A stretch of DNA of 64,000 nt from positions 2,852,001-2,916,000 of the forward strand of contig NZ_CP117522.1 in the NCBI RefSeq assembly GCF_031679605.1, in the 5' to 3' direction. Below are positions 1 through 64,000 of the stretch, one piece after another. Numbering within the stretch: position 1 is the stretch's first letter; the number at the start of each line of letters is the position of its first letter. The notes beneath the pieces are model-generated. The model had not been told where the DNA came from and did no database searches. It saw nothing but the letters and a program-made list of their open reading frames with translations. The stretch is from Streptomyces luomodiensis. GTDB lineage: Bacteria > Actinomycetota > Actinomycetes > Streptomycetales > Streptomycetaceae. Position numbers and translations under genes: made by a program.

Positions 1-130
1 ACCGGCCAGCAGCGGCACCGGTTCAGTGGCCGTACCGGCCGGTTGCCGTACCAGCCGGTGGCCGCGCCGGTCGGTGGCCGCGCCGGTCGGTACCGCCAGC
101 AGCGGTACCGGTCAGTGGCGGTACCGCGTC
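1..130. repeat. GC-rich short-repeat tract at the window edge
   Basis: No gene is supported here. The stretch is built from imperfect copies of short units such as GGTGGCCGCGCCGGTC (two copies in tandem near 58-90) and GGTACCGCCAGCAGCGG-like blocks. It begins directly after the stop codon of the Tyr/Gln-rich protein, so slippage may have extended the low-complexity 3' end of that gene. It may continue beyond the window. Confidence 0.5.
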
Positions 131-1126
131 TCAGTAGCGGTACTGCTCGTCGAAGCCCTGGGGGTAGCCCGGGTGCTGCTGCTGGTACGGGTACGCCTGC
201 TGGTCCGCCGCGGGGGTGGCGTCGCCCTCGCGCTGCTGCGGCACCCAGGGCCCGCCGGGCCCCATCGCGTCGTACGCCGGGTCCGGCGAGGGGTAGGAGG
301 CGTCGGCCGCCCAGTGGTCGCCGCCGAGGGTCCCGCCGTCCCCGCCGCCGTACGGATCCTGCTGGCCGTACGGCGCGTACTGCTCGGTGTACTGCTGATG
401 GCCGTAGGACTGCTGCTCGTAGGGCTGGGCCTGGGGCTGGGGCTGGGCGCCGCCGTACGGGTCCTGCTGGCCGTAGGCCGCGTACGCCTCGTTGCCGTAG
501 CCGTACTGCCCGGCCTGGGTCTGGTCCGCGTAGACGTCCTGGCCGCCGTAGCCCTGGCCCTGCTCCTGTCCATGGCCCAGTCCGTGGTCCAGCCCGTGGT
601 CCTGCTGCGAGCCGTAGCCGCCGTAGGTCTCGTACGCGCTGTAGTCGCCGGCCGCGTTGTCGCTGTAGGGGCCGGAGGCCGGGGTGAAGGGGGACGGCTC
701 GTCGTAGACGCCGTACTCGCTGGTCTCGTCGGGCATCGGCTGCGGCTGGTACGCGGTCGGCTCCGGCTGGGCCGCCGGGACCGCCTCCAGGCCCGACACC
801 TCGAGGACCGGCTCCTTGTCGGCGTCGTCCGGCCGGGGGCGCTTCTCCTCGCGCCCGAGCAGCCCCGGCAGCCCGCCGCGCAGCGCCCAGCCCGCGGCGA
901 AACCGCGCCGGAAGGAGAGCGTCACGTAGGTCTGGCCTATGGCGAAGGCGATCGCGCCCACCCCGATCACCGGAACCGACGGGATCAGCACACCGACGAC
1001 CACACCCAGGAAGCCGCAGAAGGCCAGCAACCGCCAGCGCAGCCGCGCCTTGTACTGGAGGAGGACCTCCCCCAGCAGCCACAGCGCGACGACGCCGAAA
1101 GCGATGTAGAGGACCGTCCAGCCCAT
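131..1126 (-). CDS. Membrane protein with long Tyr/Gln/Gly-rich C-terminal tail
   Basis: 331 residues. The first about 65 residues hold two or three hydrophobic segments (start MGWTVLYIAFGVVALWLLGE; a second around residues 35-65), followed by a short basic stretch. From about residue 100 to the end the chain is disordered and rich in Tyr, Gln, Gly, Pro and Ala, with repeats such as YGQQDPYGG. The ATG at 1126 was chosen because GAGAGGGG lies just upstream; an in-frame TTG five codons earlier lacks such a site. The protein resembles unnamed Streptomyces membrane proteins found beside metF, and no enzymatic motif is visible. The tail looks like a low-complexity, possibly phase-separating or wall-contacting segment, but that is inference. 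Confidence 0.75.
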   Translation of the reverse strand: MGWTVLYIAFGVVALWLLGEVLLQYKARLRWRLLAFCGFLGVVVGVLIPSVPVIGVGAIAFAIGQTYVTLSFRRGFAAGWALRGGLPGLLGREEKRPRPDDADKEPVLEVSGLEAVPAAQPEPTAYQPQPMPDETSEYGVYDEPSPFTPASGPYSDNAAGDYSAYETYGGYGSQQDHGLDHGLGHGQEQGQGYGGQDVYADQTQAGQYGYGNEAYAAYGQQDPYGGAQPQPQAQPYEQQSYGHQQYTEQYAPYGQQDPYGGGDGGTLGGDHWAADASYPSPDPAYDAMGPGGPWVPQQREGDATPAADQQAYPYQQQHPGYPQGFDEQYRY

Positions 1127-1166
1127 GCCCGCCCCTCTCAATGCGGCCGCCCGTCGGCTGCCGTCA

Positions 1167-2084
1167 TCAGGACCGCTGATGCAGTCCCAGATTCTTGTAG
1201 ATCTCCAGCGTCGCCGTGGAGTGGTTCAGGGTAATGAAGTGCAGCCCGGGGATCTCCTCGGCCATCAACCTCGCGCACAACTCCGTGGCGTAGTCGATCC
1301 CGATCGAGCGTACAGCCGCCGCGTCGTCCTTCACCGCCAGGATCCGGTCCGCCAGTTCGGGCGGGAACGCGGCATTGCTGAGCTGTGCGAACCGCTCGAT
1401 CTGCTTGATGTTCGTGACGGGCATGATCTCAGGGATGATCGGTGTCGTACAGCCCGTTGCCGCGACCCGGTCGCGCAACCGCAGATAATCCTCCGGATAG
1501 AAGAACATCTGCGTGATGGCGAAGTCGGCGCCCGCGCGGCACTTGTCGATGAAGTGACGGATGTCGGTGTCCCAGTCCGTCGACCGGGGGTGCATCTCGG
1601 GGAACGCGGCCACGCCGACGCAGAAGTCCCCGGACTCCTTGATCAGCCGGACCAGCTCGGCGGCGTAGGTGAGACCGTCGGGGTGCCGGATCCACTCCCC
1701 CATCGGATCGCCCGGCGGATCGCCGCGCAGGGCCAGCATGTTCCGGATCCCGGCGTCGGCGTACTGCCCGATGATGTTGCGCAGCTCGGCCCGGGAGTGG
1801 TTGACCGCGGTCAGATGGGCGACGGGGGTGAGCGTGGTGTCCGTGGCGATGCGCTCGGTGGCGCGCACGGTGCCCTCGCGGGAGGAACCGCCGGCTCCGT
1901 ACGTCACGGAGACGAAGGTGGGCGAGACGGCTTCCAGCCTGCGGATGGCGTCCCACAGCGTCTGCTCGCCCTTCGCCGTCTTGGGAGCGAAGAACTCGAA
2001 GGAATACGACTGCTCGCCGGACGCGAGCAGATCGCGCACGGTTCGTGCGCGATCGGTCCTGGTGGAAGCGGTGCCTAGGGCCAT
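1167..2084 (-). CDS. metF: Methylenetetrahydrofolate reductase
   Basis: 305 residues, the normal length for bacterial MetF. It reduces 5,10-methylene-THF to 5-methyl-THF, the methyl donor for methionine synthesis. Family signatures are visible: FEFFAPK near residue 29 (with the conserved catalytic Glu), [15 protein letters not shown], the substrate/FAD loop [11 protein letters not shown], and [11 protein letters not shown]. No good Shine-Dalgarno site precedes the ATG at 2084. A TAGCCT -10-like element six bases upstream suggests a leaderless transcript. A TTCTGTCCG inverted repeat about 70 bases upstream is described separately. It lies downstream of thiE on the same strand, so some read-through is possible. 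Confidence 0.96.
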
Positions 2085-2152
2085 ACGAGCAGGCTATCCA
2101 CCCGGCTCGCCCACGCCCACCCAGTCACGGAGATATGGGGGATTTGCCAGAT

Positions 2153-2175
2153 TTCTGTCCGTAGTGCGGACAGTT
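2153..2175. promoter_or_regulatory. Inverted repeat TTCTGTCCG-N5-CGGACAGTT upstream of metF
   Basis: A 7-bp perfect inverted repeat (CTGTCCG/CGGACAG, 5-base loop) sits 69 bases before the metF start and about 90 bases after the thiE stop. The same arms with the same 5-base spacing occur at 40068-40090 in front of the SAM-IV riboswitch. It could be an operator shared by methyl/sulfur genes or simply a thiE terminator; the sequence alone does not decide. Confidence 0.45.
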
Positions 2176-2265
2176 CCGCGCGTTCTCGACCGTCGGACGA
2201 GGCGAGCCGAGCCGGACGGGCGGCCGGGCCGGGGCCCCAGCCTGCGCCGGTAGATCCCGGCCAGG

Positions 2266-2913
2266 TCAGGCCGCGCGCACCCGCTTCGCCAGCTCCGCCG
2301 TCGCCGCCGCCGGGTCGTCGGCGGCCGTGATGGCGCGGACCACGACGATGCGCCGGGCGCCCGCCGCCAGCACCTGATCGAGGTTGGAGGCGTCGATTCC
2401 GCCAATGGCGAACCACGGCCGCTCGGTGCCCAGCGCGGCGGCGTAGCGGACCAGGGACAGCCCCGGGGCGGGGCGGCCGGGTTTGGTGGGGGTGGGCCAG
2501 CACGGGCCGGTGCAGAAGTAGTCCACACCGGGCTGGACGGCCGCCGCGTCCACCTCCGCCTCCGCATGCGTGGAGCGCCCGATCAGCACGTCCTCGCCGA
2601 GGATCGCGCGCGCCGCCGGGACCGGCAGGTCGCCCTGGCCCAGGTGGAGCACATCGGAGCCGATGGCGTGGGCGACGTCCGCCCGGTCGTTGACGGCGAG
2701 CAGCTTTCCGTGCCGACGGCAGGCGTCCGCGAAGACCTGGAGGTGCTCCAGCTCTTCCGCCGCCTCCATCTCCTTGTCCCGCAGCTGGACGATGTCCACC
2801 CCCGCGCCCAGGACGGCGTCCAGGAACTCCGGCAGGTCGCCCTGTCGCTTCCGTGCGTCGGTGCACAGATAGAGGCGGGCGTCGGCCAGCTGCTCACGAG
2901 CGGTGGTGGACAT
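2266..2913 (-). CDS. thiE: Thiamin-phosphate synthase
   Basis: 215 residues. ThiE joins HMP-pyrophosphate and thiazole phosphate to thiamin phosphate, the last joining step of thiamin synthesis. Visible family motifs in order: YLCTDAR at the N-terminus, VQLRDKE (substrate phosphate contact), [17 protein letters not shown], the [12 protein letters not shown] loop that binds pyrophosphate, and AIGGID near the C-terminus. The ATG at 2913 is preceded by AGGGGG; upstream in-frame codons look non-coding. No TPP-riboswitch hallmarks are seen in front of this copy, unlike the thiO operon 2 kb away. The 5' region carries a hairpin at 2940-2972 and short repeats. Confidence 0.95.
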
Positions 2914-2939
2914 GGGTAGGTCCCCCTGGGGGTCGGTGG

Positions 2940-2972
2940 CGTACGGGCCGTGAGCGGAGCCCGGCCCGTACG
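2940..2972. promoter_or_regulatory. 11-bp inverted repeat in the thiE leader
   Basis: CGTACGGGCCG pairs with CGGCCCGTACG across an 11-base loop, 27 bases upstream of the thiE start codon. The region 2992-3122 just upstream is made of scattered GAGCCCTGT/ACGAGCC repeats. A strong leader hairpin so close to the ribosome-binding site could affect thiE expression, but no known riboswitch motif is recognisable. Confidence 0.4.
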
Positions 2973-3157
2973 CCCGTGGGCGATACGAAAACGACAAGCC
3001 CTGTAGAAGCCTTGCACGAGCCCTGTGGAGCCCTGTGCCGGGGGCTCAGTGCCGAGCCGTGTACCGGCTTCCGCGCGAGCCCTGCGCGCCCTGTACGAGC
3101 CTGTACGAGCCCTTCAGGAGCTCTGCGGAAGCCGCCGGTGGCTGGGCGGGAGCGGCG

Positions 3158-3523
3158 TCAGACAGCCAGCGCCTGCGCGCGCCGCTTCACCTCCGTGCCA
3201 CGATTCTCGCTCAGGGCCTGTGCCGGGGTGCCGGGCAGGCTCGGGTCAGGGGTGAAGAGCCACTCCAGCATCTCTTCGTCACTGAAACCGTCGTCCTTCA
3301 AAAGCGTCAAGGTCCCCACGAGGCCCTTGACGATCTTTCCGTCACCGATGAACTCCTCGGGCACCTGGAGCACCCGGTTCTCGCCACGGCGCACCGCGAT
3401 CAGCTGGCCCTCCTTGACCAGCTGCCGGACGCGCGTCACCTCCACACCGAGCCGCTCGGCGACGTCGGGAAGGGTGAGCCAGTCGGGGACGAGAGCATCG
3501 ATCTTCGCGTCAATCTCGGTCAC
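3158..3523 (-). CDS. Small helix-turn-helix protein of the Rv2175c family
   Basis: 121 residues. A winged-helix/HTH segment is seen at about residues 16-42 (LTLPDVAERLGVEVTRVRQL, then a short basic wing), followed by a C-terminal dimerising part with LVGTLTLLKDDGFSDEE and FTPDPSLPGTPAQAL. This is the architecture of M. tuberculosis Rv2175c, a DNA-binding protein phosphorylated by the kinase PknL. In M. tuberculosis the two genes are adjacent; here a PknL-like kinase lies 5 kb away with thiamin genes in between. A kinase-substrate relation here is inference from the family and the synteny. Start at the ATG of MTEIDAKIDALVPDW. Confidence 0.85.
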   Translation of the reverse strand: MTEIDAKIDALVPDWLTLPDVAERLGVEVTRVRQLVKEGQLIAVRRGENRVLQVPEEFIGDGKIVKGLVGTLTLLKDDGFSDEEMLEWLFTPDPSLPGTPAQALSENRGTEVKRRAQALAV

Positions 3524-3625
3524 GGAACAAGCCTGCCATCTGGGACTGACAGTGGGTAGCCGGGCGCCCGCCGCGCGGGCCGCCCCGCCCCGCCCCGGAC
3601 GCCCGCCCGGCGGCCGGCCGGCCCG

Positions 3626-4885
3626 TCAGCGGACGGCCGACTTCAGCGGCACCGAGGGGTCCATGGCCCGCGTCCGGTCCAGCCGGGCGCCGCGCTCGAT
3701 CAGCTTGCGCCCCTGGGCCAGATCGCGCGGACGGCCGACGGCCAGCAGGGCGACCAGGGCGCCCTCGCGCAGCCAGCACACCGACCACGCGGCACCGGCC
3801 GGATCGCCGCGCCAGACCAGTTCGTCGGCCTCCGCATGATGGCCGGCGTACTGCACGAAGCGCCCGAACTGCTCGGACCAGAAGTACGGCACCGGGTCGT
3901 AGACCACACCGGGGAAGTGGGCGGCCGTCCGGTTCCCCACCACATTGGCGGCGACGGTGCGCGGCCCCTGGAGCGCGTTGTCCCAGTGGTGCACCAGCAG
4001 CCGCGTCCCGTAGCGGGCGGACGGGAAGGAGGCGCAGTCGCCGACCGCGTAGACGTCCGGCACCGAGGTGCGCAGCCGGTCGTCCGCGGCCACGGACCGG
4101 TCCCCGGCCAGCGCCACGTCCGAACCGGCCAGCCAGTCCGTGGCCGGCCGCGCCCCGATCCCGACGACCACCGCACCCGCCCGCAGCCGGGTGCCGTCGT
4201 CGAGCAGCAGCCCGCTGTCGTCCACGGCGGCCACCCGGGCGCCGGTCATCAGCGTGGCGCCGCAGTCCTCGTACCAGGCCGCCATGGGGGCGGCGACCTC
4301 GGCCGGGAGGGCGCCCGCCAGCGGTCGGTCCGCGGCCTCGACGACGGTCACGGCGCAGCCCGCCTCGCGCGCCGCCGTGGCGAACTCCGCGCCGATCCAG
4401 CCCGCCCCCACGACCGCGATCTCACGCTGCCGGGCGAGCACCGGGCGCAGCCGTTCGGCGTCGTCCAGGGTGCGCAGCAGATGGACGTTCGGCACGCCTT
4501 CGGCGCCCGGCAGCGGGATCGGGTCGGCGCCCGTGGCGATCACCAGGACGTCGTACGGCACCGGGCCGGTCCCGGTCTCGACCACCCGCTTGTCCGTGCG
4601 CAGCCCCGTGACCGGGACGCCGAGCCGCAGCCCGATGCCCAGCCCGGCGAAGTCCACGTCGAGCGTCGATCCCTCGGCCTTACCGAGCAGCACGGCCTTG
4701 GACAGCGGCGGCCGGTCATAGGGCTGGTGCGGCTCCGCGCCCAGCAGCACGATCTCCCCGGCCCAGCCCTGCTCGCGCAGCGCGACGGCGGTCTGCACCC
4801 CCGCCATCCCCGCGCCGACGATCACCACCCGCTGTCCGCCGCCACCCGAGGACGCCTTCGTCCCCGTCGTCGTCTTATCGCTCAC
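3626..4885 (-). CDS. FAD-dependent pyridine-nucleotide oxidoreductase (ferredoxin/rubredoxin-reductase-like)
   Basis: 419 residues. Two Rossmann folds: FAD-binding VIVGAGMAG at residues 21-29 and NAD(P)H-binding IAVVGAGWIGAEF near residue 155. The motifs DRPPLSK and DVYAVGDCA are typical of ferredoxin reductases and nitrite-reductase-like FAD enzymes. A C-terminal reductase domain contains the conserved HHWDNALQGPRTVAANV. No redox-active CxxxxC pair is present, which separates it from thioredoxin reductases. The GTG at 4885 was chosen because the homology starts shortly after it and the gene diverges from the thiO operon there. The electron acceptor cannot be named from sequence. Confidence 0.9.
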   Translation of the reverse strand: MSDKTTTGTKASSGGGGQRVVIVGAGMAGVQTAVALREQGWAGEIVLLGAEPHQPYDRPPLSKAVLLGKAEGSTLDVDFAGLGIGLRLGVPVTGLRTDKRVVETGTGPVPYDVLVIATGADPIPLPGAEGVPNVHLLRTLDDAERLRPVLARQREIAVVGAGWIGAEFATAAREAGCAVTVVEAADRPLAGALPAEVAAPMAAWYEDCGATLMTGARVAAVDDSGLLLDDGTRLRAGAVVVGIGARPATDWLAGSDVALAGDRSVAADDRLRTSVPDVYAVGDCASFPSARYGTRLLVHHWDNALQGPRTVAANVVGNRTAAHFPGVVYDPVPYFWSEQFGRFVQYAGHHAEADELVWRGDPAGAAWSVCWLREGALVALLAVGRPRDLAQGRKLIERGARLDRTRAMDPSVPLKSAVR

Positions 4886-4975
4886 ACGATCACTGTATGG
4901 CGGCAGGTGGAGCGGACCGCAGAGCGCGGGACGAGATCTCGGGCACAGCACGGAGGGCAGGGCGAACGGCCACCC

Positions 4976-5005
4976 TTCCGACCGATTCGGACCTCGTACT
5001 AGGGT
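4976..5005 (+). promoter_or_regulatory. Putative promoter of the thiOSG operon
   Basis: TTCCGA at 4976-4981 and TAGGGT at 5000-5005 with an 18-base spacer resemble a housekeeping sigma (HrdB) promoter. Transcription would start about 8 bases downstream, just before the TPP aptamer at 5020. The match at -35 is modest. Confidence 0.5.
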
Positions 5006-5019
5006 GGCGGGACGAAGCA

Positions 5020-5113
5020 CTCGCGGGAGCCCGGACGCACCGGGCTGAGAGGGAGGCTGACACGGCCTCCGACCGTACGAACCTGATCCGGGTCATGCCG
5101 GCGAAGGGAGGGG
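5020..5113 (+). promoter_or_regulatory. TPP (THI-box) riboswitch
   Basis: Hallmarks of the thiamin-pyrophosphate aptamer are present in order: the GGGAGCCCGG arm, CGGGCTGAGAGGG with the invariant CTGAGA at 5045-5050, ACCTGATCCGGGTCATGCCGG at 5081-5100, and the closing GCGAAGGGAGG at 5101-5111. The closing strand contains the Shine-Dalgarno sequence (AAGGGAGGGG, 5104-5113) and the GTG start of thiO follows at 5118. Binding of TPP would therefore hide the ribosome-binding site directly. No separate terminator hairpin is seen, so control is probably at translation initiation. Confidence 0.95.
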
Positions 5114-5117
5114 CGGC

Positions 5118-6457
5118 GTGTCCACGCACGCACCAGGTCACGACGGACCACACGCACCAGGTCACGACAACGACGGACCGCACACAACCGGCCACGACAA
5201 CGACGGACCGCGCACGCCAGGTCACGTGGACGACGGACCGCATACACCGCGACCCGGCGGCGGACCGCCCGGCGGGGCCTATGACGCCCTCGTCATCGGG
5301 GGCGGCATCATCGGCCTGGTCACGGCCTGGCGAGCGGCCCAGCGGGGCCTGCGCACCGCCCTCGCCGACCCGGCGCCCGGCGGCGGAGCCGCCCGTGTCG
5401 CGGCCGGGATGCTGGCGGCCGTCACCGAGCTCCACTACGGCGAGCAGACCCTGCTCGGCCTCAACTTGGCCTCCGCACGCCTCTATCCGGACTTCGTGGC
5501 CGAGCTGGAGGAGGCCGGCGGCCAGGACGTCGGCCACCGGGCGTGCGGCACGCTCGCCGTCGCGTTCGACTCCGACGACCGCGCCCATCTGCGTGAACTC
5601 CACACGTTCCAGCAGGGGCTCGGGCTGGACTCCCAGTGGCTGACGGGGCGGGAATGCCGCCGTCTGGAACCGATGCTCGCGCCGGGCGTACGCGGCGGGC
5701 TGCGCGTCGACGGCGACCACCAGGTGGACCCGCGGCGGCTGGCGACGGCGCTGCTCATCGCGTGCGAGCGGGCCGGGGTGGTCCTCCACCGCGCCCGTGC
5801 GGAGCGGCTGCTGCTGGACGGCGACCGCGCCACCGGGGTCGAGCTGACCGGGGGCACCCGGCTGGCCGCCGAGCACACCGTGCTCGCCGCCGGCAGCCTC
5901 AGCGGACGGCTCGCGGGCGTCCCCGACGACGTCCTGCCACCCGTCCGCCCGGTCAAGGGACAGGTGCTGCGGCTGTCGGTGCCCGAACGCTACGCGCCGT
6001 TCCTCTCCCGGACGGTACGGGCCGTGGTGCGCGGCGGACCGGTCTACCTCGTGCCGCGCGAGAACGGCGAGCTGGTCGTCGGCGCGACCACCGAGGAACT
6101 GGGCTGGGACACCACGGTCACCGCGGGCGGCGTGTACGAACTGCTGCGCGACGCCCATGAGCTGGTGCCCGGCATCACCGAACTCCCGCTGGTGGAGACG
6201 TGCGCCGGGCTGCGCCCCGGCTCCCCCGACAACGCCCCGATGCTCGGCCCGACCGCGCTGCCGGGGCTGCTGCTGGCCACCGGCCACTACCGCAACGGCG
6301 TCCTGCTCACCCCGATCACCGGCGATGTCATGGCCGAGGCGCTGACGAGCGGAGAACTCCCGCCCGAGGCCCGGCCGTTCACCCCGCGGCGCTTCGCGGC
6401 CCCGGCCGTCCCCGACGCGTCCGCCGCCGCGCCCTCCCCCGTACAGGAGCAGCACAC

Positions 6458-6461
<4 letters not shown>
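5118..6461 (+). CDS. thiO: Glycine oxidase ThiO (thiamin thiazole synthesis)
   Basis: 447 residues. An FAD-dependent oxidase of the DAO family; it converts glycine to the imine used by ThiG for the thiazole ring. FAD-binding motif YDALVIGGGIIG at residues 55-66, RVAAGMLAAVTE near residue 90, the substrate-domain motif GCLRVDGDHQVDP-like GGLRVDGDHQVDPRRL, and a C-terminal GLRPGSPDNAPMLG with GHYRNGVLLTP. The first about 53 residues are an extra low-complexity leader made of four PGHDNDGPHT-type decapeptides, absent from standard ThiO. The GTG at 5118 is fixed by the ribosome-binding site in the riboswitch. Its stop overlaps thiS by four bases (ATGA). Confidence 0.94.
5133..5246 (+). repeat. 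30-bp tandem repeat coding the ThiO N-terminal decapeptides
   Basis: Four imperfect copies (one of 24 bp and three of 30 bp) encode PGHDGPHA, PGHDNDGPHT, TGHDNDGPRT and PGHVDDGPHT. The copies start 15 bases after the thiO start codon. The reading frame is kept because the full unit is 30 bp. His/Asp-rich repeats could bind metal, but there is no direct evidence. Confidence 0.85.
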
Positions 6462-7553
<1,092 letters not shown>

Positions 7554-7654
7554 TCCGCGCCCGGCGGGTCCACGTCCGGCGGGCCCTGTCCGGGTCCCGC
7601 GCCGTCCCTCTACGGTGGATTGAGGGGTCAGCGCACACTGCGGAGGTGGTCGCC

Positions 7655-8113
7655 GTGACCGTGACCGTGGCCGACCGGATCGAGCGCGAGGTGTTCGTAC
7701 GAGCGCCGATCGACCGGGTGTGGCGGGTGCTGACGACGCCCGAGCACATCCGCGTCTGGTACGCCCCCGGCGGCTGCGAGATCGATCCGCACCCCGGCGG
7801 GACGCTCCGGTTCCGCTGGGACGAGCACGGGGAGTTCCACGGCCAGGTCGAGCGGGCGGTTCCGGACACCCTCTTCCGCTTCCGGCTGGCCCTGGAACCC
7901 GATCACGCCCCCTCGGATCCCGGGGAGGCGACCGTGGTGGAGTTCGCGCTCTCCGCCGAGGGGCGGGGCACCCGGCTGCGGTTCGCGGAGAGCGGTATCC
8001 GCGACCTGGCCGTCCCCGACGACGCCAAGGCCAAGCACGCCGAGTACGCCACCCTGTCGTGGACCTCCGCGCTCGAGGAGCTGGCCGCGATCGCCGCCGC
8101 GTCGCACAACTGA
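7655..8113 (+). CDS. SRPBCC (Aha1/START-like) domain protein
   Basis: 152 residues. The opening IEREVFVRAPIDRVWRVLTTPEHIRVWY is the classic SRPBCC/AHSA1 helix-grip start, followed by GGTLRFRWDEHGEFHGQV and a closing long helix. Such proteins bind hydrophobic ligands or act as small-molecule sensors; the ligand is not predictable. The GTG at 7655 was chosen because CGGAGG lies eight bases upstream. It follows thiG by about 100 bases and may have its own promoter. The last codons lie in a short direct-repeat tract that continues downstream. Confidence 0.85.
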   Translation: MTVTVADRIEREVFVRAPIDRVWRVLTTPEHIRVWYAPGGCEIDPHPGGTLRFRWDEHGEFHGQVERAVPDTLFRFRLALEPDHAPSDPGEATVVEFALSAEGRGTRLRFAESGIRDLAVPDDAKAKHAEYATLSWTSALEELAAIAAASHN

Positions 8114-8180
8114 CACCGCACAACTGACATCGCGCAATCGCACAACGCCACATCACACAGCTGACATCGCGCAACCGACT
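8101..8180 (+). repeat. Direct repeats of a CGCACAACTGACATCGCGCAA-type unit
   Basis: Four imperfect copies of an 18-21 base unit (cores CACAACTGACA and CAGCTGACATCGCGCAAC) run from inside the 3' end of the SRPBCC gene, across its TGA, and into the intergenic region before the kinase gene. Each unit carries a TGA. No known element matches. Confidence 0.6.
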
Positions 8181-8230
8181 CACCGGTGTCACCGTTCCGC
8201 TGCAATACCCGCCCCACCTGGGCAGCCGGT

Positions 8231-8258
8231 CCTGACGCAATGCGACGCCTCGTAGACT
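8231..8258 (+). promoter_or_regulatory. Putative leaderless promoter of the PASTA kinase gene
   Basis: CCTGAC (8231-8236) and TAGACT (8253-8258) are separated by 16 bases. The -10 ends only seven bases before the GTG start codon at 8266, and no Shine-Dalgarno site is present, which is the usual picture of a leaderless Streptomyces transcript. Confidence 0.45.
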
Positions 8259-8265
8259 GCCCCCC

Positions 8266-10191
8266 GTGGATACGACCCTCCAGGACCCCCTCGTCGGGCA
8301 GGTGCTCGACGGCCGCTACCGCGTCGAGGCGCGCATCGCCGTTGGCGGGATGGCGACGGTCTACCGGGCCGTCGACACCCGGCTCGACCGGGTGCTCGCC
8401 CTGAAGGTGATGCACCAGAGCCTCGCCTCCGACGCCGCCTTCGTCGACCGCTTCATCCGGGAGGCGAAATCCGTCGCGCGGCTCGCGCACGCCAATGTGG
8501 TCGCCGTCTACGACCAGGGAACGGACGGCGACCACGTCTATCTGGCCATGGAGTACGTCGCCGGCTGCACCCTGCGCGATGTGCTCCGCCGGCGTGGCGC
8601 CCTGCACCCGCGCGCCGCGCTGGACATCCTGGAGCCGGTGCTGGCCGCGCTCGGGGCGGCCCACCGGGCCGGTTTCGTGCACCGCGACATGAAGCCGGAG
8701 AACGTGCTGATCGGCGACGACGGCCGGGTCAAGGTGGCCGACTTCGGTCTGGTCCGGGCGGTGGACACCAACACCAGCGCCTCCACCGGAGCCGTCCTCG
8801 GCACGGTGTCGTATCTCGCGCCCGAGCAGATCGAGCACGGCACGGCCGACACCCGCGCCGATGTCTACGCCTGCGGTGTGGTGCTGTACGAGATGCTGAC
8901 CGGCGCCAAGCCGCACGCCGGCAGCACCCCGGCGCAGGTCCTCTACCAGCATCTGAACGAGGACGTCCCGCCGCCGTCCGCCATCGCGCCCGAGGTCGCC
9001 CCGGAGCTGGACGCCCTGGTCGCCTCGGCCACCGCGCGCACCCTCGACGCGCGCCCCGCCGACGCCGTCGCGCTGCTGGGCGCGGCCCGCGCGGTGCGGG
9101 ACGCGCTGACCGACGCCCAGCTGGACGCGGTTCCTCCGCAGGCCAAGGAGGACACCTCGGATGGCGCGGAGAACCGTACGACGGTGATTCCGCGCCCGGC
9201 GGCCGCGGTCGACGACCAGGAGGCGCTGAACCACACCAGCCGTCTGGAGCTGCCCCCGGAACCGCCCCGGCGGGAGCGGCCCGACCGGCGCGGGCGGTTC
9301 CGGATGCCGCGCCGCGGGATCGTCACGATCGTCGCCGCGGTGCTGCTGCTGATCGGTCTCGGCGTCGGGATCTGGTACATCAGCGTCGGCCAGTTCACCG
9401 AGGTCCCGCCGGTGCTGCGGAAGACCCAGGCGGAGGCGGAGAAGAAGCTGCACGACGCCGGTCTGGACGTGAAGGTCGTCAACGAGTTCAGCGATGTCGT
9501 CCCCAAGGGCCAGGTCATCGGCTCCAAGCCCGGACCGGGCGAGCGCGTCCGCGACAGCGTGACCATCCGGGTCTCCCAGGGGCCGCCGCGGGCCGAGGTG
9601 CCCAATGTGGTGGGCATGCCGCTCGCCGACGCCAAGCGGAAGATCGCGGACCAGGGGCTCACGGTCGGCACGGTCACCCGCCGCTTCAGCAGTGAGACGG
9701 CCCAGGGCTCGGTCCTCTCCACCAGCCCCGGCGCCGGCTCCGTACGCCGTCCCGAGACGTCGGTGTCGATCGTGGTCAGCAAGGGCGAGCCGGTCGACGT
9801 CCCGGATGTGGTGGGCGATTCGGTCGCCGAGGCCCGGTCCGCGCTGGAGGACGAGGGCTTCAAGGTCAAGATCGCTGAGCGCCAGGTGTACTCGGAGGAG
9901 GACAAGGGCTCGGTCGCCGCGCAGTCGCCGTCGGCGGACGGCCAGGGCGCCAAGGGCGACACGGTGACACTGACCCTCTCCAAGGGCCGGCAGATGATCG
10001 AGGTGCCGGACGTCACCGGTCTGAAGGTCGACGAGGCCACGTCGCAGCTGGAGGAGGCCGGCTTCGAGGTGAAGGTCGACAAGGCGCTGTTGTTCCCGGG
10101 GGACACGGTGAAGGACCAGTCGGTGGACGCCGGTGACAAGGCGCCCAAGGGGAGCACCATCACCATCACGCTGAGCGGCGGCGTGTTCTAG
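8266..10191 (+). CDS. Transmembrane Ser/Thr protein kinase with PASTA repeats (PknL-like)
   Basis: 641 residues. Hanks-type kinase domain at residues 17-275: Gly-rich loop AVGGMATVY, Lys47 in LALKVM, HRDMKPEN with catalytic Asp141, DFG at 159-161, APE at about 185, with an activation loop rich in Thr/Ser (TNTSASTGA) for autophosphorylation. A basic linker leads to one transmembrane helix (about 352-373) and four extracellular PASTA repeats (about 377-641), which bind peptidoglycan fragments. By domain layout and synteny with aroH, plsC and metF it corresponds to M. tuberculosis PknL, although mycobacterial PknL itself has little or no PASTA region. The Rv2175c-like protein at 3.2 kb is a plausible substrate (inference). 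Confidence 0.94.
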   Translation: MDTTLQDPLVGQVLDGRYRVEARIAVGGMATVYRAVDTRLDRVLALKVMHQSLASDAAFVDRFIREAKSVARLAHANVVAVYDQGTDGDHVYLAMEYVAGCTLRDVLRRRGALHPRAALDILEPVLAALGAAHRAGFVHRDMKPENVLIGDDGRVKVADFGLVRAVDTNTSASTGAVLGTVSYLAPEQIEHGTADTRADVYACGVVLYEMLTGAKPHAGSTPAQVLYQHLNEDVPPPSAIAPEVAPELDALVASATARTLDARPADAVALLGAARAVRDALTDAQLDAVPPQAKEDTSDGAENRTTVIPRPAAAVDDQEALNHTSRLELPPEPPRRERPDRRGRFRMPRRGIVTIVAAVLLLIGLGVGIWYISVGQFTEVPPVLRKTQAEAEKKLHDAGLDVKVVNEFSDVVPKGQVIGSKPGPGERVRDSVTIRVSQGPPRAEVPNVVGMPLADAKRKIADQGLTVGTVTRRFSSETAQGSVLSTSPGAGSVRRPETSVSIVVSKGEPVDVPDVVGDSVAEARSALEDEGFKVKIAERQVYSEEDKGSVAAQSPSADGQGAKGDTVTLTLSKGRQMIEVPDVTGLKVDEATSQLEEAGFEVKVDKALLFPGDTVKDQSVDAGDKAPKGSTITITLSGGVF

Positions 10192-10227
10192 GGCGCCGGC
10201 GGCTTCTTCTAGGGCGCCGGCGGCTTC
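10186..10227 (+). repeat. Perfect 21-bp tandem duplication across the kinase stop codon
   Basis: TTCTAGGGCGCCGGCGGCTTC occurs twice in tandem (10186-10206 and 10207-10227). The first copy includes the last Phe codon and the TAG stop of the kinase gene, so a second in-line TAG copy follows 21 bases later. Confidence 0.85.
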
Positions 10228-10230
10228 GCG

Positions 10231-10269
10231 GCTGCCGGACGGCGATGGCCGTGCCATCCGTCCGGCAGC
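10231..10269 (+). terminator. Terminator hairpin after the PASTA kinase gene
   Basis: GCTGCCGGACGG (10231-10242) pairs with CCGTCCGGCAGC (10258-10269); the loop itself contains an inner ATGGC/GCCAT pairing. There is no U-run, as is common in Streptomyces. Confidence 0.7.
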
Positions 10270-10407
10270 CGGCCCCCTCCCCCGTACCGCGACGGCTCGC
10301 GGAAGCGCTGGTCGGGCAAGGCTTCCGTGGCCCGGTGCGCCCGGCGGGGGCGCCTCAAAGCGGTGGCCGGGGACAACCGAGCCACGAAAAGCAGGCACCC
10401 TTGTTCT

Positions 10408-11283
10408 GTGAGTACGCATCGCATCCGCAACCCCATCGGAGGCCATGTCCGGGTGGCCGGTGGCCTCGCCACCGTCGGCATGGCGCACGCCGCCGACATC
10501 GGCGCCGAGACCGTCCAGGTCTTCGTCGCCAATCCGCGCGGCTGGGCCACCCCGGCCGGTACGCCCGCCCAGGACGAGGCGTTCCGGGCCGCCTGTGCCG
10601 AGCGGTCCATACCGGCGTATGTCCACGCCCCGTACCTGATCAACTTCGGCTCGCACACGGAGGCCACCGCCGAACGTTCCGTGGCATCCCTGCGCCATTC
10701 GCTGCGGCGCGGCCGGGAGATCGGGGCGCTCGGCGTCGTCGTCCACACCGGCTCGGCGACCGGGGGACGCTCGCGGGCCACGGCGCTCGCGCAGGTGCGG
10801 GAGCGGATGCTGCCGCTGCTGGACGAGCTGGTCCGGGACGACGACCCGTGGCTGCTGCTGGAGCCGACCGCCGGTCAGGGCACCTCGCTGTGCTCGTTCG
10901 TGGCGGACCTGGGCCCGTACTTCGAGGCGCTCGACCGGCACCCCCGGCTCGGTGTCTGCCTGGACACCTGCCATGTGTTCGCGGCGGGCCATGACCTCGC
11001 CGCGGCGGGCGGTGTGAAGCAGACCCTGGACGAGCTGGTGGCCGTCACCGGCGAGGGGCGGCTCAAGCTGATCCACGCCAACGACTCCAAGGACGTGGTC
11101 GGCGCCCACAAGGACCGGCACGCGAACATCGGCGCCGGGCACATCGGGGCGGAGCCGTTCCGTGAGCTGTTCACCCATCCCGCGACGGAGGGGGTGCCGC
11201 TGGTGATCGAGACGCCGGGCGGTACGGAGGGGCATGCGGCGGATGTGGCCCGGCTGAAGGAGTTGCGCGCCGGGGTGGTCTGA
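10408..11283 (+). CDS. nfo: Deoxyribonuclease IV / AP endonuclease family protein (Nfo-like)
   Basis: 291 residues of the AP-endonuclease-2 TIM-barrel family. Zinc-binding signatures are visible: YVHAPYLINFGS, VVHTGSATG, LLLEPTAGQGTSLC, VCLDTCHVFAAG, LIHANDSKDVVGAHKDRHANIGAGHIG and PLVIETPGG. It probably cleaves DNA at abasic sites during base-excision repair. Translation is taken to start at the GTG at 10408 because homology (RIRNPIGGHVRVAGG) begins a few residues later; no Shine-Dalgarno site precedes it, and the upstream CACCCT may be a -10 for a leaderless message. It converges with the molybdopterin gene. Confidence 0.92.
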   Translation: MSTHRIRNPIGGHVRVAGGLATVGMAHAADIGAETVQVFVANPRGWATPAGTPAQDEAFRAACAERSIPAYVHAPYLINFGSHTEATAERSVASLRHSLRRGREIGALGVVVHTGSATGGRSRATALAQVRERMLPLLDELVRDDDPWLLLEPTAGQGTSLCSFVADLGPYFEALDRHPRLGVCLDTCHVFAAGHDLAAAGGVKQTLDELVAVTGEGRLKLIHANDSKDVVGAHKDRHANIGAGHIGAEPFRELFTHPATEGVPLVIETPGGTEGHAADVARLKELRAGVV

Positions 11284-11355
11284 GCGCCCAGGAGGCGCCG
11301 GGGTCGTCTTCGGAGCCCAGGGCCCTTCTGACGGATCTCCGCGGGAGAGGGGGCC

Positions 11356-11979
11356 CTAGAGCTCCGGGCCGTCGCCCGGCTCCTCCTGGTAGGAGTAGCG
11401 CTGTTCCGCCCAGGGGTCGCCGATGTTGTGGTAGCCGCGCTCCTCCCAGAAACCACGGCGGTCGGCGGTCATGTACTCGACCCCGCGCACCCATTTCGGG
11501 CCCTTCCAGGCATACAGATGGGGCACCACGAGCCGCAGCGGAAAGCCGTGCTCGGCGGTGAGCGGCTCCCCGTCCTTGTGCGTCGCGAACATCGTGGTTT
11601 CCGCCAGGAAGTCCGACAGGCGTAGATTCGAGCTGAACCCGTATTCCGCCCACACCATGACATGGGTGACGTCCGGCGCCGGCGGTGCGAGTTCCGCGAT
11701 CTCCCGCGCGGAAACCCCGCCCCATTCGGCGCCGAGCATGCTGAATTTGGTGACGCAGTGCAGATCGGCCACGACCGTCGAGTACGGCAGAGCGGAGAAC
11801 TCCTCATGCGTCCAGCAGTGTTTTTCGCCGTCCGCCGTGGCGCCGAAGACCCGGAACTCCCATCGGTCCGGCTTGAACTTCGGCACCGGCCCATAGTGCG
11901 TAACCGGCCAACCGCGCTGCAGTCGCTGCCCCGGGGGCAGCTTCGCGAGCTCCCCCTCGCGGCTTTCCGACTGACCCAT
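11356..11979 (-). CDS. Sulfite-oxidase-like molybdopterin oxidoreductase
   Basis: 207 residues: a single Mo-cofactor domain of the sulfite oxidase/YuiH family without heme or dimerisation domain. Key motif VADLHCVTKFSMLGAEWGGV, in which Cys would ligate molybdenum; later LRLVVPHLYAWKGPKWV and GFWEERGYHNIGDPW near the end. No twin-arginine signal is seen, so it is probably cytoplasmic. Two ATGs are possible (11988 and 11979); the second was chosen because GGAG lies at a usable distance. The substrate is unknown; N-oxide, S-oxide or sulfite reduction are family possibilities. Confidence 0.88.
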   Translation of the reverse strand: MGQSESREGELAKLPPGQRLQRGWPVTHYGPVPKFKPDRWEFRVFGATADGEKHCWTHEEFSALPYSTVVADLHCVTKFSMLGAEWGGVSAREIAELAPPAPDVTHVMVWAEYGFSSNLRLSDFLAETTMFATHKDGEPLTAEHGFPLRLVVPHLYAWKGPKWVRGVEYMTADRRGFWEERGYHNIGDPWAEQRYSYQEEPGDGPEL

Positions 11980-12137
11980 GGACTCCATGGTCTCAGACCG
12001 CCGGGGGTGGTCGTGACCAGGGCATCGAGCGCCGGGACAACTCGTACTAAGCGTGCACTTACTGGACGCCCTACCAGGCGCGATGCGACGATGCGCGGAA
12101 CCTGCCGTTCCCGATCGGATTGGAAGGAGCCCCTCCG

Positions 12138-12617
12138 ATGCAGGGTGACCCCGAGGTCCTCGAGTTCCTCAACGAGCAGCTGACCGGCGAACTGACCGCG
12201 ATCAATCAGTACTTTCTGCACTCGAAGATGCAGGACAACTTTGGCTGGACTCGGCTTGCCAAACACACCCGGTCGGAGTCTTTCGATGAGATGAGGCATG
12301 CGGAGACGCTCACCGACCGGATCCTTCTCCTGGAGGGCCTGCCCAATTACCAGCGGCTCTTCCACGTCCGGGTGGGCCAGACGGTGACCGAGATGTTCCA
12401 GGCCGACCGGCAGGTGGAGGTCGAGGCGATCGACCGTCTCAAGCGGGGCATCGAGCTGATGCGGTCCAAGGGGGACATCACCTCGGCCAACATCTTCGAG
12501 GACATCCTCGCCGACGAGGAACTCCACATCGACTATCTCGACACCCAGCTGGAGCTGATCGAGAAGCTCGGCGAGGCCCTCTACATCGCCCAGCAGATCG
12601 AGCAGCCGAGCGACTGA
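12138..12617 (+). CDS. bfr: Bacterioferritin
   Basis: 159 residues, standard length. It forms the 24-subunit heme-containing iron store. Ferroxidase residues are visible: ELTAINQYF (Glu18), DEMRHAETLTDRI (Glu51, His54) and ADEELHIDYLD (Glu127, His130). The heme-ligand Met is probably the one in SKMQDNFGW/DEMRHAE. The start at 12138 has AAGGAG upstream. It converges with bfd, whose ferredoxin releases iron from this store, and no iron box is obvious in front of bfr itself. Confidence 0.97.
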   Translation: MQGDPEVLEFLNEQLTGELTAINQYFLHSKMQDNFGWTRLAKHTRSESFDEMRHAETLTDRILLLEGLPNYQRLFHVRVGQTVTEMFQADRQVEVEAIDRLKRGIELMRSKGDITSANIFEDILADEELHIDYLDTQLELIEKLGEALYIAQQIEQPSD

Positions 12618-12619
12618 AC

Positions 12620-12648
12620 CGGGACGCCGGCCAGTCCGGCCAGTCCCG
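12620..12648. terminator. Bidirectional hairpin between bfr and bfd
   Basis: GGGAC and GTCCC with inner GGCC/GGCC pairing fill the 31 bases between the convergent bfr and bfd stop codons. It is short and lacks a U-run. Confidence 0.5.
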
Positions 12649-12912
12649 TCAGGCCGCTTCGGCCGCCGCCGGAACGGAGGCGGCAGCGGTGGCCGTGGCC
12701 GCAGTAGTGGCCGCCGTCAGGACGACCGGGTCCAGCGCCTCGCGCCGGGGGCAGGCGCCGCGGCCCAGCAGCGCCTGGATCTTCCGCACGCACGAACCGC
12801 AGTCCGTGCCGGCCTTGCAGGCACCGGCGATCTGGCGCGGGGTGCACGCGCCCGCCTCCGCGTGCTCACGCACCTGCCGCTCGGTGATGCCGAAGCATGA
12901 GCAGACGTACAC
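12649..12912 (-). CDS. bfd: Bacterioferritin-associated ferredoxin (BFD-like [2Fe-2S] protein)
   Basis: 87 residues. The N-terminal half is a BFD domain with four Cys: VCSCFGITERQV ... GACKAGTDCGSCVRKIQALL. The arrangement CxC-x(about 30)-CxxxxxCxxC fits a [2Fe-2S] cluster. The Ala-rich C-terminal tail is not conserved. The GTG at 12912 was chosen because GGAGAG precedes it by three bases. In other bacteria Bfd reduces Bfr-stored iron for release under iron starvation, which fits the strong iron box just upstream. Confidence 0.93.
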   Translation of the reverse strand: MYVCSCFGITERQVREHAEAGACTPRQIAGACKAGTDCGSCVRKIQALLGRGACPRREALDPVVLTAATTAATATAAASVPAAAEAA

Positions 12913-12939
12913 GGGCTCTCCAGCGGTGGCGGTGATCAG

Positions 12940-12958
12940 TGAGGTAACCCTTACCTTA
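12940..12958 (-). promoter_or_regulatory. DmdR/IdeR-type iron box upstream of bfd
   Basis: Reading the minus strand, TAAGGTAAGGGTTACCTCA matches the actinobacterial iron-box consensus TWAGGTWAGSCTWACCTWA at nearly all positions. It lies 28 bases before the bfd start codon. With iron-loaded DmdR bound, bfd would be repressed, and iron starvation would switch it on. Confidence 0.88.
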
Positions 12959-12988
12959 CCTGCCGCACCGGACCCCCACAACGCACAG

Positions 12989-13017
12989 GGGGCGCGGATC
13001 CTTGTGATCCGCGCCCC
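12989..13017. terminator. Terminator downstream of aroH
   Basis: GGGGCGCGGATC pairs perfectly over 12 bp with GATCCGCGCCCC around a CTTGT loop, 31 bases past the aroH stop on the minus strand. It also separates aroH from the bfd promoter. Confidence 0.75.
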
Positions 13018-13047
13018 ACCTGCGTCTTTGCGATCTTCGCCGGATGC

Positions 13048-15221
<2,174 letters not shown>

Positions 15222-15259
15222 TCCGTTGCGGCCGGAACCGGTCCTGTAAGGTCTGGCAC

Positions 15260-15316
15260 ATGTTCGCGCGACTGACCATGACCTGGTGGTGGACCGCTCA
15301 TCCGGCGGCCCACTGA
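15260..15316 (+). CDS. trpL: trp operon leader peptide with three consecutive Trp codons
   Basis: An 18-residue leader, MFARLTMTWWWTAHPAAH, with TGG TGG TGG at residues 9-11. GTAAGG precedes the ATG. It lies 22 bases before a perfect terminator hairpin and 92 bases before the anthranilate synthase gene. Ribosome stalling at the Trp codons when tryptophan is scarce would favour the antiterminated form. A trp attenuator of this type has been described for a Streptomyces anthranilate synthase gene. A TAAGGT -10-like element lies at about 15248. Confidence 0.93.
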   Translation: MFARLTMTWWWTAHPAAH

Positions 15317-15337
15317 ATCGCGCACTCCCAGACACCG

Positions 15338-15364
15338 CGAAGGCCGCCCGAGGGGCGGCCTTCG
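15338..15364 (+). terminator. Trp attenuator terminator
   Basis: CGAAGGCCGCCC and GGGCGGCCTTCG form a perfect 12-bp stem with a GAG loop, followed by GCGTTT. It lies between the leader peptide and trpEG, as expected for a transcription attenuator; the U-run is short, which is usual in high-GC organisms. Confidence 0.9.
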
Positions 15365-15407
15365 GCGTTTCCGCGGGTCGTTCCTCATTCCGGAAGGACT
15401 ATCCGCC

Positions 15408-17363
15408 ATGCAGAACCCCGCTCAGGCCGTCGTCGCACGGCTGCTCTCCGACGACGCGCCGCCCTTCGCCCTGCTGCACCGCCGCACCCCCGGCCGGGCG
15501 TCCGACACGGTCGAGGTGCTGCTCGGTCCGGTCACCGAGGTGGAGCGGCTGACCGACATCCCGCTGCCCACCGGCGCGCCGGAGGACGGTGCCCCGGTGG
15601 TGGACGCGCTCGCGCTGGTGCCGTTCCGGCAGATCCGGGAGCGGGGGTTCGAGGTGCGCGACGACGGGACGCCGCTGGCCGTGCTGCGGCCGCGGGAGAC
15701 CGTCGAGCTGCCGCTCGCCGAGGCGCTTGAGGCGCTGCCCGCGCACCGGGTGCGGGTCGAGGACGGGGCGTTCGACGTGGCCGACGACGCCTACGCCGAC
15801 ATCGTGCGGCGGGTCATCGAGAACGAGATCGGCACCGGTGAGGGCGCCAACTTCGTCATCCGGCGGACGTTCCGGGGCGAGATCCCGGGGTTCGGCAGCA
15901 GCGACGCGCTCGCGCTCTTCCGGCGGCTGCTGGCCGGTGAGCGGGGCGCCTACTGGACGTATGTGGTGCGGCTGCCGGACGGGCGGACGCTGGTGGGGGC
16001 CAGCCCCGAGGTGCATGTGCGGGTGTCCGGGGGGACGGTCGTGATGAACCCGATCAGCGGGACGTACCGCTATCCCGAGGGCGGGCCGAGCACGGCGGGG
16101 CTGCTGGAGTTCCTGCACGACCGCAAGGAGGTGGAGGAGCTGTCCATGGTCGTGGACGAGGAGCTGAAGATGATGTGCACCGTCGGCGACATGGGCGGGA
16201 CGGTGATCGGGCCCCGGCTCAGGGAGATGGCGCATCTGGCGCACACCGAGTACGAGCTGCGCGGCCGTTCCTCGCTCGACGTCCGGGAGGTGCTGCGCGA
16301 GACGATGTTCGCCGCGACGGTCACCGGATCGCCGGTGCAGAACGCCTGCCGGGTGATCGAGCGCTACGAACCCCTCGGACCGGACGGGGCCGCGCGCGGC
16401 TACTACGCGGGCGCCCTCGCGCTGATCGGACGGGACGGCGGCGGCGCCCAGACCCTGGACTCGCCGATCCTGATCCGCACCGCCGACATCGACGCCGCGG
16501 GATCGCTGAAGGTGGCGGTCGGCGCGACGCTCGTGCGCCACTCGGACCCGCGCGGCGAAGTGGCCGAGACGCATGCGAAGGCGGCCGGGGTGCTGACCGC
16601 GCTGGGCGTGCGGCCGGCGCCGGTACGGCCCGAGGCGCGGGATCCGCGGCCGCGGCTCGCGGACGATCCGCGGGTGCGGGCGGCGCTGGACGCGCGGCGG
16701 GCGGACCTGGCGCCGTTCTGGCTGCGGATGCAGCAGACCCCGTCGTCGGCGGACGGGTCCCTGGGCCGGAAGCTGTCCGGGCACGCCCTGGTGATCGACG
16801 GGGAGGACACGTTCACCGCGATGCTCGCGCATCTGCTGCGCACCTCGGGGCTGACGGTGACCGTGCGGCGGTACGACGAGCCGGGGCTGCGGGAGGCGGC
16901 GCTGGCGCATCAGGGGCCCGTGGTGCTCGGCCCGGGGCCGGGCGACCCCGGCGACACGACCGACCCGAAGATGCGCTTCCTGCGGGCGCTGACCGCGGAG
17001 CTGGTGGCCGGGCACCGGCACGGGCTGCTGGGGGTGTGCCTGGGCAGCGAGCTGATCGCGGCCGAGCTGGGGCTGGAGATCGTGCGCAAGGCTGTGCCGT
17101 TCCAGGGGGCACAGGAGCGGATCGACTTCTTCGGGCGCGAGGAGACCGTCGGCTTCTACAACACCTTCACGGCACGCTGCGACGAGGCGGCCGAGACGGA
17201 GCTGGCGATGCACCGCGTGGAGCTGAGCCGGGACCCGGTGACCGGCGATGTGCACGCGCTGCGCGGGCCGGGTTTCGCCGGGGTGCAGTTCCACCCGGAG
17301 TCGGTGCTGTCCCGGGACGGGGCGGCGCTGGTGGCGGAGCTGCTGGCGGCCGTGCTGGTCTGA
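15408..17363 (+). CDS. trpEG: Fused anthranilate synthase TrpE-TrpG
   Basis: 651 residues: a chorismate-binding TrpE part (about residues 1-445) and a C-terminal glutamine amidotransferase (about 460-651) in one chain. TrpE motifs: NPISGTYRYPEGG, LLEFLHDRKEVEELSMVVDEE and the ETMFAATVTGSPVQNACRVIE region. Amidotransferase triad: Cys544 in GVCLGSE, His629 and Glu631 in FHPES. It converts chorismate to anthranilate with glutamine. Fusions of this layout occur in streptomycetes and rhizobia and also in PhzE. Expression is probably set by the trp attenuator upstream. The start ATG has GGAAGGA. Confidence 0.95.
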   Translation: MQNPAQAVVARLLSDDAPPFALLHRRTPGRASDTVEVLLGPVTEVERLTDIPLPTGAPEDGAPVVDALALVPFRQIRERGFEVRDDGTPLAVLRPRETVELPLAEALEALPAHRVRVEDGAFDVADDAYADIVRRVIENEIGTGEGANFVIRRTFRGEIPGFGSSDALALFRRLLAGERGAYWTYVVRLPDGRTLVGASPEVHVRVSGGTVVMNPISGTYRYPEGGPSTAGLLEFLHDRKEVEELSMVVDEELKMMCTVGDMGGTVIGPRLREMAHLAHTEYELRGRSSLDVREVLRETMFAATVTGSPVQNACRVIERYEPLGPDGAARGYYAGALALIGRDGGGAQTLDSPILIRTADIDAAGSLKVAVGATLVRHSDPRGEVAETHAKAAGVLTALGVRPAPVRPEARDPRPRLADDPRVRAALDARRADLAPFWLRMQQTPSSADGSLGRKLSGHALVIDGEDTFTAMLAHLLRTSGLTVTVRRYDEPGLREAALAHQGPVVLGPGPGDPGDTTDPKMRFLRALTAELVAGHRHGLLGVCLGSELIAAELGLEIVRKAVPFQGAQERIDFFGREETVGFYNTFTARCDEAAETELAMHRVELSRDPVTGDVHALRGPGFAGVQFHPESVLSRDGAALVAELLAAVLV

Positions 17364-17393
17364 CGGGTCCGGCCGGTCCGCCGCGGGCGTGAC

Positions 17394-17428
17394 GATGGGC
17401 CGGGTGCGGGGAACGCGCCCGGCCCATC
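17394..17428. terminator. Bidirectional terminator between trpEG and the phosphofructokinase gene
   Basis: GATGGGCCGGG and CCCGGCCCATC form a perfect 11-bp stem between the two convergent stop codons; the loop can add a short TGCG/CGCG pairing. Confidence 0.75.
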
Positions 17429-17450
17429 GCCGTACTGCACCCAGACGGCC

Positions 17451-18479
17451 TCAGCCGAAGAAGACCTCGGCCTCGGCGTAGAGCGAGGGATCGACCGTCT
17501 TGAGCCGTGCGGTCGCCTCGGCGAGCGGGACCCGGACGATGTCGGTGCCGCGCAGGGCGACCATCTTCCCGAAGTCCTCGTCCCGCACCGCGTCGATGGC
17601 GTGCAGCCCGAAGCGGGTGGCGAGCCAGCGGTCGAAGGCGCTGGGCGTGCCCCCGCGCTGGACATGGCCGAGGACGGTGGTGCGGGCTTCCTTGCCGGTG
17701 CGCTTCTCGATCTCCTTGGCCAGCCACTCGCCGATGCCGGAGAGCCGGACATGGCCGAAGGAGTCCAGCGTGTCGTCCTTGAGGACCACCTCGCCGTCCT
17801 TGGGCATCGCGCCCTCGGCGACGACCACGATCGGGGCGTAGCGGATCTGGAAGCGGGATTCGACCCAGGCGCAGACCTGGTCGATGTCGAAGCGCTGCTC
17901 GGGGAGGAGGATCACGTTGGCGCCGCCGGCCAGCCCCGAGTGCAGGGCGATCCATCCGGCGTGACGGCCCATCACCTCCACGACCAGGACCCGCATATGC
18001 GATTCGGCGGTGGTGTGGAGCCGGTCGATGGCCTCGGTGGCGATGTTGACGGCGGTGTCGAAGCCGAAGGTGTAGTCGGTGGCGGAGAGATCGTTGTCGA
18101 TGGTCTTGGGGACGCCCACGCAGGCGATCCCGTAGTCGCCGGAGAGCTGGGCGGCGACGCCGAGGGTGTCCTCGCCGCCGATCGCGATCAGCGCGTCGAC
18201 CTCCTGCTTGACGAGGGTCTCCTTGACCCGCCGGATGCCGTCCTCGCTCTTGAGGGGGTTGGTGCGGGAGGAGCCGAGGATGGTGCCGCCGCGCGGCAGG
18301 ATGCCGCGCACCGCGCGGATGTCGAGGGGGACGGTGTCGTTGTCGAGAGGGCCGCGCCAGCCGTCCCGGAAGCCGATGAAGTCATAGCCGTATTCCTGTA
18401 CGCCCTTGCGCACGACGGCGCGGATGACCGCGTTGAGCCCGGGGCAGTCACCGCCGCCGGTCAGCACTCCGACCCGCAT
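17451..18479 (-). CDS. pfkA: 6-phosphofructokinase with pyrophosphate-type phosphoryl-donor residues
   Basis: 342 residues of the PFK group III family. Motifs: VLTGGGDCPGLNAVIR at the start, IGGEDTLG (residues 100-107), GVPKTIDNDLSATDYTFGFDTA with the catalytic Asp pair, GRHAGWIAL, and VLGHVQRGGTPSAFDR. The donor-selecting residue equivalent to E. coli Gly104 is Asp104 and the equivalent of Gly124 is Lys125; this pair is reported for PPi-dependent enzymes such as that of Amycolatopsis methanolica, whereas ATP enzymes of this group carry GGEGT. The call that it may use pyrophosphate is inference. GGGAGAAGGG lies before the ATG at 18479. Confidence 0.93.
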   Translation of the reverse strand: MRVGVLTGGGDCPGLNAVIRAVVRKGVQEYGYDFIGFRDGWRGPLDNDTVPLDIRAVRGILPRGGTILGSSRTNPLKSEDGIRRVKETLVKQEVDALIAIGGEDTLGVAAQLSGDYGIACVGVPKTIDNDLSATDYTFGFDTAVNIATEAIDRLHTTAESHMRVLVVEVMGRHAGWIALHSGLAGGANVILLPEQRFDIDQVCAWVESRFQIRYAPIVVVAEGAMPKDGEVVLKDDTLDSFGHVRLSGIGEWLAKEIEKRTGKEARTTVLGHVQRGGTPSAFDRWLATRFGLHAIDAVRDEDFGKMVALRGTDIVRVPLAEATARLKTVDPSLYAEAEVFFG

Positions 18480-18659
18480 CGTTTCTTCCCTTCTCCCGTG
18501 AAATCCCGTGATTGGGCCCGGTATGGAAAGCCACGCTAACGGTGATCCAGGTCACACGGGATGGGGCGTCGGCCGATTTCCGTGCGCGCCAAGGGAGTTG
18601 GTTTTGAACTTCACTCGTACGAGCGGTTGCGCGGTGTCGACGTGCTCAGCCGGACGGCG

Positions 18660-19340
18660 TCAGGCGTCGTCCAGGCCACGCTCGATCGCATAGCGGACCA
18701 GCTCCACGCGGTTGTGCAGCTGAAGCTTGCCGAGGGTGTTCTGGACGTGGTTCTGCACCGTGCGGTGCGAGATGACCAGCCGCTCGGCGATCTGCTTGTA
18801 CGACAGCCCCTTGGCCACCAGCCGCAGCACCTCCGTCTCGCGCTCGGTCAGCCGCGGGGCGGCCGGCTGGTCGGCGGCGGTGGGGGCGGGCTCGCCCGCC
18901 AGCCGCCGGTACTCGCCGAGCACCAGGCCCGCGAGCCCCGGGGTGAACACCGGGTCGCCGGCCGCCGTGCGGCGCACCGCGTCCAGCAGCTCCTCGGTGC
19001 TGGCCGACTTCAGCAGATAGCCGGTGGCCCCGGACTTGACCGCCTCCAGGACGTCCGCGTGCTCACCGCTCGCGGAGAGCACCAGCACCCGCAGCCCGGG
19101 GCGGTCGGCGACGACCTCCTTGCACACCTCGACCCCCGGCAGACCGGGCAGGTTGAGGTCGAGCACCAGGACGTCGGGCCCGGTGGCCTTGGCCCGGCGG
19201 ACCGCCTGCGGCCCGTCCCCGGCCGTGGCCACCACGTCGAACCCGGCCTCGGCCAGGTCCCGGGCCACCGCGTCACGCCACATCGGATGGTCGTCGACCA
19301 CCATCACCGTCACCGGCCGACCGTCCAGCTCAGCGGTCAT
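18660..19340 (-). CDS. NarL/LuxR-family response regulator
   Basis: 226 residues. Receiver domain (about 10-125) with VDDHP acid pocket, phospho-acceptor Asp in VLVLDLNLPG and Lys in GYLLKSAS; C-terminal LuxR HTH (about 162-220: LTERETEVLRLVAKGLSYKQIAE). Its ATG overlaps the stop of the upstream sensor kinase (ATGA), so the two are translationally coupled partners. Target genes are not evident. Confidence 0.94.
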   Translation of the reverse strand: MTAELDGRPVTVMVVDDHPMWRDAVARDLAEAGFDVVATAGDGPQAVRRAKATGPDVLVLDLNLPGLPGVEVCKEVVADRPGLRVLVLSASGEHADVLEAVKSGATGYLLKSASTEELLDAVRRTAAGDPVFTPGLAGLVLGEYRRLAGEPAPTAADQPAAPRLTERETEVLRLVAKGLSYKQIAERLVISHRTVQNHVQNTLGKLQLHNRVELVRYAIERGLDDA

Positions 19341-20629
19341 CGCGCCGCTTCCCCCTTCTCCTTCTGCTCCGCCTTCTCCGCCGGCCGCTTCGCCGACGCC
19401 TTCGGCACCGTCAGCTCCACCTCGGTGCCCTGGCCCGGGGCCGAGATCCACTCGGCGGTGCCGCCGAGGTCGCGCAGCCGTCCCCGGATCGACAGGGCCA
19501 CCCCCAGGCGGCCCTCCGCCTCCGCGTCCGCCAGCCGTCCCTCGGGGATGCCGGGGCCGTCGTCCCGTACGGTCACCATCACCGCGTCCGGCTCGTCCTC
19601 CAGCAGGATCCAGGCATGGGCCCCCTCCCCGGCGTGCACCCGCACATTGTCCAGGGCGGCACCGACGGCGGCGGCCAACTCCCCGGCGGCGCCCGCCGGG
19701 AGGAGCACCGGGGCGCCCGGTTCGGAGAAGGTGACCCGGGAGCCCGCGTGCGGTGCCAGCAGGGCCCGCAGATCGCAGGGCGCGCCGTCGGAGCGCTCGG
19801 GGCCGGGCGGACAGGGCGAGTCCGACGGGTCCGCCGCGCCCGGGAGTCCGTACGGGTCCGGTGCGGTGTCCGCCGCCCCGCGCGGCGGGGTCACCAGACC
19901 GGTGGAGACCAGGGTGCGCAGCGCGATCTCCTGTTCCCCGGCCATCCGGCCCAGTTCGGCCGCCTCGCCGCCGATGGCGGCACCGCGCCGCTGCACCATG
20001 GCGAGCACCTGGAGCACGCTGTCGTGGATGTCGCGGGCCAGCCGCTCCCGCTCCCGGGTCGCCGCCTCGATGCGCAGCGCGCGGGCGAGGGTGCGCTCAC
20101 TGGCGCGGGCCACCTCGACCACATAGCCGATGGCCACGCTCGCCACCCACACCAGCATCAGCATGTGGATGGTGTCCTGGGCGAAGGTGCCACGCTCGAT
20201 CACATTGGCGGCGCAGACGACGGCGGAGGCCCAAGCGCCCCAGCGCCAGCCGCCCTTGATGGCGAAGCCGAGGACCGCGCCCATCGTCCATATGGACGGC
20301 AGGGTGGGCGTGCCCTCGGCGATCCGGTCGTGGTTGTCCACGAGCGGGGTGAGCAGAATGCCGGCCACGGCGATGCCGAGGTCGCCGACGAGGAACCGCC
20401 GGGTGCAGCGCTCGGCCGAGGAGACCATCCGGAAGGTGAGCGCGGTCCACAGGGTCAGCACCGCCATGTAGACGACCGCGCCGAACGGATGGTCGTAGTC
20501 GTCGTACGCGTAGACGCACAGGCCGAGCGCGTAGAGCAGAGTGAGCACCCGGTAGGCGGTCAACGCCTGCCACAGCGGCTGCTCGACGGACATGCGCACC
20601 ACACGTCCAGGCCTGGACCGCTCCGTCAA
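19337..20629 (-). CDS. Sensor histidine kinase (HisKA_3 family)
   Basis: 430 residues. About five hydrophobic segments in the first 170 residues form the sensor, then a coiled-coil and the HisKA_3 phospho-acceptor motif RLARDIHDSVLQVLAMVQRRG with the conserved His; a proline-rich linker; then HATPase with ALDNVRVHAG and VRDDGPGIPEGR. The C-terminus is a Lys/Glu/Ala tail. The start is uncertain: a TTG at 20629 has GAGGGGGG upstream, whereas the first ATG at 20593 has none, so TTG was chosen. It pairs with the overlapping response regulator. No extracellular ligand domain is present, suggesting membrane-borne sensing. Confidence 0.9.
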   Translation of the reverse strand: MTERSRPGRVVRMSVEQPLWQALTAYRVLTLLYALGLCVYAYDDYDHPFGAVVYMAVLTLWTALTFRMVSSAERCTRRFLVGDLGIAVAGILLTPLVDNHDRIAEGTPTLPSIWTMGAVLGFAIKGGWRWGAWASAVVCAANVIERGTFAQDTIHMLMLVWVASVAIGYVVEVARASERTLARALRIEAATRERERLARDIHDSVLQVLAMVQRRGAAIGGEAAELGRMAGEQEIALRTLVSTGLVTPPRGAADTAPDPYGLPGAADPSDSPCPPGPERSDGAPCDLRALLAPHAGSRVTFSEPGAPVLLPAGAAGELAAAVGAALDNVRVHAGEGAHAWILLEDEPDAVMVTVRDDGPGIPEGRLADAEAEGRLGVALSIRGRLRDLGGTAEWISAPGQGTEVELTVPKASAKRPAEKAEQKEKGEAAR

Positions 20630-20657
20630 CGTCCCCCCTCCCCCGGTGCCGGCGCCG

Positions 20658-21398
20658 CTAGGCGTCGGGCTTGTGCTTGTCCTTCTCCTTCTCCGCCTGC
20701 TTCCGGGCCGCTTCCGCCTCCGCGATCTGCCGCTTGGCGGCGGTCGCGTAGATGTCCACGTACTCCTGACCGGAGAGCTTCATGATCTCGTACATGACCT
20801 CGTCGGTCACCGAGCGCAGGATGAAGCGGTCGCCGTCCATGCCGTGGTAGCGGCTGAAGTCCAGCGGCTTGCCGATCCTGATGCCGGGCCGCATCAGCTT
20901 CGGCATGACCTTGCCGGGGGGCTGGATCTTCTCGGTGTCGATCATCGCGACGGGGATCACCGGCGCACCGGTCGCGAGCGCGACCCGGGCCAGACCGCCC
21001 GGCTTGCCCCGGTAGAGCCGGCCGTCGGGCGAGCGGGTGCCCTCGGGGTAGATGCCGAACAGCTCACCCCGCTCGATCACCTCGATACCCGCCTTGATGG
21101 CGGCCTCGCCGGCGCCGCGCGAGCCCGAGCGGTCCACCGGGAGCTGCCCGACGCCCTTGAAGAAGGCCGCCGTCAGCCGCCCCTTGACCCCGGGGGTGGT
21201 GAAGTACTCCTGCTTGGCGATGAAGGTGACTTTGCGGTCGAGCATCGCGGGCAGGAAGAAGGAGTCGGAGAAGGAGAGGTGGTTGCTCGCGAGGATGGCC
21301 GGGCCCTCGGCCGGGATGTGTTCCAACCCCTCCACCCAGGGCCGGAAGGCGAGCTTCAGCGCTCCCCCCACCGACAGCTTCATTGCGCTGTAGAACAA
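20658..21398 (-). CDS. plsC: 1-acyl-sn-glycerol-3-phosphate acyltransferase (PlsC family)
   Basis: 246 residues. Acyltransferase motifs in order: NHLSFSD (His40, Asp45; the HX4D catalytic pair), GVGQLPVDRSG, FGIYPEGTRSPDG and a proline motif at VIPVAMI. It probably makes phosphatidic acid from lysophosphatidate at the membrane. The C-terminal about 35 residues are a charged Ala/Lys/Glu helix. A TTG start at 21398 is supported by AGGAGG six bases upstream; the first ATG is five codons later. The M. tuberculosis counterpart in the same neighbourhood is Rv2182c. Confidence 0.93.
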   Translation of the reverse strand: MFYSAMKLSVGGALKLAFRPWVEGLEHIPAEGPAILASNHLSFSDSFFLPAMLDRKVTFIAKQEYFTTPGVKGRLTAAFFKGVGQLPVDRSGSRGAGEAAIKAGIEVIERGELFGIYPEGTRSPDGRLYRGKPGGLARVALATGAPVIPVAMIDTEKIQPPGKVMPKLMRPGIRIGKPLDFSRYHGMDGDRFILRSVTDEVMYEIMKLSGQEYVDIYATAAKRQIAEAEAARKQAEKEKDKHKPDA

Positions 21399-21521
21399 CC
21401 GGGACCTCCTGTATCCGACGAGGAGACCTTAACCTGCCTACCCCCTGTGCGGCGCGCCGCGTACGCTGAGGACCTCGATACCCGCTTCCCGCTTCCCCGC
21501 TTCCCCAGTGAATGGAGATCC

Positions 21522-22340
21522 GTGGTGCCGCTCCTGCCCGGAGCCGAGCCGTTCCGCCACGACGGCGGCGAGATCGGCGTCCTCGTCTGTCACGGCTTCA
21601 CCGGTTCCCCGCAGTCCGTGCGGCCCTGGGCCGAGCATCTGGCGGCCCGTGGCCTGACCGTCTCGCTGCCGCTGCTTCCCGGCCACGGCACCCGCTGGCA
21701 GGATCTCGCCGTCACCGGCTGGCAGGACTGGTACGCGGAGGTGGACCGCGAACTGCGGCGGCTGGTCCGGGTGTGCGAGCGGGTGTTCGTCTGCGGTCTG
21801 TCGATGGGCGGCGCGCTCGCGCTGCGGCTGGCCGCCCTGCACGGTGCGGCGATCAGCGGCCTCGCGCTGGTCAATCCGGCCAACAAGGTGCACGATCCGC
21901 TGGCGGTGGCGCTGCCGGTGCTGCGTCATCTGGTGCCCTCGGTGAAGGGCATCGTGAGCGACATCGCCAAGCCGGGGGCGCGGGAGTCGGGCTACGACCG
22001 GATGCCGCTGCACGCCGTGCACGCGATGCGCCGGCTGCTGAGCGTCGTCGACGCGGAGCTGCCGCAGGTGACCCAGCCGCTGCTGGTGATGCACAGCCCG
22101 CAGGACCATGTGGTGCCCCCCGCCGACTCCGAGCGCATCCTGAGTCAGGTGTCCTCGCGGGACATCACCGAGCGGCTGCTGGAGCGCAGCTACCACGTGG
22201 CGACCTTGGACCACGACGCCGAGTTCATCTTCGAGCAGACGGACACGTTCATCACCCGGCTGACGGCGGGTATGGGTCAGGACACCCGGACCGGCCTCGG
22301 GAAGGGCAGCGGAAAGGAGGGGGCGGCGGCCAGTGGCTGA
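21522..22340 (+). CDS. Alpha/beta-hydrolase (carboxylesterase/monoacylglycerol-lipase-like)
   Basis: 272 residues. GVLVCHGFTGSPQSVRPWAEHL gives the oxyanion region; the nucleophile Ser is in CGLSMGGALALRLA; the Asp is in HSPQDHVVPP and the His in RSYHVATLDHD. It resembles Est30-type carboxylesterases. Divergent from plsC, so phospholipid or acylglycerol turnover is a possible role (inference). GTG codons at 21522 and 21525 compete; GGAG at 21514 fits the second slightly better. Three CCCGCTTCC units lie just upstream. Its 3' end overlaps the next gene by eight bases. Confidence 0.9.
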   Translation: MVPLLPGAEPFRHDGGEIGVLVCHGFTGSPQSVRPWAEHLAARGLTVSLPLLPGHGTRWQDLAVTGWQDWYAEVDRELRRLVRVCERVFVCGLSMGGALALRLAALHGAAISGLALVNPANKVHDPLAVALPVLRHLVPSVKGIVSDIAKPGARESGYDRMPLHAVHAMRRLLSVVDAELPQVTQPLLVMHSPQDHVVPPADSERILSQVSSRDITERLLERSYHVATLDHDAEFIFEQTDTFITRLTAGMGQDTRTGLGKGSGKEGAAASG

Positions 22341-22953
22341 GCGCGACTCGAATGAGAACGAGGCGGACGCGCGGCGCGATGACGACGCCGCCTTCGCCGC
22401 GATCGTCGCCGCGTACGGGGAGGAGCCGCAGGACCCGCCGGGCGCCGAGCGGTGGCCCGCCGCCGAGAACCTCGACGAGGACCCGGACCGGGACCGCCGG
22501 TCCGGCGCCGCGGACGACGACGCCGACGACGGCACCGATACCGACGCCGACGCCGAGGGCTCCGGTGAGGGCGCGGCGGCGACGGGCGGTCTGACCAAGC
22601 CCGACAAGCCGGTGGGCAGCTTCATCGTCTACGCCCCGGGCGTGGGGCCCCGCGACTGGGAGCCCGACGAGCCGTCCGAGGACGACTTCGACGAGACCGA
22701 CGAGGGCCATTTCGTCCCGCCCGAGCCGCCCCCGCTCCCCGAGTCGGACACCACCTCCCGCTTCGCTTGGCTGGGGGTGCTGGGCGGACCGCTGCTGCTG
22801 CTCGGTGCGGTGATCTTCCAGGTGGAGATGGTCTGGTGGATCACGACGCTGGGCGTCGGCGGCTTCCTGGGCGGCTTCGTCACGCTGGTGCTGCGGATGA
22901 AGGACGACGACGAGGACGAGGACGACGACCCGGGGCGCGGCGCCGTCGTCTGA
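22333..22953 (+). CDS. Acidic membrane protein of unknown function
   Basis: 206 residues. Residues 1-145 are strongly acidic and disordered (Asp/Glu/Pro/Ala, with runs such as DDDADDGTDTDADAEG), except a conserved PVGSFIVYAPGVGPRDW patch. Two transmembrane helices follow (about 145-190), and the end is again Asp/Glu-rich (KDDDEDEDDDPG). GTG start at 22333 overlaps the hydrolase stop, so the two are coupled. No family function known to me; similar proteins lie at this place in other streptomycetes. Confidence 0.75.
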   Translation: MAERDSNENEADARRDDDAAFAAIVAAYGEEPQDPPGAERWPAAENLDEDPDRDRRSGAADDDADDGTDTDADAEGSGEGAAATGGLTKPDKPVGSFIVYAPGVGPRDWEPDEPSEDDFDETDEGHFVPPEPPPLPESDTTSRFAWLGVLGGPLLLLGAVIFQVEMVWWITTLGVGGFLGGFVTLVLRMKDDDEDEDDDPGRGAVV

Positions 22954-23024
22954 CCCCGGCGCCCCGGCTCCCGGAAGGGTCCTGGCCCCCGCCGGCTGCC
23001 AAAAGAGCCCTGGCCGGCCCCGGC

Positions 23025-23822
23025 TCAGACCGGGGCCACGCGCGGCAGTCTGAGCGCGGCCAGGACCGGAAGGTGGTCGGTGGCCGCTTCGAGGTCCGCG
23101 TCGGCGACGCCCGGCAGCCCGGCCGGCACGCCACAGCCGATGATCTCCACGCCCTCGGAGGCGAAGACGGCGTCGATGCGCCGGCGCGGGTCCCGGGGGG
23201 TCGAGGTGGCCTCGCTCCCCCAGGGCTCGGTGGCCCAGCCGTCCCGCAGCTTCCCCGCGATCCGGCGGAAGGCGCGGCCGTCCGGCCGGTCGTTGATGTC
23301 ACCGGCCGCGATGGCGTACGGGACGTCCAGCGCGGTCAGGTGGTCCAGCAGCATCCCGGCCTGGTCGTAGCGCTCGGCCTCCGCGAGGCTCAGATGGCAG
23401 CTGACCACGCCGAGCCGGACGCCGTTGCCATTCCCCGGACCGCCGGTGTCCCGGTGGCCGCCGCCGAAGCGCAGCACGGCGGTGGCGAACCCGCGCCGGT
23501 GCAGCCCGGGGACACGGGGCAGCAGGGTGTCCTCGGCGTGCTCCACCTGGGCGCGCAGCGAGGTGAGGATCATCGGGCCGGCGGCGGTGGCCCCGCCCGT
23601 GGTGTAGACGAGGCCGGTCTCCCGGGCCAGCCAGGCGGCGGCCTTGCGCCAGCGGAAGAAGCGCGGCGCCTCCTGGACGCACACGACGTCCGGGGCGCAG
23701 GCCCGGATCACCCGGGCCAGCGCCTCGCGGTCGTCACGCATCGAGCGGATGTTGTAGCTGAGCACCCGCACCACCGCCGCGTCCGGGCCGGTGGTGGATC
23801 GTGGCAGGTCCGCGAGCGGCAC
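23025..23822 (-). CDS. Endonuclease/exonuclease/phosphatase family protein
   Basis: 265 residues with the EEP fold: VRVLSYNIRSM (Asn), VVCVQEAPRF (metal Glu), VSCHLSL (His), AAGDINDRPDG (Asp/Asn) and a closing ATDHLPVLA (Asp-His). Substrates in the family range from DNA to phospholipids and inositol phosphates and cannot be chosen from sequence. No signal peptide is apparent. A GTG start is preceded by GAGGGGGACC. It lies 21 bases after glkA on the same strand and may be co-transcribed with it. Confidence 0.87.
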   Translation of the reverse strand: MPLADLPRSTTGPDAAVVRVLSYNIRSMRDDREALARVIRACAPDVVCVQEAPRFFRWRKAAAWLARETGLVYTTGGATAAGPMILTSLRAQVEHAEDTLLPRVPGLHRRGFATAVLRFGGGHRDTGGPGNGNGVRLGVVSCHLSLAEAERYDQAGMLLDHLTALDVPYAIAAGDINDRPDGRAFRRIAGKLRDGWATEPWGSEATSTPRDPRRRIDAVFASEGVEIIGCGVPAGLPGVADADLEAATDHLPVLAALRLPRVAPV

Positions 23823-23843
23823 GATGTCGGTCCCCCTCGCCCC

Positions 23844-24785
23844 TCAGCCCTGGCGGGCCAGGTCGGCGGCGCCGACGAGCCCGGCCTTGCCGCCGAGCTG
23901 GGCGGCGAGCACCTGGGCGTGCGGACGCCACTGGTTGCCGACCAGCCAGCGCCGGAAGGACTTGCGGATCGGCTCCAGGACGAGATCGCCCTCGTCGGAG
24001 ACCCCGCCGCCGACGATGAACGCCGAGGGGTCGAAGAGCGAGGCGAGGTCGGCGAGCCCGGCCCCGGCCCAGCGGGCCAGCTCACGGAAGGAGTCGACGG
24101 CGACCGCGTCGCCCTGGCGGGCGGCGTCGCTGATGTGCTTGCCCTCGATGCCCTCCGGGGTGCCGTCGCCGAGGCCGAGCAGGACCGTGGCGTTCTCCGG
24201 GGTGGCGGCGGCGCGCTGCTTGGCGTAGCGGACCAGCGCGCGGCCGGACGCGTACTGCTCCCAGCAGCCCTGGCTGCCGCAGCCGCACAGCAGACCGTCC
24301 GGGACGACCCTGATGTGGCCGAACTCGGCCGCGACGCCGAAGCGGCCGCGGTGCAGCCGGCCGCCGATGATGATGCCGCCGCCCAGGCCGGTGCCGAGCG
24401 TGATGCAGACGACGTCGTCATGGCCGACGCCGGCGCCGAAGCGGTACTCGCCCCACGCGGCGGCGTTCGCGTCGTTCTCCACCACGACCGGCAGGCCGAC
24501 GCGCTGCTCGACCTTGTCCTTGAGCGCTTCGTGCCGCCAGTTGATGTTCGGCGCGAAGAGCACGGTGGCGCGCTTGTCGTCCACGTACCCGGCCGCGCCG
24601 ATGCCGACGGCCTCGATGTCGTGTCCCTCGCTCACGATGCGCACCGCGTCCGCGATGGCATCGACGACCCCCTCGGGGGTCCGCGGGGTCGACACCTTGC
24701 TCGTCTCGAGAATCGTGCCCTCTTCGTCGACCACGCCGGCCGCGATCTTCGTGCCGCCGATGTCGACGCCGATGGTGAGTCCCAT
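23844..24785 (-). CDS. glkA: ROK-family glucokinase
   Basis: 313 residues. DIGGTK (8-13) is the ATP phosphate loop, followed by VENDANAAAWGEY (catalytic Asp), the ROK zinc motif with CGCGSQGCWEQYASG, and GGGVSDEGD. Glucokinase phosphorylates glucose after uptake; in S. coelicolor the orthologous GlkA is central to carbon catabolite repression. The upstream neighbour matches SCO2127, whose gene has been linked to glkA expression and glucose uptake. The ATG at 24785 has GAGGG upstream. Confidence 0.96.
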   Translation of the reverse strand: MGLTIGVDIGGTKIAAGVVDEEGTILETSKVSTPRTPEGVVDAIADAVRIVSEGHDIEAVGIGAAGYVDDKRATVLFAPNINWRHEALKDKVEQRVGLPVVVENDANAAAWGEYRFGAGVGHDDVVCITLGTGLGGGIIIGGRLHRGRFGVAAEFGHIRVVPDGLLCGCGSQGCWEQYASGRALVRYAKQRAAATPENATVLLGLGDGTPEGIEGKHISDAARQGDAVAVDSFRELARWAGAGLADLASLFDPSAFIVGGGVSDEGDLVLEPIRKSFRRWLVGNQWRPHAQVLAAQLGGKAGLVGAADLARQG

Positions 24786-24842
24786 GAGTCCCTCAGTTAT
24801 TTGGTCGAACCCCGCCGAGGCTAACGGTACCGGAGGTAGCGC

Positions 24843-25316
24843 TCAGTCGAGGTCGATGTGTTCACTACTCGAACTCTTGCCTTCGTCGCCACGGCCCTTC
24901 GTATCGCCGGCGGCGCCCTGGGTCCAGCGCCGCTCCTGGCCGGTCACGGCGGCGCGGTAGGCGGCGAGCAGCTCGGAGCCGGCGCCGGCGAGGTGCTCGA
25001 AAACGTCTGGGTTGCGCTCTATGACCGGCTCCACGGCGGCCTTGGCCTGTGCGATCAATTGTTGTACGGCCCCTTGAACCGCCGTCCCGCCGATCGGTGC
25101 CTGGATCCCGGCGACCTTGTCGGCGAGCGCGTCGGCGAGCTTGAGGAACTCCTCGGCGACGCTCCCCGGCTCCTCGGCCGTCTGCCGGGCCCGCCGCCGG
25201 GCCCGCTCGGCGGCGAGGTCCTCGGCACAGGCGCGCTCCCAGGCGTCGGGGTCGATCTCGGTGACCGGTACATCGGTGACCGGGGGTTCAGCGGGGCGCT
25301 CGGTGGCATCGCTCAT
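24843..25316 (-). CDS. SCO2127-like protein (DUF5304 type)
   Basis: 157 residues, soluble, helical and charged. Conserved centre: EPGSVAEEFLKLADALADKVAG and VQQLIAQAKAAVEPVIERNPDVFEHLAGAGSELLAAYRAAV; the N-terminus is Pro/Glu-rich and the tail is SSSSEHIDLD. No catalytic motif. It lies directly upstream of glkA on the same strand (57 bases apart). Published work on S. coelicolor ties the gene at this position to glucose uptake and catabolite repression; the mechanism is unclear. AGGAG precedes the ATG. Confidence 0.85.
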   Translation of the reverse strand: MSDATERPAEPPVTDVPVTEIDPDAWERACAEDLAAERARRRARQTAEEPGSVAEEFLKLADALADKVAGIQAPIGGTAVQGAVQQLIAQAKAAVEPVIERNPDVFEHLAGAGSELLAAYRAAVTGQERRWTQGAAGDTKGRGDEGKSSSSEHIDLD

Positions 25317-25435
25317 GGCGAACTCCTGGCGGCGGGGATGCTGGCGGCCCGTGCGTTCATCCGGGCTTGTGACCGACGTTACCCGAAGGAGGGGGCGCGG
25401 TCAGAGCCCAGGACCGGCCGGGACGGGAGCCGGGT

Positions 25436-26791
25436 TCACGGCCGCTTCGGCCACAGCTCGGGGTCGGGGGCGAAGCGGACCTCGAGCCGGCCGTCGCGCA
25501 GCCCGGCACCGGCGACGGTGCAGCGGCGCAGGGCGGACGGCAGGGGCAGTACCCGGTGGAACGAGCCGACGGTGACGATCAGTTCATCGCCCCGGCGCAC
25601 CAGCCCCAGTCCGTCGCGGTCGGCGCCGGGCAGCGGCAGCCGCCACAGCAGCACCCCGTCGTCGGCCAGCCGGTCCTCGACGGTCCAGGGGTCGGGGGCG
25701 GGCCGGTCGGGCCGCGGCTCGGGGACCCCGACGGCCCCGGCGAGCGCGGCGAGGCCGCCCGGGGCGCGCCCGGCGTCGCCGCCGGGCCCGGCCGGATCCG
25801 CCTGCCGCGCGTCCCCGGCCCCGAACGCGTCCCCGGCGCCCCGAGGGTCGCCGAGCCCCGGCACCTCGCCCAGCCCCTGCGGATCGCGGCCCAGATGCGG
25901 CAGTTCGCGGACCGGGACGGCGGGGGCCCACTGTTCGTACAGCTCCTTGAGCGCGGCCTGCTGCTGACCGGAGAGCGCGGCGAGCCACGGGTCGGAGGTG
26001 GCGGTGGGCAGCAGCCGGTTGGCGATGACCGCATCCACCCGGCAGCCGTGCAGCGCGAGGCCCGCGCGGGCGGTGCGCAGCGCCCGGTCGGCGAGCGGTC
26101 CGGGCTCCACCACCAGCCGTACCGTCGTGGCCTCGGACTCGATCACCGACTGGACGGCGGCCAGCTCCCGCTCCCAGCGCTCGGCCGTCTCGTACAGCTT
26201 CTGCGCGGGCATCGCCACCCCCGCCAGCTGGGCGAGCATCGGCCGCAGCGCACGGGCCGCCTGCCGCTCGGCGGGCAGCAGCCGCCGCAGATAGCGCCGC
26301 AGCTGCTCGGGCAGCGCGAGCGTGGTGACGGTCTCCGGCGCGGGCGGCATGTCGACGACGAGGACGTCCCAGCCGGCGCCGGGCGGGGCGGCCTGGGCGG
26401 CGCGCAGGGCACGCAGCAGCGCGACGGCCGCCACCCCGGGGAGGACGGTCAGCTCCTCGTCGTCCAGCGGGGTCGCGCCGAGCATGTCGAGCAGACCGTG
26501 GCCGCGCTCCTGGAGGGCGGCCAGCTCGCCGCGGAACCACTCGTCCGTGACGACCCGCGCGGCCCACAGCCCCGGGGCGAGCTCGACGGGTACGGACCAC
26601 GGCAGCCGGTCCGCCGGCCGCCCGGGGGCGGACCGCAGCGGGCCGGTCCCGAGCAGCGCCTCCGGGGTGCCGTCCGGGTCGGTGGTGAGCAGCAGCGTCC
26701 GTCGCCCCTCACGGGCGGCGGCGAGGGCGGTCGCGGCGGCCACGGTGGTGCGGCCCGCGCCGCCGGTTCCGGTGACGAGGACCGTACGCAT
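25436..26791 (-). CDS. ArsA/Get3-like ATPase with altered P-loop
   Basis: 451 residues. Deviant Walker A GTGGAGRTT (residues 8-16): both the signature Lys and the P-loop Lys of GKGGVGKT are replaced (Thr9, Arg14). Switch II-like DVLVVDMPPAPETVTTLALP is retained, as is the long helical mid-part. Residues about 290-350 are a Gly/Asp/Ala/Pro-rich linker, and the C-terminal 90 residues match the small beta domain seen at the end of actinobacterial ArsA homologues. Arsenite pump genes are absent. The equivalent in M. tuberculosis is Rv2184c, next to the START-like Rv2185c, the same order as here. True ATPase activity is uncertain. Confidence 0.85.
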   Translation of the reverse strand: MRTVLVTGTGGAGRTTVAAATALAAAREGRRTLLLTTDPDGTPEALLGTGPLRSAPGRPADRLPWSVPVELAPGLWAARVVTDEWFRGELAALQERGHGLLDMLGATPLDDEELTVLPGVAAVALLRALRAAQAAPPGAGWDVLVVDMPPAPETVTTLALPEQLRRYLRRLLPAERQAARALRPMLAQLAGVAMPAQKLYETAERWERELAAVQSVIESEATTVRLVVEPGPLADRALRTARAGLALHGCRVDAVIANRLLPTATSDPWLAALSGQQQAALKELYEQWAPAVPVRELPHLGRDPQGLGEVPGLGDPRGAGDAFGAGDARQADPAGPGGDAGRAPGGLAALAGAVGVPEPRPDRPAPDPWTVEDRLADDGVLLWRLPLPGADRDGLGLVRRGDELIVTVGSFHRVLPLPSALRRCTVAGAGLRDGRLEVRFAPDPELWPKRP

Positions 26792-26836
26792 GAAGGAAGC
26801 CTCCGGCAGGTGATGCGTCAGACTGTCAGGAGGCTG

Positions 26837-27277
26837 TCAGGCGCCCTCGACGCGCTTCTTCAGGCCCGCGAGCGCGCGGTCGATGATGACCTTCTCGGCC
26901 TTGCGCTTGATCATGCCCAGCATGGGGATCTTGACGTCGACGGTGAGCTGGTACGTCACCTCGGTGCTCCTGCCCCCGTCCAGCGCCGACAGCCGGTAGG
27001 AGCCGTCGAGGGAGCGCAGCATCTGGGACTTGACCAGGGACCAGCTGACCAGGTCGTCGCCGGTCCAGGTGTACTGGAGGACGTAGTCGTCCTTGATCGC
27101 CCCGGCGTCGAGCAGCATCCGCACCTGCTCGGCACGCCCGTGGTCGTCCTTGGTGAGGATGTCGGCCTCCTTGACCTCACCGGACCACTCCGGGTAACGG
27201 TCGAAGTCGGCGATCACCCCCATCACGTCGGCCGGTGCCGCCTCGATCGTGATGCTCGAGCTGGTGTGTTCCGCCAT
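26837..27277 (-). CDS. Polyketide-cyclase/START-like (SRPBCC) protein
   Basis: 146 residues. SSSITIEAAPADVMGVIADFDRYPEWSGEVKEADIL is the typical SRPBCC opening; the end is a long amphipathic helix (RKAEKVIIDRALAGLKKRVEGA). It matches the M. tuberculosis Rv2185c (TB16.3) family. Located 45 bases upstream of the ArsA-like gene on the same strand, so probably co-transcribed; it may carry a lipid or acyl ligand, but this is inference. Confidence 0.88.
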   Translation of the reverse strand: MAEHTSSSITIEAAPADVMGVIADFDRYPEWSGEVKEADILTKDDHGRAEQVRMLLDAGAIKDDYVLQYTWTGDDLVSWSLVKSQMLRSLDGSYRLSALDGGRSTEVTYQLTVDVKIPMLGMIKRKAEKVIIDRALAGLKKRVEGA

Positions 27278-27343
27278 CGCCGTGGCTCCTCCGTACCGGT
27301 CCGCCGCATGGGATCTCTGCCGCTGAAGGCTACCGCGCCCGGA

Positions 27344-28105
27344 TCACCACTCCAGGGCCCAGGGGGTGCCCGAGGAGGCGAAGTGTCCGACATTGACGCA
27401 CTCGGTGGCACCGATGCGCATACGGCGCGCGAGCGGCTGGTGGACATGGCCGAAGAGGGCGTACTTGGGCCGGACGGTGTGGATCGCCTCCAGCAGGGCC
27501 GCGCTGCCGCGCTCGAAGCGGCGGGCGACGGTGTCGTAGCAGAGGTCGGGCACATCCGGCGGGATGTGGGTACAGAGCACGTCCACCTCGCCGAGCGCCG
27601 CGAGCTTCGCCGCGTAGGTCTCGTCGTCGATCTCGAACGGGGTGCGCATCGGCGTGCGCAGCCCGCCGCCCACGAACCCGAAGACCAGCCCGCCGATGTC
27701 GACGCGCTCACCGTCGAGGACGGTGGTACCGGGCCGGGCGTACTCCGGCCACAGGGCGGGCATGTCGACATTTCCGTAGGTGGCGTACGTCGGGGTGGGG
27801 AACGCGGCGAACAGCTCGGCGTACTGCCGGCGGACCGCGGACTCGATGGCCGCGTCGCGGTCGAGCCCCGCCCACAGCCGGTTGCCGAACTCCCGGGCCT
27901 CCTCGAAGCGGCGGGCGGTGCGCAGCTCGACGATGCGGTGGGCGTTCTCCACCCCGAAGAGGTCGGGGAAGATGCCACGTGAGTGATCGGCGTAGTCGAG
28001 GAAGAGGATGAGGTCGCCGAGGCAGATCAGGGCGTCCGCGCCATCACCCGCCTTCTCGAGGTCCTCACTGTTGCCATGCACGTCACTCACCACGTGGACT
28101 CGCAT
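27344..28105 (-). CDS. Metallophosphoesterase
   Basis: 253 residues. Calcineurin-like metal motifs: VVSDVHGN (DxH), ICLGDLILF (GD), YGNVD (GN[H/D]), CTHIPPD (H) and FGHVHQP (GHxH). The usual GNHE is GNVD here. Family members hydrolyse phosphodiesters of nucleotides, glycerophosphodiesters or cyclic nucleotides; the substrate is open. The ATG at 28105 was chosen because AGGGTG lies upstream and homology starts at MRVHVVSDVHG. It diverges from the acyl-CoA synthetase gene. Confidence 0.9.
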   Translation of the reverse strand: MRVHVVSDVHGNSEDLEKAGDGADALICLGDLILFLDYADHSRGIFPDLFGVENAHRIVELRTARRFEEAREFGNRLWAGLDRDAAIESAVRRQYAELFAAFPTPTYATYGNVDMPALWPEYARPGTTVLDGERVDIGGLVFGFVGGGLRTPMRTPFEIDDETYAAKLAALGEVDVLCTHIPPDVPDLCYDTVARRFERGSAALLEAIHTVRPKYALFGHVHQPLARRMRIGATECVNVGHFASSGTPWALEW

Positions 28106-28357
28106 GCGTGTCACCCTAAGACGTAAGGGTCCGCGCCCGTAAGGTGTTCCGCCTGCGTCTCCCCGCGTCCACCTGCGGTTCCCGGGCGGTCGCGGCGTCC
28201 GTCGACTAGTCTGCGGGCAGTGTGAAGGCGGTGTGTGACGCATCGAACATCTGGGCGGGAACCCCTATCCCGGAAGCGTACCGATGGGTAACGTCCGGGC
28301 CGTCCACCACCCCCCATGCCCTGTAGCGGCGCCGGCGCCCCACGAGGAGCAGCAGTC

Positions 28358-30154
28358 TTGCGCGAGTTCAGCCTTCCGGCCCTGTACGAGGTCCCGGCCG
28401 ACGGCAATCTGACGGATCTCATCCGCCGCAATGCCGCCCAGCATCCCGATGTCGCCGTGGTCGGCCGCAAGGTCGACGGCCGTTGGGAGGACGTCACCGC
28501 GACCGAGTTCCTGGCCGAGGTGCGCGCCGCCGCCAAGGGTCTGATCGCGGCCGGGGTGGAGCCGGGCGACCGGGTCGGGCTGATGTCGCGCACCCGCTAT
28601 GAGTGGACGCTGCTGGACTTCGCCATCTGGAGCGCGGGCGGGGTCACCGTGCCGGTGTACGAGACGAGTTCACCGGAGCAGGTCCAGTGGATCCTCAGCG
28701 ACTCGGGCGCGGTGGCCGCGCTGGTCGAGACCGGGCTCCACGAGGCCGCCGTGGAGTCCGTACGGGACGGCCTGCCCGCCCTGAAGCACGTGTGGCAGAT
28801 CGAGGACGACGCCATCGGGGCGCTGCGGAAGCTGGGCGCGGACGTGCCCGACGAGAAGGTGGAGGAGCGCTCCTCGATCGCCACCGCCGACTCCCCCGCC
28901 ACCATCGTCTACACCTCGGGCACCACGGGCCGCCCCAAGGGCTGTGTGCTCTCGCACCGCAGCTTCTTCGCCGAATGCGGCAACGCGGTGGCGCGGCTCA
29001 AGCCGATCTTCCGCACCGGTGAGTCGTCGGTGCTGCTGTTCCTCCCCGAGGCGCATGTCTTCGGGCGGCTGGTGGAGATCGCGGCGGTGCTGGCGCCGAT
29101 CAAGCTCGGTCACGTACCGGATGTGAAGTCCCTGACCGATGAACTCGCCGCGTTCCGGCCCACGTTGATCCTGGGCGTGCCGCGCGTCTTCGAGAAGGTC
29201 TTCAACGCGGCGCGGGCCAAGGCGCAGGCCGAGGGCAAGGGCAAGATCTTCGACAAGGCGGCCGACACCGCCATCGAGTACAGCAAGGCGCTGGACACCC
29301 CGGGCGGTCCGTCCCTCGGACTCCGGTTCAAGCACAAGCTCTTCGACCGGCTGGTCTACGGCAAGCTGCGGGCTGTGCTGGGCGGCCGGGCCACCCACGC
29401 CATCTCCGGCGGGGCGCCGCTGGGCGCGCGGCTGGGCCACTTCTACCGGGGCATCGGCTTCACGGTGCTGGAGGGGTACGGCCTGACGGAGTCCTGCGCG
29501 GCGACCACCTTCAACCCCTGGGACCGGCAGAAGATCGGCTCGGTCGGACAGCCGATGCCGGGCTCGGTGGTGCGCATCGCCGACGACGGCGAGGTGCTGC
29601 TGCACGGTGAGCACCTCTTCACCGAGTACTGGAACAACGAGGCGGCCACGGCGGACGCGCTCTCGGACGGCTGGTTCCACACCGGGGACGTGGGCACCCT
29701 CGACGAGGACGGCTATCTCACCATCACCGGCCGGAAGAAGGAGATCATCATCACCGCGGGCGGCAAGAACGTCGCCCCGGCGGTGATCGAGGACCGCATC
29801 CGGGCCCACGCCCTGGTCGCCGAGTGCATGGTCGTCGGCGACGGCCGCCCCTTCGTGGGCGCGCTGATCACGGTGGACGAGGAGTTCCTGCCGCGCTGGG
29901 CGGCCGAGCACGGCAAGCCCGAGGGCGTGACGGTGGCCGAGCTGCGGGAGGACCCGGAGCTGCTGGCCGAGATCCAGCGGGCGGTGGACGACGGCAACGC
30001 GGCGGTGTCCAAGGCGGAGTCGGTGCGCAAGTTCCGCATCGTGGCCACGCAGTTCACCGAGGACTCCGGGCATGTGACGCCGTCGCTGAAGCTCAAGCGG
30101 AATGTGGTGGCGAAGGACTTCGCCACCGAGATCGAGGCCATCTACCACGGCTGA
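28358..30154 (+). CDS. Long-chain acyl-CoA synthetase (FadD15 type)
   Basis: 598 residues. AMP-forming signatures: IVYTSGTTGRPKGCVLSH (P-loop), VLEGYGLTESCAATTFN, DGWFHTGDVGTLDEDGYLTITGRKKEIIIT (adenylate-binding and hinge), and the C-terminal catalytic Lys in SLKLKRNVV. It activates long-chain fatty acids to acyl-CoA. TTG at 28358 is the start: GAGGAG lies nine bases upstream and the homology begins at REFSLPALYEV. The position next to a PimB-type transferase matches fadD15-pimB of M. tuberculosis (Rv2187-Rv2188c). It converges with that transferase gene. Confidence 0.94.
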   Translation: MREFSLPALYEVPADGNLTDLIRRNAAQHPDVAVVGRKVDGRWEDVTATEFLAEVRAAAKGLIAAGVEPGDRVGLMSRTRYEWTLLDFAIWSAGGVTVPVYETSSPEQVQWILSDSGAVAALVETGLHEAAVESVRDGLPALKHVWQIEDDAIGALRKLGADVPDEKVEERSSIATADSPATIVYTSGTTGRPKGCVLSHRSFFAECGNAVARLKPIFRTGESSVLLFLPEAHVFGRLVEIAAVLAPIKLGHVPDVKSLTDELAAFRPTLILGVPRVFEKVFNAARAKAQAEGKGKIFDKAADTAIEYSKALDTPGGPSLGLRFKHKLFDRLVYGKLRAVLGGRATHAISGGAPLGARLGHFYRGIGFTVLEGYGLTESCAATTFNPWDRQKIGSVGQPMPGSVVRIADDGEVLLHGEHLFTEYWNNEAATADALSDGWFHTGDVGTLDEDGYLTITGRKKEIIITAGGKNVAPAVIEDRIRAHALVAECMVVGDGRPFVGALITVDEEFLPRWAAEHGKPEGVTVAELREDPELLAEIQRAVDDGNAAVSKAESVRKFRIVATQFTEDSGHVTPSLKLKRNVVAKDFATEIEAIYHG

Positions 30155-30170
30155 CGACGGCGAGGCCCCT

Positions 30171-30203
30171 GGGCCCACCTGGCGCCCGGCCCAGGTCAGG
30201 CCC
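30171..30203. terminator. Bidirectional terminator between the acyl-CoA synthetase and mannosyltransferase genes
   Basis: GGGCC, ACCTGG, then CCAGGT, GGCCC form a nested stem (ACCTGG/CCAGGT inside GGGCC/GGCCC) between the two convergent stop codons. Confidence 0.6.
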
Positions 30204-30215
30204 AAGGCCGCTCCG

Positions 30216-31358
30216 TCACAGCAGCGACTTCAGGCGGTCGGCGAGCAGATCCCAGCGCCAGCGCTCCTCGACCCAGGCGCGGCCCCGCTCACCCATGCGG
30301 CGGCGCAGCTCGGCGTCCTCCAGGAGCGTCACGATGCGCTCGGCGCTCTGCTCGGCGGAGCCGCCCCGGACCACCCACCCGGTCTCCCCGTCCAGCACCG
30401 CGTCCGGCGCTCCGCCCGAGTCCCCGGCGACGACCGGCAGCCCGGTCGCGGACGCCTCCAGATAGACGATGCCCAGGCCCTCGACGTCCAGTCCGCCGCG
30501 GCGGGTGCGGCAGGGCATGGCGAAGACGTCGCCCGCGCCGTAGTGGGCGGGCAGCTCCTCCCAGGGGACCGGGCCGGTGAACCGTACGGAATCGGCCACG
30601 CCCGTGGTCTCCGCGAGCCGGTGCAGATCCTTCGCGTACGGCCCGCCGCCGACGATCAGCAGCACGGCGTCCGGCACCCGCCGCAGGATCCGCGGCATGG
30701 CCCGGATCAGCGTGTCCTGCCCCTTGCGCGGCACCAGCCGGGAGACGCAGACCACCACGGGCCGCTCGGCGAGGCCCAGCCGGGCCCGGATCTCATCGCC
30801 GCCCGAGCCGGGATGGAAGGTCTTCTCGTCCACACCGGGCGGGAGTTGGACCATCCGGGCGGCGGCCCGGGGGTCGAGCGCGGCGGCGATCCGGGAGCGG
30901 GTGTACTCACCGAGATAGGTGATGGTGTCCGTGGCCCCGCCGATCCGCCGCAGCAACCCCCGGGCGGCGGGCAGCTGCGCCCAGGCCGCCTCGTGGCCGT
31001 GCGTCGTGGCCACCAGCCGCCGCGCCCCCGCCCCGCGCAGCGCGGGGGCCATCAGCCCGAGCGGCGCGGCGGCGCCGAACCACACCGAGGTGCAGCCGTG
31101 CTCACGCAGCAGCGCGACCGCGCGGCGGGTGACACGGGGGGTGGGCAGCAGCATGGTCGTCCGGTCACGGACGACCTGGTACGGCTGCTCGGCGTCGAAT
31201 CGGGCGGTGGCCTCCGCGCCCTCCTGGCCTCGCTTCCAGGTGGACGCGTAGACGACGATCCGGTCCGGGTCGAGGCGCAGCGCGATGTTGTGCAGGAACG
31301 CCTGGATGCCGCCGGGGCGGGGCGGAAAGTCGTTGGTCACGAGCAGGGTCTTGTCCAT
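30216..31358 (-). CDS. pimB: GT4 glycosyltransferase, PimB-type phosphatidylinositol mannosyltransferase
   Basis: 380 residues with the GT-B fold. N-terminal LLVTNDFPPRPGGIQAFLH, the donor-site loop VVVCVSRLVPRKGQDTLIRA, and the GT4 EX7E-type region GLGIVYLEASATGLPVVAGDSGGAPDAV. This combination is that of mycobacterial/corynebacterial PimB', which adds the second mannose to phosphatidylinositol mannoside using GDP-mannose. Synteny with fadD15, an NlpC/P60 gene, trpD and the qcr genes supports it. ATG at 31358; no near alternative. Confidence 0.85.
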   Translation of the reverse strand: MDKTLLVTNDFPPRPGGIQAFLHNIALRLDPDRIVVYASTWKRGQEGAEATARFDAEQPYQVVRDRTTMLLPTPRVTRRAVALLREHGCTSVWFGAAAPLGLMAPALRGAGARRLVATTHGHEAAWAQLPAARGLLRRIGGATDTITYLGEYTRSRIAAALDPRAAARMVQLPPGVDEKTFHPGSGGDEIRARLGLAERPVVVCVSRLVPRKGQDTLIRAMPRILRRVPDAVLLIVGGGPYAKDLHRLAETTGVADSVRFTGPVPWEELPAHYGAGDVFAMPCRTRRGGLDVEGLGIVYLEASATGLPVVAGDSGGAPDAVLDGETGWVVRGGSAEQSAERIVTLLEDAELRRRMGERGRAWVEERWRWDLLADRLKSLL

Positions 31359-31456
31359 CGTGGCCGACAGTACCGGGTACGGCACCGCGCTCCCGCCCAC
31401 GGCCACCCGCCCCGGGACCTCCCGGACCCGCGGGGGAGGCAGGCCCGGGTCGGGGT

Positions 31457-32731
31457 TCAGTCCAGCTTGCTCGCTACGTACTTCCGCCACAGCGCCGTGA
31501 AATCCGCCAGGTTCATCCCCAGCACTTCGTCCAGCGCGGACTCCACCGCCCCCGCGCGCTCGGGCGCCCGGCCCACCGTGCGGTAGAACTCGACCAGCTT
31601 CTTCTCGCCCCACCGGTCCGCGATCAGGCGGCAGGCGAGCCAGCCCTGTTCATAGGCGCGGGAGAGGCTGTCGGAGTCGCTGCCGAAGCGGAAGTCGTCG
31701 TCGCGCGGCAGCGCGGCGGGCAGGTGTCCGGCGGCGACGGCCTCGGCGAGTTCCGGGGCGACTTGGCGCGGGGGGCGGCCCGGGGCGCGGTAGCCCACCC
31801 AGTCGGCGAAACCCTCGGAGAGCCACAGCGGGGTGGCGGCGGTGGTGGCGGTGCGGGTGGCGACATGGGCCGTCTCATGGGTGATCACGACGTTCCGGCC
31901 GAAGTCACCGAGGACCTGGTACGCCTCGGGGTTGACGATCACACGGTCGGCGGGGGCCTCGTCACCGGACCCGCCGACCTCGCCGGTGGTGACGGCGGCG
32001 ATCCCCCGGTAGCCGTCCGCGGAGGCGCCGAGCAGGGCGGCCATGTGGCCCAGGGAGGCGGGGACCTCGACCACGACGCGTCCGGCCCACGCATGGGGCC
32101 AGACCCGGTCGAGGGCGGGCACCGCCCGGTCCGCGGTGTCGGCGAGCGCGCGCAGCACCCGCCGGTCCTGGCCGACGCCGAGGACGAGGCTGTGGGCGCC
32201 GCGGACGACGTCGACCGTGCCCTGGTCCCACAGCTGCTGAAGACCGCGCTTGCCGTCCACCACTCCGTCGTCGTTCGCCACGTACCACCGTCCGCCGCGC
32301 TGGGCGAGGGTCAGGTACTGGGCGGAGACCAGCGGCGCGGTGTCGTACCCCTTGAGCCGGTAGCGGAGTTCGACCTGTGCGGCGAGGCGGCGGCCGGTGA
32401 CCCGCGCGGGCTCGAAACCGCCGGTGCGCACCAGGCGGTAGGTCCAGGAGTCCAGCGGTACGGCGGACATCTGCCGGAACACCCGCCGCTGCTCGGCCCG
32501 GTAGCCGGCGGAGCCGCGGTCGACGGTGGCGAGGAACGCCTCCGCGTCCCGGTTCCGGACCGCCGCGGCCCGCTGGTCGAGCATGCGCTGCACGGCCCGG
32601 CCGTCGCGCCCCTCGGGGTCGTCGGGCGCGGGGACGGCGCCGCAGCCGCTCAGCGCGGTCACACAGAGCGCGGCCGCCAGCGGCAGGCACAACAGCGCCC
32701 GCCATCCGCCCGATCTCCACCGACCCGCCAC
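31457..32731 (-). CDS. Lipoprotein with gluzincin metallopeptidase domain
   Basis: 424 residues. A signal peptide ends in the lipobox ALSGC (Cys about residue 30), so it is probably anchored on the outer face of the membrane. The middle resembles a nuclear-transport-factor-like fold. The zinc site is visible as VVITHETAHVATR (HExxH) with a third ligand Glu in PLWLSEGFADWVGYR, the gluzincin arrangement of peptidase MA-like proteins. The substrate is unknown; an envelope role is suggested by the two NlpC/P60 genes that follow upstream. A GTG start at 32731 without a clear Shine-Dalgarno site. Confidence 0.87.
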   Translation of the reverse strand: MAGRWRSGGWRALLCLPLAAALCVTALSGCGAVPAPDDPEGRDGRAVQRMLDQRAAAVRNRDAEAFLATVDRGSAGYRAEQRRVFRQMSAVPLDSWTYRLVRTGGFEPARVTGRRLAAQVELRYRLKGYDTAPLVSAQYLTLAQRGGRWYVANDDGVVDGKRGLQQLWDQGTVDVVRGAHSLVLGVGQDRRVLRALADTADRAVPALDRVWPHAWAGRVVVEVPASLGHMAALLGASADGYRGIAAVTTGEVGGSGDEAPADRVIVNPEAYQVLGDFGRNVVITHETAHVATRTATTAATPLWLSEGFADWVGYRAPGRPPRQVAPELAEAVAAGHLPAALPRDDDFRFGSDSDSLSRAYEQGWLACRLIADRWGEKKLVEFYRTVGRAPERAGAVESALDEVLGMNLADFTALWRKYVASKLD

Positions 32732-32762
32732 GTCTTAGATCGTACGAGCCCGCGCGCCGGCT

Positions 32763-33935
32763 TCAGACGCGTGTGATGGAAGAGATCGGCAACATGCCGA
32801 CGGGGTCATAGCGGACCCGTGCCCCGGGGTAAGGGGCATGGATCACTTGCCCGTTGCCCGCGTACAGGGCGACATGACTGGCATCGGAGCGGTAGACCAC
32901 CAGATCGCCGGGGCGGGCCTGGGACAGCGGCACCGGCTGCCCGGCGTGCGCCTGGGCCTGTGAGGTGCGCGGGATGGCCACCCCGGCGCGGGCGTACGCC
33001 CATTGGGTCAGCCCGGAGCAGTCGAAGGCGGTCGGACCGGCCTGGCCCCAGGCGTACGGCAGCCCGAGGGCCGCCCGTGCCGCGTCGACGGCCGCGGCGG
33101 CCCGCCCCGAGGACGGCGCGAAATCCGGCCCGCCGGTGAGGCCGTCGGGGAACCCGCCCCAGCCGGAGCCAGATCCGGAGCCGGAGCCGTGCACGGAGCC
33201 GGAACCGCGACCGTGCACGGAGCCGGGGGCGGAGCCCGGCAGCCCGCCGGCGAGGGCGCCGGGCTCCCGTCCGCCCGCCCGCGAGGCGCGGCGCGCGTAC
33301 GTCTCCCACTCCCTGGGCGGCAACTGGTGCACCAGCCGCCGCGCCGTGGCCAACCGGCGCTGGACGGTCCGCTTGTGGCGGGCCACGGCCCGGCGGCTGT
33401 GCTCCAGCTTCACCAGCTTGGCGGCGGCCTCCGCCCGTTCCTGCCGCAGCGTCCGCTGCGCGCCCTGGAGCACCCGCAGTTGGGCGGCCTGGCGGCTGGT
33501 GATCCGCTCCAGCGTGGCGGCCTTGTCGAGGTACTGGGCCGGGTCCTCGGAGAGGAGCAGGACGAGGCCCGGGTCGATCCCGCCGGAGCGGTACTGATCG
33601 CCCGCGAGGGCGCCGAGCGCCATCCGCATCCGGTTGACCCGCCCCTGGCCGCGGGCGACCCGGTCCTGGAGCCGGTCGACCTGGCGGCGCAGGCCCTGGG
33701 CGCGCGTCCGAGCCGCGTTGTAGCGCTCGGTGGCCCGCTCCGCCTGGGCGTAGAGGGTGGCGATCCGGTCGCCGGGGGACCGGGACGAGGGACGGCCCGC
33801 CGGGTCATGCGGTTCGGCACCGGCCGCCACGGCGGCCAGTGCGGCGGCGGAGGCCACCACGGCGGCCGAGGCGGCGGCCGTGACGGTGGCCCGGCCGGAC
33901 CCGGGTTTCGCTGCGCGGTGGCGACGGGACGCCAT
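32763..33935 (-). CDS. Secreted NlpC/P60 peptidoglycan hydrolase with Ser-Gly-rich linker
   Basis: 390 residues. Signal peptide (Ala-rich core to about residue 40), long coiled coil (about 55-205), a Gly/Ser/His linker (GSVHGRGSGSVHGSGSGS near 235-255) and a C-terminal NlpC/P60 domain: catalytic Cys in FDCSGLTQWAY, His in ASHVALYAGNG, and a third polar site in VIHAPYPG. It should cut peptide stems of the cell wall. Paralogue of the next gene. ATG at 33935; AAGGAG lies 13 bases upstream, and a GTG four codons earlier abuts that site, so the start is a little uncertain. Confidence 0.91.
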   Translation of the reverse strand: MASRRHRAAKPGSGRATVTAAASAAVVASAAALAAVAAGAEPHDPAGRPSSRSPGDRIATLYAQAERATERYNAARTRAQGLRRQVDRLQDRVARGQGRVNRMRMALGALAGDQYRSGGIDPGLVLLLSEDPAQYLDKAATLERITSRQAAQLRVLQGAQRTLRQERAEAAAKLVKLEHSRRAVARHKRTVQRRLATARRLVHQLPPREWETYARRASRAGGREPGALAGGLPGSAPGSVHGRGSGSVHGSGSGSGSGWGGFPDGLTGGPDFAPSSGRAAAAVDAARAALGLPYAWGQAGPTAFDCSGLTQWAYARAGVAIPRTSQAQAHAGQPVPLSQARPGDLVVYRSDASHVALYAGNGQVIHAPYPGARVRYDPVGMLPISSITRV

Positions 33936-34159
33936 GGGAAGCCGCACTCCTTTCCGCAGTGTCGGGCGAGAACTGCGGGCAGACAGTAGCCGGGGGGCTA
34001 CGCACGGTCCAACGGCCGTGAGGTGCGGACAAGCTGACGCCCCGCCGACTGACGCAGGTCACCGGCGGGGCGGAGGATCAGCGAGGGTGCTGGAGATTCG
34101 CCCGAAAGGATGGCCTTTCAGACGGTTGAAACCCGGTTCGACCCGGTTCCCGGCTCCGG

Positions 34160-35185
34160 TCAGACCCGGACGCCGAACTGGAACGGCATGTTGTCCATCG
34201 ACTCGTAGCGCACGTTGGCACCGGGCTTGGGCGCGTGCAGCACCTGGCCGTTGCCCGCGTACAGACCTATGTGGTGCAGGTCGCCGTAGAAGAGCACCAG
34301 GTCACCCGGCTTGAGCTCACCGCGGCCGATGCGGGTGCCGGCGTTCGCCTGGTCCTGCGAGATACGCGGCAGCTGCACACCGGCCTGCTGGTACGCCCAG
34401 CCGGTGAGGCCGGAGCAGTCGAACGACGACGGACCGGTGGCGCCCCACACATAGGGGGTGCCGATCTTCGTCTTGGCGGCGGCGAGCGCGGCGGCGGCAC
34501 GCTGCGAATCGGGCACCTCGCTGCCCAGGTCGACACGGTCGCTGGAGCGGTTGGCGCGCTCCGCGTCCTTGGCCGCGATCTGGGCGCGCTCCTTGGCGGT
34601 CAGCGTGTTGAGGAGGTTCCGGGCCTTGGAGAGCTTGCCCTGGATCTCGTCCTTCTTCTTGCCCAGCGCCGTACGGGTGTCCGCCAGGTCCTGGAGCTTG
34701 GTGGACGCCTCCTGGCGCTGCTGCTTGAGGGTGCGCTGCTTGTCGGCGATCTTGCGCAGGGACTCGGCCTGCTTGCCGCTCAGCTGGTTGAGGGTGGACG
34801 CCTTCTCGAGGTAGGTGTCCGGGTCCGAGGAGAGGAGCAGCTGCACCGAGGGGTCGATACCGCCGGAGCGGTACTGCGCGGTGGCCATCGCGCCCAGGCC
34901 GTTGCGCAGCTTGTTCAGCTCCTCCTGACCGCGCGCCACCTTGTCCTGCAGCTCGCCGACCTGCTTCTCCAGCTTCTGCTGCTTCTCCTTGGCGCCGTTG
35001 TACTTCTCGGTCGCCTGCTCCGCCTCTTCGTAGAGCTTGTCGACCTGCTCCTTGACGTCCTTCTTGTCCTGCTTCGGAGCGGCCTGAGCGGCCTGGGACG
35101 TGAGAGCGACGGCGGCGGCCGCGGTCGCGGTGAGGACGGTTACCCGAGTGCGGCTCGGCTGCTTGGGTCGACGGTGGGACGCCAC
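34160..35185 (-). CDS. Secreted NlpC/P60 peptidoglycan hydrolase (RipA-like)
   Basis: 341 residues. Signal peptide ending near AQAA (residue about 36), coiled coil rich in Lys/Gln (about 40-210), and an NlpC/P60 domain with FDCSGLTGWAY (Cys), LHHIGLYAGNG (His) and VLHAPKPG. The coiled-coil autoinhibitory region plus NlpC/P60 recalls RipA/RipD and Streptomyces SwlA-C hydrolases. GTG start at 35185 with AAGGAG upstream. Its leader of about 135 bases contains a ydaO-like element; in streptomycetes several genes of this family are controlled by c-di-AMP riboswitches. Confidence 0.94.
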   Translation of the reverse strand: MASHRRPKQPSRTRVTVLTATAAAAVALTSQAAQAAPKQDKKDVKEQVDKLYEEAEQATEKYNGAKEKQQKLEKQVGELQDKVARGQEELNKLRNGLGAMATAQYRSGGIDPSVQLLLSSDPDTYLEKASTLNQLSGKQAESLRKIADKQRTLKQQRQEASTKLQDLADTRTALGKKKDEIQGKLSKARNLLNTLTAKERAQIAAKDAERANRSSDRVDLGSEVPDSQRAAAALAAAKTKIGTPYVWGATGPSSFDCSGLTGWAYQQAGVQLPRISQDQANAGTRIGRGELKPGDLVLFYGDLHHIGLYAGNGQVLHAPKPGANVRYESMDNMPFQFGVRV

Positions 35186-35206
35186 GAAGGCGAGCTCCTT
35201 CTTCCT

Positions 35207-35280
35207 CCAGCCGCCTACCGGGAGTTGGGGGGGTTGTGAAGCCCCGGCTCCGCGACAGGGCGCGGACTCGGCGGTACCTC
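35207..35280 (-). promoter_or_regulatory. Shortened ydaO (c-di-AMP riboswitch)-like leader element
   Basis: On the minus strand the leader reads CCGCCGAGTCCGCG, then CGCGGAGCCGGGG, and closes with CAACTCCCGGTAGGCGG. These match the 5' part (GCCGAAUCCG...CGGAGGAACCG) and the 3' end (CAGCUAAC-CCGGUAGGC) of the ydaO class, and CCGCC/GGCGG would form its P1 stem. The middle of the usual aptamer (GGGGUGAAUC, the variable arm and CCCGUCAGCU) is missing, so only about 74 bases remain instead of 120 or more. It may be a decayed or rearranged riboswitch; ligand binding is doubtful. Confidence 0.5.
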
Positions 35281-35326
35281 CGCTGTCACCCCGGATGGGT
35301 GATCAACCGCGCGAAGGTTCGAGGCG

Positions 35327-35356
35327 ACCATAGTGACCTCGCCGTGATCCGTTCAA
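35327..35356 (-). promoter_or_regulatory. Promoter of the NlpC/P60 gene at 34160
   Basis: On the minus strand TTGAAC (35356-35351) and TATGGT (35332-35327) are 18 bases apart, a good HrdB-type promoter. The predicted start near 35320 gives a leader of about 135 bases that contains the ydaO-like element. Confidence 0.7.
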
Positions 35357-35442
35357 ATCCCGACGGCAAAAAAGTTGCTCCAGAAGGGCATCTTTTACAA
35401 ACAACGCACAGGCAGTGACGGCCGATTGACGCTCCGCCGACA

Positions 35443-35470
35443 TCAGAAGTGGTGCGGTTCCGACTTCTGA
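35443..35470. terminator. Hairpin downstream of the NYN-domain gene
   Basis: TCAGAAGT pairs perfectly with ACTTCTGA over a 12-base loop, 22 bases past the stop of the NYN-domain gene on the minus strand. It is AT-rich for this genome and could also be a protein-binding palindrome. Confidence 0.5.
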
Positions 35471-35492
35471 AGTGATTCGGACGTACCGGGCC

Positions 35493-36854
35493 TCAGGTAC
35501 GGGCAAGTCGCTTCAGCAGCAGCGCGGATGCCACGGGGCGCGCTCCGGCGCGCGCCACCCCATCGGCCACCTCGCGATCGGTGGACACCACCACCACCGG
35601 CCGGCCCGGCGGCTCCGCCCGCACCAGCTGCCGGATCAACTCGTCGGCCGTCACCCCCGGCTTGCTGAACAGCACCCGCACCCCGCGCGGCGGTGCGAGC
35701 AGCACCGGCGCGGCCAGCTCCGCCCCGTCGAAGACACAGGTCATCTCCGCGCCCGTCTGGGCCGCGAGCACCGCAAGACCGCCCAGCAGCCGCAGCCGCT
35801 GCTTCTCCAACGGCATCGTCGGATAGCCGGTCTTGGTGACGTTGTAGCCGTCCACCACCAGATGCGCCTGCGGCAGCGCGAGCAGCTGGTCCAGCAGCGC
35901 CGGATCCATCTCCGACAGCGCCCGGGTCGCTATGTCCTTCGGCGTCATCTTCCCCGGCTCCACGGCGGCCACCGTGTCCGCCGGGCGCGTCGACGCGGGC
36001 GGCAGGGCCAGTTCCCGCCGCAGCCCCTGCGCCGCGTCCAGCACCGTGTCCAGCAGCAGCCGCAGCCGCATGTCCTCCACGCTGCGCCCCTCGCGCGCCG
36101 CCCGCCGGCTGGCCTCCAGCGCCGACTCCGCCTCCGCGAGCCGGGCCCGCAGCCGCCGCGCCTCGCTGTCCGCGGTCGCCTGACGCGCCGTCGCCTCCGA
36201 CCGCACGGACTCCAGCTCCGCCTCGACCTTGCGCAGCGCGGCCGCGCCCCGCTTCACATCGCTCAGCGCGCTGCGCAGCTTGCGCTGGAGCACGTCGTTC
36301 TCCTTGCGGGCCGCCTCCAGTTCGCCGCGCGCCCGCTCCGTCTCGTGACGGATGGCCGCCTTGGTCTCGGCGAGCTGGTCGCGCAGCCGCTGGAGCTCGC
36401 GTGCCGCCTCCTCACCGGCCCGCTCGGCGGAGGCCCGCTGGGCCTCCTCGCCCGCCGCCTCGACCAGCTTGACCCAGCCCGCCGGGCGCAGCACATACGC
36501 CACCGCCGCGACGTCCACCGGGTCGGCCGCGGCGGGCGGCGAACCGCTCTCGATCGCCTCGGACAGCTCCGGCTGGGCCTCCCGCAGCCGGCTCGCGATC
36601 CGCTGCCGGAAGAGGGGGTCGCTCTCCACCGCGGCGGCCATCGCGTTGCCCGCGAACTTGGCGCGCCGGGTCGGGGTGAAACGGGCGTACTGCCGCAGCT
36701 GGGTGGGCAGCTCGGTGACCGTCAGCCCGCCGAAGGCATCGGCGACCAGCGCCACCACCCGCCGCCGCACCCCCTCCGGCAGGGGGCGGTCCAGCGCCTC
36801 GGTGACGCCCTCGGCATCACCGGCCGCCCCGGGGCCACCGGTCCGCTCCACCAC
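35493..36854 (-). CDS. Coiled-coil protein with C-terminal NYN (PIN-like) ribonuclease domain
   Basis: 453 residues. An N-terminal helical domain (RRRVVALVADAFGG, PTRRAKFAGNAMAAAVESDPLFRQRIA), a coiled coil at about 140-270 rich in Ala/Glu/Arg, and a C-terminal YacP/NYN domain from about residue 315: HLVVDGYNVTKTGYP (first acidic cluster), TCVFDGAE, VVVVSTDREVADG. Bacillus YacP (Rae1) cuts mRNA inside the ribosome; the actinobacterial version with a coiled coil has no settled function. GTG start at 36854; AGGTG upstream is weak. The small zinc-ribbon gene lies 17 bases upstream and is probably co-transcribed. Confidence 0.88.
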   Translation of the reverse strand: MVERTGGPGAAGDAEGVTEALDRPLPEGVRRRVVALVADAFGGLTVTELPTQLRQYARFTPTRRAKFAGNAMAAAVESDPLFRQRIASRLREAQPELSEAIESGSPPAAADPVDVAAVAYVLRPAGWVKLVEAAGEEAQRASAERAGEEAARELQRLRDQLAETKAAIRHETERARGELEAARKENDVLQRKLRSALSDVKRGAAALRKVEAELESVRSEATARQATADSEARRLRARLAEAESALEASRRAAREGRSVEDMRLRLLLDTVLDAAQGLRRELALPPASTRPADTVAAVEPGKMTPKDIATRALSEMDPALLDQLLALPQAHLVVDGYNVTKTGYPTMPLEKQRLRLLGGLAVLAAQTGAEMTCVFDGAELAAPVLLAPPRGVRVLFSKPGVTADELIRQLVRAEPPGRPVVVVSTDREVADGVARAGARPVASALLLKRLART

Positions 36855-36871
36855 CTGTCATCGCTCCGTTC

Positions 36872-37117
36872 TCAGTCGCCGGCGCCGCTGCTCGGACGGT
36901 CCACGAGTTCGATCTGGTCGACCGCGTTGCACCAGCGACAGCGCACTGACTCAATGGTCTCACTGAGCACCTCGCGCTCCTCGACACTGGGTTCCCCGGC
37001 CAGGTCGAGATGCACATACTCCACGGCCCTCGTCGCACGGGTCACATCGAACCGGGTGAGGTTGCCGCACAGCGTGCAACGCCAGCGGGTCTCGGCGGTC
37101 GGCTGGGGAACGGCCAT
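36872..37117 (-). CDS. Small zinc-ribbon-like protein
   Basis: 81 residues. Two CxxC knuckles, WRCTLCGN near residue 14 and VRCRWCNAV near residue 60, could bind one zinc; the region between is acidic (EPSVEEREVLSETIES). It is conserved next to the NYN-domain gene in streptomycetes as far as I recall. ATG at 37117 with GAGGAT upstream. A nucleic-acid-binding or partner role for the NYN ribonuclease is conceivable but unproven. Confidence 0.8.
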   Translation of the reverse strand: MAVPQPTAETRWRCTLCGNLTRFDVTRATRAVEYVHLDLAGEPSVEEREVLSETIESVRCRWCNAVDQIELVDRPSSGAGD

Positions 37118-37270
37118 GATTGCGGATCCTCGCTTCTCGGCTGTCGGCGGCGTCCTGTAACCCTACGGCCTGAGCCCTGGCCCGTGCCCGGCCCGTACCG
37201 CCGCCGCGTCCCGGCGGGAGCGCGGCGAGGCGCTCTGTGGAGGTTGTGCCCGGTACGCCATGATCTGACC

Positions 37271-37981
37271 ATGATCGAGACGTCGGCGGGGCCCGGCCGT
37301 CCCTGGGTGACGTACGGCCTGATCGTCAGCTGCTGCCTGCTCTTCGTCCTCGGACCGGCCTCGGGGCTCAATCCCGGCTATGGCTCGGGCGGGGAGCTGG
37401 TGGCGGCCCAGTCCGCGTACTTCGAGCGCTGGGGGGTGGTGCCCAGCGCCCTGTGGGGCGGCGCCCCCGATGCGCCGCTCGCCCCGCTGACCGCGCTGTT
37501 CGTGCACGGCAACTGGCTGCATCTGCTCGGCAACATGCTGTTTCTGTACGTCTTCGGCGCGATGACCGAGGAGCGCATGGGCCGGTTCCAGTTCGCCGTC
37601 TTCTACGTCGCCACCGGCTATCTGGCGCTGCTCGGCTACGCCGCCGCGCACCCCGACTCCACCCAGAGCCTGGTGGGCGCCTCCGGGGCCATCTCCGGGG
37701 TGCTCGGCGCCTTTCTGTGGCTGTTTCCCCGGGCCCGGGTGACCAGCCTCTTCCCGTTTCTGTTCTTTCTCCCGCTGCGCTTCCCGGCCTGGGCGGTGCT
37801 GATCTTCTGGGTGGCCCTCCAGTGGCTGGCCGCCCGCGAGGCCGACGACCGTCCCGGGGTCGCCTATCTCGCCCATCTCGTGGGCTTCACACTCGGCTTT
37901 CTCTTCGCGTGGGCCCGGTTCGGGGGGACGCGTAGAGTGGGCGGCGCAGCCAGGTCCAGCGAGGGAGAAAGCCAGCCGTGA
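37271..37981 (+). CDS. Rhomboid-family intramembrane serine protease
   Basis: 236 residues, six or so transmembrane helices. Motifs: HGNWLHLLGNMLFLYVFG in the second helix, the catalytic Ser in VGASGAISGVLGAF (GASG), and the catalytic His in YLAHLVGFTLGFLFAW. EERMG follows the first motif as in many rhomboids. It cleaves membrane proteins within the bilayer; no substrate is evident. The start ATG at 37271 lacks a strong Shine-Dalgarno site. The last four bases (GTGA) overlap the start of the RAM-domain gene, so translation is coupled. Confidence 0.92.
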   Translation: MIETSAGPGRPWVTYGLIVSCCLLFVLGPASGLNPGYGSGGELVAAQSAYFERWGVVPSALWGGAPDAPLAPLTALFVHGNWLHLLGNMLFLYVFGAMTEERMGRFQFAVFYVATGYLALLGYAAAHPDSTQSLVGASGAISGVLGAFLWLFPRARVTSLFPFLFFLPLRFPAWAVLIFWVALQWLAAREADDRPGVAYLAHLVGFTLGFLFAWARFGGTRRVGGAARSSEGESQP

Positions 37982-38259
37982 TCACTTCGATCGTGCTCAT
38001 CAAGACCAGTGTGGACCGGATCCCGGAGATCGCCGAGAAGATCGCCGCGCTGGACGGTGTGAGCGAGGTCTACTCGGTCACCGGTGCGCACGATCTGATC
38101 GCGATGGTGCGGGTGGCCCGCCACGACGACCTCGCGGACATCATCCCGGGCCAGATCAGCAAGGTGCCGGGGGTGGCCTCCACGGAGACGCACATCGCCT
38201 TCCGGACCTACTCCCAGCACGACCTGGAGGCCGCGTTCGCCATCGGCCTGGACAGCTAG
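37978..38259 (+). CDS. Stand-alone Lrp/AsnC ligand-binding (RAM) domain protein
   Basis: 93 residues: the whole protein is the beta-alpha-beta-beta-alpha-beta RAM/AsnC ligand domain (TSIVLIKTSVDRIPEIAEKI, VSEVYSVTGAHDLIAMVRV, STETHIAFRTYS) without any HTH. Such proteins bind amino acids and can form octamers or pair with full Lrp regulators. GTG start overlaps the rhomboid stop (GTGA). The pairing of a rhomboid with a RAM protein has no known explanation. Confidence 0.93.
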   Translation: MITSIVLIKTSVDRIPEIAEKIAALDGVSEVYSVTGAHDLIAMVRVARHDDLADIIPGQISKVPGVASTETHIAFRTYSQHDLEAAFAIGLDS

Positions 38260-38290
38260 GCCCGGTCCGGACAGGCCCCGGTCCGGGCCT
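38258..38290. terminator. Bidirectional terminator after the RAM-domain gene
   Basis: AGGCCCGG and CCGGGCCT form an 8-bp stem around a 17-base loop that can pair further internally; it lies between the convergent RAM-domain and aminotransferase genes. Confidence 0.55.
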
Positions 38291-38312
38291 CCCCCGGCGC
38301 CCGCCCAGGGGC

Positions 38313-39710
38313 TCAGCCGCGGTCCGGGACGCAGCGGCCGTCCTCGGTGCGGTAGCTCCACCGGGCACCGTCGCGTACGAGCTCGGCCACGGCGCGGACG
38401 AACCGCTCCACATGTTCGTCCGGGGTGCCCGCCCCGAAGCTGACCCGGATCGCGTTCAGCGCACGCTCCCCCGGCGCGGCCTCGGGCGCACCGCATTCCC
38501 CCGGCTCGTCGGGCTCGCTGTCCAACAGGGTGCGGACCAGCGGATGCGCGCAGAAGAGCCCGTCGCGCACGCCGATGCCGTACTCCGCGGAGAGCGCCGC
38601 CGCGAAGTGGGAGCTGTTCCAGCCCTCCACCACGAACGAGAGCACACCGACCCGGGGGGCGTCGTCGCCGAACAGCGACAGCACCCGCACCTCGGGCACC
38701 TCGGCCAGCCCCGCCCGCACCGTGGCGATCAGCTGCCGCTCACGGGCCACCAGGCCCTCGAAACCGGCCTCGGTCAGCGCCTTGCACGCGGAGGCGATCG
38801 CGTAGACGCCGATGACGTTCGGCGAGCCCGCCTCGTGCCGGGCGGCCGTGGTGTGCCACTCGACGTCGATCCCGCCGTCGTCCCGGCGCGCCACCTTACG
38901 GCTGGCGCCACCGCCCGCCAGATACGGCTGGGCCTCCCGCAGCCAGTCGGCCCGCCCGGCCAGCACACCGGCCCCGAAGGGCGCGTACAGCTTGTGCCCG
39001 GAGAAGGCCACCCAGTCCACGTCCGCCGCCGCGATGTCCACCGGGTGGTGCGGGGCCAGCTGCGCGGCGTCCAGCACGATACGGGCGCCGTGGGCGTGCG
39101 CCGCGGCGGCCAGCTCCCGTACCGGCCACAGCTCACCGGTCACATTGGACGCGCCGGTCACGCAGACCAGCGCCGGGCCCTCGGCCCGCCCCGCGAGCGC
39201 CGTCTCCAGCGTCTCCACCGCCTGCCGCGGGGAGCGCGGGGCGCTGAGGTAGTGGACGGCGATGTCCGCCCGCTGCCGCCAGGGCAGCAGCGAGGCGTGG
39301 TGTTCGGTCTCGAAGACGAAGACCTGGGTGCCGCGCGGCGCCACGGCGGCCAGGAGGTTGAGCGAATCGGTGGTGGAGCGGGTGAAGACGACCTGGTCGT
39401 CCGCGCGGCAGCCGAGGAAGGCGGCGACGTCCTTACGGCTGTTCTCGAAGAGGTCGGTGGACAGCTGCGAGAGGTAGCCCGCCCCGCGGTGCACGCTGCC
39501 GTAGTAGGGCGCGTAGGCGGCGATGTCGTCCCAGACCCGCCGCAGGGCGGGCGCGCTGGCGGCGTAGTCGAGCGCCGCGTAGGTCACCTCGCCGCCGGTG
39601 ACCAGGGGCACCAGGACATCGCTGCCGAGCACGGGCAGCGGCTCACAGGCGGCGGAGGAGGAAGTGGCGGAGGAGTCGGCGGAGGCGAGGGCAGAAGGGC
39701 GCACGGACAT
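38313..39710 (-). CDS. Class V aminotransferase (cysteine-desulfurase-like) under SAM-IV control
   Basis: 465 residues. PLP fold type I, class V: VVFTRSTTDSLNLL, ETEHHASLLPW, LVCVTGASNVTGELWP, IVLDAAQLAPHHPVD (Asp) and the Schiff-base Lys240 in VAFSGHKLYAPFGAGVL. The HYLSAP and GSPNVIGVYAIA regions match the NifS/SufS/isopenicillin-epimerase branch; a Cys in DGLFCAHPLV occupies the region of the desulfurase Cys but in a different loop context, so true desulfurase activity is unsure. A SAM-IV riboswitch and terminator precede it, so it is probably an S-amino-acid enzyme. ATG at 39710 with GGGAGA upstream. The first about 30 residues are a Ser/Ala-rich variable leader. Confidence 0.88.
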   Translation of the reverse strand: MSVRPSALASADSSATSSSAACEPLPVLGSDVLVPLVTGGEVTYAALDYAASAPALRRVWDDIAAYAPYYGSVHRGAGYLSQLSTDLFENSRKDVAAFLGCRADDQVVFTRSTTDSLNLLAAVAPRGTQVFVFETEHHASLLPWRQRADIAVHYLSAPRSPRQAVETLETALAGRAEGPALVCVTGASNVTGELWPVRELAAAAHAHGARIVLDAAQLAPHHPVDIAAADVDWVAFSGHKLYAPFGAGVLAGRADWLREAQPYLAGGGASRKVARRDDGGIDVEWHTTAARHEAGSPNVIGVYAIASACKALTEAGFEGLVARERQLIATVRAGLAEVPEVRVLSLFGDDAPRVGVLSFVVEGWNSSHFAAALSAEYGIGVRDGLFCAHPLVRTLLDSEPDEPGECGAPEAAPGERALNAIRVSFGAGTPDEHVERFVRAVAELVRDGARWSYRTEDGRCVPDRG

Positions 39711-39831
39711 GACGAGGTCTCCCGGAAGGGTCGAAGGCGTGCCGCGCCACGGGAGCGGCGGCGGTGAACCTGCCGTCGGGGCGCGGAAAGGTCGCTCGAC
39801 GCACGGCACCACCGCGCGGAGCGGACAATAG

Positions 39832-39851
39832 AAAAACGGGCCGCTCGGCCC
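39832..39851 (-). terminator. Intrinsic terminator of the SAM-IV expression platform
   Basis: On the minus strand GGGCCG-AG-CGGCCC is followed at once by UUUUU (39836-39832), a rare full U-run for this genome. It lies 60 bases after the aptamer and 122 bases before the aminotransferase start codon. Confidence 0.9.
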
Positions 39852-39893
39852 TAGCGCATTCGCTGCATCACGGAAGAGCTCCCTCGACCACCA

Positions 39894-40029
39894 GGACCCC
39901 TAGTGTGAGGGGTCCGCGCTTGCCACCGGCCTTGTTGCCAGGCGGCCTGGTCATCACCCGGGGCACCCCGCCACGGACGGAGGGTTGCCGGACAGCGGGC
40001 CGGGGCCGTAGTCGCTGTCGCTCGTGACC
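39894..40029 (-). promoter_or_regulatory. SAM-IV riboswitch
   Basis: The minus strand from 40029 to 39911 matches the SAM-IV class almost word for word in its conserved parts: GGTCACGAG at the 5' end, a GACAGCG/CGCTGTC stem, CCGGCAACCCTCC, GGCGGGGTGCCCCGGG, TGATGACCAGG closing P1, and GGCAAGCGCGGACC at the 3' end (pseudoknot). Directly after it GGACCCC-N8-GGGGTCC (39915-39894) forms a hairpin whose first strand overlaps the aptamer 3' end, a likely switching element before the terminator. SAM binding should stop transcription of the aminotransferase gene. Confidence 0.94.
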
Positions 40030-40056
40030 TGGGCAGGAGTATGCCATGCCGAACGC

Positions 40057-40101
40057 CGACGCCCATGTTCTGTCCGCATCCCGGACAGAACATGGGCGTC
40101 G
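40057..40101. promoter_or_regulatory. 20-bp perfect inverted repeat between trpD and the SAM-IV leader
   Basis: Arms 40057-40076 and 40082-40101 are perfectly complementary with a CATCC loop; the inner part is TTCTGTCCG-N5-CGGACAGAA (40068-40090). A third partial copy (ACAGAACACGGGCG) follows at 40104-40119. The repeat can end trpD transcription 43 bases past its stop, and it also covers the -35 region expected for the riboswitch transcript, whose -10 could be CATACT at 40043-40038. Confidence 0.8.
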
Positions 40102-40143
40102 TCAACAGAACACGGGCGGCGTAAGGGGGCCGCCGGGGTCCGC

Positions 40144-41217
40144 TCAGGCGTTGGTGGCCCGCACCCACCGCTCCAGGGCGTCGCGCGCCGCCCCCGAGTC
40201 GATCGACTCGGCGGCTTGCTCGACCCCCGCCGCGATCCGCTCCGTCAGGGGCTTGTCCCCCGGCTCCGGTTCGAGCGCCACGAGCGCCGCCGCCGAGTTC
40301 AGCAGCACCGCGTCCCGGACCGGGCCCCGCTCGCCCGCCAGCAGCCGGCGGGCCACATCCGCGTTGTACGAGGCGTCGGCACCGCGCAGGGCCTCCACGG
40401 GAGCCAGCCCGATGCCCACGTGCCGGGGGTCGAAGGTCTCCTGGCGCACGGCGCCGTTCCGGACCTCCCACACCTGGGAGGTCGAGGTCACGGTCAGCTC
40501 GTCCAGTCCGTCGTCGCCCCGGACGACCAGCGCGGAGGAGCCGCGCTCGGCCAGCACCCCGGCCATGATGGGCGCCATCCGGGCATCGGCCACCCCGGTC
40601 GCCTGGGATGTGACCCGTGCCGGGTTGGTCAGCGGGCCGAGGAAGTTGAACGGGGTGGCGACGCCGAGCTCGCGGCGGGCCGCCGCGACATGCCGCAGCG
40701 ACGGGTGGAACTTCACCGCGAAGCAGAAGGTGATGCCCGCCTCCTCCGCGATCTCGACCACCCGCTCCGGGCTGATGTCCAGATTGACGCCGAGCTTCTC
40801 CAGGACGTCGGAGGCACCGCTGGCGGAGGACGCGGCGCGGTTGCCGTGCTTGACCACCCGTGCGCCGGTGCCGGCCACGACCAGCGCGGACATGGTCGAG
40901 ATATTGACGGTCTTGGCGCGGTCGCCACCGGTGCCGACGATGTCCACGGTCGCCCCGGGCACCTCGATCACCTTGGCGTGCTCGTACATGGCCCGCACCA
41001 GACCGGTCATCTCGGAGACCGTCTCGCCCTTCGCCCGCAGCGCGACCGCGAAACCGGCGATCTGGACGTCGGTCGCCTCGCCCCGCATGATCTGGTCCAT
41101 GGCCCAGGCGGTGTCGTCCGCGCCGAGGTCCTGGCCGGCCAGCAGCGAACTCAGTACGTCCGGCCAGGTGCGGGCCGTCGCGGTGCTGTCGCCTCCGGCG
41201 GGGGTCACAACGTCCAT
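40144..41217 (-). CDS. trpD: Anthranilate phosphoribosyltransferase
   Basis: 357 residues. Motifs: [24 protein letters not shown] (PRPP site), [24 protein letters not shown] (anthranilate/PRPP), and [11 protein letters not shown]. It transfers anthranilate to PRPP, step two of tryptophan synthesis. It stands alone next to the bc complex genes, apart from the other trp genes, as in mycobacteria (Rv2192c). The first about 15 residues are extra. The ATG at 41217 has GGAG at a usable distance. No trp leader is visible here. Confidence 0.96.
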
Positions 41218-41299
41218 GGTCCGCTCCTGGATCCGTGGGGGTGGGCAGGGAAAAGGGGTCCGCGACGTCAGCGGCCCGCCGCAAGCCTATCGGCAGTAC

Positions 41300-41347
41300 G
41301 ACCGGGGCCCCGGTCCGGACCGTGCGGTCCGGGCCGGGGCCCTGGTC
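41300..41347. terminator. Long terminator hairpin after the qcr operon
   Basis: Two 22-base arms (41300-41321 and 41326-41347; start GACCGGGGCCCCGG, end GGGGCCCTGGTC) pair around GTGC with only two non-Watson-Crick positions. It lies 45 bases after the qcrB stop on the minus strand and separates the operon from trpD. Confidence 0.85.
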
Positions 41348-41391
41348 TGTGGCGTCGCTACAAGTGGAGAAACCGGTGGGTGGGAGAGAGA

Positions 41392-43029
41392 TCAGTGGTG
41401 GCCGTGGCCGCTGGTGATCTCGTGGTACTCCTCGCGGGTCGGCTTCGGAATGATGTTGTCCCCGCCGTAGTAGCCCTTGGAGAGCTTGGAACGGAGCTTC
41501 TGGGAACGCTTTATCTTCCGCTTGACCCCGTTCTCGTCGACCTCGGGGCCGATCTCATAGGGCTCGGGCTGCTCGTGCTGGGTCAGCGCGAACAGCTGGT
41601 CCTGCGAGAGCGGCTCGTGGACCTCGATGAACTCACCGTGCGGCAGCCGCTTGATGATGCCGGTCTCACGGCCGTGCAGCACCTTGTCGCGGTCGCGCCG
41701 CTGGAGGCCGAGGCAGATCCGCTTGGTCGCGATGAACGCCAGGACCGGGCCGACGAAGAAGCCGATCCGCACGAACCACGTGATCGAGTTGATCGACAGG
41801 TGGAAGTGGGTGGCCCACAGGTCGTTACCGCCACCGATCAGCATCACGAAGTACGCGGTCAGCCATGCGACACCGAAGGCCGTACGGGTCGGGGCGTTGC
41901 GCGGGCGGTCCAGGATGTGGTGCTCGCGCTTGTCACCGGTGATCCAGGACTCGACGAACGGGTAGAGCCCGATCGCGAAGAGGACCAGCGGGAAGAGCAC
42001 GATCGGGATGAACACGCCCAGGACGAGCGTGTGACCCCAGGCGGTGATCTCCCAGCCGGGCATCACACGGACCAGACCCTCGGCGAAGCCCATGTACCAG
42101 TCGGGCTGGGCGCCGGTGGACACCTGGTCGGGCCGGTAGGGACCGATGGTCCAGACCGGGTTGATGGTCGCGATCGCGGAGACGACCGCGATCACACCGA
42201 AGACCAGGAAGAAGAAGCCGCCCGCCTTGGCCATGTAGACCGGCAGCAGGGGCATGCCCACGACGTTCTTCTCGGTCTTTCCGGCCCCGGGGTACTGCGT
42301 GTGCTTGTGGTAGAAGACCAGGATCAGGTGCGCCACCAGCAGGCCGAGCATGATGCCCGGCAGCAGCAGGACGTGGACCGGGTAGAGCCTCGGGATGAGG
42401 TCCATCCCCGGGAACTCGCCGCCGAAGACGAACATCGAGATGTAGGTGCCGACCACCGGGATCGACAGGAAGACACCCTCGATGAACCGCAGACCGGTGC
42501 CGGAGAGCAGGTCGTCGGGGAGCGAGTAGCCGGTGAAGCCGGTCAGCATGCCGAGGAAGAACAGCAGGAAGCCGAACAGCCAGTTGATCTCACGCGGCTT
42601 GCGGAACGCACCGGTGAAGAACACGCGCATCATGTGCGTGAACATGCCGCAGAGGAAGACCAGCGCGGCCCAGTGGTGGATCTGCCGGATCAGCAGACCG
42701 CCGCGCACCTCGAAGCTGATGTCGAGCGTCGAGGCGAACGCCTCGGACATCTTGACACCCTGCATCGGGACGTACGGCCCGTGGTACGTGACCTCTTCCA
42801 TGCTGGGGTGGAAGAACAGCGTCAGATACACACCCGTGAGGATGATGATGATGAAGCTGTAGAGGCAGACCTCGCCCAGCATGAAGGACCAGTGGTCCGG
42901 GAAGATCTTGCGCATGTTGGCCTTGGCCAGGCTGTAGATGCCCAGCCGGCCATCGGCCCAGTCGGCGACGCGCTCGCCCGCGGGCGCTTTGCCGCGGCGC
43001 TGCGCGCCGCTGTCGCTTGCAGTGCTCAT
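41392..43029 (-). CDS. qcrB: Cytochrome bc1-type complex, cytochrome b subunit
   Basis: 545 residues, longer than mitochondrial cytochrome b because of a C-terminal soluble extension typical of actinobacteria. Nine or so transmembrane helices. Heme-ligand His pairs: RQIHHWAALVF/FTHMMRVF and YPVHVLLLPG/VAHLILVFYHKH; the quinol-site motif PDW(Y) occurs in TGAQPDWYMGF. It oxidises menaquinol in the bcc-aa3 supercomplex. Its ATG overlaps the qcrA stop (ATGA). Last gene of the ctaE-qcrC-qcrA-qcrB operon. Confidence 0.97.
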   Translation of the reverse strand: MSTASDSGAQRRGKAPAGERVADWADGRLGIYSLAKANMRKIFPDHWSFMLGEVCLYSFIIIILTGVYLTLFFHPSMEEVTYHGPYVPMQGVKMSEAFASTLDISFEVRGGLLIRQIHHWAALVFLCGMFTHMMRVFFTGAFRKPREINWLFGFLLFFLGMLTGFTGYSLPDDLLSGTGLRFIEGVFLSIPVVGTYISMFVFGGEFPGMDLIPRLYPVHVLLLPGIMLGLLVAHLILVFYHKHTQYPGAGKTEKNVVGMPLLPVYMAKAGGFFFLVFGVIAVVSAIATINPVWTIGPYRPDQVSTGAQPDWYMGFAEGLVRVMPGWEITAWGHTLVLGVFIPIVLFPLVLFAIGLYPFVESWITGDKREHHILDRPRNAPTRTAFGVAWLTAYFVMLIGGGNDLWATHFHLSINSITWFVRIGFFVGPVLAFIATKRICLGLQRRDRDKVLHGRETGIIKRLPHGEFIEVHEPLSQDQLFALTQHEQPEPYEIGPEVDENGVKRKIKRSQKLRSKLSKGYYGGDNIIPKPTREEYHEITSGHGHH

Positions 43030-44081
43030 CCGCGCTCCCAGTAAGCAGGACCGACGGGCTCCGAGAAGTCGCCCATGGCTTCGAGGTACCCCTGGTCGTT
43101 GGCCCTGATCCGCAGCTGCGGCAGCGCGTGACCGGCCGGACCGAAGATCACTCGGCCACCGTCGGAGAGGTCGAAGGTCGACTGGTGGCAGGGGCACAGG
43201 ACGTGGTGCGTCTGCTGCTCATAGAGGTTGATCGGGCAGCCGACGTGGGTGCAGATCTTGGAGAACGCCACGATGCCCTCGTGCGACCAGTCCAGCTCGC
43301 GCTTGTCCTTGATGTTCTCCGGCTGGAGCCGGACCAGCATCAGGGCGGCCTTGGCGATCTCGGTCTGGAAGTCGTGGTCCTCCTCGCTCATGCCCTCGGG
43401 CATGGCGAAGGTGAGCGAACCGACGGCGATGTCCTCGGGGCGCAGCGGCTGCATGGTGTTGTAGTTCATCAGCCGCTTGCCCTTGGCCCACTTGGTGTGC
43501 CGCAGCTTGGTGCCCGGCATCGGACCGAGGTCGCGCAGCAGCACGACACCGGAGAGCGGCACCAGCGCGAGCGCGCCGAAGAGGGTGTTGCGGGCGAGCT
43601 TGCGCCGGCCGAAGCCGGACTCCTTCGCACCCTGGCGGAAGTCCTCGAGGACCTTCGACTTCACCTCGGGGCTGGCCTCGATGGCGTGCCGCTCGTCGGC
43701 GATCTCCTCGTCGGACATCAGGGTGCGGGCCCAGTGGACCGCGCCCGCGCCGATGCCGAACAGCGCGATGCCGAGCGTCACCCCGAGCGCGAAGTTGAGC
43801 GCGCTGATGTGCCCGATCGGGAAGACGTAGATGTACTTGTCGACCGGGATCGCCACGTACGCGGCGATGAAGGCGATCGTGGCCAGCATCGAGACCGTGA
43901 AGAGCAGGGCGACGGTGCGCTCGGAGCGCTGCGCGGCCCGCTCGTCGATGTCCTGCTTACGGTGCTCGTGCGGCGGCAGCCCCGGGTCGGCGAAGGGGTC
44001 GTCGGCCGGCCTTACGGCGCTGGCGGCCCCCCGCCCTTCCGGCAGCTTGTCTTCTGCTTCTGAAATCTCGTGGCTACTCAT
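43026..44081 (-). CDS. qcrA: Rieske iron-sulfur subunit of the bcc complex
   Basis: 351 residues. Three transmembrane helices in the N-terminal half (about 58-120 and 165-185), then the Rieske domain with both cluster motifs: CTHVGC (Cys, His) and CPCHQS (Cys, His), binding the [2Fe-2S] cluster. The long N-terminal cytoplasmic part is actinobacterial. Both ends overlap the neighbouring genes by four bases (ATGA), so qcrC-qcrA-qcrB are tightly coupled. Confidence 0.97.
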   Translation of the reverse strand: MSSHEISEAEDKLPEGRGAASAVRPADDPFADPGLPPHEHRKQDIDERAAQRSERTVALLFTVSMLATIAFIAAYVAIPVDKYIYVFPIGHISALNFALGVTLGIALFGIGAGAVHWARTLMSDEEIADERHAIEASPEVKSKVLEDFRQGAKESGFGRRKLARNTLFGALALVPLSGVVLLRDLGPMPGTKLRHTKWAKGKRLMNYNTMQPLRPEDIAVGSLTFAMPEGMSEEDHDFQTEIAKAALMLVRLQPENIKDKRELDWSHEGIVAFSKICTHVGCPINLYEQQTHHVLCPCHQSTFDLSDGGRVIFGPAGHALPQLRIRANDQGYLEAMGDFSEPVGPAYWERG

Positions 44082-44887
44082 GACTTCTTGGCCTTTGCGG
44101 TCCGGGCGGCGACCCAGATGGTGAGGACGATCATCGCGCCCATGCCGAAGACCCAGCCGAACAGACCCTCGCTCACCGGGCCGAGCCCGCCGAGCTCAAG
44201 GCCACCGGGGGTCTTGCTCTTGTCGCTGTTGACCGTGTCGAGGTAGGCGATGATGTCCTGCTTGTTCTTCTCCGGCATCACGGTGTCGGGGAAGGAGGGC
44301 ATGTTCTGCGGGCCGGTCTGCATGGCCTCGTAGAGATGCTTGGGGCTGACCCCTTCGAGGGACGGCGCGAACTTGCCGTTGGTCAGGGCGCCGCCCTTAC
44401 CGCCGAAGTTGTGGCACTGCGCGCAGTTCGTCCGGAAGAGCTCCCCGCCCTTCGCGACGTCCGCGCCATCGGTGCTGTACTGGTCCTTGGTGGGCGTCAC
44501 CGGACCGGCACCGAGCGAGGCGATGTACGCGGCGAGCTGCTCGATCTCGGCGTCCGAGTAGATCTTCTTCTTCTTCGGCACCTGGGCGCCCGGCTGCTGC
44601 GCGGGCATACGGCCGGTGCCGACCTGGAAGTCCACGGCGGCGGAGCCGACGCCGACCAGGCTCGGGCCGTCAGAGGTCCCCTGACCGCCCGTGCCATGGC
44701 AGCTGGCGCAGCCGACGGCATAGAGCTTCTTGCCCTCCTCGATGGCGAGGGACTGGGCGGAGCTGTCGTCGGCCTTCGCCTCACTCGGCGAAAACGCTGC
44801 GTACAGCCCTCCAGTGACCGCCAGCGCGAAGAGTAGGACGACGAGCGCAGCCAGCGGATGGCGCCGTCGTGCGGAGAGCTTTTTCAC
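44078..44887 (-). CDS. qcrC: Di-heme cytochrome c subunit of the bcc complex
   Basis: 269 residues. N-terminal signal-anchor, two c-type heme sites CASCH (about residue 60) and CAQCH (about residue 156), and a C-terminal transmembrane helix (VFGMGAMIVLTIWVAAR). It replaces both cytochrome c1 and soluble cytochrome c, handing electrons straight to the aa3 oxidase. GTG start. A Lys-rich KKKKIYSDAEIEQLAAYI segment lies between the domains. Confidence 0.97.
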   Translation of the reverse strand: MKKLSARRRHPLAALVVLLFALAVTGGLYAAFSPSEAKADDSSAQSLAIEEGKKLYAVGCASCHGTGGQGTSDGPSLVGVGSAAVDFQVGTGRMPAQQPGAQVPKKKKIYSDAEIEQLAAYIASLGAGPVTPTKDQYSTDGADVAKGGELFRTNCAQCHNFGGKGGALTNGKFAPSLEGVSPKHLYEAMQTGPQNMPSFPDTVMPEKNKQDIIAYLDTVNSDKSKTPGGLELGGLGPVSEGLFGWVFGMGAMIVLTIWVAARTAKAKKS

Positions 44888-44956
44888 GGATTACCCCGGT
44901 GTCAGGATCTTCTGCGTCGATGCTGTTAAGGACGTTATTCCGGTGCGGTGACCGGC

Positions 44957-45577
44957 TTACTTGATCATGTAGATCGTGGCGAAGAGGCCGATCCAGACGA
45001 CATCGACGAAGTGCCAGTAGTAGGACACGACGATGGCCGCCGTCGCCTGCTGGTGGGTGAACCTCTTGGCCGCGTACGTCCTGCCCAGGACCAGCAGGAA
45101 GGCGATCAGGCCGCCCGTCACATGCAGTCCGTGGAAGCCGGTGGTCAGGTAGAACACCGAACCGTACGGGTCGGACGAGAGCGAAAGCCCGTCGTTCTTG
45201 ACCAGCTCGGTGTATTCGAAGATCTGACCGCCGATGAAGATCGCGCCCATGATGAAGGTGATCACGAACCAGGTCCGCAGCTTCTTCACGTCGCCGCGCT
45301 CGGCGGCGAAGACGCCGAGCTGGCAGGTGAGAGAGGAGAGCACCAGGATCGTGGTGTTCGTCGCGGAGAACGGGAAGTTCAGCGCGGACGCCATTTCCTT
45401 CCAGTGCTCGGCTCCGGTCACCGATCGCAGGGTGAAGTACATCGCGAAGAGGGCCGCGAAGAACATCAGCTCGGAACTCAGCCAGATGATGGTTCCGACG
45501 CTGGTGAGGTTCGGCCGGTTGACCGACGGGTGCGCGTGCCCGGTTTCTACTGCTGTTGCTGTCGCCACGACCGACAT
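44957..45577 (-). CDS. ctaE: Cytochrome c oxidase subunit III
   Basis: 206 residues, five or so transmembrane helices. Typical sequences: [24 protein letters not shown]-like [23 protein letters not shown] and [21 protein letters not shown] at the end. First gene of the qcr operon, physically apart from ctaCDF as in mycobacteria. The ATG at 45577 lacks a strong Shine-Dalgarno site. Two TTGACR sequences lie upstream on this strand (near 45640), but no convincing -10 at the right distance is seen. Confidence 0.97.
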
Positions 45578-45788
45578 TATGTCGGTCGCTTATCCAGCCC
45601 TCACTCCCGGGGGTCCCGTTCGGAGTGTCAAGGGCCGCGTCAAGGGCATCGACCCTGCTCGTCGGGGCTGTTCGGGACAGTCCCCCGAAGGGAGGAGAGA
45701 TCCGTACGCCCCCTCCTCCGGACGGCTGTACGGGAGTAGCATCCGCCCCAGGAGCCCGGCAGATCACTTACTTCGCCCGGAGGTCATG

Positions 45789-46190
45789 ATGCGGCCGACC
45801 GCAACGGTGCTGGTCTACAGCGACGACGCGAGCACCCGCGAGCAGGTGCGCCTGGCGGCCGGGCGCCGGCCCGCCGCCGATGTGCCCCCGGTGGAGTTCC
45901 TGGAGTGCGCCACCCTCCCGGCCGTTCTCTCGGCGCTGGAGGAGGGCGGTATCGACGCCTGCGTGCTGGACGGTGAGGCGGTGCCCGCGGGCGGGATGGG
46001 CGTCTGCCGGCAGATCAAGGACGAGATCTTCCAGTGCCCGCCGGTGCTGCTGCTCATCGGCCGCCCGCAGGATGCCTGGCTGGCCACCTGGAGCCGCGCG
46101 GAGACCGCGGTGGCGCATCCGGTGGACCCGGTCGCCCTGGCGGACGCGCTGGCCGGGCTGCTCCGCAAGCGGCTCTCGGTGGACGCCTGA
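45789..46190 (+). CDS. Stand-alone receiver-like protein
   Basis: 133 residues. A CheY-like alpha/beta fold: ATVLVYSDDASTREQVRLA at the start, a possible phospho-acceptor Asp in ACVLDGEAVPAGGMGVC, PPVLLLIGRPQDAWLA (threonine position replaced) and a closing helix DALAGLLRKRL. The usual switch Lys is absent (VAHPVDPVAL at that place), so it is probably a degenerate receiver with a structural or sensing role. It has no output domain. GGAGG lies five bases before the ATG at 45789 (an ATG directly before it is too close). Divergent from ctaE; a possible -10 TAGCAT is at 45737. Confidence 0.82.
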   Translation: MRPTATVLVYSDDASTREQVRLAAGRRPAADVPPVEFLECATLPAVLSALEEGGIDACVLDGEAVPAGGMGVCRQIKDEIFQCPPVLLLIGRPQDAWLATWSRAETAVAHPVDPVALADALAGLLRKRLSVDA

Positions 46191-46199
46191 CCTCACCGT

Positions 46200-46237
46200 C
46201 TTCCTCACACCCGGGGACCTTCCTCACACCTGGGGAC
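46200..46237. repeat. 19-bp tandem duplication across the L,D-transpeptidase stop codon
   Basis: CTTCCTCACACCCGGGGAC is followed at once by CTTCCTCACACCTGGGGAC. The second copy contains the end of the transpeptidase gene and its stop codon (minus strand); the first copy repeats it outside the gene. Confidence 0.75.
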
Positions 46238-47471
46238 GGAGCCGGGCCGAGTCGGCGGGGGTGCCGTCGGGCTGGCCCGCGGCGATCGCGCTGCCCTTGC
46301 GCCAGTCCGCCCACGCCATGTTCCAGTCGCCGTAGCCGTTGTCGAACGTCGCCATGTCCTCGCCGTTGCTGTTGACGACCTCCACGATGTCGCCCAGGCG
46401 CACGGTGTTGAAGAACCACTCGGCGTTCGCGGTGCTCATGCCCGTACAGCCGTGGCTGACGTTGGCGTAGCCCTGCGAACCGGTGGACCAGGGCGCGGCA
46501 TGGACGTACTCACCGCTCTTGGTGACCCGGGCGGCCCAGTAGACCATCAGGTCGTAGGAGCCGGCGCCGAGTCCGATGCTGGCGCCCGTCATCCGTACGG
46601 CTGATTCCTTGGCCAGGATCACCTTGATGCCGTTCCGGGTGTCGAATCCGGGCATGCCGGTGGTGATCGGGATGGTCCGGATCGGCACGCCGTTCCGCTT
46701 CACCGTCATCTGGTGGGTGCCGGAGTCGGTGAGGGCCTCGATGCGGTCGCCGGTGGTCAGCCGCAGCGATGTGGACGGGCCGCCGTAGAGCCCGCCGCCG
46801 ACCCTGATGCCCTTGAGATTGGAGTGGACCGTGATGGTGGCGTGGGCGGGCCAGTACTCCCGCGGACGGTAGTGCAGATTGCGGCTGTCCACCCAGTGCC
46901 AGACGCCCTCCACCGCGGGCCGCGAGTCCACCTTCAAGGCGCGTTCGATCACGGCTCGGGCCGAGGGGTCCTTGACGGGCCGACTCAGCCGGGCCGTGAT
47001 GGGCTGCCCCACCCCGTACTCCCCCGCCTTGGGGCCGAAGGTGACCTTCAGCAGCCGGCGGGCGGGGCTGGTGGTGAAGTCGACGGTACGGCGGCCGGGG
47101 GCCCCGTTGGAATCCTCCGTGGACACCTTCAGTGTGTAGCGCGCCCCCGCGGCCAGTGGCACGGTGCTGCGCCAGCGCTTGCCGTCGGACGCCAGCTCGC
47201 CCCGGACATAACGGCCCGCGGCGTCGGTGGCCGTGACGTCCGTGATCCGGCTGTCGTCGTCCTTGGCCGTCACGACGAGCGGTTTGTCCGGATCGGCCTT
47301 GCGGCCGTCGCCGTCGCCGCTGAACGAGATCTGGTCGGCGGCGTCGTACGGCTTGGCGGACAGGGGGTCGGGAGAGCCCCCGCATCCGCTCAGACCCGCT
47401 ATCAGCGGCGCCACCAGCAGGGCGCAGGTGAGCGTCGCCCGGCTGCTGAGTGATCGAGGTGTGTGGCTCAT
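46224..47471 (-). CDS. L,D-transpeptidase lipoprotein (YkuD, with Ig-like domains)
   Basis: 415 residues. Lipobox LSGC at about residue 30; two Ig-like/big-domain segments (about 45-250); YkuD catalytic domain with the motif YANVSHGCTGMSTANAEWFF, where the Cys is the nucleophile. Layout is that of LdtMt2-type enzymes, which form 3-3 cross-links in peptidoglycan. A C-terminal Trp-rich tail (GDWNMAWADWRKG) matches the LdtMt2 lid. It lies between the cta and qcr operons on the same strand with its own promoter region. Its stop lies in a 19-bp duplication. Confidence 0.93.
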   Translation of the reverse strand: MSHTPRSLSSRATLTCALLVAPLIAGLSGCGGSPDPLSAKPYDAADQISFSGDGDGRKADPDKPLVVTAKDDDSRITDVTATDAAGRYVRGELASDGKRWRSTVPLAAGARYTLKVSTEDSNGAPGRRTVDFTTSPARRLLKVTFGPKAGEYGVGQPITARLSRPVKDPSARAVIERALKVDSRPAVEGVWHWVDSRNLHYRPREYWPAHATITVHSNLKGIRVGGGLYGGPSTSLRLTTGDRIEALTDSGTHQMTVKRNGVPIRTIPITTGMPGFDTRNGIKVILAKESAVRMTGASIGLGAGSYDLMVYWAARVTKSGEYVHAAPWSTGSQGYANVSHGCTGMSTANAEWFFNTVRLGDIVEVVNSNGEDMATFDNGYGDWNMAWADWRKGSAIAAGQPDGTPADSARLRPQV

Positions 47472-47568
47472 GGTCTCAACGTACGAACGGCGTCCGTGCC
47501 CGTCGCGCCGGATGAGGCAGTGGAGTGAGCCACCGGCCCGTGCCCCGGTGCGCGGGCGACAACGCGTA

Positions 47569-47608
47569 AGCGGGGCCCGGACACCTGGGGAGGTGTCCGG
47601 GCCCCGCT
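47569..47608. terminator. Terminator of the ctaCDF operon
   Basis: AGCGGGGCCCGGACACCT and AGGTGTCCGGGCCCCGCT form a perfect 18-bp stem with a GGGG loop, 33 bases after the ctaF stop on the minus strand. Confidence 0.88.
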
Positions 47609-47640
47609 CGTCTCACCGGTCGTGTCGGCCGACCGGCCCG

Positions 47641-48039
47641 CTACTGGTTGGCGTTCTCGCCGCGGTAGTACTCGAAGACCCAGCCGAAGAGACCGATCAT
47701 GATGATCGGGGCCGAGAAGAAGAGCAGCCACCAGCCGAAGACCACGCCCAGGAAGGCCATGGCGCCACCGACGGCCAGGGAGAGCGGCTGCCAGCTGTGC
47801 GGGGAGAAGAATCCCAGCTCACCGGCGTCGTCCGCGACGTCCGCGTCCTTGTTGTCCTGCGCTCCGACATCCACCCGGCGCGCCGTGAACGCCAGGTAGT
47901 AGCCGATCATGATGCTCAGCCCGAAGGCCAGGAAGAGCGCGGTGGTGCCGGCCGGCTCCTTCGACCACACGCCATAGACGATCGCCATGACGAGGATGAA
48001 GACGGCCAGCCAGATGAACATCCGGCCTTGGACCTTCAC
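47641..48039 (-). CDS. ctaF: Cytochrome c oxidase subunit IV (actinobacterial type)
   Basis: 132 residues with three to four transmembrane helices ([38 protein letters not shown]; the Trp-rich [25 protein letters not shown]) separated by an acidic loop ([14 protein letters not shown]). It matches the small fourth subunit of actinobacterial aa3 oxidase. The GTG start overlaps the ctaD stop (GTGA). Confidence 0.94.
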
Positions 48040-49778
48040 TTGCCGGCCTCCTTACCACCCGCGAGGGCCTTGTCATCGTCAGGCGCACCGTGGTTCTCGA
48101 GCTGGTCGAGCGCCGCGATCTCCGGGTGGTGCAGGTCGAACGCCGGGGATTCGGAACGGATCCGCGGCAGGGTGAGGAAGTTGTGCCGCGGGGGCGGGCA
48201 GGAGGTCGCCCACTCCAGCGAGCGGCCGTAGCCCCAGGGGTCGTCGACCTCGACCTTCTTGCCGTACTTGGCGGTCTTCCAGACGTTGTAGAGGAACGGC
48301 AGGATCGACAGGCCCAGCAGGAAGGAGCTGATGGTCGAGATGGTGTTCAGCGTGGTGATGCCGTCGGCCGCCAGGTAGTCGGCGTACCGGCGGGGCATGC
48401 CCTCGGCGCCCAGCCAGTGCTGGACCAGGAAGGTGCCGTGGAAGCCGATGAACAGCGTCCAGAAGGTGATCTTGCCGAGCCGCTCGTCGAGCATCTTGCC
48501 GGTGAACTTCGGCCACCAGAAGTGGAATCCGGAGAACATCGCGAAGACCACGGTGCCGAAGACCACGTAGTGGAAGTGGGCCACCACGAAGTACGAGTCG
48601 GAGACGTGGAAGTCCATGGGCGGCGACGCCAGGATCACACCGGTCAGACCACCGAAGGTGAAGGTGATCAGGAAGCCGATCGCCCAGAGCATCGGGGTCT
48701 CGAAGCTCAGCGACCCCTTCCACATCGTGCCGATCCAGTTGAAGAACTTGATACCGGTCGGCACCGCGATGAGGAACGTCATGAACGAGAAGAACGGCAA
48801 CAGCACTCCGCCGGTGACATACATGTGGTGGGCCCACACCGTCACCGAGAGACCGGCGATCGAAATGGTCGCGGCGATCAGGGAGATGTAACCGAACATC
48901 GGCTTCCGGGAGAAGACCGGAATGACCTCGGAAATGATGCCGAAGAACGGCAGCGCGATGATGTACACCTCTGGATGGCCGAAGAACCAGAAGAGGTGCT
49001 GCCAGAGCAACGCTCCGCCATTGGCCGCGTCGAAGACATGCGCCCCGAATTTACGGTCCGCCTCCAGGGCGAACAGCGCGGCGGCCAGCACCGGGAAGGC
49101 GAGCAGGACCAGCACCGCGGTCAGCAGCACGTTCCAGGTGAAGATCGGCATCCGGAACATCGTCATGCCCGGGGCGCGCATGCAGATGATCGTGGTGATG
49201 AAGTTGACCGCACCGAGGATGGTGCCGAAGCCGGAGAGGGCCAGACCCATGATCCACATGTCCGCGCCCACACCCGGTGAACGCACCGCGTCCGACAGCG
49301 GGGAGTAGGCGAACCAGCCGAAGTCGGCCGCGCCCTGCGGGGTCAGGAAGCCGCCCACCGCGATCAGCGAACCGAACAGGTACAGCCAGTACGCGAACAT
49401 GTTCAGCCGCGGGAACGCCACATCGGGCGCACCGATCTGCAGCGGCATGATCCAGTTCGTGAAGCCCGCGAACAGCGGGGTGGCGAACATCAGCAGCATG
49501 ATCGTGCCATGCATGGTGAACGCCTGGTTGAACTGCTCGTTCGACATGATCTGCGTACCCGGACGGGCCAGCTCGGCGCGCATGAAGAGCGCCATGAGGC
49601 CGCCGATGCAGAAGAACGCGAACGACGTGACGAGATAGAGCGTGCCGATCGTCTTGTGGTCCGTGGTGGTCAGCCACTTGACGACGACATTGCCCGGCTG
49701 CTTCCGGCGTACCGGCGACTGCCGCTCATGCGAGCCGGCCGTGTCGGCGGCACCCTGGGGTTCGTTGAGGATGCTCAC
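48036..49778 (-). CDS. ctaD: Cytochrome c oxidase subunit I
   Basis: 580 residues, twelve transmembrane helices. Heme/copper ligands: MHGTIM (low-spin heme a His), [15 protein letters not shown] (CuB His cross-linked to Tyr), [10 protein letters not shown] (CuB His pair), and [11 protein letters not shown] (heme a3 and heme a His). D-channel motif NxxxxxxN-type [12 protein letters not shown] region is present. It is the catalytic core that reduces O2. GTG start overlaps the ctaC stop, and the ctaF start overlaps its stop. Confidence 0.98.
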
Positions 49779-50737
49779 GATGTCTTGGTCTCCGCGTTCT
49801 TGGCGGCGTCCGTCTGCTCAATGCCCGCCGGGATGTAGCCGGTCTGGCCCTTCTTCGCCAGCTCCTTGAGGTGCTGCTGGTAGCGCTCCGGCGACACGAC
49901 CTTGACGTTGAAGAGCATCCGGGAGTGGTCGACGCCGCACAGTTCGGCGCACTTGCCCTTGAAGGTGCCCTCGCGGTTCGGGGTGACCTCGAAGCGGTTG
50001 GTGTGGCCCGGGATGACGTCCATCTTCATCAGGAAGGGGACCACCCAGAACGAGTGGATGACATCGCGGGACGTCAGGATGAACTGGACCGACTCGCCCT
50101 TCGGCAGCCACAGGGTCGGACCCGGGTTGCCGGTCTGCGGGTTCCGCTCACCGGGGGTGCCCGCCTCGTAGACGCCCTCCGCGCCCTTGGGGACCGCGCT
50201 GAGCATGCGCTTGGGGATCGAGGAGATCTCCTTGGCGGTCGCCTTCGGAGTCGCGGTCTTCCCGTCCACGTTCTCCATGTAGTTGAAGCCCCAGCTCCAC
50301 TGGTAACCCACCACGTTGACCACGTGGTCGGGCTTCTTGGAGGTCTTGAGGAGCGCGTTCTCATCGCGTGCGGTGAAGTAGAACAGCACCGAGACGATGA
50401 TGATCGGGACCACGGTGTACAGCGCCTCGATCGGCATGTTGTACCGGGTCTGCGCGGGAACCTCGATCTTGGTCCTGCTGCGGCGGTGGAAGATGACCGC
50501 CCAGATGATCAGGCCCCAGACCAGGACGCCCGTGGCGAGCGCTGCCGCCCACGAGCCCTGCCACAGGGAGAGGATCCGCGGCGCCTCCTCCGTGACGGGG
50601 GTAGGCATTCCGAGGCGGGGGAAGTCCTTCGATGTGCAACCGGTGGCGGTCGCCAGGACCAAGCCCGCGGCCAGCGCCTGCAGCAGCTTCCGCCGCACCG
50701 GGCGCCGCGACGAGCGGTCGGAGCCGTTGGGACTCAC
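49775..50737 (-). CDS. ctaC: Cytochrome c oxidase subunit II
   Basis: 320 residues. Lipoprotein signal with lipobox TATGC (Cys about residue 34), two transmembrane helices (about 60-80, 105-125), and a cupredoxin domain with the CuA motif [12 protein letters not shown] (two Cys, His, Met) and an earlier His in [13 protein letters not shown] [13 protein letters not shown] start at 50737 with GGAAGG upstream; the long open frame extending further upstream runs through the repeat tract and is not coding. First gene of the ctaC-ctaD-ctaF operon with GTGA overlaps throughout. Confidence 0.97.
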
Positions 50738-50816
50738 GTAGCGCCTTCCCGAGAGTCTCGCCCGCGCGGTCGGCCGCGGCCGTCTGTCTGGTCGGTCGCC
50801 GGCCCGGTGCGGGCAG

Positions 50817-50845
50817 GGGTTTGGATGTTTATGCGGACCAAACCC
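50817..50845. promoter_or_regulatory. AT-rich inverted repeat in the ctaC promoter region
   Basis: GGGTTTGG-N13-CCAAACCC is a perfect 8-bp inverted repeat in the most AT-rich patch between ctaC and the repeat tract, 80 bases upstream of the ctaC start. TAGGGT and CATAAA (minus strand) are possible -10 elements nearby. It is a candidate operator; no known regulator is assigned. Confidence 0.45.
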
Positions 50846-50939
50846 TACTGGACGCCATTTGGGGTCGTGCGGGGAGGGTGCCCAACGCGCCGGGGCGCTC
50901 CACGAAGGGGTGGAATCCCGGGCTCCGGTGGCCTTTTCC

Positions 50940-51850
50940 GCACCTGACACGACCCCGCCCCCGGCCCCGGCACACCCCGCTTCGGGACCCTGGCACGGCC
51001 CGGCTCGGGGTCCTGGCACGGCTCGGCTCGGAGCCTTGCGCGCCCCGGCTTGGGGTCCTGGCACGGCTCGGCTTGGGGCCCTGCGCGCCCCGGTTCGGGC
51101 TCCTGGCGCGGCTCGGCTGGGGGCCCTGCGCGCCCCGCCCCCCCGAGTCGGCCACGGCCCAGCCTCGGCGCCGATGCGACCCAGCTGCGAGGCCAGTGCG
51201 GCCCGGCACGGCGCGGTCGCGGCCCCGCACCCGCGCGACCCCGGCCACCGGCCCGGCGTGACCTCGGCTCCGCGGTCGGTGCGGTCCCGGTACGGACCCG
51301 GCCCGCCCTCGCCCCCGGAGCCGGTGCCGTCTCCGTCCCGGACCTGGCGCGGCCCGGCCTCGGGCTGACGCGGCCCCGACCCGGGGCCAGGTGCGGCACG
51401 GCCCGGTCTCGGCGCCGATGCGACCCAGCTGCGAGGCCAGTGCGGTCCGGCACGGCACGGCACGGCACGGTCGCGGCCTCGGCCCCGCACCCGCGCGACC
51501 CCGGCCACCGGCCCGGCGTGACCTCGGCTCCGCGGTCGGTGCGGCCCCGGTACGGACCCGGCCCGCCCTCGCCCCCGGAGCCGGTGCCGTCTCCGTCCCG
51601 GACCTGGCGCGGCCCGGCCTCGGGCTGACGCGGCCCCGACCCGGGGCCAGGTGCGGCACGGCCCGGTCTCGGGGTCGGTGGGACTCGGCTGCGAGGCCAG
51701 TGCGGTCCGGCACGGCACGGTCGCGGCCCCGGCCCCCGGAGCCCGGCGGGGTCTCGGCTCGGCGGTCGGTGCGGCCCCGGTACGGACCCGGCGCGGCTCG
51801 GCCTCGCGCCCGGCACGGCTCGGCCCCGGCCGCCGGGCTCGGACGGGGGC
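50940..51850. repeat. GC-rich tandem-repeat tract between ctaC and the cysteine desulfurase gene
   Basis: The 1156-base gap (50738-51893) holds no credible gene. From about 50980 to 51140 it is made of about 60-base units (GGTCCTGGCACGGCTCGG, TTGCGCGCCCCGG). From about 51164 onwards longer units repeat: the segment starting CGATGCGACCCAGCTGCGAGG recurs with offsets of 244 and 260 bases (landmark GCGAGGCCAG at 51187, 51431, 51691), with over 180 bases nearly identical between the first two copies and a shorter third copy. The length difference is a CACGG expansion. Long open frames on both strands in this tract are by-products of the base composition. Confidence 0.88.
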
Positions 51851-51893
51851 CGCGCGCGCCCGGTTGTCGGTGGTGGCGACTAGCGTTTCGTAT

Positions 51894-53294
51894 GTGCCCT
51901 ACTTCGACGCGGCCTCGTCCGCTCCGCTGCACCCCGTCGCCCGGCAGGCGCTCCTGGCCGCCCTCGACGAGGGGTGGGCCGACCCCGCCCGGCTCTACCG
52001 GGAGGGGCGCCGCGCCCGGCTGTTGCTGGACGCCGCGCGGGAGGCGGCGGCCGAGGCCGTGGGCTGCCGCCCGGACGAGCTGGTCTTCACTCCTTCGGGG
52101 ACGCGCGCGGTGCACGAGGGCATCGCGGGGGCGCTCGCGGGCCGTCGGCGCGCCGGCCGTCATCTGGTCGTCTCCGCCGTGGAGCACTCCTCGGTGCTGC
52201 ACGCGGCGGCCGCGCACGAGGCGGACGGCGGCACGGTCACCGAGGTGCCGGTGGACCGTATGGGGCGGGTCGCGCCGGGCGCGTACGCGGCGGCCCTGCG
52301 GGAGGCCCCGGACGGGGTGGCGCTGGCCTGTCTGCAGTCCGCCAACCACGAGGTGGGCACCCTCCAGCCAGTGGCCGAGGCGGCCGAGGAGTGTGCGGCG
52401 GCGGGCGTACCGCTGCTGGTGGACGCGGCGCAGTCGCTCGGCTGGGGTCCCGCGGCGGGCAAGTGGTCGCTCCTGACGGCAAGTGCCCATAAGTGGGGTG
52501 GCCCTGCGGGGGTGGGGCTGCTCGTGGTGCGCAAGGGGGTGCGCTTCCGTACGGCCTCGCCCGCCGACGAGCGGGAGTCGGGCCGCTCCCCCGGTTTCGA
52601 GAACCTCCCCGCGATCGTCGCCGCGGCCGCCTCGCTGCGGGCCGTCCGGGCGGAGGCCACCGCCGAGGCGGAACGGCTGCGGGGGCTGGTGGACCGCATC
52701 CGGGCGCGGGTGCCGGCGCTGGTGCCGGAGGTCGAGGTGGTCGGCGATCCTCAGCGGCGGCTGCCGCATCTGGTGACCTTCTCCTGTCTCTATGTCGACG
52801 GAGAGGCGCTGCTCCACGAGCTGGACCGCGCGGAGTTCTCGGTCTCGTCCGGCTCCTCGTGCACCTCGTCCACGCTGACCCCGAGCCATGTGCTGCGCGC
52901 GATGGGGGTGCTGTCCGAGGGCAATGTCCGGGTCTCGCTGCCGCGCGGTACGGCCGAGGCGGAGGTGGACCGGTTCCTGGAGGTGCTGCCGGGGGTGGTG
53001 GCCGAGGTGCGCGAGCGCCTGGGCGCGCCACGGCCGGCCGGAGCCGAAGCCTCCGCCCCGGCTCCCGAGCCCGAGCTGGTGGTCGATTCGCTCGGCAAGC
53101 GGTGCCCGATCCCGGTGATCGAGCTGGCCAAGGTGATCGGCGACGTGCCGGTGGGCGGCGTGGTGACGGTGCTGTCCGACGACGAGGCGGCCCGGCTGGA
53201 CATCCCGGCGTGGTGCGAGATGCGGGGCCAGACCTACGAGGGCGAGCGCCCGGCCGAACGGGGCGTGGCCTACCGGGTCCGCCGCCGCGACTGA
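51894..53294 (+). CDS. Cysteine desulfurase fused to a TusA-type sulfurtransferase domain
   Basis: 466 residues. Residues 1-375 are a NifS/IscS-type desulfurase: VFTPSGTRAVHEGI, SAVEHSSVLHAA, SANHEVGTLQP, LLVDAAQSLGW, PLP Lys200 in ASAHKWGGPAG, and the catalytic loop SVSSGSSCTSS with Cys323. A Pro/Ala linker follows, then residues 395-466 are a TusA/SirA domain with the active motif LGKRCPIPVIELAKVI (Cys404). The donor and first acceptor of persulfide sulfur are thus in one chain. GTG at 51894 starts the homologous part; no Shine-Dalgarno site is seen, and TAGCGT 8 bases upstream hints at a leaderless message. Likely sulfur sinks are thiamin, Mo-cofactor or tRNA thiolation (inference). Confidence 0.92.
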   Translation: MPYFDAASSAPLHPVARQALLAALDEGWADPARLYREGRRARLLLDAAREAAAEAVGCRPDELVFTPSGTRAVHEGIAGALAGRRRAGRHLVVSAVEHSSVLHAAAAHEADGGTVTEVPVDRMGRVAPGAYAAALREAPDGVALACLQSANHEVGTLQPVAEAAEECAAAGVPLLVDAAQSLGWGPAAGKWSLLTASAHKWGGPAGVGLLVVRKGVRFRTASPADERESGRSPGFENLPAIVAAAASLRAVRAEATAEAERLRGLVDRIRARVPALVPEVEVVGDPQRRLPHLVTFSCLYVDGEALLHELDRAEFSVSSGSSCTSSTLTPSHVLRAMGVLSEGNVRVSLPRGTAEAEVDRFLEVLPGVVAEVRERLGAPRPAGAEASAPAPEPELVVDSLGKRCPIPVIELAKVIGDVPVGGVVTVLSDDEAARLDIPAWCEMRGQTYEGERPAERGVAYRVRRRD

Positions 53295-53302
53295 GCCCCG
53301 TC

Positions 53303-53420
53303 GGCCCTGTCCGGCACATCACGCCGTCCGGCGGAGGCGGTGCGCGCGGCCTCTGGCACACGGGGTGCCTCCCAGCGGTGGCTGGAGGAGCCGGCACGGC
53401 GGGATGTGTCGGACAGGGCC
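53303..53420. terminator. Nested bidirectional terminator between the desulfurase and adoK genes
   Basis: GGCCCTGTCCGGCACATC (53303-53320) and GATGTGTCGGACAGGGCC (53403-53420) pair with one wobble, closing a loop that contains a second hairpin, CCTCCCAGC/GCTGGAGG (53368-53388). It lies between two convergent genes. Confidence 0.65.
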
Positions 53421-53427
53421 GGTGGGG

Positions 53428-54402
53428 TCAGGAGAGGTGGGCCGCGATCTCGCCCGCCGCCTCATGGCCGTACGCCTTGGCGAACCGCTCCATGAAGTGG
53501 CCGCGGCGCAGCTCGTACTCCTGGGTGCCGACCGTCTCGATGACCAGCGTCGCCAGCATGCAGCCGACCTGGGCGGCGCGCTCGAGCGGGAGTTCCCAGG
53601 CCAGACCGGAGAGGAAGCCCGCGCGGAAGGCGTCGCCGACGCCGGTCGGGTCGGCCTTCCGCTCCTCCTCCGGGCAGCCGACGACGATGGGCTCCTCGCC
53701 CTCGCGGTCGATCCGCACACCCTGCGCGCCCAGCGTGGTGACCCGGGTGCCGACCTTGGCGAGGATCTGGTCCGCGGTCCAGCCGGTCTTGGTCTCGATC
53801 AGCGCGGCCTCGTACTCGTTGGTGAAGAGGTACTCGGCGCCGCCGATCAGCGCCCGGATGTCCTCGCCCTCCATGCGGGCGAGCTGCTGGGAGGGGTCGG
53901 CGGCGAAGGGAATGCCGCGGGTGCGGCACTCCTCGGTGTGGCGGACCATCGCCTCCGGGTCGTCCGCGCTGATCAGGACGAGGTCGAGGCCGCCGACCCG
54001 CTCCGCGACCGGCTGGAGCTCGATCTGGCGGGCCTCGCTCATGGCGCCGGTGTAGAAGGAGGCGATCTGGTTGTGGTCGGCGTCCGTGGTGCAGACGAAG
54101 CGCGCGGTGTGCAGGACCTCGGAGATCCGCACGGACGCGGTGTCCACACCGTGCCGGTCCAGCCAGGCGCGGTAGTCGGCGAAGTCCTCGCCGGCCGCGC
54201 CGACCAGGATCGGGCGCAGGCCCAGCACGCCCATGCCGAAACAGATGTTGGGGCCGACCCCGCCACGGCGGACGTCGAGGGTGTCGACCAGGAAGGAGAG
54301 GGAGACCGTATGCAGCTGATCGGCGACCAGCTGATCGGCGAAGCGGCCGGGGAAGGTCATCAGATGGTCGGTGGCGATGGAGCCGGTTACGGCGATACGC
54401 AC
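53428..54402 (-). CDS. adoK: PfkB-family adenosine kinase
   Basis: 324 residues. Ribokinase-fold motifs: IAVTGSIATDHLMTFPGRF at the start, GGVGPNICFGMGVLG (substrate loop), AADPSQQLARMEGE and the catalytic DPTGVGDAFRAGFLSG with the base Asp. The whole sequence lines up with M. tuberculosis AdoK (Rv2202c), a PfkB-type adenosine kinase found in the same place next to ctaC. It would recycle adenosine, including that from the SAM cycle, to AMP. GTG at 54402 with CAGGAG upstream. Confidence 0.92.
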   Translation of the reverse strand: MRIAVTGSIATDHLMTFPGRFADQLVADQLHTVSLSFLVDTLDVRRGGVGPNICFGMGVLGLRPILVGAAGEDFADYRAWLDRHGVDTASVRISEVLHTARFVCTTDADHNQIASFYTGAMSEARQIELQPVAERVGGLDLVLISADDPEAMVRHTEECRTRGIPFAADPSQQLARMEGEDIRALIGGAEYLFTNEYEAALIETKTGWTADQILAKVGTRVTTLGAQGVRIDREGEEPIVVGCPEEERKADPTGVGDAFRAGFLSGLAWELPLERAAQVGCMLATLVIETVGTQEYELRRGHFMERFAKAYGHEAAGEIAAHLS

Positions 54403-54574
54403 GGGATTCGCTCCTGCGAGGGGCGGCGAGATCGGACGCTTCACGCTATCCGCTTCCCCCTGCCCATACGAACGGAAGAAACTACCCGATAGTAGGTCTT
54501 TTTTCGCGGACACCCGCTGAATAGCGTGCTCGACGCGGGGTACGCGTGGGCGGCCCCCTGGACCGGGAGACCTC

Positions 54575-54799
54575 ATGCCTCAGCGATTCGCCTCCGCCTT
54601 CTCCGCCACCGGAGTCATCGAACCCGAGCAGCTGGAGGAGCTGCGCGGGGACGGTGCGCGGATGGCGCCGCACTGGGCGGTCACCGTATCGCCTGCCGCC
54701 GCCCCCGCTTCACCGGTCTCCCCCTCCCGCATCCGGGGGATCACCGTGCCGCCCGCGTCGGCCGATCTGCTGGCCGGCATGTCGGATTACGGCAACTGA
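54575..54799 (+). CDS. Hypothetical small protein
   Basis: 74 residues, Ala/Ser/Pro-rich, with a Met-Pro start, a conserved-looking IEPEQLEELRGDGARMAPHWAVTVSP and an end PPASADLLAGMSDYGN. GGGAG lies seven bases before the ATG, and third-position GC is as high as in neighbours. The size and lack of motifs make it uncertain. It sits between adoK (divergent) and the large membrane protein, ending just before an ECF-type promoter. Confidence 0.45.
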   Translation: MPQRFASAFSATGVIEPEQLEELRGDGARMAPHWAVTVSPAAAPASPVSPSRIRGITVPPASADLLAGMSDYGN

Positions 54800-54800
54800 A

Positions 54801-54827
54801 GGAACCGGGTGCGCCCCGGCTCCGTCT
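54801..54827 (+). promoter_or_regulatory. Putative ECF (SigE-type) promoter
   Basis: GGAACC (54801-54806), 16 bases, then CGTCT (54823-54827) fits the Streptomyces SigE envelope-stress promoter pattern GGAAC...CGTCT. It would give a leader of about 55 bases before the membrane-anchored protein at 54891. Confidence 0.5.
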
Positions 54828-54890
54828 CATCGGCATCTCCTCGCGAGGGATGCGACCGTAGAACGTGAGCGGAGCCGAAGGAGCGAAACG

Positions 54891-56384
54891 GTGAGCACCG
54901 AGGACACCGACACCCCGCAGACCCCCGACGACGACACTCGCCGACCGCGCCGACGCTCGCCGCTGGCCGTCGTGTCAGTGGCGGCGGCGGTGCTGGTCGC
55001 CGGTGGTGGCGGCGCCTACTGGGCCTCCAGCGCGGCGGACGGCGGCACGCGAGGGCCGGGCGCGGCGGGCGAGGACGGCGCGCCGAAACCCCTCGCACTG
55101 GACGCCTACGCCTCCCCGGCCGGGGAGCGGGGCGGGGACGAGGGCATCGCGCCGGGTGAGCCCGATCCGCGCGGCGGCCGCTATGTGATCAAGGGGAAGT
55201 ACCCGGACGGGCCCGAGGAGGCCCCGGTGTACCTGAGCGACCCGAAGGTCACCAAGGCCGATGCGGCGCGGCTGGCGAAGGCCCTGGACGTGTCCGGCAG
55301 CCCCCGCGCCGACCACGGGTACTGGAAGGTCGGCGGCACCAAGGACGCGAGCGGCCCGACGCTGCGGGTGAGCCGGACCGGACCGGGCAGCTGGTCGTAC
55401 TCGCGCTATGGGGCGCCGGGCGGTACGTCCTGCGTCCACCCGGACGGGAAGCCGGCGGATCAGGGCGCGCGGACCGACAAGGGCGGTCAGGCCGCCGGGA
55501 CGGAGGCTGACAAGGGCGCCGCGGACTGCCCCTCCTACCGGGACGGCGACAAGCGCGGTGACAACGGCGCCGGTGAGGGCGGCGACCAGGCCGTGTCCGA
55601 GGAGAAGGCGGAGCGCACCGCCGAGCCGGTGCTGAAGGCGCTGGGCCTGTCGGACGCGAAGCTCGACGCGCGGAGCCGCTACGGCGCCGTGCGGATGGTG
55701 AACGCGGACCCGCGGGTGGGCGATCTGCCGACCCACGGCTGGCGGACCAGTCTTCAGGTCGGCGCCGACGGCCAGCTGGTGGGCGGCAGCGGAACGCTGG
55801 CGCTGCCCCGGGAGGACGACAGCTATCCGCTGCTCGGCGCGGAGCAGGCGCTGCGGCGGCTGAACGATACGGCGGCGGCCAAGGGCGGCGACGGCTCCGA
55901 CAAGGTGACGGTGCGCAAGGCCACCTTCGGCCTCGCCTCGCACCTGGTCGACGGCCGGCGGGCGCTGGTGCCGTCGTGGATCTTCGAGACCGAGCCGACC
56001 GGGGCCAACGGGGTGGCGGTCACCCTTCCCTATCCCGCGGTGAAGCCGGAGTTCATCAAGAAGGCCGAGGAGCCGGGCCACTCCCCGTCGCGGCCGGGCG
56101 AGGGGGACGAGACCTCCAAGCCCGATGACATCACCTCGTACAGCGTGGACGGCAAGACCCTGACGGTGCGCTTCTGGGGCGGTGTCTGCAACACCTACTC
56201 GCTCTCCGCGAAGGAGACGTCCGAGCAGGTGACGCTGGAGCTGGGGAGCAAGCCGACCCATCCGGGGCGGGCCTGCATCCTGATCGCCAAGCAGCTGGAG
56301 AAGAAGGTGACGCTGAAGGAGCCGCTGGACGGCCGGAAGGTCGTGGACGGGTCCACCGGTGAGACGGTGCCGCTGCGGAAGTGA
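54891..56384 (+). CDS. Large membrane-anchored protein of unknown function
   Basis: 497 residues. Short cytoplasmic N-terminus with RRPRRRSP, one transmembrane helix (about residues 22-45, LAVVSVAAAVLVAGGGGAYW), then an extracytoplasmic region of more than 440 residues. The middle has a long Asp/Gly/Lys-rich low-complexity part (about 190-240) and later a pair of domains with HGWRTSLQVGADGQLVGGSG and LVPSWIFETEPTGANGVAVTLP. Four Cys occur (SCVHPDG, DCPSYRDG, VCNTYS, RACILIAK), able to form two disulfides. Similar proteins are known in streptomycetes without function. GTG at 54891 with AAGGAG; possible SigE control. Confidence 0.82.
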   Translation: MSTEDTDTPQTPDDDTRRPRRRSPLAVVSVAAAVLVAGGGGAYWASSAADGGTRGPGAAGEDGAPKPLALDAYASPAGERGGDEGIAPGEPDPRGGRYVIKGKYPDGPEEAPVYLSDPKVTKADAARLAKALDVSGSPRADHGYWKVGGTKDASGPTLRVSRTGPGSWSYSRYGAPGGTSCVHPDGKPADQGARTDKGGQAAGTEADKGAADCPSYRDGDKRGDNGAGEGGDQAVSEEKAERTAEPVLKALGLSDAKLDARSRYGAVRMVNADPRVGDLPTHGWRTSLQVGADGQLVGGSGTLALPREDDSYPLLGAEQALRRLNDTAAAKGGDGSDKVTVRKATFGLASHLVDGRRALVPSWIFETEPTGANGVAVTLPYPAVKPEFIKKAEEPGHSPSRPGEGDETSKPDDITSYSVDGKTLTVRFWGGVCNTYSLSAKETSEQVTLELGSKPTHPGRACILIAKQLEKKVTLKEPLDGRKVVDGSTGETVPLRK

Positions 56385-56421
56385 CGGTGCCGTCGCGGGA
56401 ACAGGCGTAGCGCGGCATGCG

Positions 56422-56454
56422 GAAGGGGGCGGGCCCATGGGGCCCGCCCCCTTC
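56422..56454. terminator. Bidirectional terminator between the membrane-protein and erpA genes
   Basis: GAAGGGGGCGGGCCC and GGGCCCGCCCCCTTC form a perfect 15-bp stem around ATG, between convergent genes. Confidence 0.85.
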
Positions 56455-56486
56455 GTCGCGCCGTTCGCCGCCGCCGTGCCGGCGGT

Positions 56487-56840
56487 TCAGCTGAAGGAGT
56501 CGCCGCAGGCGCAGGAGCCCGTGGCGTTCGGGTTGTCGATGGTGAAGCCCTGCTTCTCGATGGTGTCGACGAAGTCGATCGAGGCACCGCCCAGGTACGG
56601 GGCGCTCATGCGGTCGGTCACGACCTTGACGCCGCCGAAGTCCTTGACGACGTCGCCGTCGAGCGAGCGCTCGTCGAAGAAGAGCTGGTAGCGCAGGCCG
56701 GAGCAGCCGCCGGGCTGGACGGCGACGCGCAGCGCGAGGTCGTCGCGGCCCTCCTGCTCCAGCAGGCTCTTGACCTTCGACGCGGCGGCGTCGGACAGGA
56801 TGATGCCCTCGCTCGCGGTGGTCTCGTCCTGAACGGTCAT
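56487..56840 (-). CDS. erpA: Iron-sulfur cluster carrier of the IscA/ErpA family
   Basis: 117 residues. A-type carrier motifs: IILSDAAASKVKSLLEQEG, LRVAVQPGGCSGLRYQLFF (first Cys), DRMSAPYLGGASIDFVDT, and the C-terminal GSCACGDSFS with the Cys pair. It passes [4Fe-4S] clusters to apo-proteins; the divergent nadA encodes a [4Fe-4S] enzyme and may be one client (inference). ATG at 56840 follows a GGGAGAAG sequence. M. tuberculosis Rv2204c is the matching gene near adoK. Confidence 0.95.
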   Translation of the reverse strand: MTVQDETTASEGIILSDAAASKVKSLLEQEGRDDLALRVAVQPGGCSGLRYQLFFDERSLDGDVVKDFGGVKVVTDRMSAPYLGGASIDFVDTIEKQGFTIDNPNATGSCACGDSFS

Positions 56841-56993
56841 CTGCTTCTCTCCCGGGTCGTACGGACTGCTTGCCGTCGGAACCAACCAACGGCGTCCCGG
56901 ATTCATTCCGGGCCCAGCGCTTGTCTCCTGTTGCCCTTCATGCTCGCACACGGGTCGGCACACCGGAATGCGTCACATCGACACAATGCCCAT

Positions 56994-57040
56994 CGTCAAA
57001 GTGACGTGAAGCGGCTATGATAGATAGCGTCATTCTGACG
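56994..57040 (+). promoter_or_regulatory. Twin palindromes around the nadA promoter
   Basis: CGTCA-AAG-TGACG (56994-57006) and CGTCA-TTC-TGACG (57028-57040) share both 5-base arms and a 3-base spacer, with centres 34 bases apart. Between them lies TATGAT (57016-57021), a good -10 element. A third, partial copy (CGTCACATCGACA) is at about 56971. This is the picture of a repressor with two operators flanking -10. NAD-synthesis genes elsewhere are controlled by NrtR, NiaR or NadQ; which, if any, acts here is unknown. Confidence 0.7.
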
Positions 57041-57076
57041 ATTAGGGTTCCCAGTGAAGAAAGAAGGGTGCGTGAC

Positions 57077-58255
57077 GTGACCACCGCCCAACCCCTCGAC
57101 GTGCAGCCGACCCCGCTCGCTCTGCTGCTTCTCGGCCGGGAGGCCGACCCCCGGAGCGAGCGCGGCGTGGAATGCCCGGGAGACCTTCCGGCGCCCTCCG
57201 ACCCGGATCTGGTGGCGCGTGCCCGCGCGGCCAAGGAGAAGCTCGGGGACAAGGTCTTCGTCCTCGGCCACCACTACCAGCGCGACGAGGTGATTGAGTT
57301 CGCCGATGTCACCGGGGACTCCTTCAAGCTCGCCCGGGAAGCGGCGGCCCGGCCGGACGCCGAGTACATCGTCTTCTGCGGTGTGCACTTCATGGCCGAG
57401 TCCGCCGACATCCTGACCAACGACGCCCAGCAGGTCGTCCTACCCGATCTGGCGGCCGGCTGCTCGATGGCCGACATGGCCACGGCCGAGCAGGTCGCCG
57501 AGTGCTGGGAGGTGCTGACCGAGGCGGGGGTCGCGGATGTGACGGTGCCCGTCTCGTACATGAACTCCTCCGCCGACATCAAGGCGTTCACCGGTCGCCA
57601 CGGCGGCACGATCTGCACCTCCTCCAATGCCCAGCGGGCCCTGGAGTGGGCGTTCCAGCAGGGCGAGAAAGTGCTGTTCCTGCCCGATCAGCACCTGGGG
57701 CGCAATACGGCGGTCCGCGACCTGGGCATGTCGCTGGAGGACTGTGTCGTCTACAACCCGCACAAGCCGAACGGCGGCCTCACCCCCGAGCAGCTGCGCG
57801 CCGCGACGATGATCCTGTGGCGCGGCCACTGCTCGGTGCACGGCCGGTTCTCGCTGGACTCGGTCAACGATGTGCGCGAGCGGATACCGGATGTGAACGT
57901 GCTGGTGCACCCCGAGTGCAAGCACGAGGTGGTGGCCGCGGCGGACCACGTGGGCTCGACCGAGTACATCATCAAGGCCCTGGAGGCCGCCCCCGCCGGT
58001 TCGAAGTGGGCGATCGGCACCGAGCTGAACCTCGTACGGCGCCTGGCCAATCGTTTCGCCGATCAGGGCAAGGAGATCGTCTTCCTCGACAAGACGGTCT
58101 GCTTCTGCTCGACCATGAACCGGATCGATCTGCCGCACCTGGTCTGGGCGCTGGAGTCGCTGGTGGACGGCAAGGTGGTCAACCGCATCCAGGTCGACAA
58201 GGAGACGGAGCACTTCGCCAAGCTGGCCCTGGAGCGGATGCTGGCGCTGCCGTAG
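57077..58255 (+). CDS. nadA: Quinolinate synthase A
   Basis: 392 residues. It condenses iminoaspartate with dihydroxyacetone phosphate to quinolinate for NAD synthesis, using a [4Fe-4S] cluster. Motifs: VLGHHYQRDEVIEFADVTGDS, VFCGVHFMAESADIL (first Cys), DLAAGCSMADMA, YMNSSADIKAFTG, CTSSNAQR, FLPDQHLGRNTA, WRGHCSVHGRFS, HPECKHEVV and the C-terminal VCFCSTMNRI. GTG at 57077 has AGAAGGG upstream. nadB and nadC are not seen next to it, so the gene is alone here, with its own operator pair. Confidence 0.96.
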   Translation: MTTAQPLDVQPTPLALLLLGREADPRSERGVECPGDLPAPSDPDLVARARAAKEKLGDKVFVLGHHYQRDEVIEFADVTGDSFKLAREAAARPDAEYIVFCGVHFMAESADILTNDAQQVVLPDLAAGCSMADMATAEQVAECWEVLTEAGVADVTVPVSYMNSSADIKAFTGRHGGTICTSSNAQRALEWAFQQGEKVLFLPDQHLGRNTAVRDLGMSLEDCVVYNPHKPNGGLTPEQLRAATMILWRGHCSVHGRFSLDSVNDVRERIPDVNVLVHPECKHEVVAAADHVGSTEYIIKALEAAPAGSKWAIGTELNLVRRLANRFADQGKEIVFLDKTVCFCSTMNRIDLPHLVWALESLVDGKVVNRIQVDKETEHFAKLALERMLALP

Positions 58256-58267
58256 CCGGCGGCGTGT

Positions 58268-58312
58268 GCCGGGAACCGGGGCTGAGCTCGGCAGTCGGCC
58301 CCGGTTCCCGGC
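58268..58312. terminator. Bidirectional terminator after nadA
   Basis: GCCGGGAACCGGGGC and GCCCCGGTTCCCGGC form a perfect 15-bp stem with a 15-base loop, between convergent nadA and the response-regulator gene. Confidence 0.85.
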
Positions 58313-58318
58313 CCCCGG

Positions 58319-58996
58319 TCAGTGGCCCGCGCGGACCAGCCCCGTCTCGTAGGCGATCACCACCAGCTGGGCGCGGTCGCGGGCGCCCAGCTTGGCCATC
58401 GCGCGGTTGACATGCGTCTTGACCGTGAGCGGGCTCACCTCCAGCCGGGCGGCGATCTCGTCGTTCGACAGCCCGCCGGCCACCTGGACCAGGACCTCGC
58501 GCTCGCGGACCGTGAGGACGTCCAGCCGCGCGGCGTCGTAGCCGCTCCCCTCGTCGCTCCGGTCGCCCTGGGCCAGGAAGCGGGCGATCAGCCCCTTGGT
58601 CGCGGCCGGGGACAGCAGCGCCTCGCCCGCCGCCGCGATACGGATCGCCGCGAGCAGCTCATCGGGTTCGGCGCCCTTGCCGAGGAATCCGCTGGCGCCC
58701 GCCCGCAGCGAGTCCACCACGTACTCGTCGACCTCGAAGGTCGTCAGCATGACCACCCGGACGCCGCCGAGCTGCGGATCTTCGGTGATCATGCGGGTGG
58801 CGGCCAGCCCGTCCGTACCGGGCATCCGGATGTCCATCAGGACCACATCGGCACCCTCGGCTCGGGCGATCTCCACCGCCTGCGCCCCGTCGGACGCCTC
58901 CCCCACCACCTCCATGTCCGGCTCGGAGTCCACCAGGACGCGGAACGCGCTGCGCAGCAGCGCCTGATCGTCCGCGAGCAACACCCTGATCGTCAT
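58319..58996 (-). CDS. NarL/LuxR-family response regulator
   Basis: 225 residues. Receiver with LLADDQALLRSAF, phospho-acceptor in VVLMDIRMPGTDG, Thr in VVMLTTFEVDEYV and Lys in GFLGKGAEP; C-terminal LuxR HTH (LTVREREVLVQVAGGLSNDEIAARLEVS). ATG overlaps the sensor-kinase stop (ATGA), marking it as partner of that kinase. Similar pairs lie beside pspA in other streptomycetes; a stress role is possible but not shown. Confidence 0.95.
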   Translation of the reverse strand: MTIRVLLADDQALLRSAFRVLVDSEPDMEVVGEASDGAQAVEIARAEGADVVLMDIRMPGTDGLAATRMITEDPQLGGVRVVMLTTFEVDEYVVDSLRAGASGFLGKGAEPDELLAAIRIAAAGEALLSPAATKGLIARFLAQGDRSDEGSGYDAARLDVLTVREREVLVQVAGGLSNDEIAARLEVSPLTVKTHVNRAMAKLGARDRAQLVVIAYETGLVRAGH

Positions 58997-60267
58997 GAGT
59001 CCCCTCCGCTACGCAACTGCAGAGGAAGTCTCACCCGGACCCGGAAGCCGCCCTCGGGCCGGGGTCCCGCCTCGCAGCTGCCGCGCAGCGCGGTCACCCG
59101 CTCGCGCATGCCCAGCAGGCCGTGCCCGCCGCCCCCGGTCTCCTCCCCGGGCGCGCCCTTGTCGTCCGTCCCCTCCGGCCCGCCCGGCCCCTCGGTCCGC
59201 GCCCCCGCCCCGTCGTCCTCGACGGTGACCTCCAGGGCGTCCCGGACGCGGACGATGCGGACCTCGGCGGTGGCCCCGGGCCCGGCGTGCTTGTGCACAT
59301 TGGTCAGCGCCTCCTGGACGATCCGGTAGGCCGTCAGGTCCACCGAGCCGGGCAGCGGGCTGAGCGCCTCCGGTGGCTCCGCCCGGACCTCGACCCGCAT
59401 CCCGGCCCGGACGAAACCGTCCACGAGCTGGTCCAGGACGGCGAGGCCGGGGGCCGGTTCGGTGGGCGCGGCGGGGTCGCCGTACTGCCGCAGCAGACCG
59501 ACCGTGGCGCGCAGTTCGTCCAGCGCCGAGCGGCTCGCCTGCCGTACGTGGGCGAGCGCCTCCTTGGCCTGGTCCGGACGGTTGTCCATGACGTGGGAGG
59601 CCACCCCGGCCTGGACGTTGACCAGCGCGATGTGATGCGCCACGACATCGTGCAGCTCACGGGCGATGCGCAGCCGCTCCTCGGCGACCCGGCGGCGCGC
59701 CTCCTCCTCGCGGGTCCGCTCGGCCCTGACCGCCCGCTCCTCGATGGCGGCGATGAAGGCGCGGCGGCTGCGCACCGCGTCGCCGGCCGCCGCGGCCAGC
59801 CCGGTCCAGGCGAAGAGCCCCCAGTTCTCCTGGGAGTACCAGGGGTTGAGCCCGAAGAGCATCCCGGCCCCCGTGACCAGCACGGCCGTGGCGGCGCCGA
59901 GCCGCCAGGTGGTGGGGCGGTCGGTGCGGGCCGCGACGGTGTAGAGCGCCACCACGACGCCGAACACGATGGAGGTGCGCGGCGGGCCCACGTCATTGGT
60001 GATGATCTCGACGAGGGTGAGGCCGACGTTGAAGACGAGCACTCCGCACGGCCGTTCGCGGCGGAACACCAGCGAGCCGGCGGCGAGCACGGCCAGCAGC
60101 ACGAAGAGGGGGCCCAGCGGCTGATCGGGCACGCGCGGACTGGCCACCGCGCCGACCAGGATCAGCACCAGGACCCCCGCCGACACCATGGCGTCCAGGG
60201 AGCGGGGGTGGTCGCACAGCCAGCGGTGCGGACGGGCCAGACCCGGCCCGACGGCGAGGGGAGTCAC
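58993..60267 (-). CDS. Sensor histidine kinase (HisKA_3 family)
   Basis: 424 residues. Five or six transmembrane segments in the first 160 residues, then RLRIARELHDVVAHHIALVNVQAGVASHV with the phospho-acceptor His, and HATPase motifs EALTNVHKHAGPG, VTVEDDGAG and GGGHGLLGMRERV. The linker before the last motif is a Gly/Glu/Pro-rich loop (TEGPGGPEGTDDKGAPGEE). GTG at 60267 (start MTPLAVG) was preferred because relatives begin this way; an ATG at 60309 is the alternative. It pairs with the overlapping regulator. The kinase core is of the DesK/NarX-like branch. Confidence 0.91.
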   Translation of the reverse strand: MTPLAVGPGLARPHRWLCDHPRSLDAMVSAGVLVLILVGAVASPRVPDQPLGPLFVLLAVLAAGSLVFRRERPCGVLVFNVGLTLVEIITNDVGPPRTSIVFGVVVALYTVAARTDRPTTWRLGAATAVLVTGAGMLFGLNPWYSQENWGLFAWTGLAAAAGDAVRSRRAFIAAIEERAVRAERTREEEARRRVAEERLRIARELHDVVAHHIALVNVQAGVASHVMDNRPDQAKEALAHVRQASRSALDELRATVGLLRQYGDPAAPTEPAPGLAVLDQLVDGFVRAGMRVEVRAEPPEALSPLPGSVDLTAYRIVQEALTNVHKHAGPGATAEVRIVRVRDALEVTVEDDGAGARTEGPGGPEGTDDKGAPGEETGGGGHGLLGMRERVTALRGSCEAGPRPEGGFRVRVRLPLQLRSGGDS

Positions 60268-60392
60268 GGGATCCAACGGTAAGGGCCGCGGCGGGCCGCC
60301 CGGCTTCATGAGCGCCCGAGCCCGGCCGGCCGAGCGGGCACGAGCTGTGCTGGAGTGCGGTCCGGGGGCGCGTCGCACGACCTTGCGCCGCA

Positions 60393-60671
60393 CTATCCCG
60401 GAATGAGGCCGTCGTCCTTGAGCATCGCCTTGACTTCCTCAAGGGTGGCGTCGGCGGCGGGGAGAATCAGCTCGGACGGCTGGAGGGCGTCGTCGGGCAG
60501 CGGCTCACCGGCCGAGCGCACCGCCTCCAGCAGCGCGCCCAGGGTCTTCCGGAAGCCCTCGTGATCGCCGTCCTCGATCTCGGCGAGCAGCTCGTCGTCC
60601 AGTCTGTTCAGTCCGGGCAGCCGGCTGTCGGCCACCAGCACCTGGCCCTCCCCCATGATCCGTACGATCAT
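60393..60671 (-). CDS. PspA-associated protein (PspAA)
   Basis: 92 residues: MIVRIMGEGQ start, VLVADSRLPGLNRLDDELL and a helical C-terminus with LEEVKAMLKDDGLIPG. This is the small PspAA-type partner that follows pspA in actinobacteria. GGAGG lies seven bases before the ATG at 60671. Only 37 bases separate it from pspA on the same strand, so they form one operon. Confidence 0.9.
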   Translation of the reverse strand: MIVRIMGEGQVLVADSRLPGLNRLDDELLAEIEDGDHEGFRKTLGALLEAVRSAGEPLPDDALQPSELILPAADATLEEVKAMLKDDGLIPG

Positions 60672-60708
60672 GACGACCTCCTCGGAGACCTCGCCCAAGG
60701 GGCGCGGG

Positions 60709-61497
60709 CTACTGCTTGTCGAACCTGTGCTGGGTCTGGGACTGCTGGGCCTGGTCCTGCTTGCCGCCCTCGATCGCCTGCTGCGGGCTGCCGCCGGCCA
60801 GCTCGGCCTTCATCCGCTGGAGCTCCAGCTCCACGTCCGTACCGCCGGAGATCCGGTCGAGCTCGGCCGCGATGTCGTCCTTGGTGGCCATACCGGACTG
60901 GTCGTCGAGGGCTCCGGAGGCCAGCAGCTCGTCGATCGCACCCGCGCGCGCCTGCATCTGGGCGGTCTTGTCCTCGGCACGCTGGATCGCCATGCCGACG
61001 TCGCCCATCTCCTCCGAGATGCCGGAGAACGCCTCGCCGATACGGGTCTGCGCCTGGGCCGCGGTGTAGGTGGCCTTGATGGTCTCCTTGCGGGTGCGGA
61101 ACGCGTCGACCTTGGCCTGCAGCCGCTGGGCGGCCAGCGTCAGCTTCTCCTCCTCGCCCTGGAGCGTCTGGTGCTGCGTCTCCAGGTCGGTGACCTGCTG
61201 CTGGAGCGCGGCACGGCGGGACAGCGCCTCGCGGGCCAGGTCCTCCCGGCCGAGCGCGAGCGCCTTGCGCCCCTGGTCCTCCAGCTTGGTGGACTGGCCC
61301 TGCAACTGGTTGAGCTGAAGCTCCAGGCGCTTGCGCGAGGTCGCCACGTCCGCGACACCGCGCCGCACCTTCTGGAGCAGCTCGAGCTGCTTCTGGTACG
61401 AGTAGTCAAGGGTCTCGCGCGGGTCCTCGGCCCGGTCCAGGGCCTTGTTGGCCTTCGCGCGGAAGATCATTCCCATACGCTTCATGACACCGCTCAT
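60709..61497 (-). CDS. pspA: Phage shock protein A (PspA/IM30 family)
   Basis: 262 residues, almost entirely coiled coil. N-terminal amphipathic helix SGVMKRMGMIFRAKANKALD, the conserved DPRETLDYSYQKQLELLQKVRRGVADV, and ESCRT-III-like helices to about residue 210; the Gln/Ser-rich tail (QDQAQQSQTQHRFDKQ) is variable. It binds stressed inner membrane and protects the proton-motive force. In Streptomyces pspA is envelope-stress induced; a SigE-like promoter is visible at 61543-61571. ATG at 61497 with GAGG upstream. Confidence 0.95.
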   Translation of the reverse strand: MSGVMKRMGMIFRAKANKALDRAEDPRETLDYSYQKQLELLQKVRRGVADVATSRKRLELQLNQLQGQSTKLEDQGRKALALGREDLAREALSRRAALQQQVTDLETQHQTLQGEEEKLTLAAQRLQAKVDAFRTRKETIKATYTAAQAQTRIGEAFSGISEEMGDVGMAIQRAEDKTAQMQARAGAIDELLASGALDDQSGMATKDDIAAELDRISGGTDVELELQRMKAELAGGSPQQAIEGGKQDQAQQSQTQHRFDKQ

Positions 61498-61542
61498 GGG
61501 CCTCGCGCGCCCCCTTCTGACGGACGTGTGCTCCGGCACTCC

Positions 61543-61571
61543 AATAGACCCAGCCTACGGGGCCCACTTCC
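61543..61571 (-). promoter_or_regulatory. Putative ECF (SigE-type) promoter of pspA
   Basis: On the minus strand GGAAGT (61571-61566), 16 bases, then GTCTATT (61549-61543) resembles SigE promoters. It lies about 45 bases before the pspA start. Control of Streptomyces pspA by SigE has been proposed, which fits. Confidence 0.5.
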
Positions 61572-61767
61572 ATTACCGCACTGTTCGCGTCCGCGCGCGC
61601 TCCTCCTCCAGGACGATCAGGCACCCGGAGTCTCCGGCGCAAGGAGGAGTGCGCCCCCTGTGTCCCGATCTGTGTCCCGATCGGGCCCCGGTACGGCGGG
61701 ATCCCGTTGCCGGATCGTTCCCCCTGAGGCTGGGGCACCCACCCGGCAACCCGTACCCTTGGGCTTT

Positions 61768-62364
61768 GTGTTCCGAAGCCGTTCCAAGGATGAGCAGGCC
61801 GCAACCACCAAGGTGACCGCGGACCAGCCGCAGCAGCCCCGTGACCCGCAGGCGCCCAAGGGCCGCCCCACTCCCAAGCGGAGCGAGGCCCAGTCACAGC
61901 GCCGCAGCCTGGCGAAGACGCCGGCCAACCGTAAGGAGGCCACCAAGCGTGCGCGCGAGGCCCGCCGCGCCGATCTGGCCAAGCAGCGCGAGGCGCTGGC
62001 CGGGGGCGACGAGCGGTATCTGCCGGCCCGCGACAAGGGTCCGGTGCGACGTTTCGCCCGCGACTTCGTGGACTCGCGGTTCTCAGTGGCGGAGTACTTC
62101 CTGCCGCTTGCGGTGGTCATCCTGGTGCTGAGCATGATCCGGGCCGGCGCCCTGCAGAGCTATGTGCTGCTGCTGTGGATGGTGGTCATCGTCCTGATCG
62201 TGATCAACTCCATCGTCCTCGGCTTCCAGCTCAAGCGGCAGTTGCGCAAGCGCTTCCCCGACGAGAACCTGCGCGGCGCGGTGGCGTACGCCCTGATGCG
62301 CACCCTCCAGATGCGCCGGCTGCGGCTGCCCAAGCCGCAGGTCAAGCGCGGAGAGCGGCCCTGA
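61768..62364 (+). CDS. DUF3043 membrane protein
   Basis: 198 residues. A long basic N-terminal part (about 1-105; rich in Lys, Arg, Gln, Pro: RPTPKRSEAQSQRRSLAK), then FVDSRFSVAEYFLPLAVVILVLSMIRAG and a second transmembrane helix (VLLLWMVVIVLIVINSIVLGF), and a basic tail ending LPKPQVKRG. DUF3043 is restricted to actinobacteria and has no known role. The GTG at 61768 has no Shine-Dalgarno site; TACCCT ten bases upstream suggests a leaderless transcript. It diverges from pspA. Confidence 0.9.
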   Translation: MFRSRSKDEQAATTKVTADQPQQPRDPQAPKGRPTPKRSEAQSQRRSLAKTPANRKEATKRAREARRADLAKQREALAGGDERYLPARDKGPVRRFARDFVDSRFSVAEYFLPLAVVILVLSMIRAGALQSYVLLLWMVVIVLIVINSIVLGFQLKRQLRKRFPDENLRGAVAYALMRTLQMRRLRLPKPQVKRGERP

Positions 62365-63158
62365 GCGGCCAACCCTCCGGCTTCGCCGGCGGGGCGACCG
62401 GCTGGCTGGGTCACCTCGGGGCCCTGCGGAACACCGTCCGGCAGACACTGGTCGCGCACCAGCTCGACGAGCAGATCACCGCCCGCTTCCCGGTGGGACA
62501 GCGGCTGCGGGTGCTCGACGTGGGCGTCGGCCAGGGCACGCAGGCCCTGCGGCTGGCCCGTGCGGGCCATGAGGTGACCGGGCTGGAGTCGGACGCCGCC
62601 ATGCTGGAGGCGGCCCGCACCGTGCTCGCCGACGAGCCCGAGGGCATCCGGCGGCGGGTGCGGCTGATCGAGGGCGACGGCCGGGAGACCGGGGCACACT
62701 TCCTGCCGGGCACCTTCGACGTGGTGCTGTGCCACGGGGTGCTGATGTACGTGCCCGAACCGGATCCGCTGCTCGCCGGGCTGGCCCGGGTACTGGCACC
62801 CGGCGGCCTGCTCTCCCTGCTGGTGCGCAACGGTGACGCGCTGGCGATGCGGCCGGGGCTGGCCGGGGACTGGGACACCGCGCTGACCGCCTTCGACTCC
62901 CCCTCGTACACCAACCGGATCGGCCTGCGGGTGCGCGCCGACCGGCGCGAGGAGCTGACCTCGACCCTGACCGCGATCGGCGCGCCGCTGCGCGCCTGGT
63001 ACGGGGTGCGCGTCTTCACCGACCTCGCCCCGAACGACGCGGAGCCGCCCGGCTCCCCGGAGTGGGAGCGCCTGCTGGCAGCCGAGGAACGGGCCGGCCG
63101 CACGGATCCGTACCGCGCGGTGGCGGCACTGCTGCATCTGTGCGGGGTGCGGGGCTGA
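62361..63158 (+). CDS. Class I SAM-dependent methyltransferase (apparent CTG start)
   Basis: 265 residues. Rossmann motif I LRVLDVGVGQGTQALRLA, acidic loop VTGLESDAAMLE, motif IV TFDVVLCHGVLMYVPEPD and post-motif LARVLAPGGLLSLLVRNGDALAM. It resembles the CmoM/UbiE branch; CmoM methylates a tRNA wobble base, so a tRNA substrate is possible. No ATG, GTG or TTG starts the conserved N-terminus. The frame begins with CTG at 62361, overlapping the DUF3043 stop as CTGA. The next in-frame GTG would remove the N-terminal helix. CTG initiation by coupling is the best reading. Confidence 0.85.
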   Translation: MSGQPSGFAGGATGWLGHLGALRNTVRQTLVAHQLDEQITARFPVGQRLRVLDVGVGQGTQALRLARAGHEVTGLESDAAMLEAARTVLADEPEGIRRRVRLIEGDGRETGAHFLPGTFDVVLCHGVLMYVPEPDPLLAGLARVLAPGGLLSLLVRNGDALAMRPGLAGDWDTALTAFDSPSYTNRIGLRVRADRREELTSTLTAIGAPLRAWYGVRVFTDLAPNDAEPPGSPEWERLLAAEERAGRTDPYRAVAALLHLCGVRG

Positions 63159-63166
63159 TCGCCGAT

Positions 63167-63218
63167 GCGGGGTGGGTGCGGGGTGGCGGTGCCCACCGCC
63201 ACCCCGCACCCACCCCGC
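63167..63218. terminator. 25-bp perfect palindrome after the methyltransferase gene
   Basis: Arms 63167-63191 and 63194-63218 (start GCGGGGTGGGTGCGGGG) are perfectly complementary with only CC between them. It begins nine bases past the methyltransferase stop and should be a strong terminator; no U-run follows. Confidence 0.85.
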
Positions 63219-63745
63219 GCGAGCGCCACCTCGCGCGGGCGCTATCGGGCGCGCACGTCCTGCTCGGCACGCTTCCCTGCGCACGCGCTCGCGCGGGCAC
63301 CACCTCGCACGGACGCCACCCTGCGCGGGCACCACCCTGCGCAGGCACCTGCGCAGGCGCGCGGGCACCACCTCGTACGGACACCACCCCGCACGGACGC
63401 CGCTCCGCACGGGCAGCACCTCGCACGGGTGCCACCCTGCGCAGGCGCCACCTCGTGCGGACGCTATCGGGCGCGCACGTCCTGCTCGGCCAGCCCGCCC
63501 CTCGGCCCACCGCTTGCTCGGTCCGTATGTCTTGCTCAGAGCGCAGGTCTTGCTCGGCGCATGCGTCCGGCTCGGCGCGGGCGTACTGCAAGGTGTGCGA
63601 GTCCGGTGCGATGCACCCTTGCTCTTCGGGTGGGTGCCCTGCGGTGCGTGGACGCCTGATCGGCGTCCACCGTCCGGCTCGGTGCGCGCCGGCCGAGTAG
63701 GCGCGTGGGCCTACTCGGGGCGCACCGTCCGACTCGATGCCACGC
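63219..63745. repeat. GC-rich minisatellite tract
   Basis: The 587-base gap 63159-63745 has no credible gene. Between about 63225 and 63490 it is made of about 15-base units of the type CACCTCGCACGGRCGC and CACCCTGCGCAGGCGC; a 44-base segment (GCTATCGGGCGCGCACGTCC core) occurs at 63225-63268 and again at 63447-63490 with three differences. From about 63500 a second unit, GGTCTTGCTCGGCGC-like, recurs to about 63640, followed by TACTCGGCGCGC-type repeats. Open frames here in several frames are compositional. Confidence 0.8.
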
Positions 63746-63949
63746 CTACTCGGCGCGCAGGCTCATCGGGCCGTAGATCTTCGTGCCGTCCTCGAAGAGC
63801 GTCACCTGCTCCGCTCCTCCCTCGAGGAGCGCCCGCCACTCCTCGCCGATCCACGACTCCGCGTCCCCCTGAGTCGGGAACTCGTCCGGCTGCACCGCGG
63901 GCTTCGTCTCCGTCCCGTCGGACTTCTCGAATCGCCATGTCCACGCCAT
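63746..63949 (-). CDS. Small conserved actinobacterial protein
   Basis: 67 residues, acidic: MAWTWRFEKSDGTE, FPTQGDAESWIGEEWRALLEGGAEQVTLFEDGTKIYGPMSL. It is predicted to be a small beta/alpha protein without membrane segments. Nearly the same sequence is familiar from other streptomycetes at this place; no function is known. AGGAGG lies six bases before the ATG at 63949, an optimal site, so the gene is likely well translated. Confidence 0.85.
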   Translation of the reverse strand: MAWTWRFEKSDGTETKPAVQPDEFPTQGDAESWIGEEWRALLEGGAEQVTLFEDGTKIYGPMSLRAE

Positions 63950-64000
63950 ATCCAGCCTCCTCCATCCTGCCGGCCCACAGGTGATACCCGCCGGTCCACA

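Follow-up and report, generated by a model that had tools for sequence, protein, structure and literature searches.

A SAM-IV riboswitch and a conserved short leader frame ahead of a desulfurase-like gene in Streptomyces

In Streptomyces luomodiensis, an RNA of a SAM-sensing class precedes a gene for a cysteine desulfurase-like enzyme, and this raises the question of how the signal would reach the gene and which metabolic step it would serve. The DNA analyzed here, hereafter the window, is a stretch of 64,000 nucleotides (assembly GCF_031679605.1, contig NZ_CP117522.1, positions 2,852,001 to 2,916,000). On its minus strand, the region of interest extends from a trpD-like gene, which ends at 40144 and in the domain scan presented two glycosyl-transferase family domains, to a gene of the class V aminotransferase fold at 38313-39710.

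The SAM-IV aptamer and its place in Streptomyces

The original prediction placed on the minus strand an aptamer of the known class SAM-IV and proposed a search against the corresponding Rfam model. The cmscan search of the window confirmed it: the model RF00634 was matched over its full length (1-116) at 39911..40029 (-), with 99.1 bits against a gathering score of 38 and an E-value of 6e-17. By model score the element is a SAM-IV aptamer, for which the binding of SAM is predicted. The strands of both pseudoknots, as they appear in the consulted part of the cryo-EM paper (PMC6890682), could be located by eye in the window; for PK-2, formed by the P3 region and the 3' end, the alignment read by eye gives CCGUG/CGCGG, with five possible pairs, one of them G-U. 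The genome carries two SAM-IV elements, and the one in the window is the better-scoring of the two. Between trpD and the riboswitch there is also an inverted repeat whose 20-bp arms match perfectly and are separated by 5 bases (40057-40101), and a further repeat arm lies at 40105-40121 (88% match over 17 nt).

Aptamers of this class ahead of this kind of gene have been reported before. In S. lividans TK24, a SAM-IV with RNA-seq support precedes SLIV_26975, a "cysteine desulfurase" (PMC8079986, in part). In S. clavuligerus, a premature transcript predicted as SAM-IV was assigned to the class V PLP gene CRV15_21540, for which the drop from premature to coding RNA was among the most extreme (PMC8269248, in part). 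Both share with the window the aptamer class and the kind of target and, since these pairs are in print, the combination of aptamer and target is not new. The original prediction had considered the target the interesting part of the locus; it was right about the target, but the pair was already published and SAM-IV is present in 147 of 150 Streptomyces genomes (of the three in which it was not detected, two are 78% and 82% complete). The locus in the window is probably the same as in those two species. A TPP riboswitch is situated about 35 kb from the SAM-IV of the window, and in S. lividans the TPP element of the thi operon is about 44 kb away, according to the part of the source consulted. 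The TPP riboswitch of the window (5013-5127 (+), 60.8 bits) lies ahead of an ORF, 5118-6461, that by eye was named a ThiO-like oxidase.

A short leader frame directly behind the aptamer

Behind the aptamer, the original prediction had proposed a "full switching platform". The two hairpins that it named are present, but the description was incomplete, because the conserved site beside the aptamer reads as the ribosome-binding site of a short ORF which it had not mentioned. This putative leader ORF, GTG-ATG-CAG-CGA-ATG-CGC-TAG (M-M-Q-R-M-R-stop; 39851..39871 (-)), has seven codons including the stop, that is, six sense codons, and lies between the two hairpins; its Shine-Dalgarno sequence, GAGGGAG, is at 39879..39885 (-). 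The consulted parts of the S. lividans and S. clavuligerus reports (PMC8079986, PMC8269248) describe no leader ORF at this locus, and the S. lividans table of eight leader peptides, as consulted (PMC8079986), does not list it. In the portions of the open-licence literature on SAM-IV, upstream ORFs and leader peptides that were consulted, no description of a SAM-IV-linked mini-ORF was found.

The conservation of the frame was followed from the target gene and from the aptamer. The best 80 of 570 confirmed relatives of the target gene were fetched from named genomes by protein similarity alone; together with the window, all 81 carry the aptamer upstream of the gene, and in 76 of the 81 leaders the aptamer is followed by the frame RTG-N6-CGN-ATG-NNN-TAG, while one further leader ends in TAA. 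These 81 leaders were pooled with those of 21 genomes that have SAM-IV and lack the exact pattern, giving a set of 102 in which at least two records are present in both sources. The form M-x-x-R-M-x-stop is found in 95 of the 102, and 94 of these 95 ORF segments are distinct from each other. Thus, in most of the Streptomyces leaders read, the start site beside the aptamer opens a leader ORF and not the regulated gene, which is a difference from the description of the class; in the remaining seven, the main gene itself starts at that Shine-Dalgarno sequence. The start codons of the 95 ORFs are GTG (91), ATG (3) and TTG (1), and the core of the Shine-Dalgarno sequence stands 6-9 nt ahead of the start in every one of them. 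The most frequent peptides are MSKRMR (50), MMQRMR (12) and MNQRMR (6), and 27 leaders encode 18 other forms. Codons 4 and 5 are CGA and ATG in 95/95, and the stop is TAG in 94 and TAA in one; it should be noted that CGAATG was demanded by the search pattern for the ORF, yet the seven leaders outside the pattern contain no such ORF at all. Among the 21 genomes without the exact pattern, 18 presented a variant frame and three presented none. The variant frames keep CGA-ATG and the TAG stop and differ in codon 6 (CGG, TGC, TGT, TCC, CTC, CTT, CCG or TCG) or in codons 2 and 3; one begins with TTG. In one of these variants (L219) the contig ends ahead of any gene.

A genome-wide search with the tight pattern RTGNNNMAGCGAATGCGHTAG found exactly one match in each of 126 of the 150 Streptomyces genomes, and its reversed form gave no match in the same 150. 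Of the 126 matches, 124 have, among the SAM-IV matches listed, one ahead of them on their own strand at a distance of 12-63 nt (median 42), and inspection of the sequence revealed an aptamer in front of the other two as well. In a class-wide sample of 296 genomes, 28 of them from Streptomyces, the pattern occurred in 23, all of Streptomyces. The candidate leader ORF with its Shine-Dalgarno sequence is, at the level of sequence, conserved in Streptomyces and found only directly behind SAM-IV. The leaders are related by descent, so that the counts are not independent, and the pattern, like the cysteine rule and the pairing measure used below, was set after examples had been seen.

A protein tree of 87 tips, including four leaders without the mini-ORF, led us to reject the idea that the ORF is a late insertion in a few species: the leaders lacking it nest in two places inside ORF-bearing clades, and therefore the absence reads as loss. 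Supports of 0.976 and 0.942 were obtained for the clades uniting them with a neighbour that has the ORF, under a weakly supported backbone (0.6-0.8).

Hairpins, pairing and the possible role of the ribosome

The hairpin GGACCCC-N8-GGGGTCC, which the original prediction had drawn over the end of the aptamer, is present at 39894..39915 (-) (arms 39915-39909 and 39900-39894), and its first bases, GG, are shared with the PK-2 strand. Its pattern was matched in 86 of the 95 leaders, and the arms covary: with the 5' arm written GG[AG][CT]CC and the 3' arm GG[GA]TCC, the combinations are AC/G in 48, AT/A in 16, AT/G in 4 and GC/G in 18. For the second hairpin, the original prediction of GGGCCG-AG-CGGCCC followed by five U holds as regards the terminator and its five T; the loop of two bases does not, since the terminator scan gives a loop GAGC, with the hairpin GGGCC-GAGC-GGCCC at 39838..39851 (-) and, after one G, the five-U tract at 39832..39836 (-). 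The first base of this hairpin is the G of the TAG stop of the leader ORF. Within 551 bases two terminator-like sites were found, against a mean of 0.2 in shuffled sequences, the other one lying behind trpD at 40134-40115.

The relation between the stop codon and the hairpin is widespread. A hairpin GGGC-N3..12-GCCC that starts on the G of the stop codon occurs in 78 of the 95 leaders, and 17 lack this anchored form. Complementarity extends to the next pair inward in 54 of the 78 (permuted mean 37.0, maximum 49) and, when only distinct loops are counted, in 33 of 46 (permuted mean 22.7; one in 5000 permutations was as good). Furthermore, the 26-nt segments beginning at the G of the stop codon have a mean folding energy of -8.56 kcal/mol, compared with -4.39 kcal/mol in mononucleotide shuffles.

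We propose that the SAM-IV riboswitch acts on the desulfurase-like gene through the leader peptide, a reading to which we give an even chance. At low SAM, the sequence following the aptamer would form the GGACCCC/GGGGUCC hairpin, leaving the Shine-Dalgarno sequence GAGGGAG free, and a ribosome would translate the six-codon ORF M-x-x-R-M-x. Since the terminator hairpin has its base at the stop codon of the ORF, this hairpin would be kept from acting by a ribosome occupying the last codons, which, where the U-tract is poor, might perhaps also block a C-rich Rho site, so that RNA polymerase would continue into the gene. With SAM bound, PK-2 would hold the GG of GGACCCC, CCCUC would pair with GAGGG of the Shine-Dalgarno sequence, the mini-ORF would be silent and transcription would end ahead of the gene. 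The translation of the ORF, the switch in pairing and the relay by the ribosome are what we infer here from sequence and folding; with them, an otherwise ordinary riboswitch annotation would become a two-step regulator open to testing.

The first step of this proposal was evaluated by folding. The anti-Shine-Dalgarno strand that we propose is CCCCTC (39907..39912 (-)). In the window, occupation of the PK-2 strand brings the predicted pairing of the Shine-Dalgarno sequence with its 5' segment up from 0.04 to 0.66; over 88 leaders the mean change is +0.184, in comparison with -0.013 when the middle is shuffled, and the pairing increases by more than 0.1 in 44 of the 88 and decreases by as much in nine. 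Plain accessibility of the Shine-Dalgarno sequence was discarded as a sign of switching, as its unpaired probability is nearly equal with the PK-2 strand free or occupied (0.281 and 0.262, 95 leaders). The pairing-partner measure was chosen after that result and is the sole one that gave a signal. Taken together, the folding moderately supports an OFF switch acting at the start of the mini-ORF.

The nearest precedent is, according to the part of the report consulted (PMC11260477), the B12 riboswitch of ppe2 in Mycobacterium tuberculosis with its relay ORF, uPPE2, where the riboswitch controls whether an upstream ORF is translated and the gene depends on that ORF. In the window and in the Streptomyces leaders, the start region of the upstream ORF likewise lies beside the aptamer. 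However, ppe2 is described there as relying mainly on termination-reinitiation at an AUGA overlap (PMC11260477), whereas in the window the gene starts 140 nt past the stop of the ORF (39851 to 39710), stop and start do not overlap, and the stop abuts a hairpin; ligand, gene and peptide are also different.

A conventional transcriptional switch, in which SAM decides termination directly by RNA pairing and the short frame is untranslated or irrelevant, seems unlikely to us. It would agree with the good intrinsic terminator of the window, with its five U, and with the strong premature transcript published for such a leader in S. clavuligerus (PMC8269248, in part), which we also count in favour of the leader-peptide reading. 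In addition, a possible further strand, CCGC[GA]C, is complementary to the PK-2 strand and is present in the window, behind 39851 on the minus strand, and in other leaders; it stands 12-80 nt behind the mini-ORF stop in 57 of 94 leaders, where mononucleotide shuffles give an expectation of 16.9. In 48 of the free folds, the PK-2 strand finds its partner in bases beyond the hairpin. The leader-peptide model assigns no role to CCGC[GA]C. Nevertheless, when 94 leaders were folded in both states of the PK-2 strand, free and occupied, 81 were predicted to keep the stop-anchored hairpin throughout, one to gain it on occupation, four to lose it and eight to have it in neither, and therefore RNA pairing alone seems not to switch it. 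Such a switch also leaves unexplained why a start codon, the Shine-Dalgarno spacing and a stop are kept in 95 of 102 leaders, and why in the other seven the gene itself begins at that same Shine-Dalgarno sequence.

It is quite improbable, in our opinion, that CGAAUGNNNUAG owes its conservation to a role other than coding, either as a pause site or as an element acting as RNA or bound by a protein. What speaks for this is that CGA is invariant and TAG varies only once, although CGA makes up just 28 of the 2282 Arg codons of 78 downstream genes. This rarity makes the fixation of CGA at codon 4 striking and suggests either that decoding is meant to be slow here or that the RNA itself is constrained; fixed CGA and TAG imply that the nucleotides are constrained as well, beyond the peptide alone. 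Under translation, a rare and slowly read codon could account for CGA. On the other hand, codon 6 varies mostly among Arg codons (CGA 40, CGC 23, CGT 18, CGG 4, ten not Arg), GTG, ATG and TTG interchange at the start, and the spacing to the Shine-Dalgarno sequence is kept. Furthermore, no RNA partner for the invariant AGCGAATGCG core was consistent across the 95 leaders, each of four 6-mers having a complement in 5 to 19 of them. An apparent avoidance of CGG at codon 6 was dismissed, as the pattern had excluded that codon; it occurs in 4 of the 95, less often than expected from the downstream genes, where it accounts for 887 of 2282 Arg codons.

As regards the way in which transcription would end, in TnaC regulation Rho loads when no ribosome is paused at the stop codon of the leader ORF. 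A similar arrangement, with Rho loading on the C-rich stretch in the absence of a paused ribosome and the hairpin being secondary, appears improbable as the main mechanism. In its favour, 78 of the 95 leaders have no run of four T; a 50-nt stretch that begins 15 nt past the stop has an average composition of 45% C, 22% G, 25% T and 9% A (94 leaders, composition taken alone); and Actinobacteria rank low in predicted intrinsic terminators (PMC2965389, in part). Against it, the window and 16 other leaders do have runs of four or five T and the hairpin covaries. With a run of at least four T in only 17 of 95 leaders, the good intrinsic terminator of the window is not typical, and the C-rich stretch suggests that Rho may share in termination within the leader-peptide model.

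SAM-IV leaders and sulphur metabolism in other Actinobacteria

Outside this set, 105 further SAM-IV leaders were selected among the matches listed, 95 from other actinobacterial genomes and 10 from secondary Streptomyces sites. By similarity, the gene behind the aptamer is metY in 44, the enzyme studied here in 39, metZ in 6, metX in 3 and a GST-like gene, as in L002, in 2, and 11 were unassigned; at the level of sequence, aptamer and target thus recur together across Actinobacteria. In the 39 leaders of this enzyme, the first frame behind the aptamer is gene-sized in 34, a 13-codon ORF in one, and in four no start was found by the rule; CGAATG occurs in two of the 39, and in the sequence read neither copy is followed by the stop of the mini-ORF. 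Like the seven Streptomyces leaders whose main gene begins at the Shine-Dalgarno sequence, the gene-sized frames of these other families support this site as a place where translation starts in relatives.

At metY, 28 of the 44 leaders open a mini-ORF with at least two Cys codons or, in 5 of the 28, with the peptide MSRCR (L235, L242, L246-L252, L254, L256, L260, L264, L265, L267, L269-L271, L274, L286, L287, L305, L309, L311, L319, L322, L325 and L332); among the peptides are MCCCRR, MCSCHE and MCRDC. The same rule applied 200, 300 and 400 nt behind the aptamer was satisfied in 1/104, 1/103 and 0/103 leaders. Behind the second SAM-IV of the genome there is an open frame ending in LTRRLHIDLLRICSASSPAG, with a weak match to NF042934 (19.7 bits, cut-off 27). 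The metY frames and this one indicate that the combination of aptamer and short ORF recurs with different peptides. Actinobacterial Cys leader peptides (NF042934, NF042936; leaders of cys operons, PMC1262725, in part) are likewise short ORFs before sulphur genes, and Cys codons are also found in ORFs behind SAM-IV, both at metY and in part of the secondary Streptomyces sites; the ORF of the window differs from them in that it has no cysteine codon or codon run and carries R-M instead. The codon run of a classical amino-acid attenuator is absent from the 95 Streptomyces ORFs, which have one invariant Met codon and one invariant Arg codon. A metY leader of another actinobacterial family (L243) carries, 35 nt downstream of the aptamer, MNHHRMRR-stop, which shares the CGAATGCG core. 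A motif like R-R/L-H-I/V-D-L is seen in ORFs that come after the second SAM-IV of the genome and after some of the secondary sites in Streptomyces (L002:1501-1827, L281-L284); the gene of L002 (1984-2829) is GST-like by eye, with weak family matches only, and has relatives at L283 and L284.

As a tentative generalization, which we hold with less confidence than the proposal for this locus, SAM-IV in Actinobacteria may often license a tiny sensor peptide and form a gate with two inputs: the RNA would report on SAM, and the ribosome on how much of an aminoacyl-tRNA is available. The mini-ORFs would be recoded, gained or lost by handing the same Shine-Dalgarno sequence between gene and peptide, and the residue sensed might be cysteine at metY and, at the desulfurase of Streptomyces, either methionine or rare-codon arginine. 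Should both cases work in the same way, an RNA that senses a ligand and a peptide that senses an amino acid have been brought together in a single leader on repeated occasions.

The target itself (465 aa, 38313..39710 (-)) was correctly recognized by the original prediction as a class V aminotransferase fold, cysteine desulfurase-like PLP protein: it has the PLP lysine, K240, and a SufS-type cysteine, C387, both present in 52 of 55 aligned rows, the other three (L087, L303, L320) being wrong-frame ORFs of 14.7-19.9% identity. Fold family, lysine and catalytic-type cysteine are shared with SufS; however, the enzyme reached 256.3 bits with the model TIGR01979, below the cut-off of 475.1, and is separate from the SufS of its own genome (617.3 bits, 28.8% identity). 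The role in methionine or cysteine metabolism that had been predicted gains support from other Actinobacteria, since there SAM-IV precedes metX, metY, rhodanese-metZ and orthologues of this enzyme. This places an orphan desulfurase-like enzyme beside SAM-controlled homocysteine genes.

The enzyme would supply cysteine-derived sulphur to methionine synthesis, and it likely moves it, as persulfide or sulfide, towards homocysteine. The genome has its own cystathionine gamma-synthase (676.7 bits, cut-off 513) and gamma-lyase (541.2, cut-off 440); no sulfhydrylase exceeded its cut-off, and a third strong member of the family passes no cut-off shown. The presence of the synthase without such a sulfhydrylase argues against a simple supply of sulfide for sulfhydrylases. 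Replacement of a missing MetC was rejected as the task of the enzyme in view of the PatB-like proteins of the genome (best 317.3 bits, cut-off 340). No co-transcribed partner was seen in the window: a 210-aa ORF overlapping the end of the target gene had no family match, and, among the ORFs scanned, the next one in which a known domain was recognized is a rhomboid gene of the opposite strand. In seven wider loci of other families, a rhodanese gene lies close behind in L086, 59 nt after the gene of this enzyme, and a methyltransferase gene in L083. Besides, SAM-IV is found ahead of a rhodanese-like gene overlapping metZ in L234, L237, L297, L301 and L331, with the Rhodanese domain confirmed by test in L237, an overlap for which a persulfide route to homocysteine is possible. 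A second domain of the class V aminotransferase fold occurs in the window at 51900-52976 (+), with 134.8 bits, in the ORF 51651-53294, whose C-terminus by eye looks like a TusA-type sulphur carrier.
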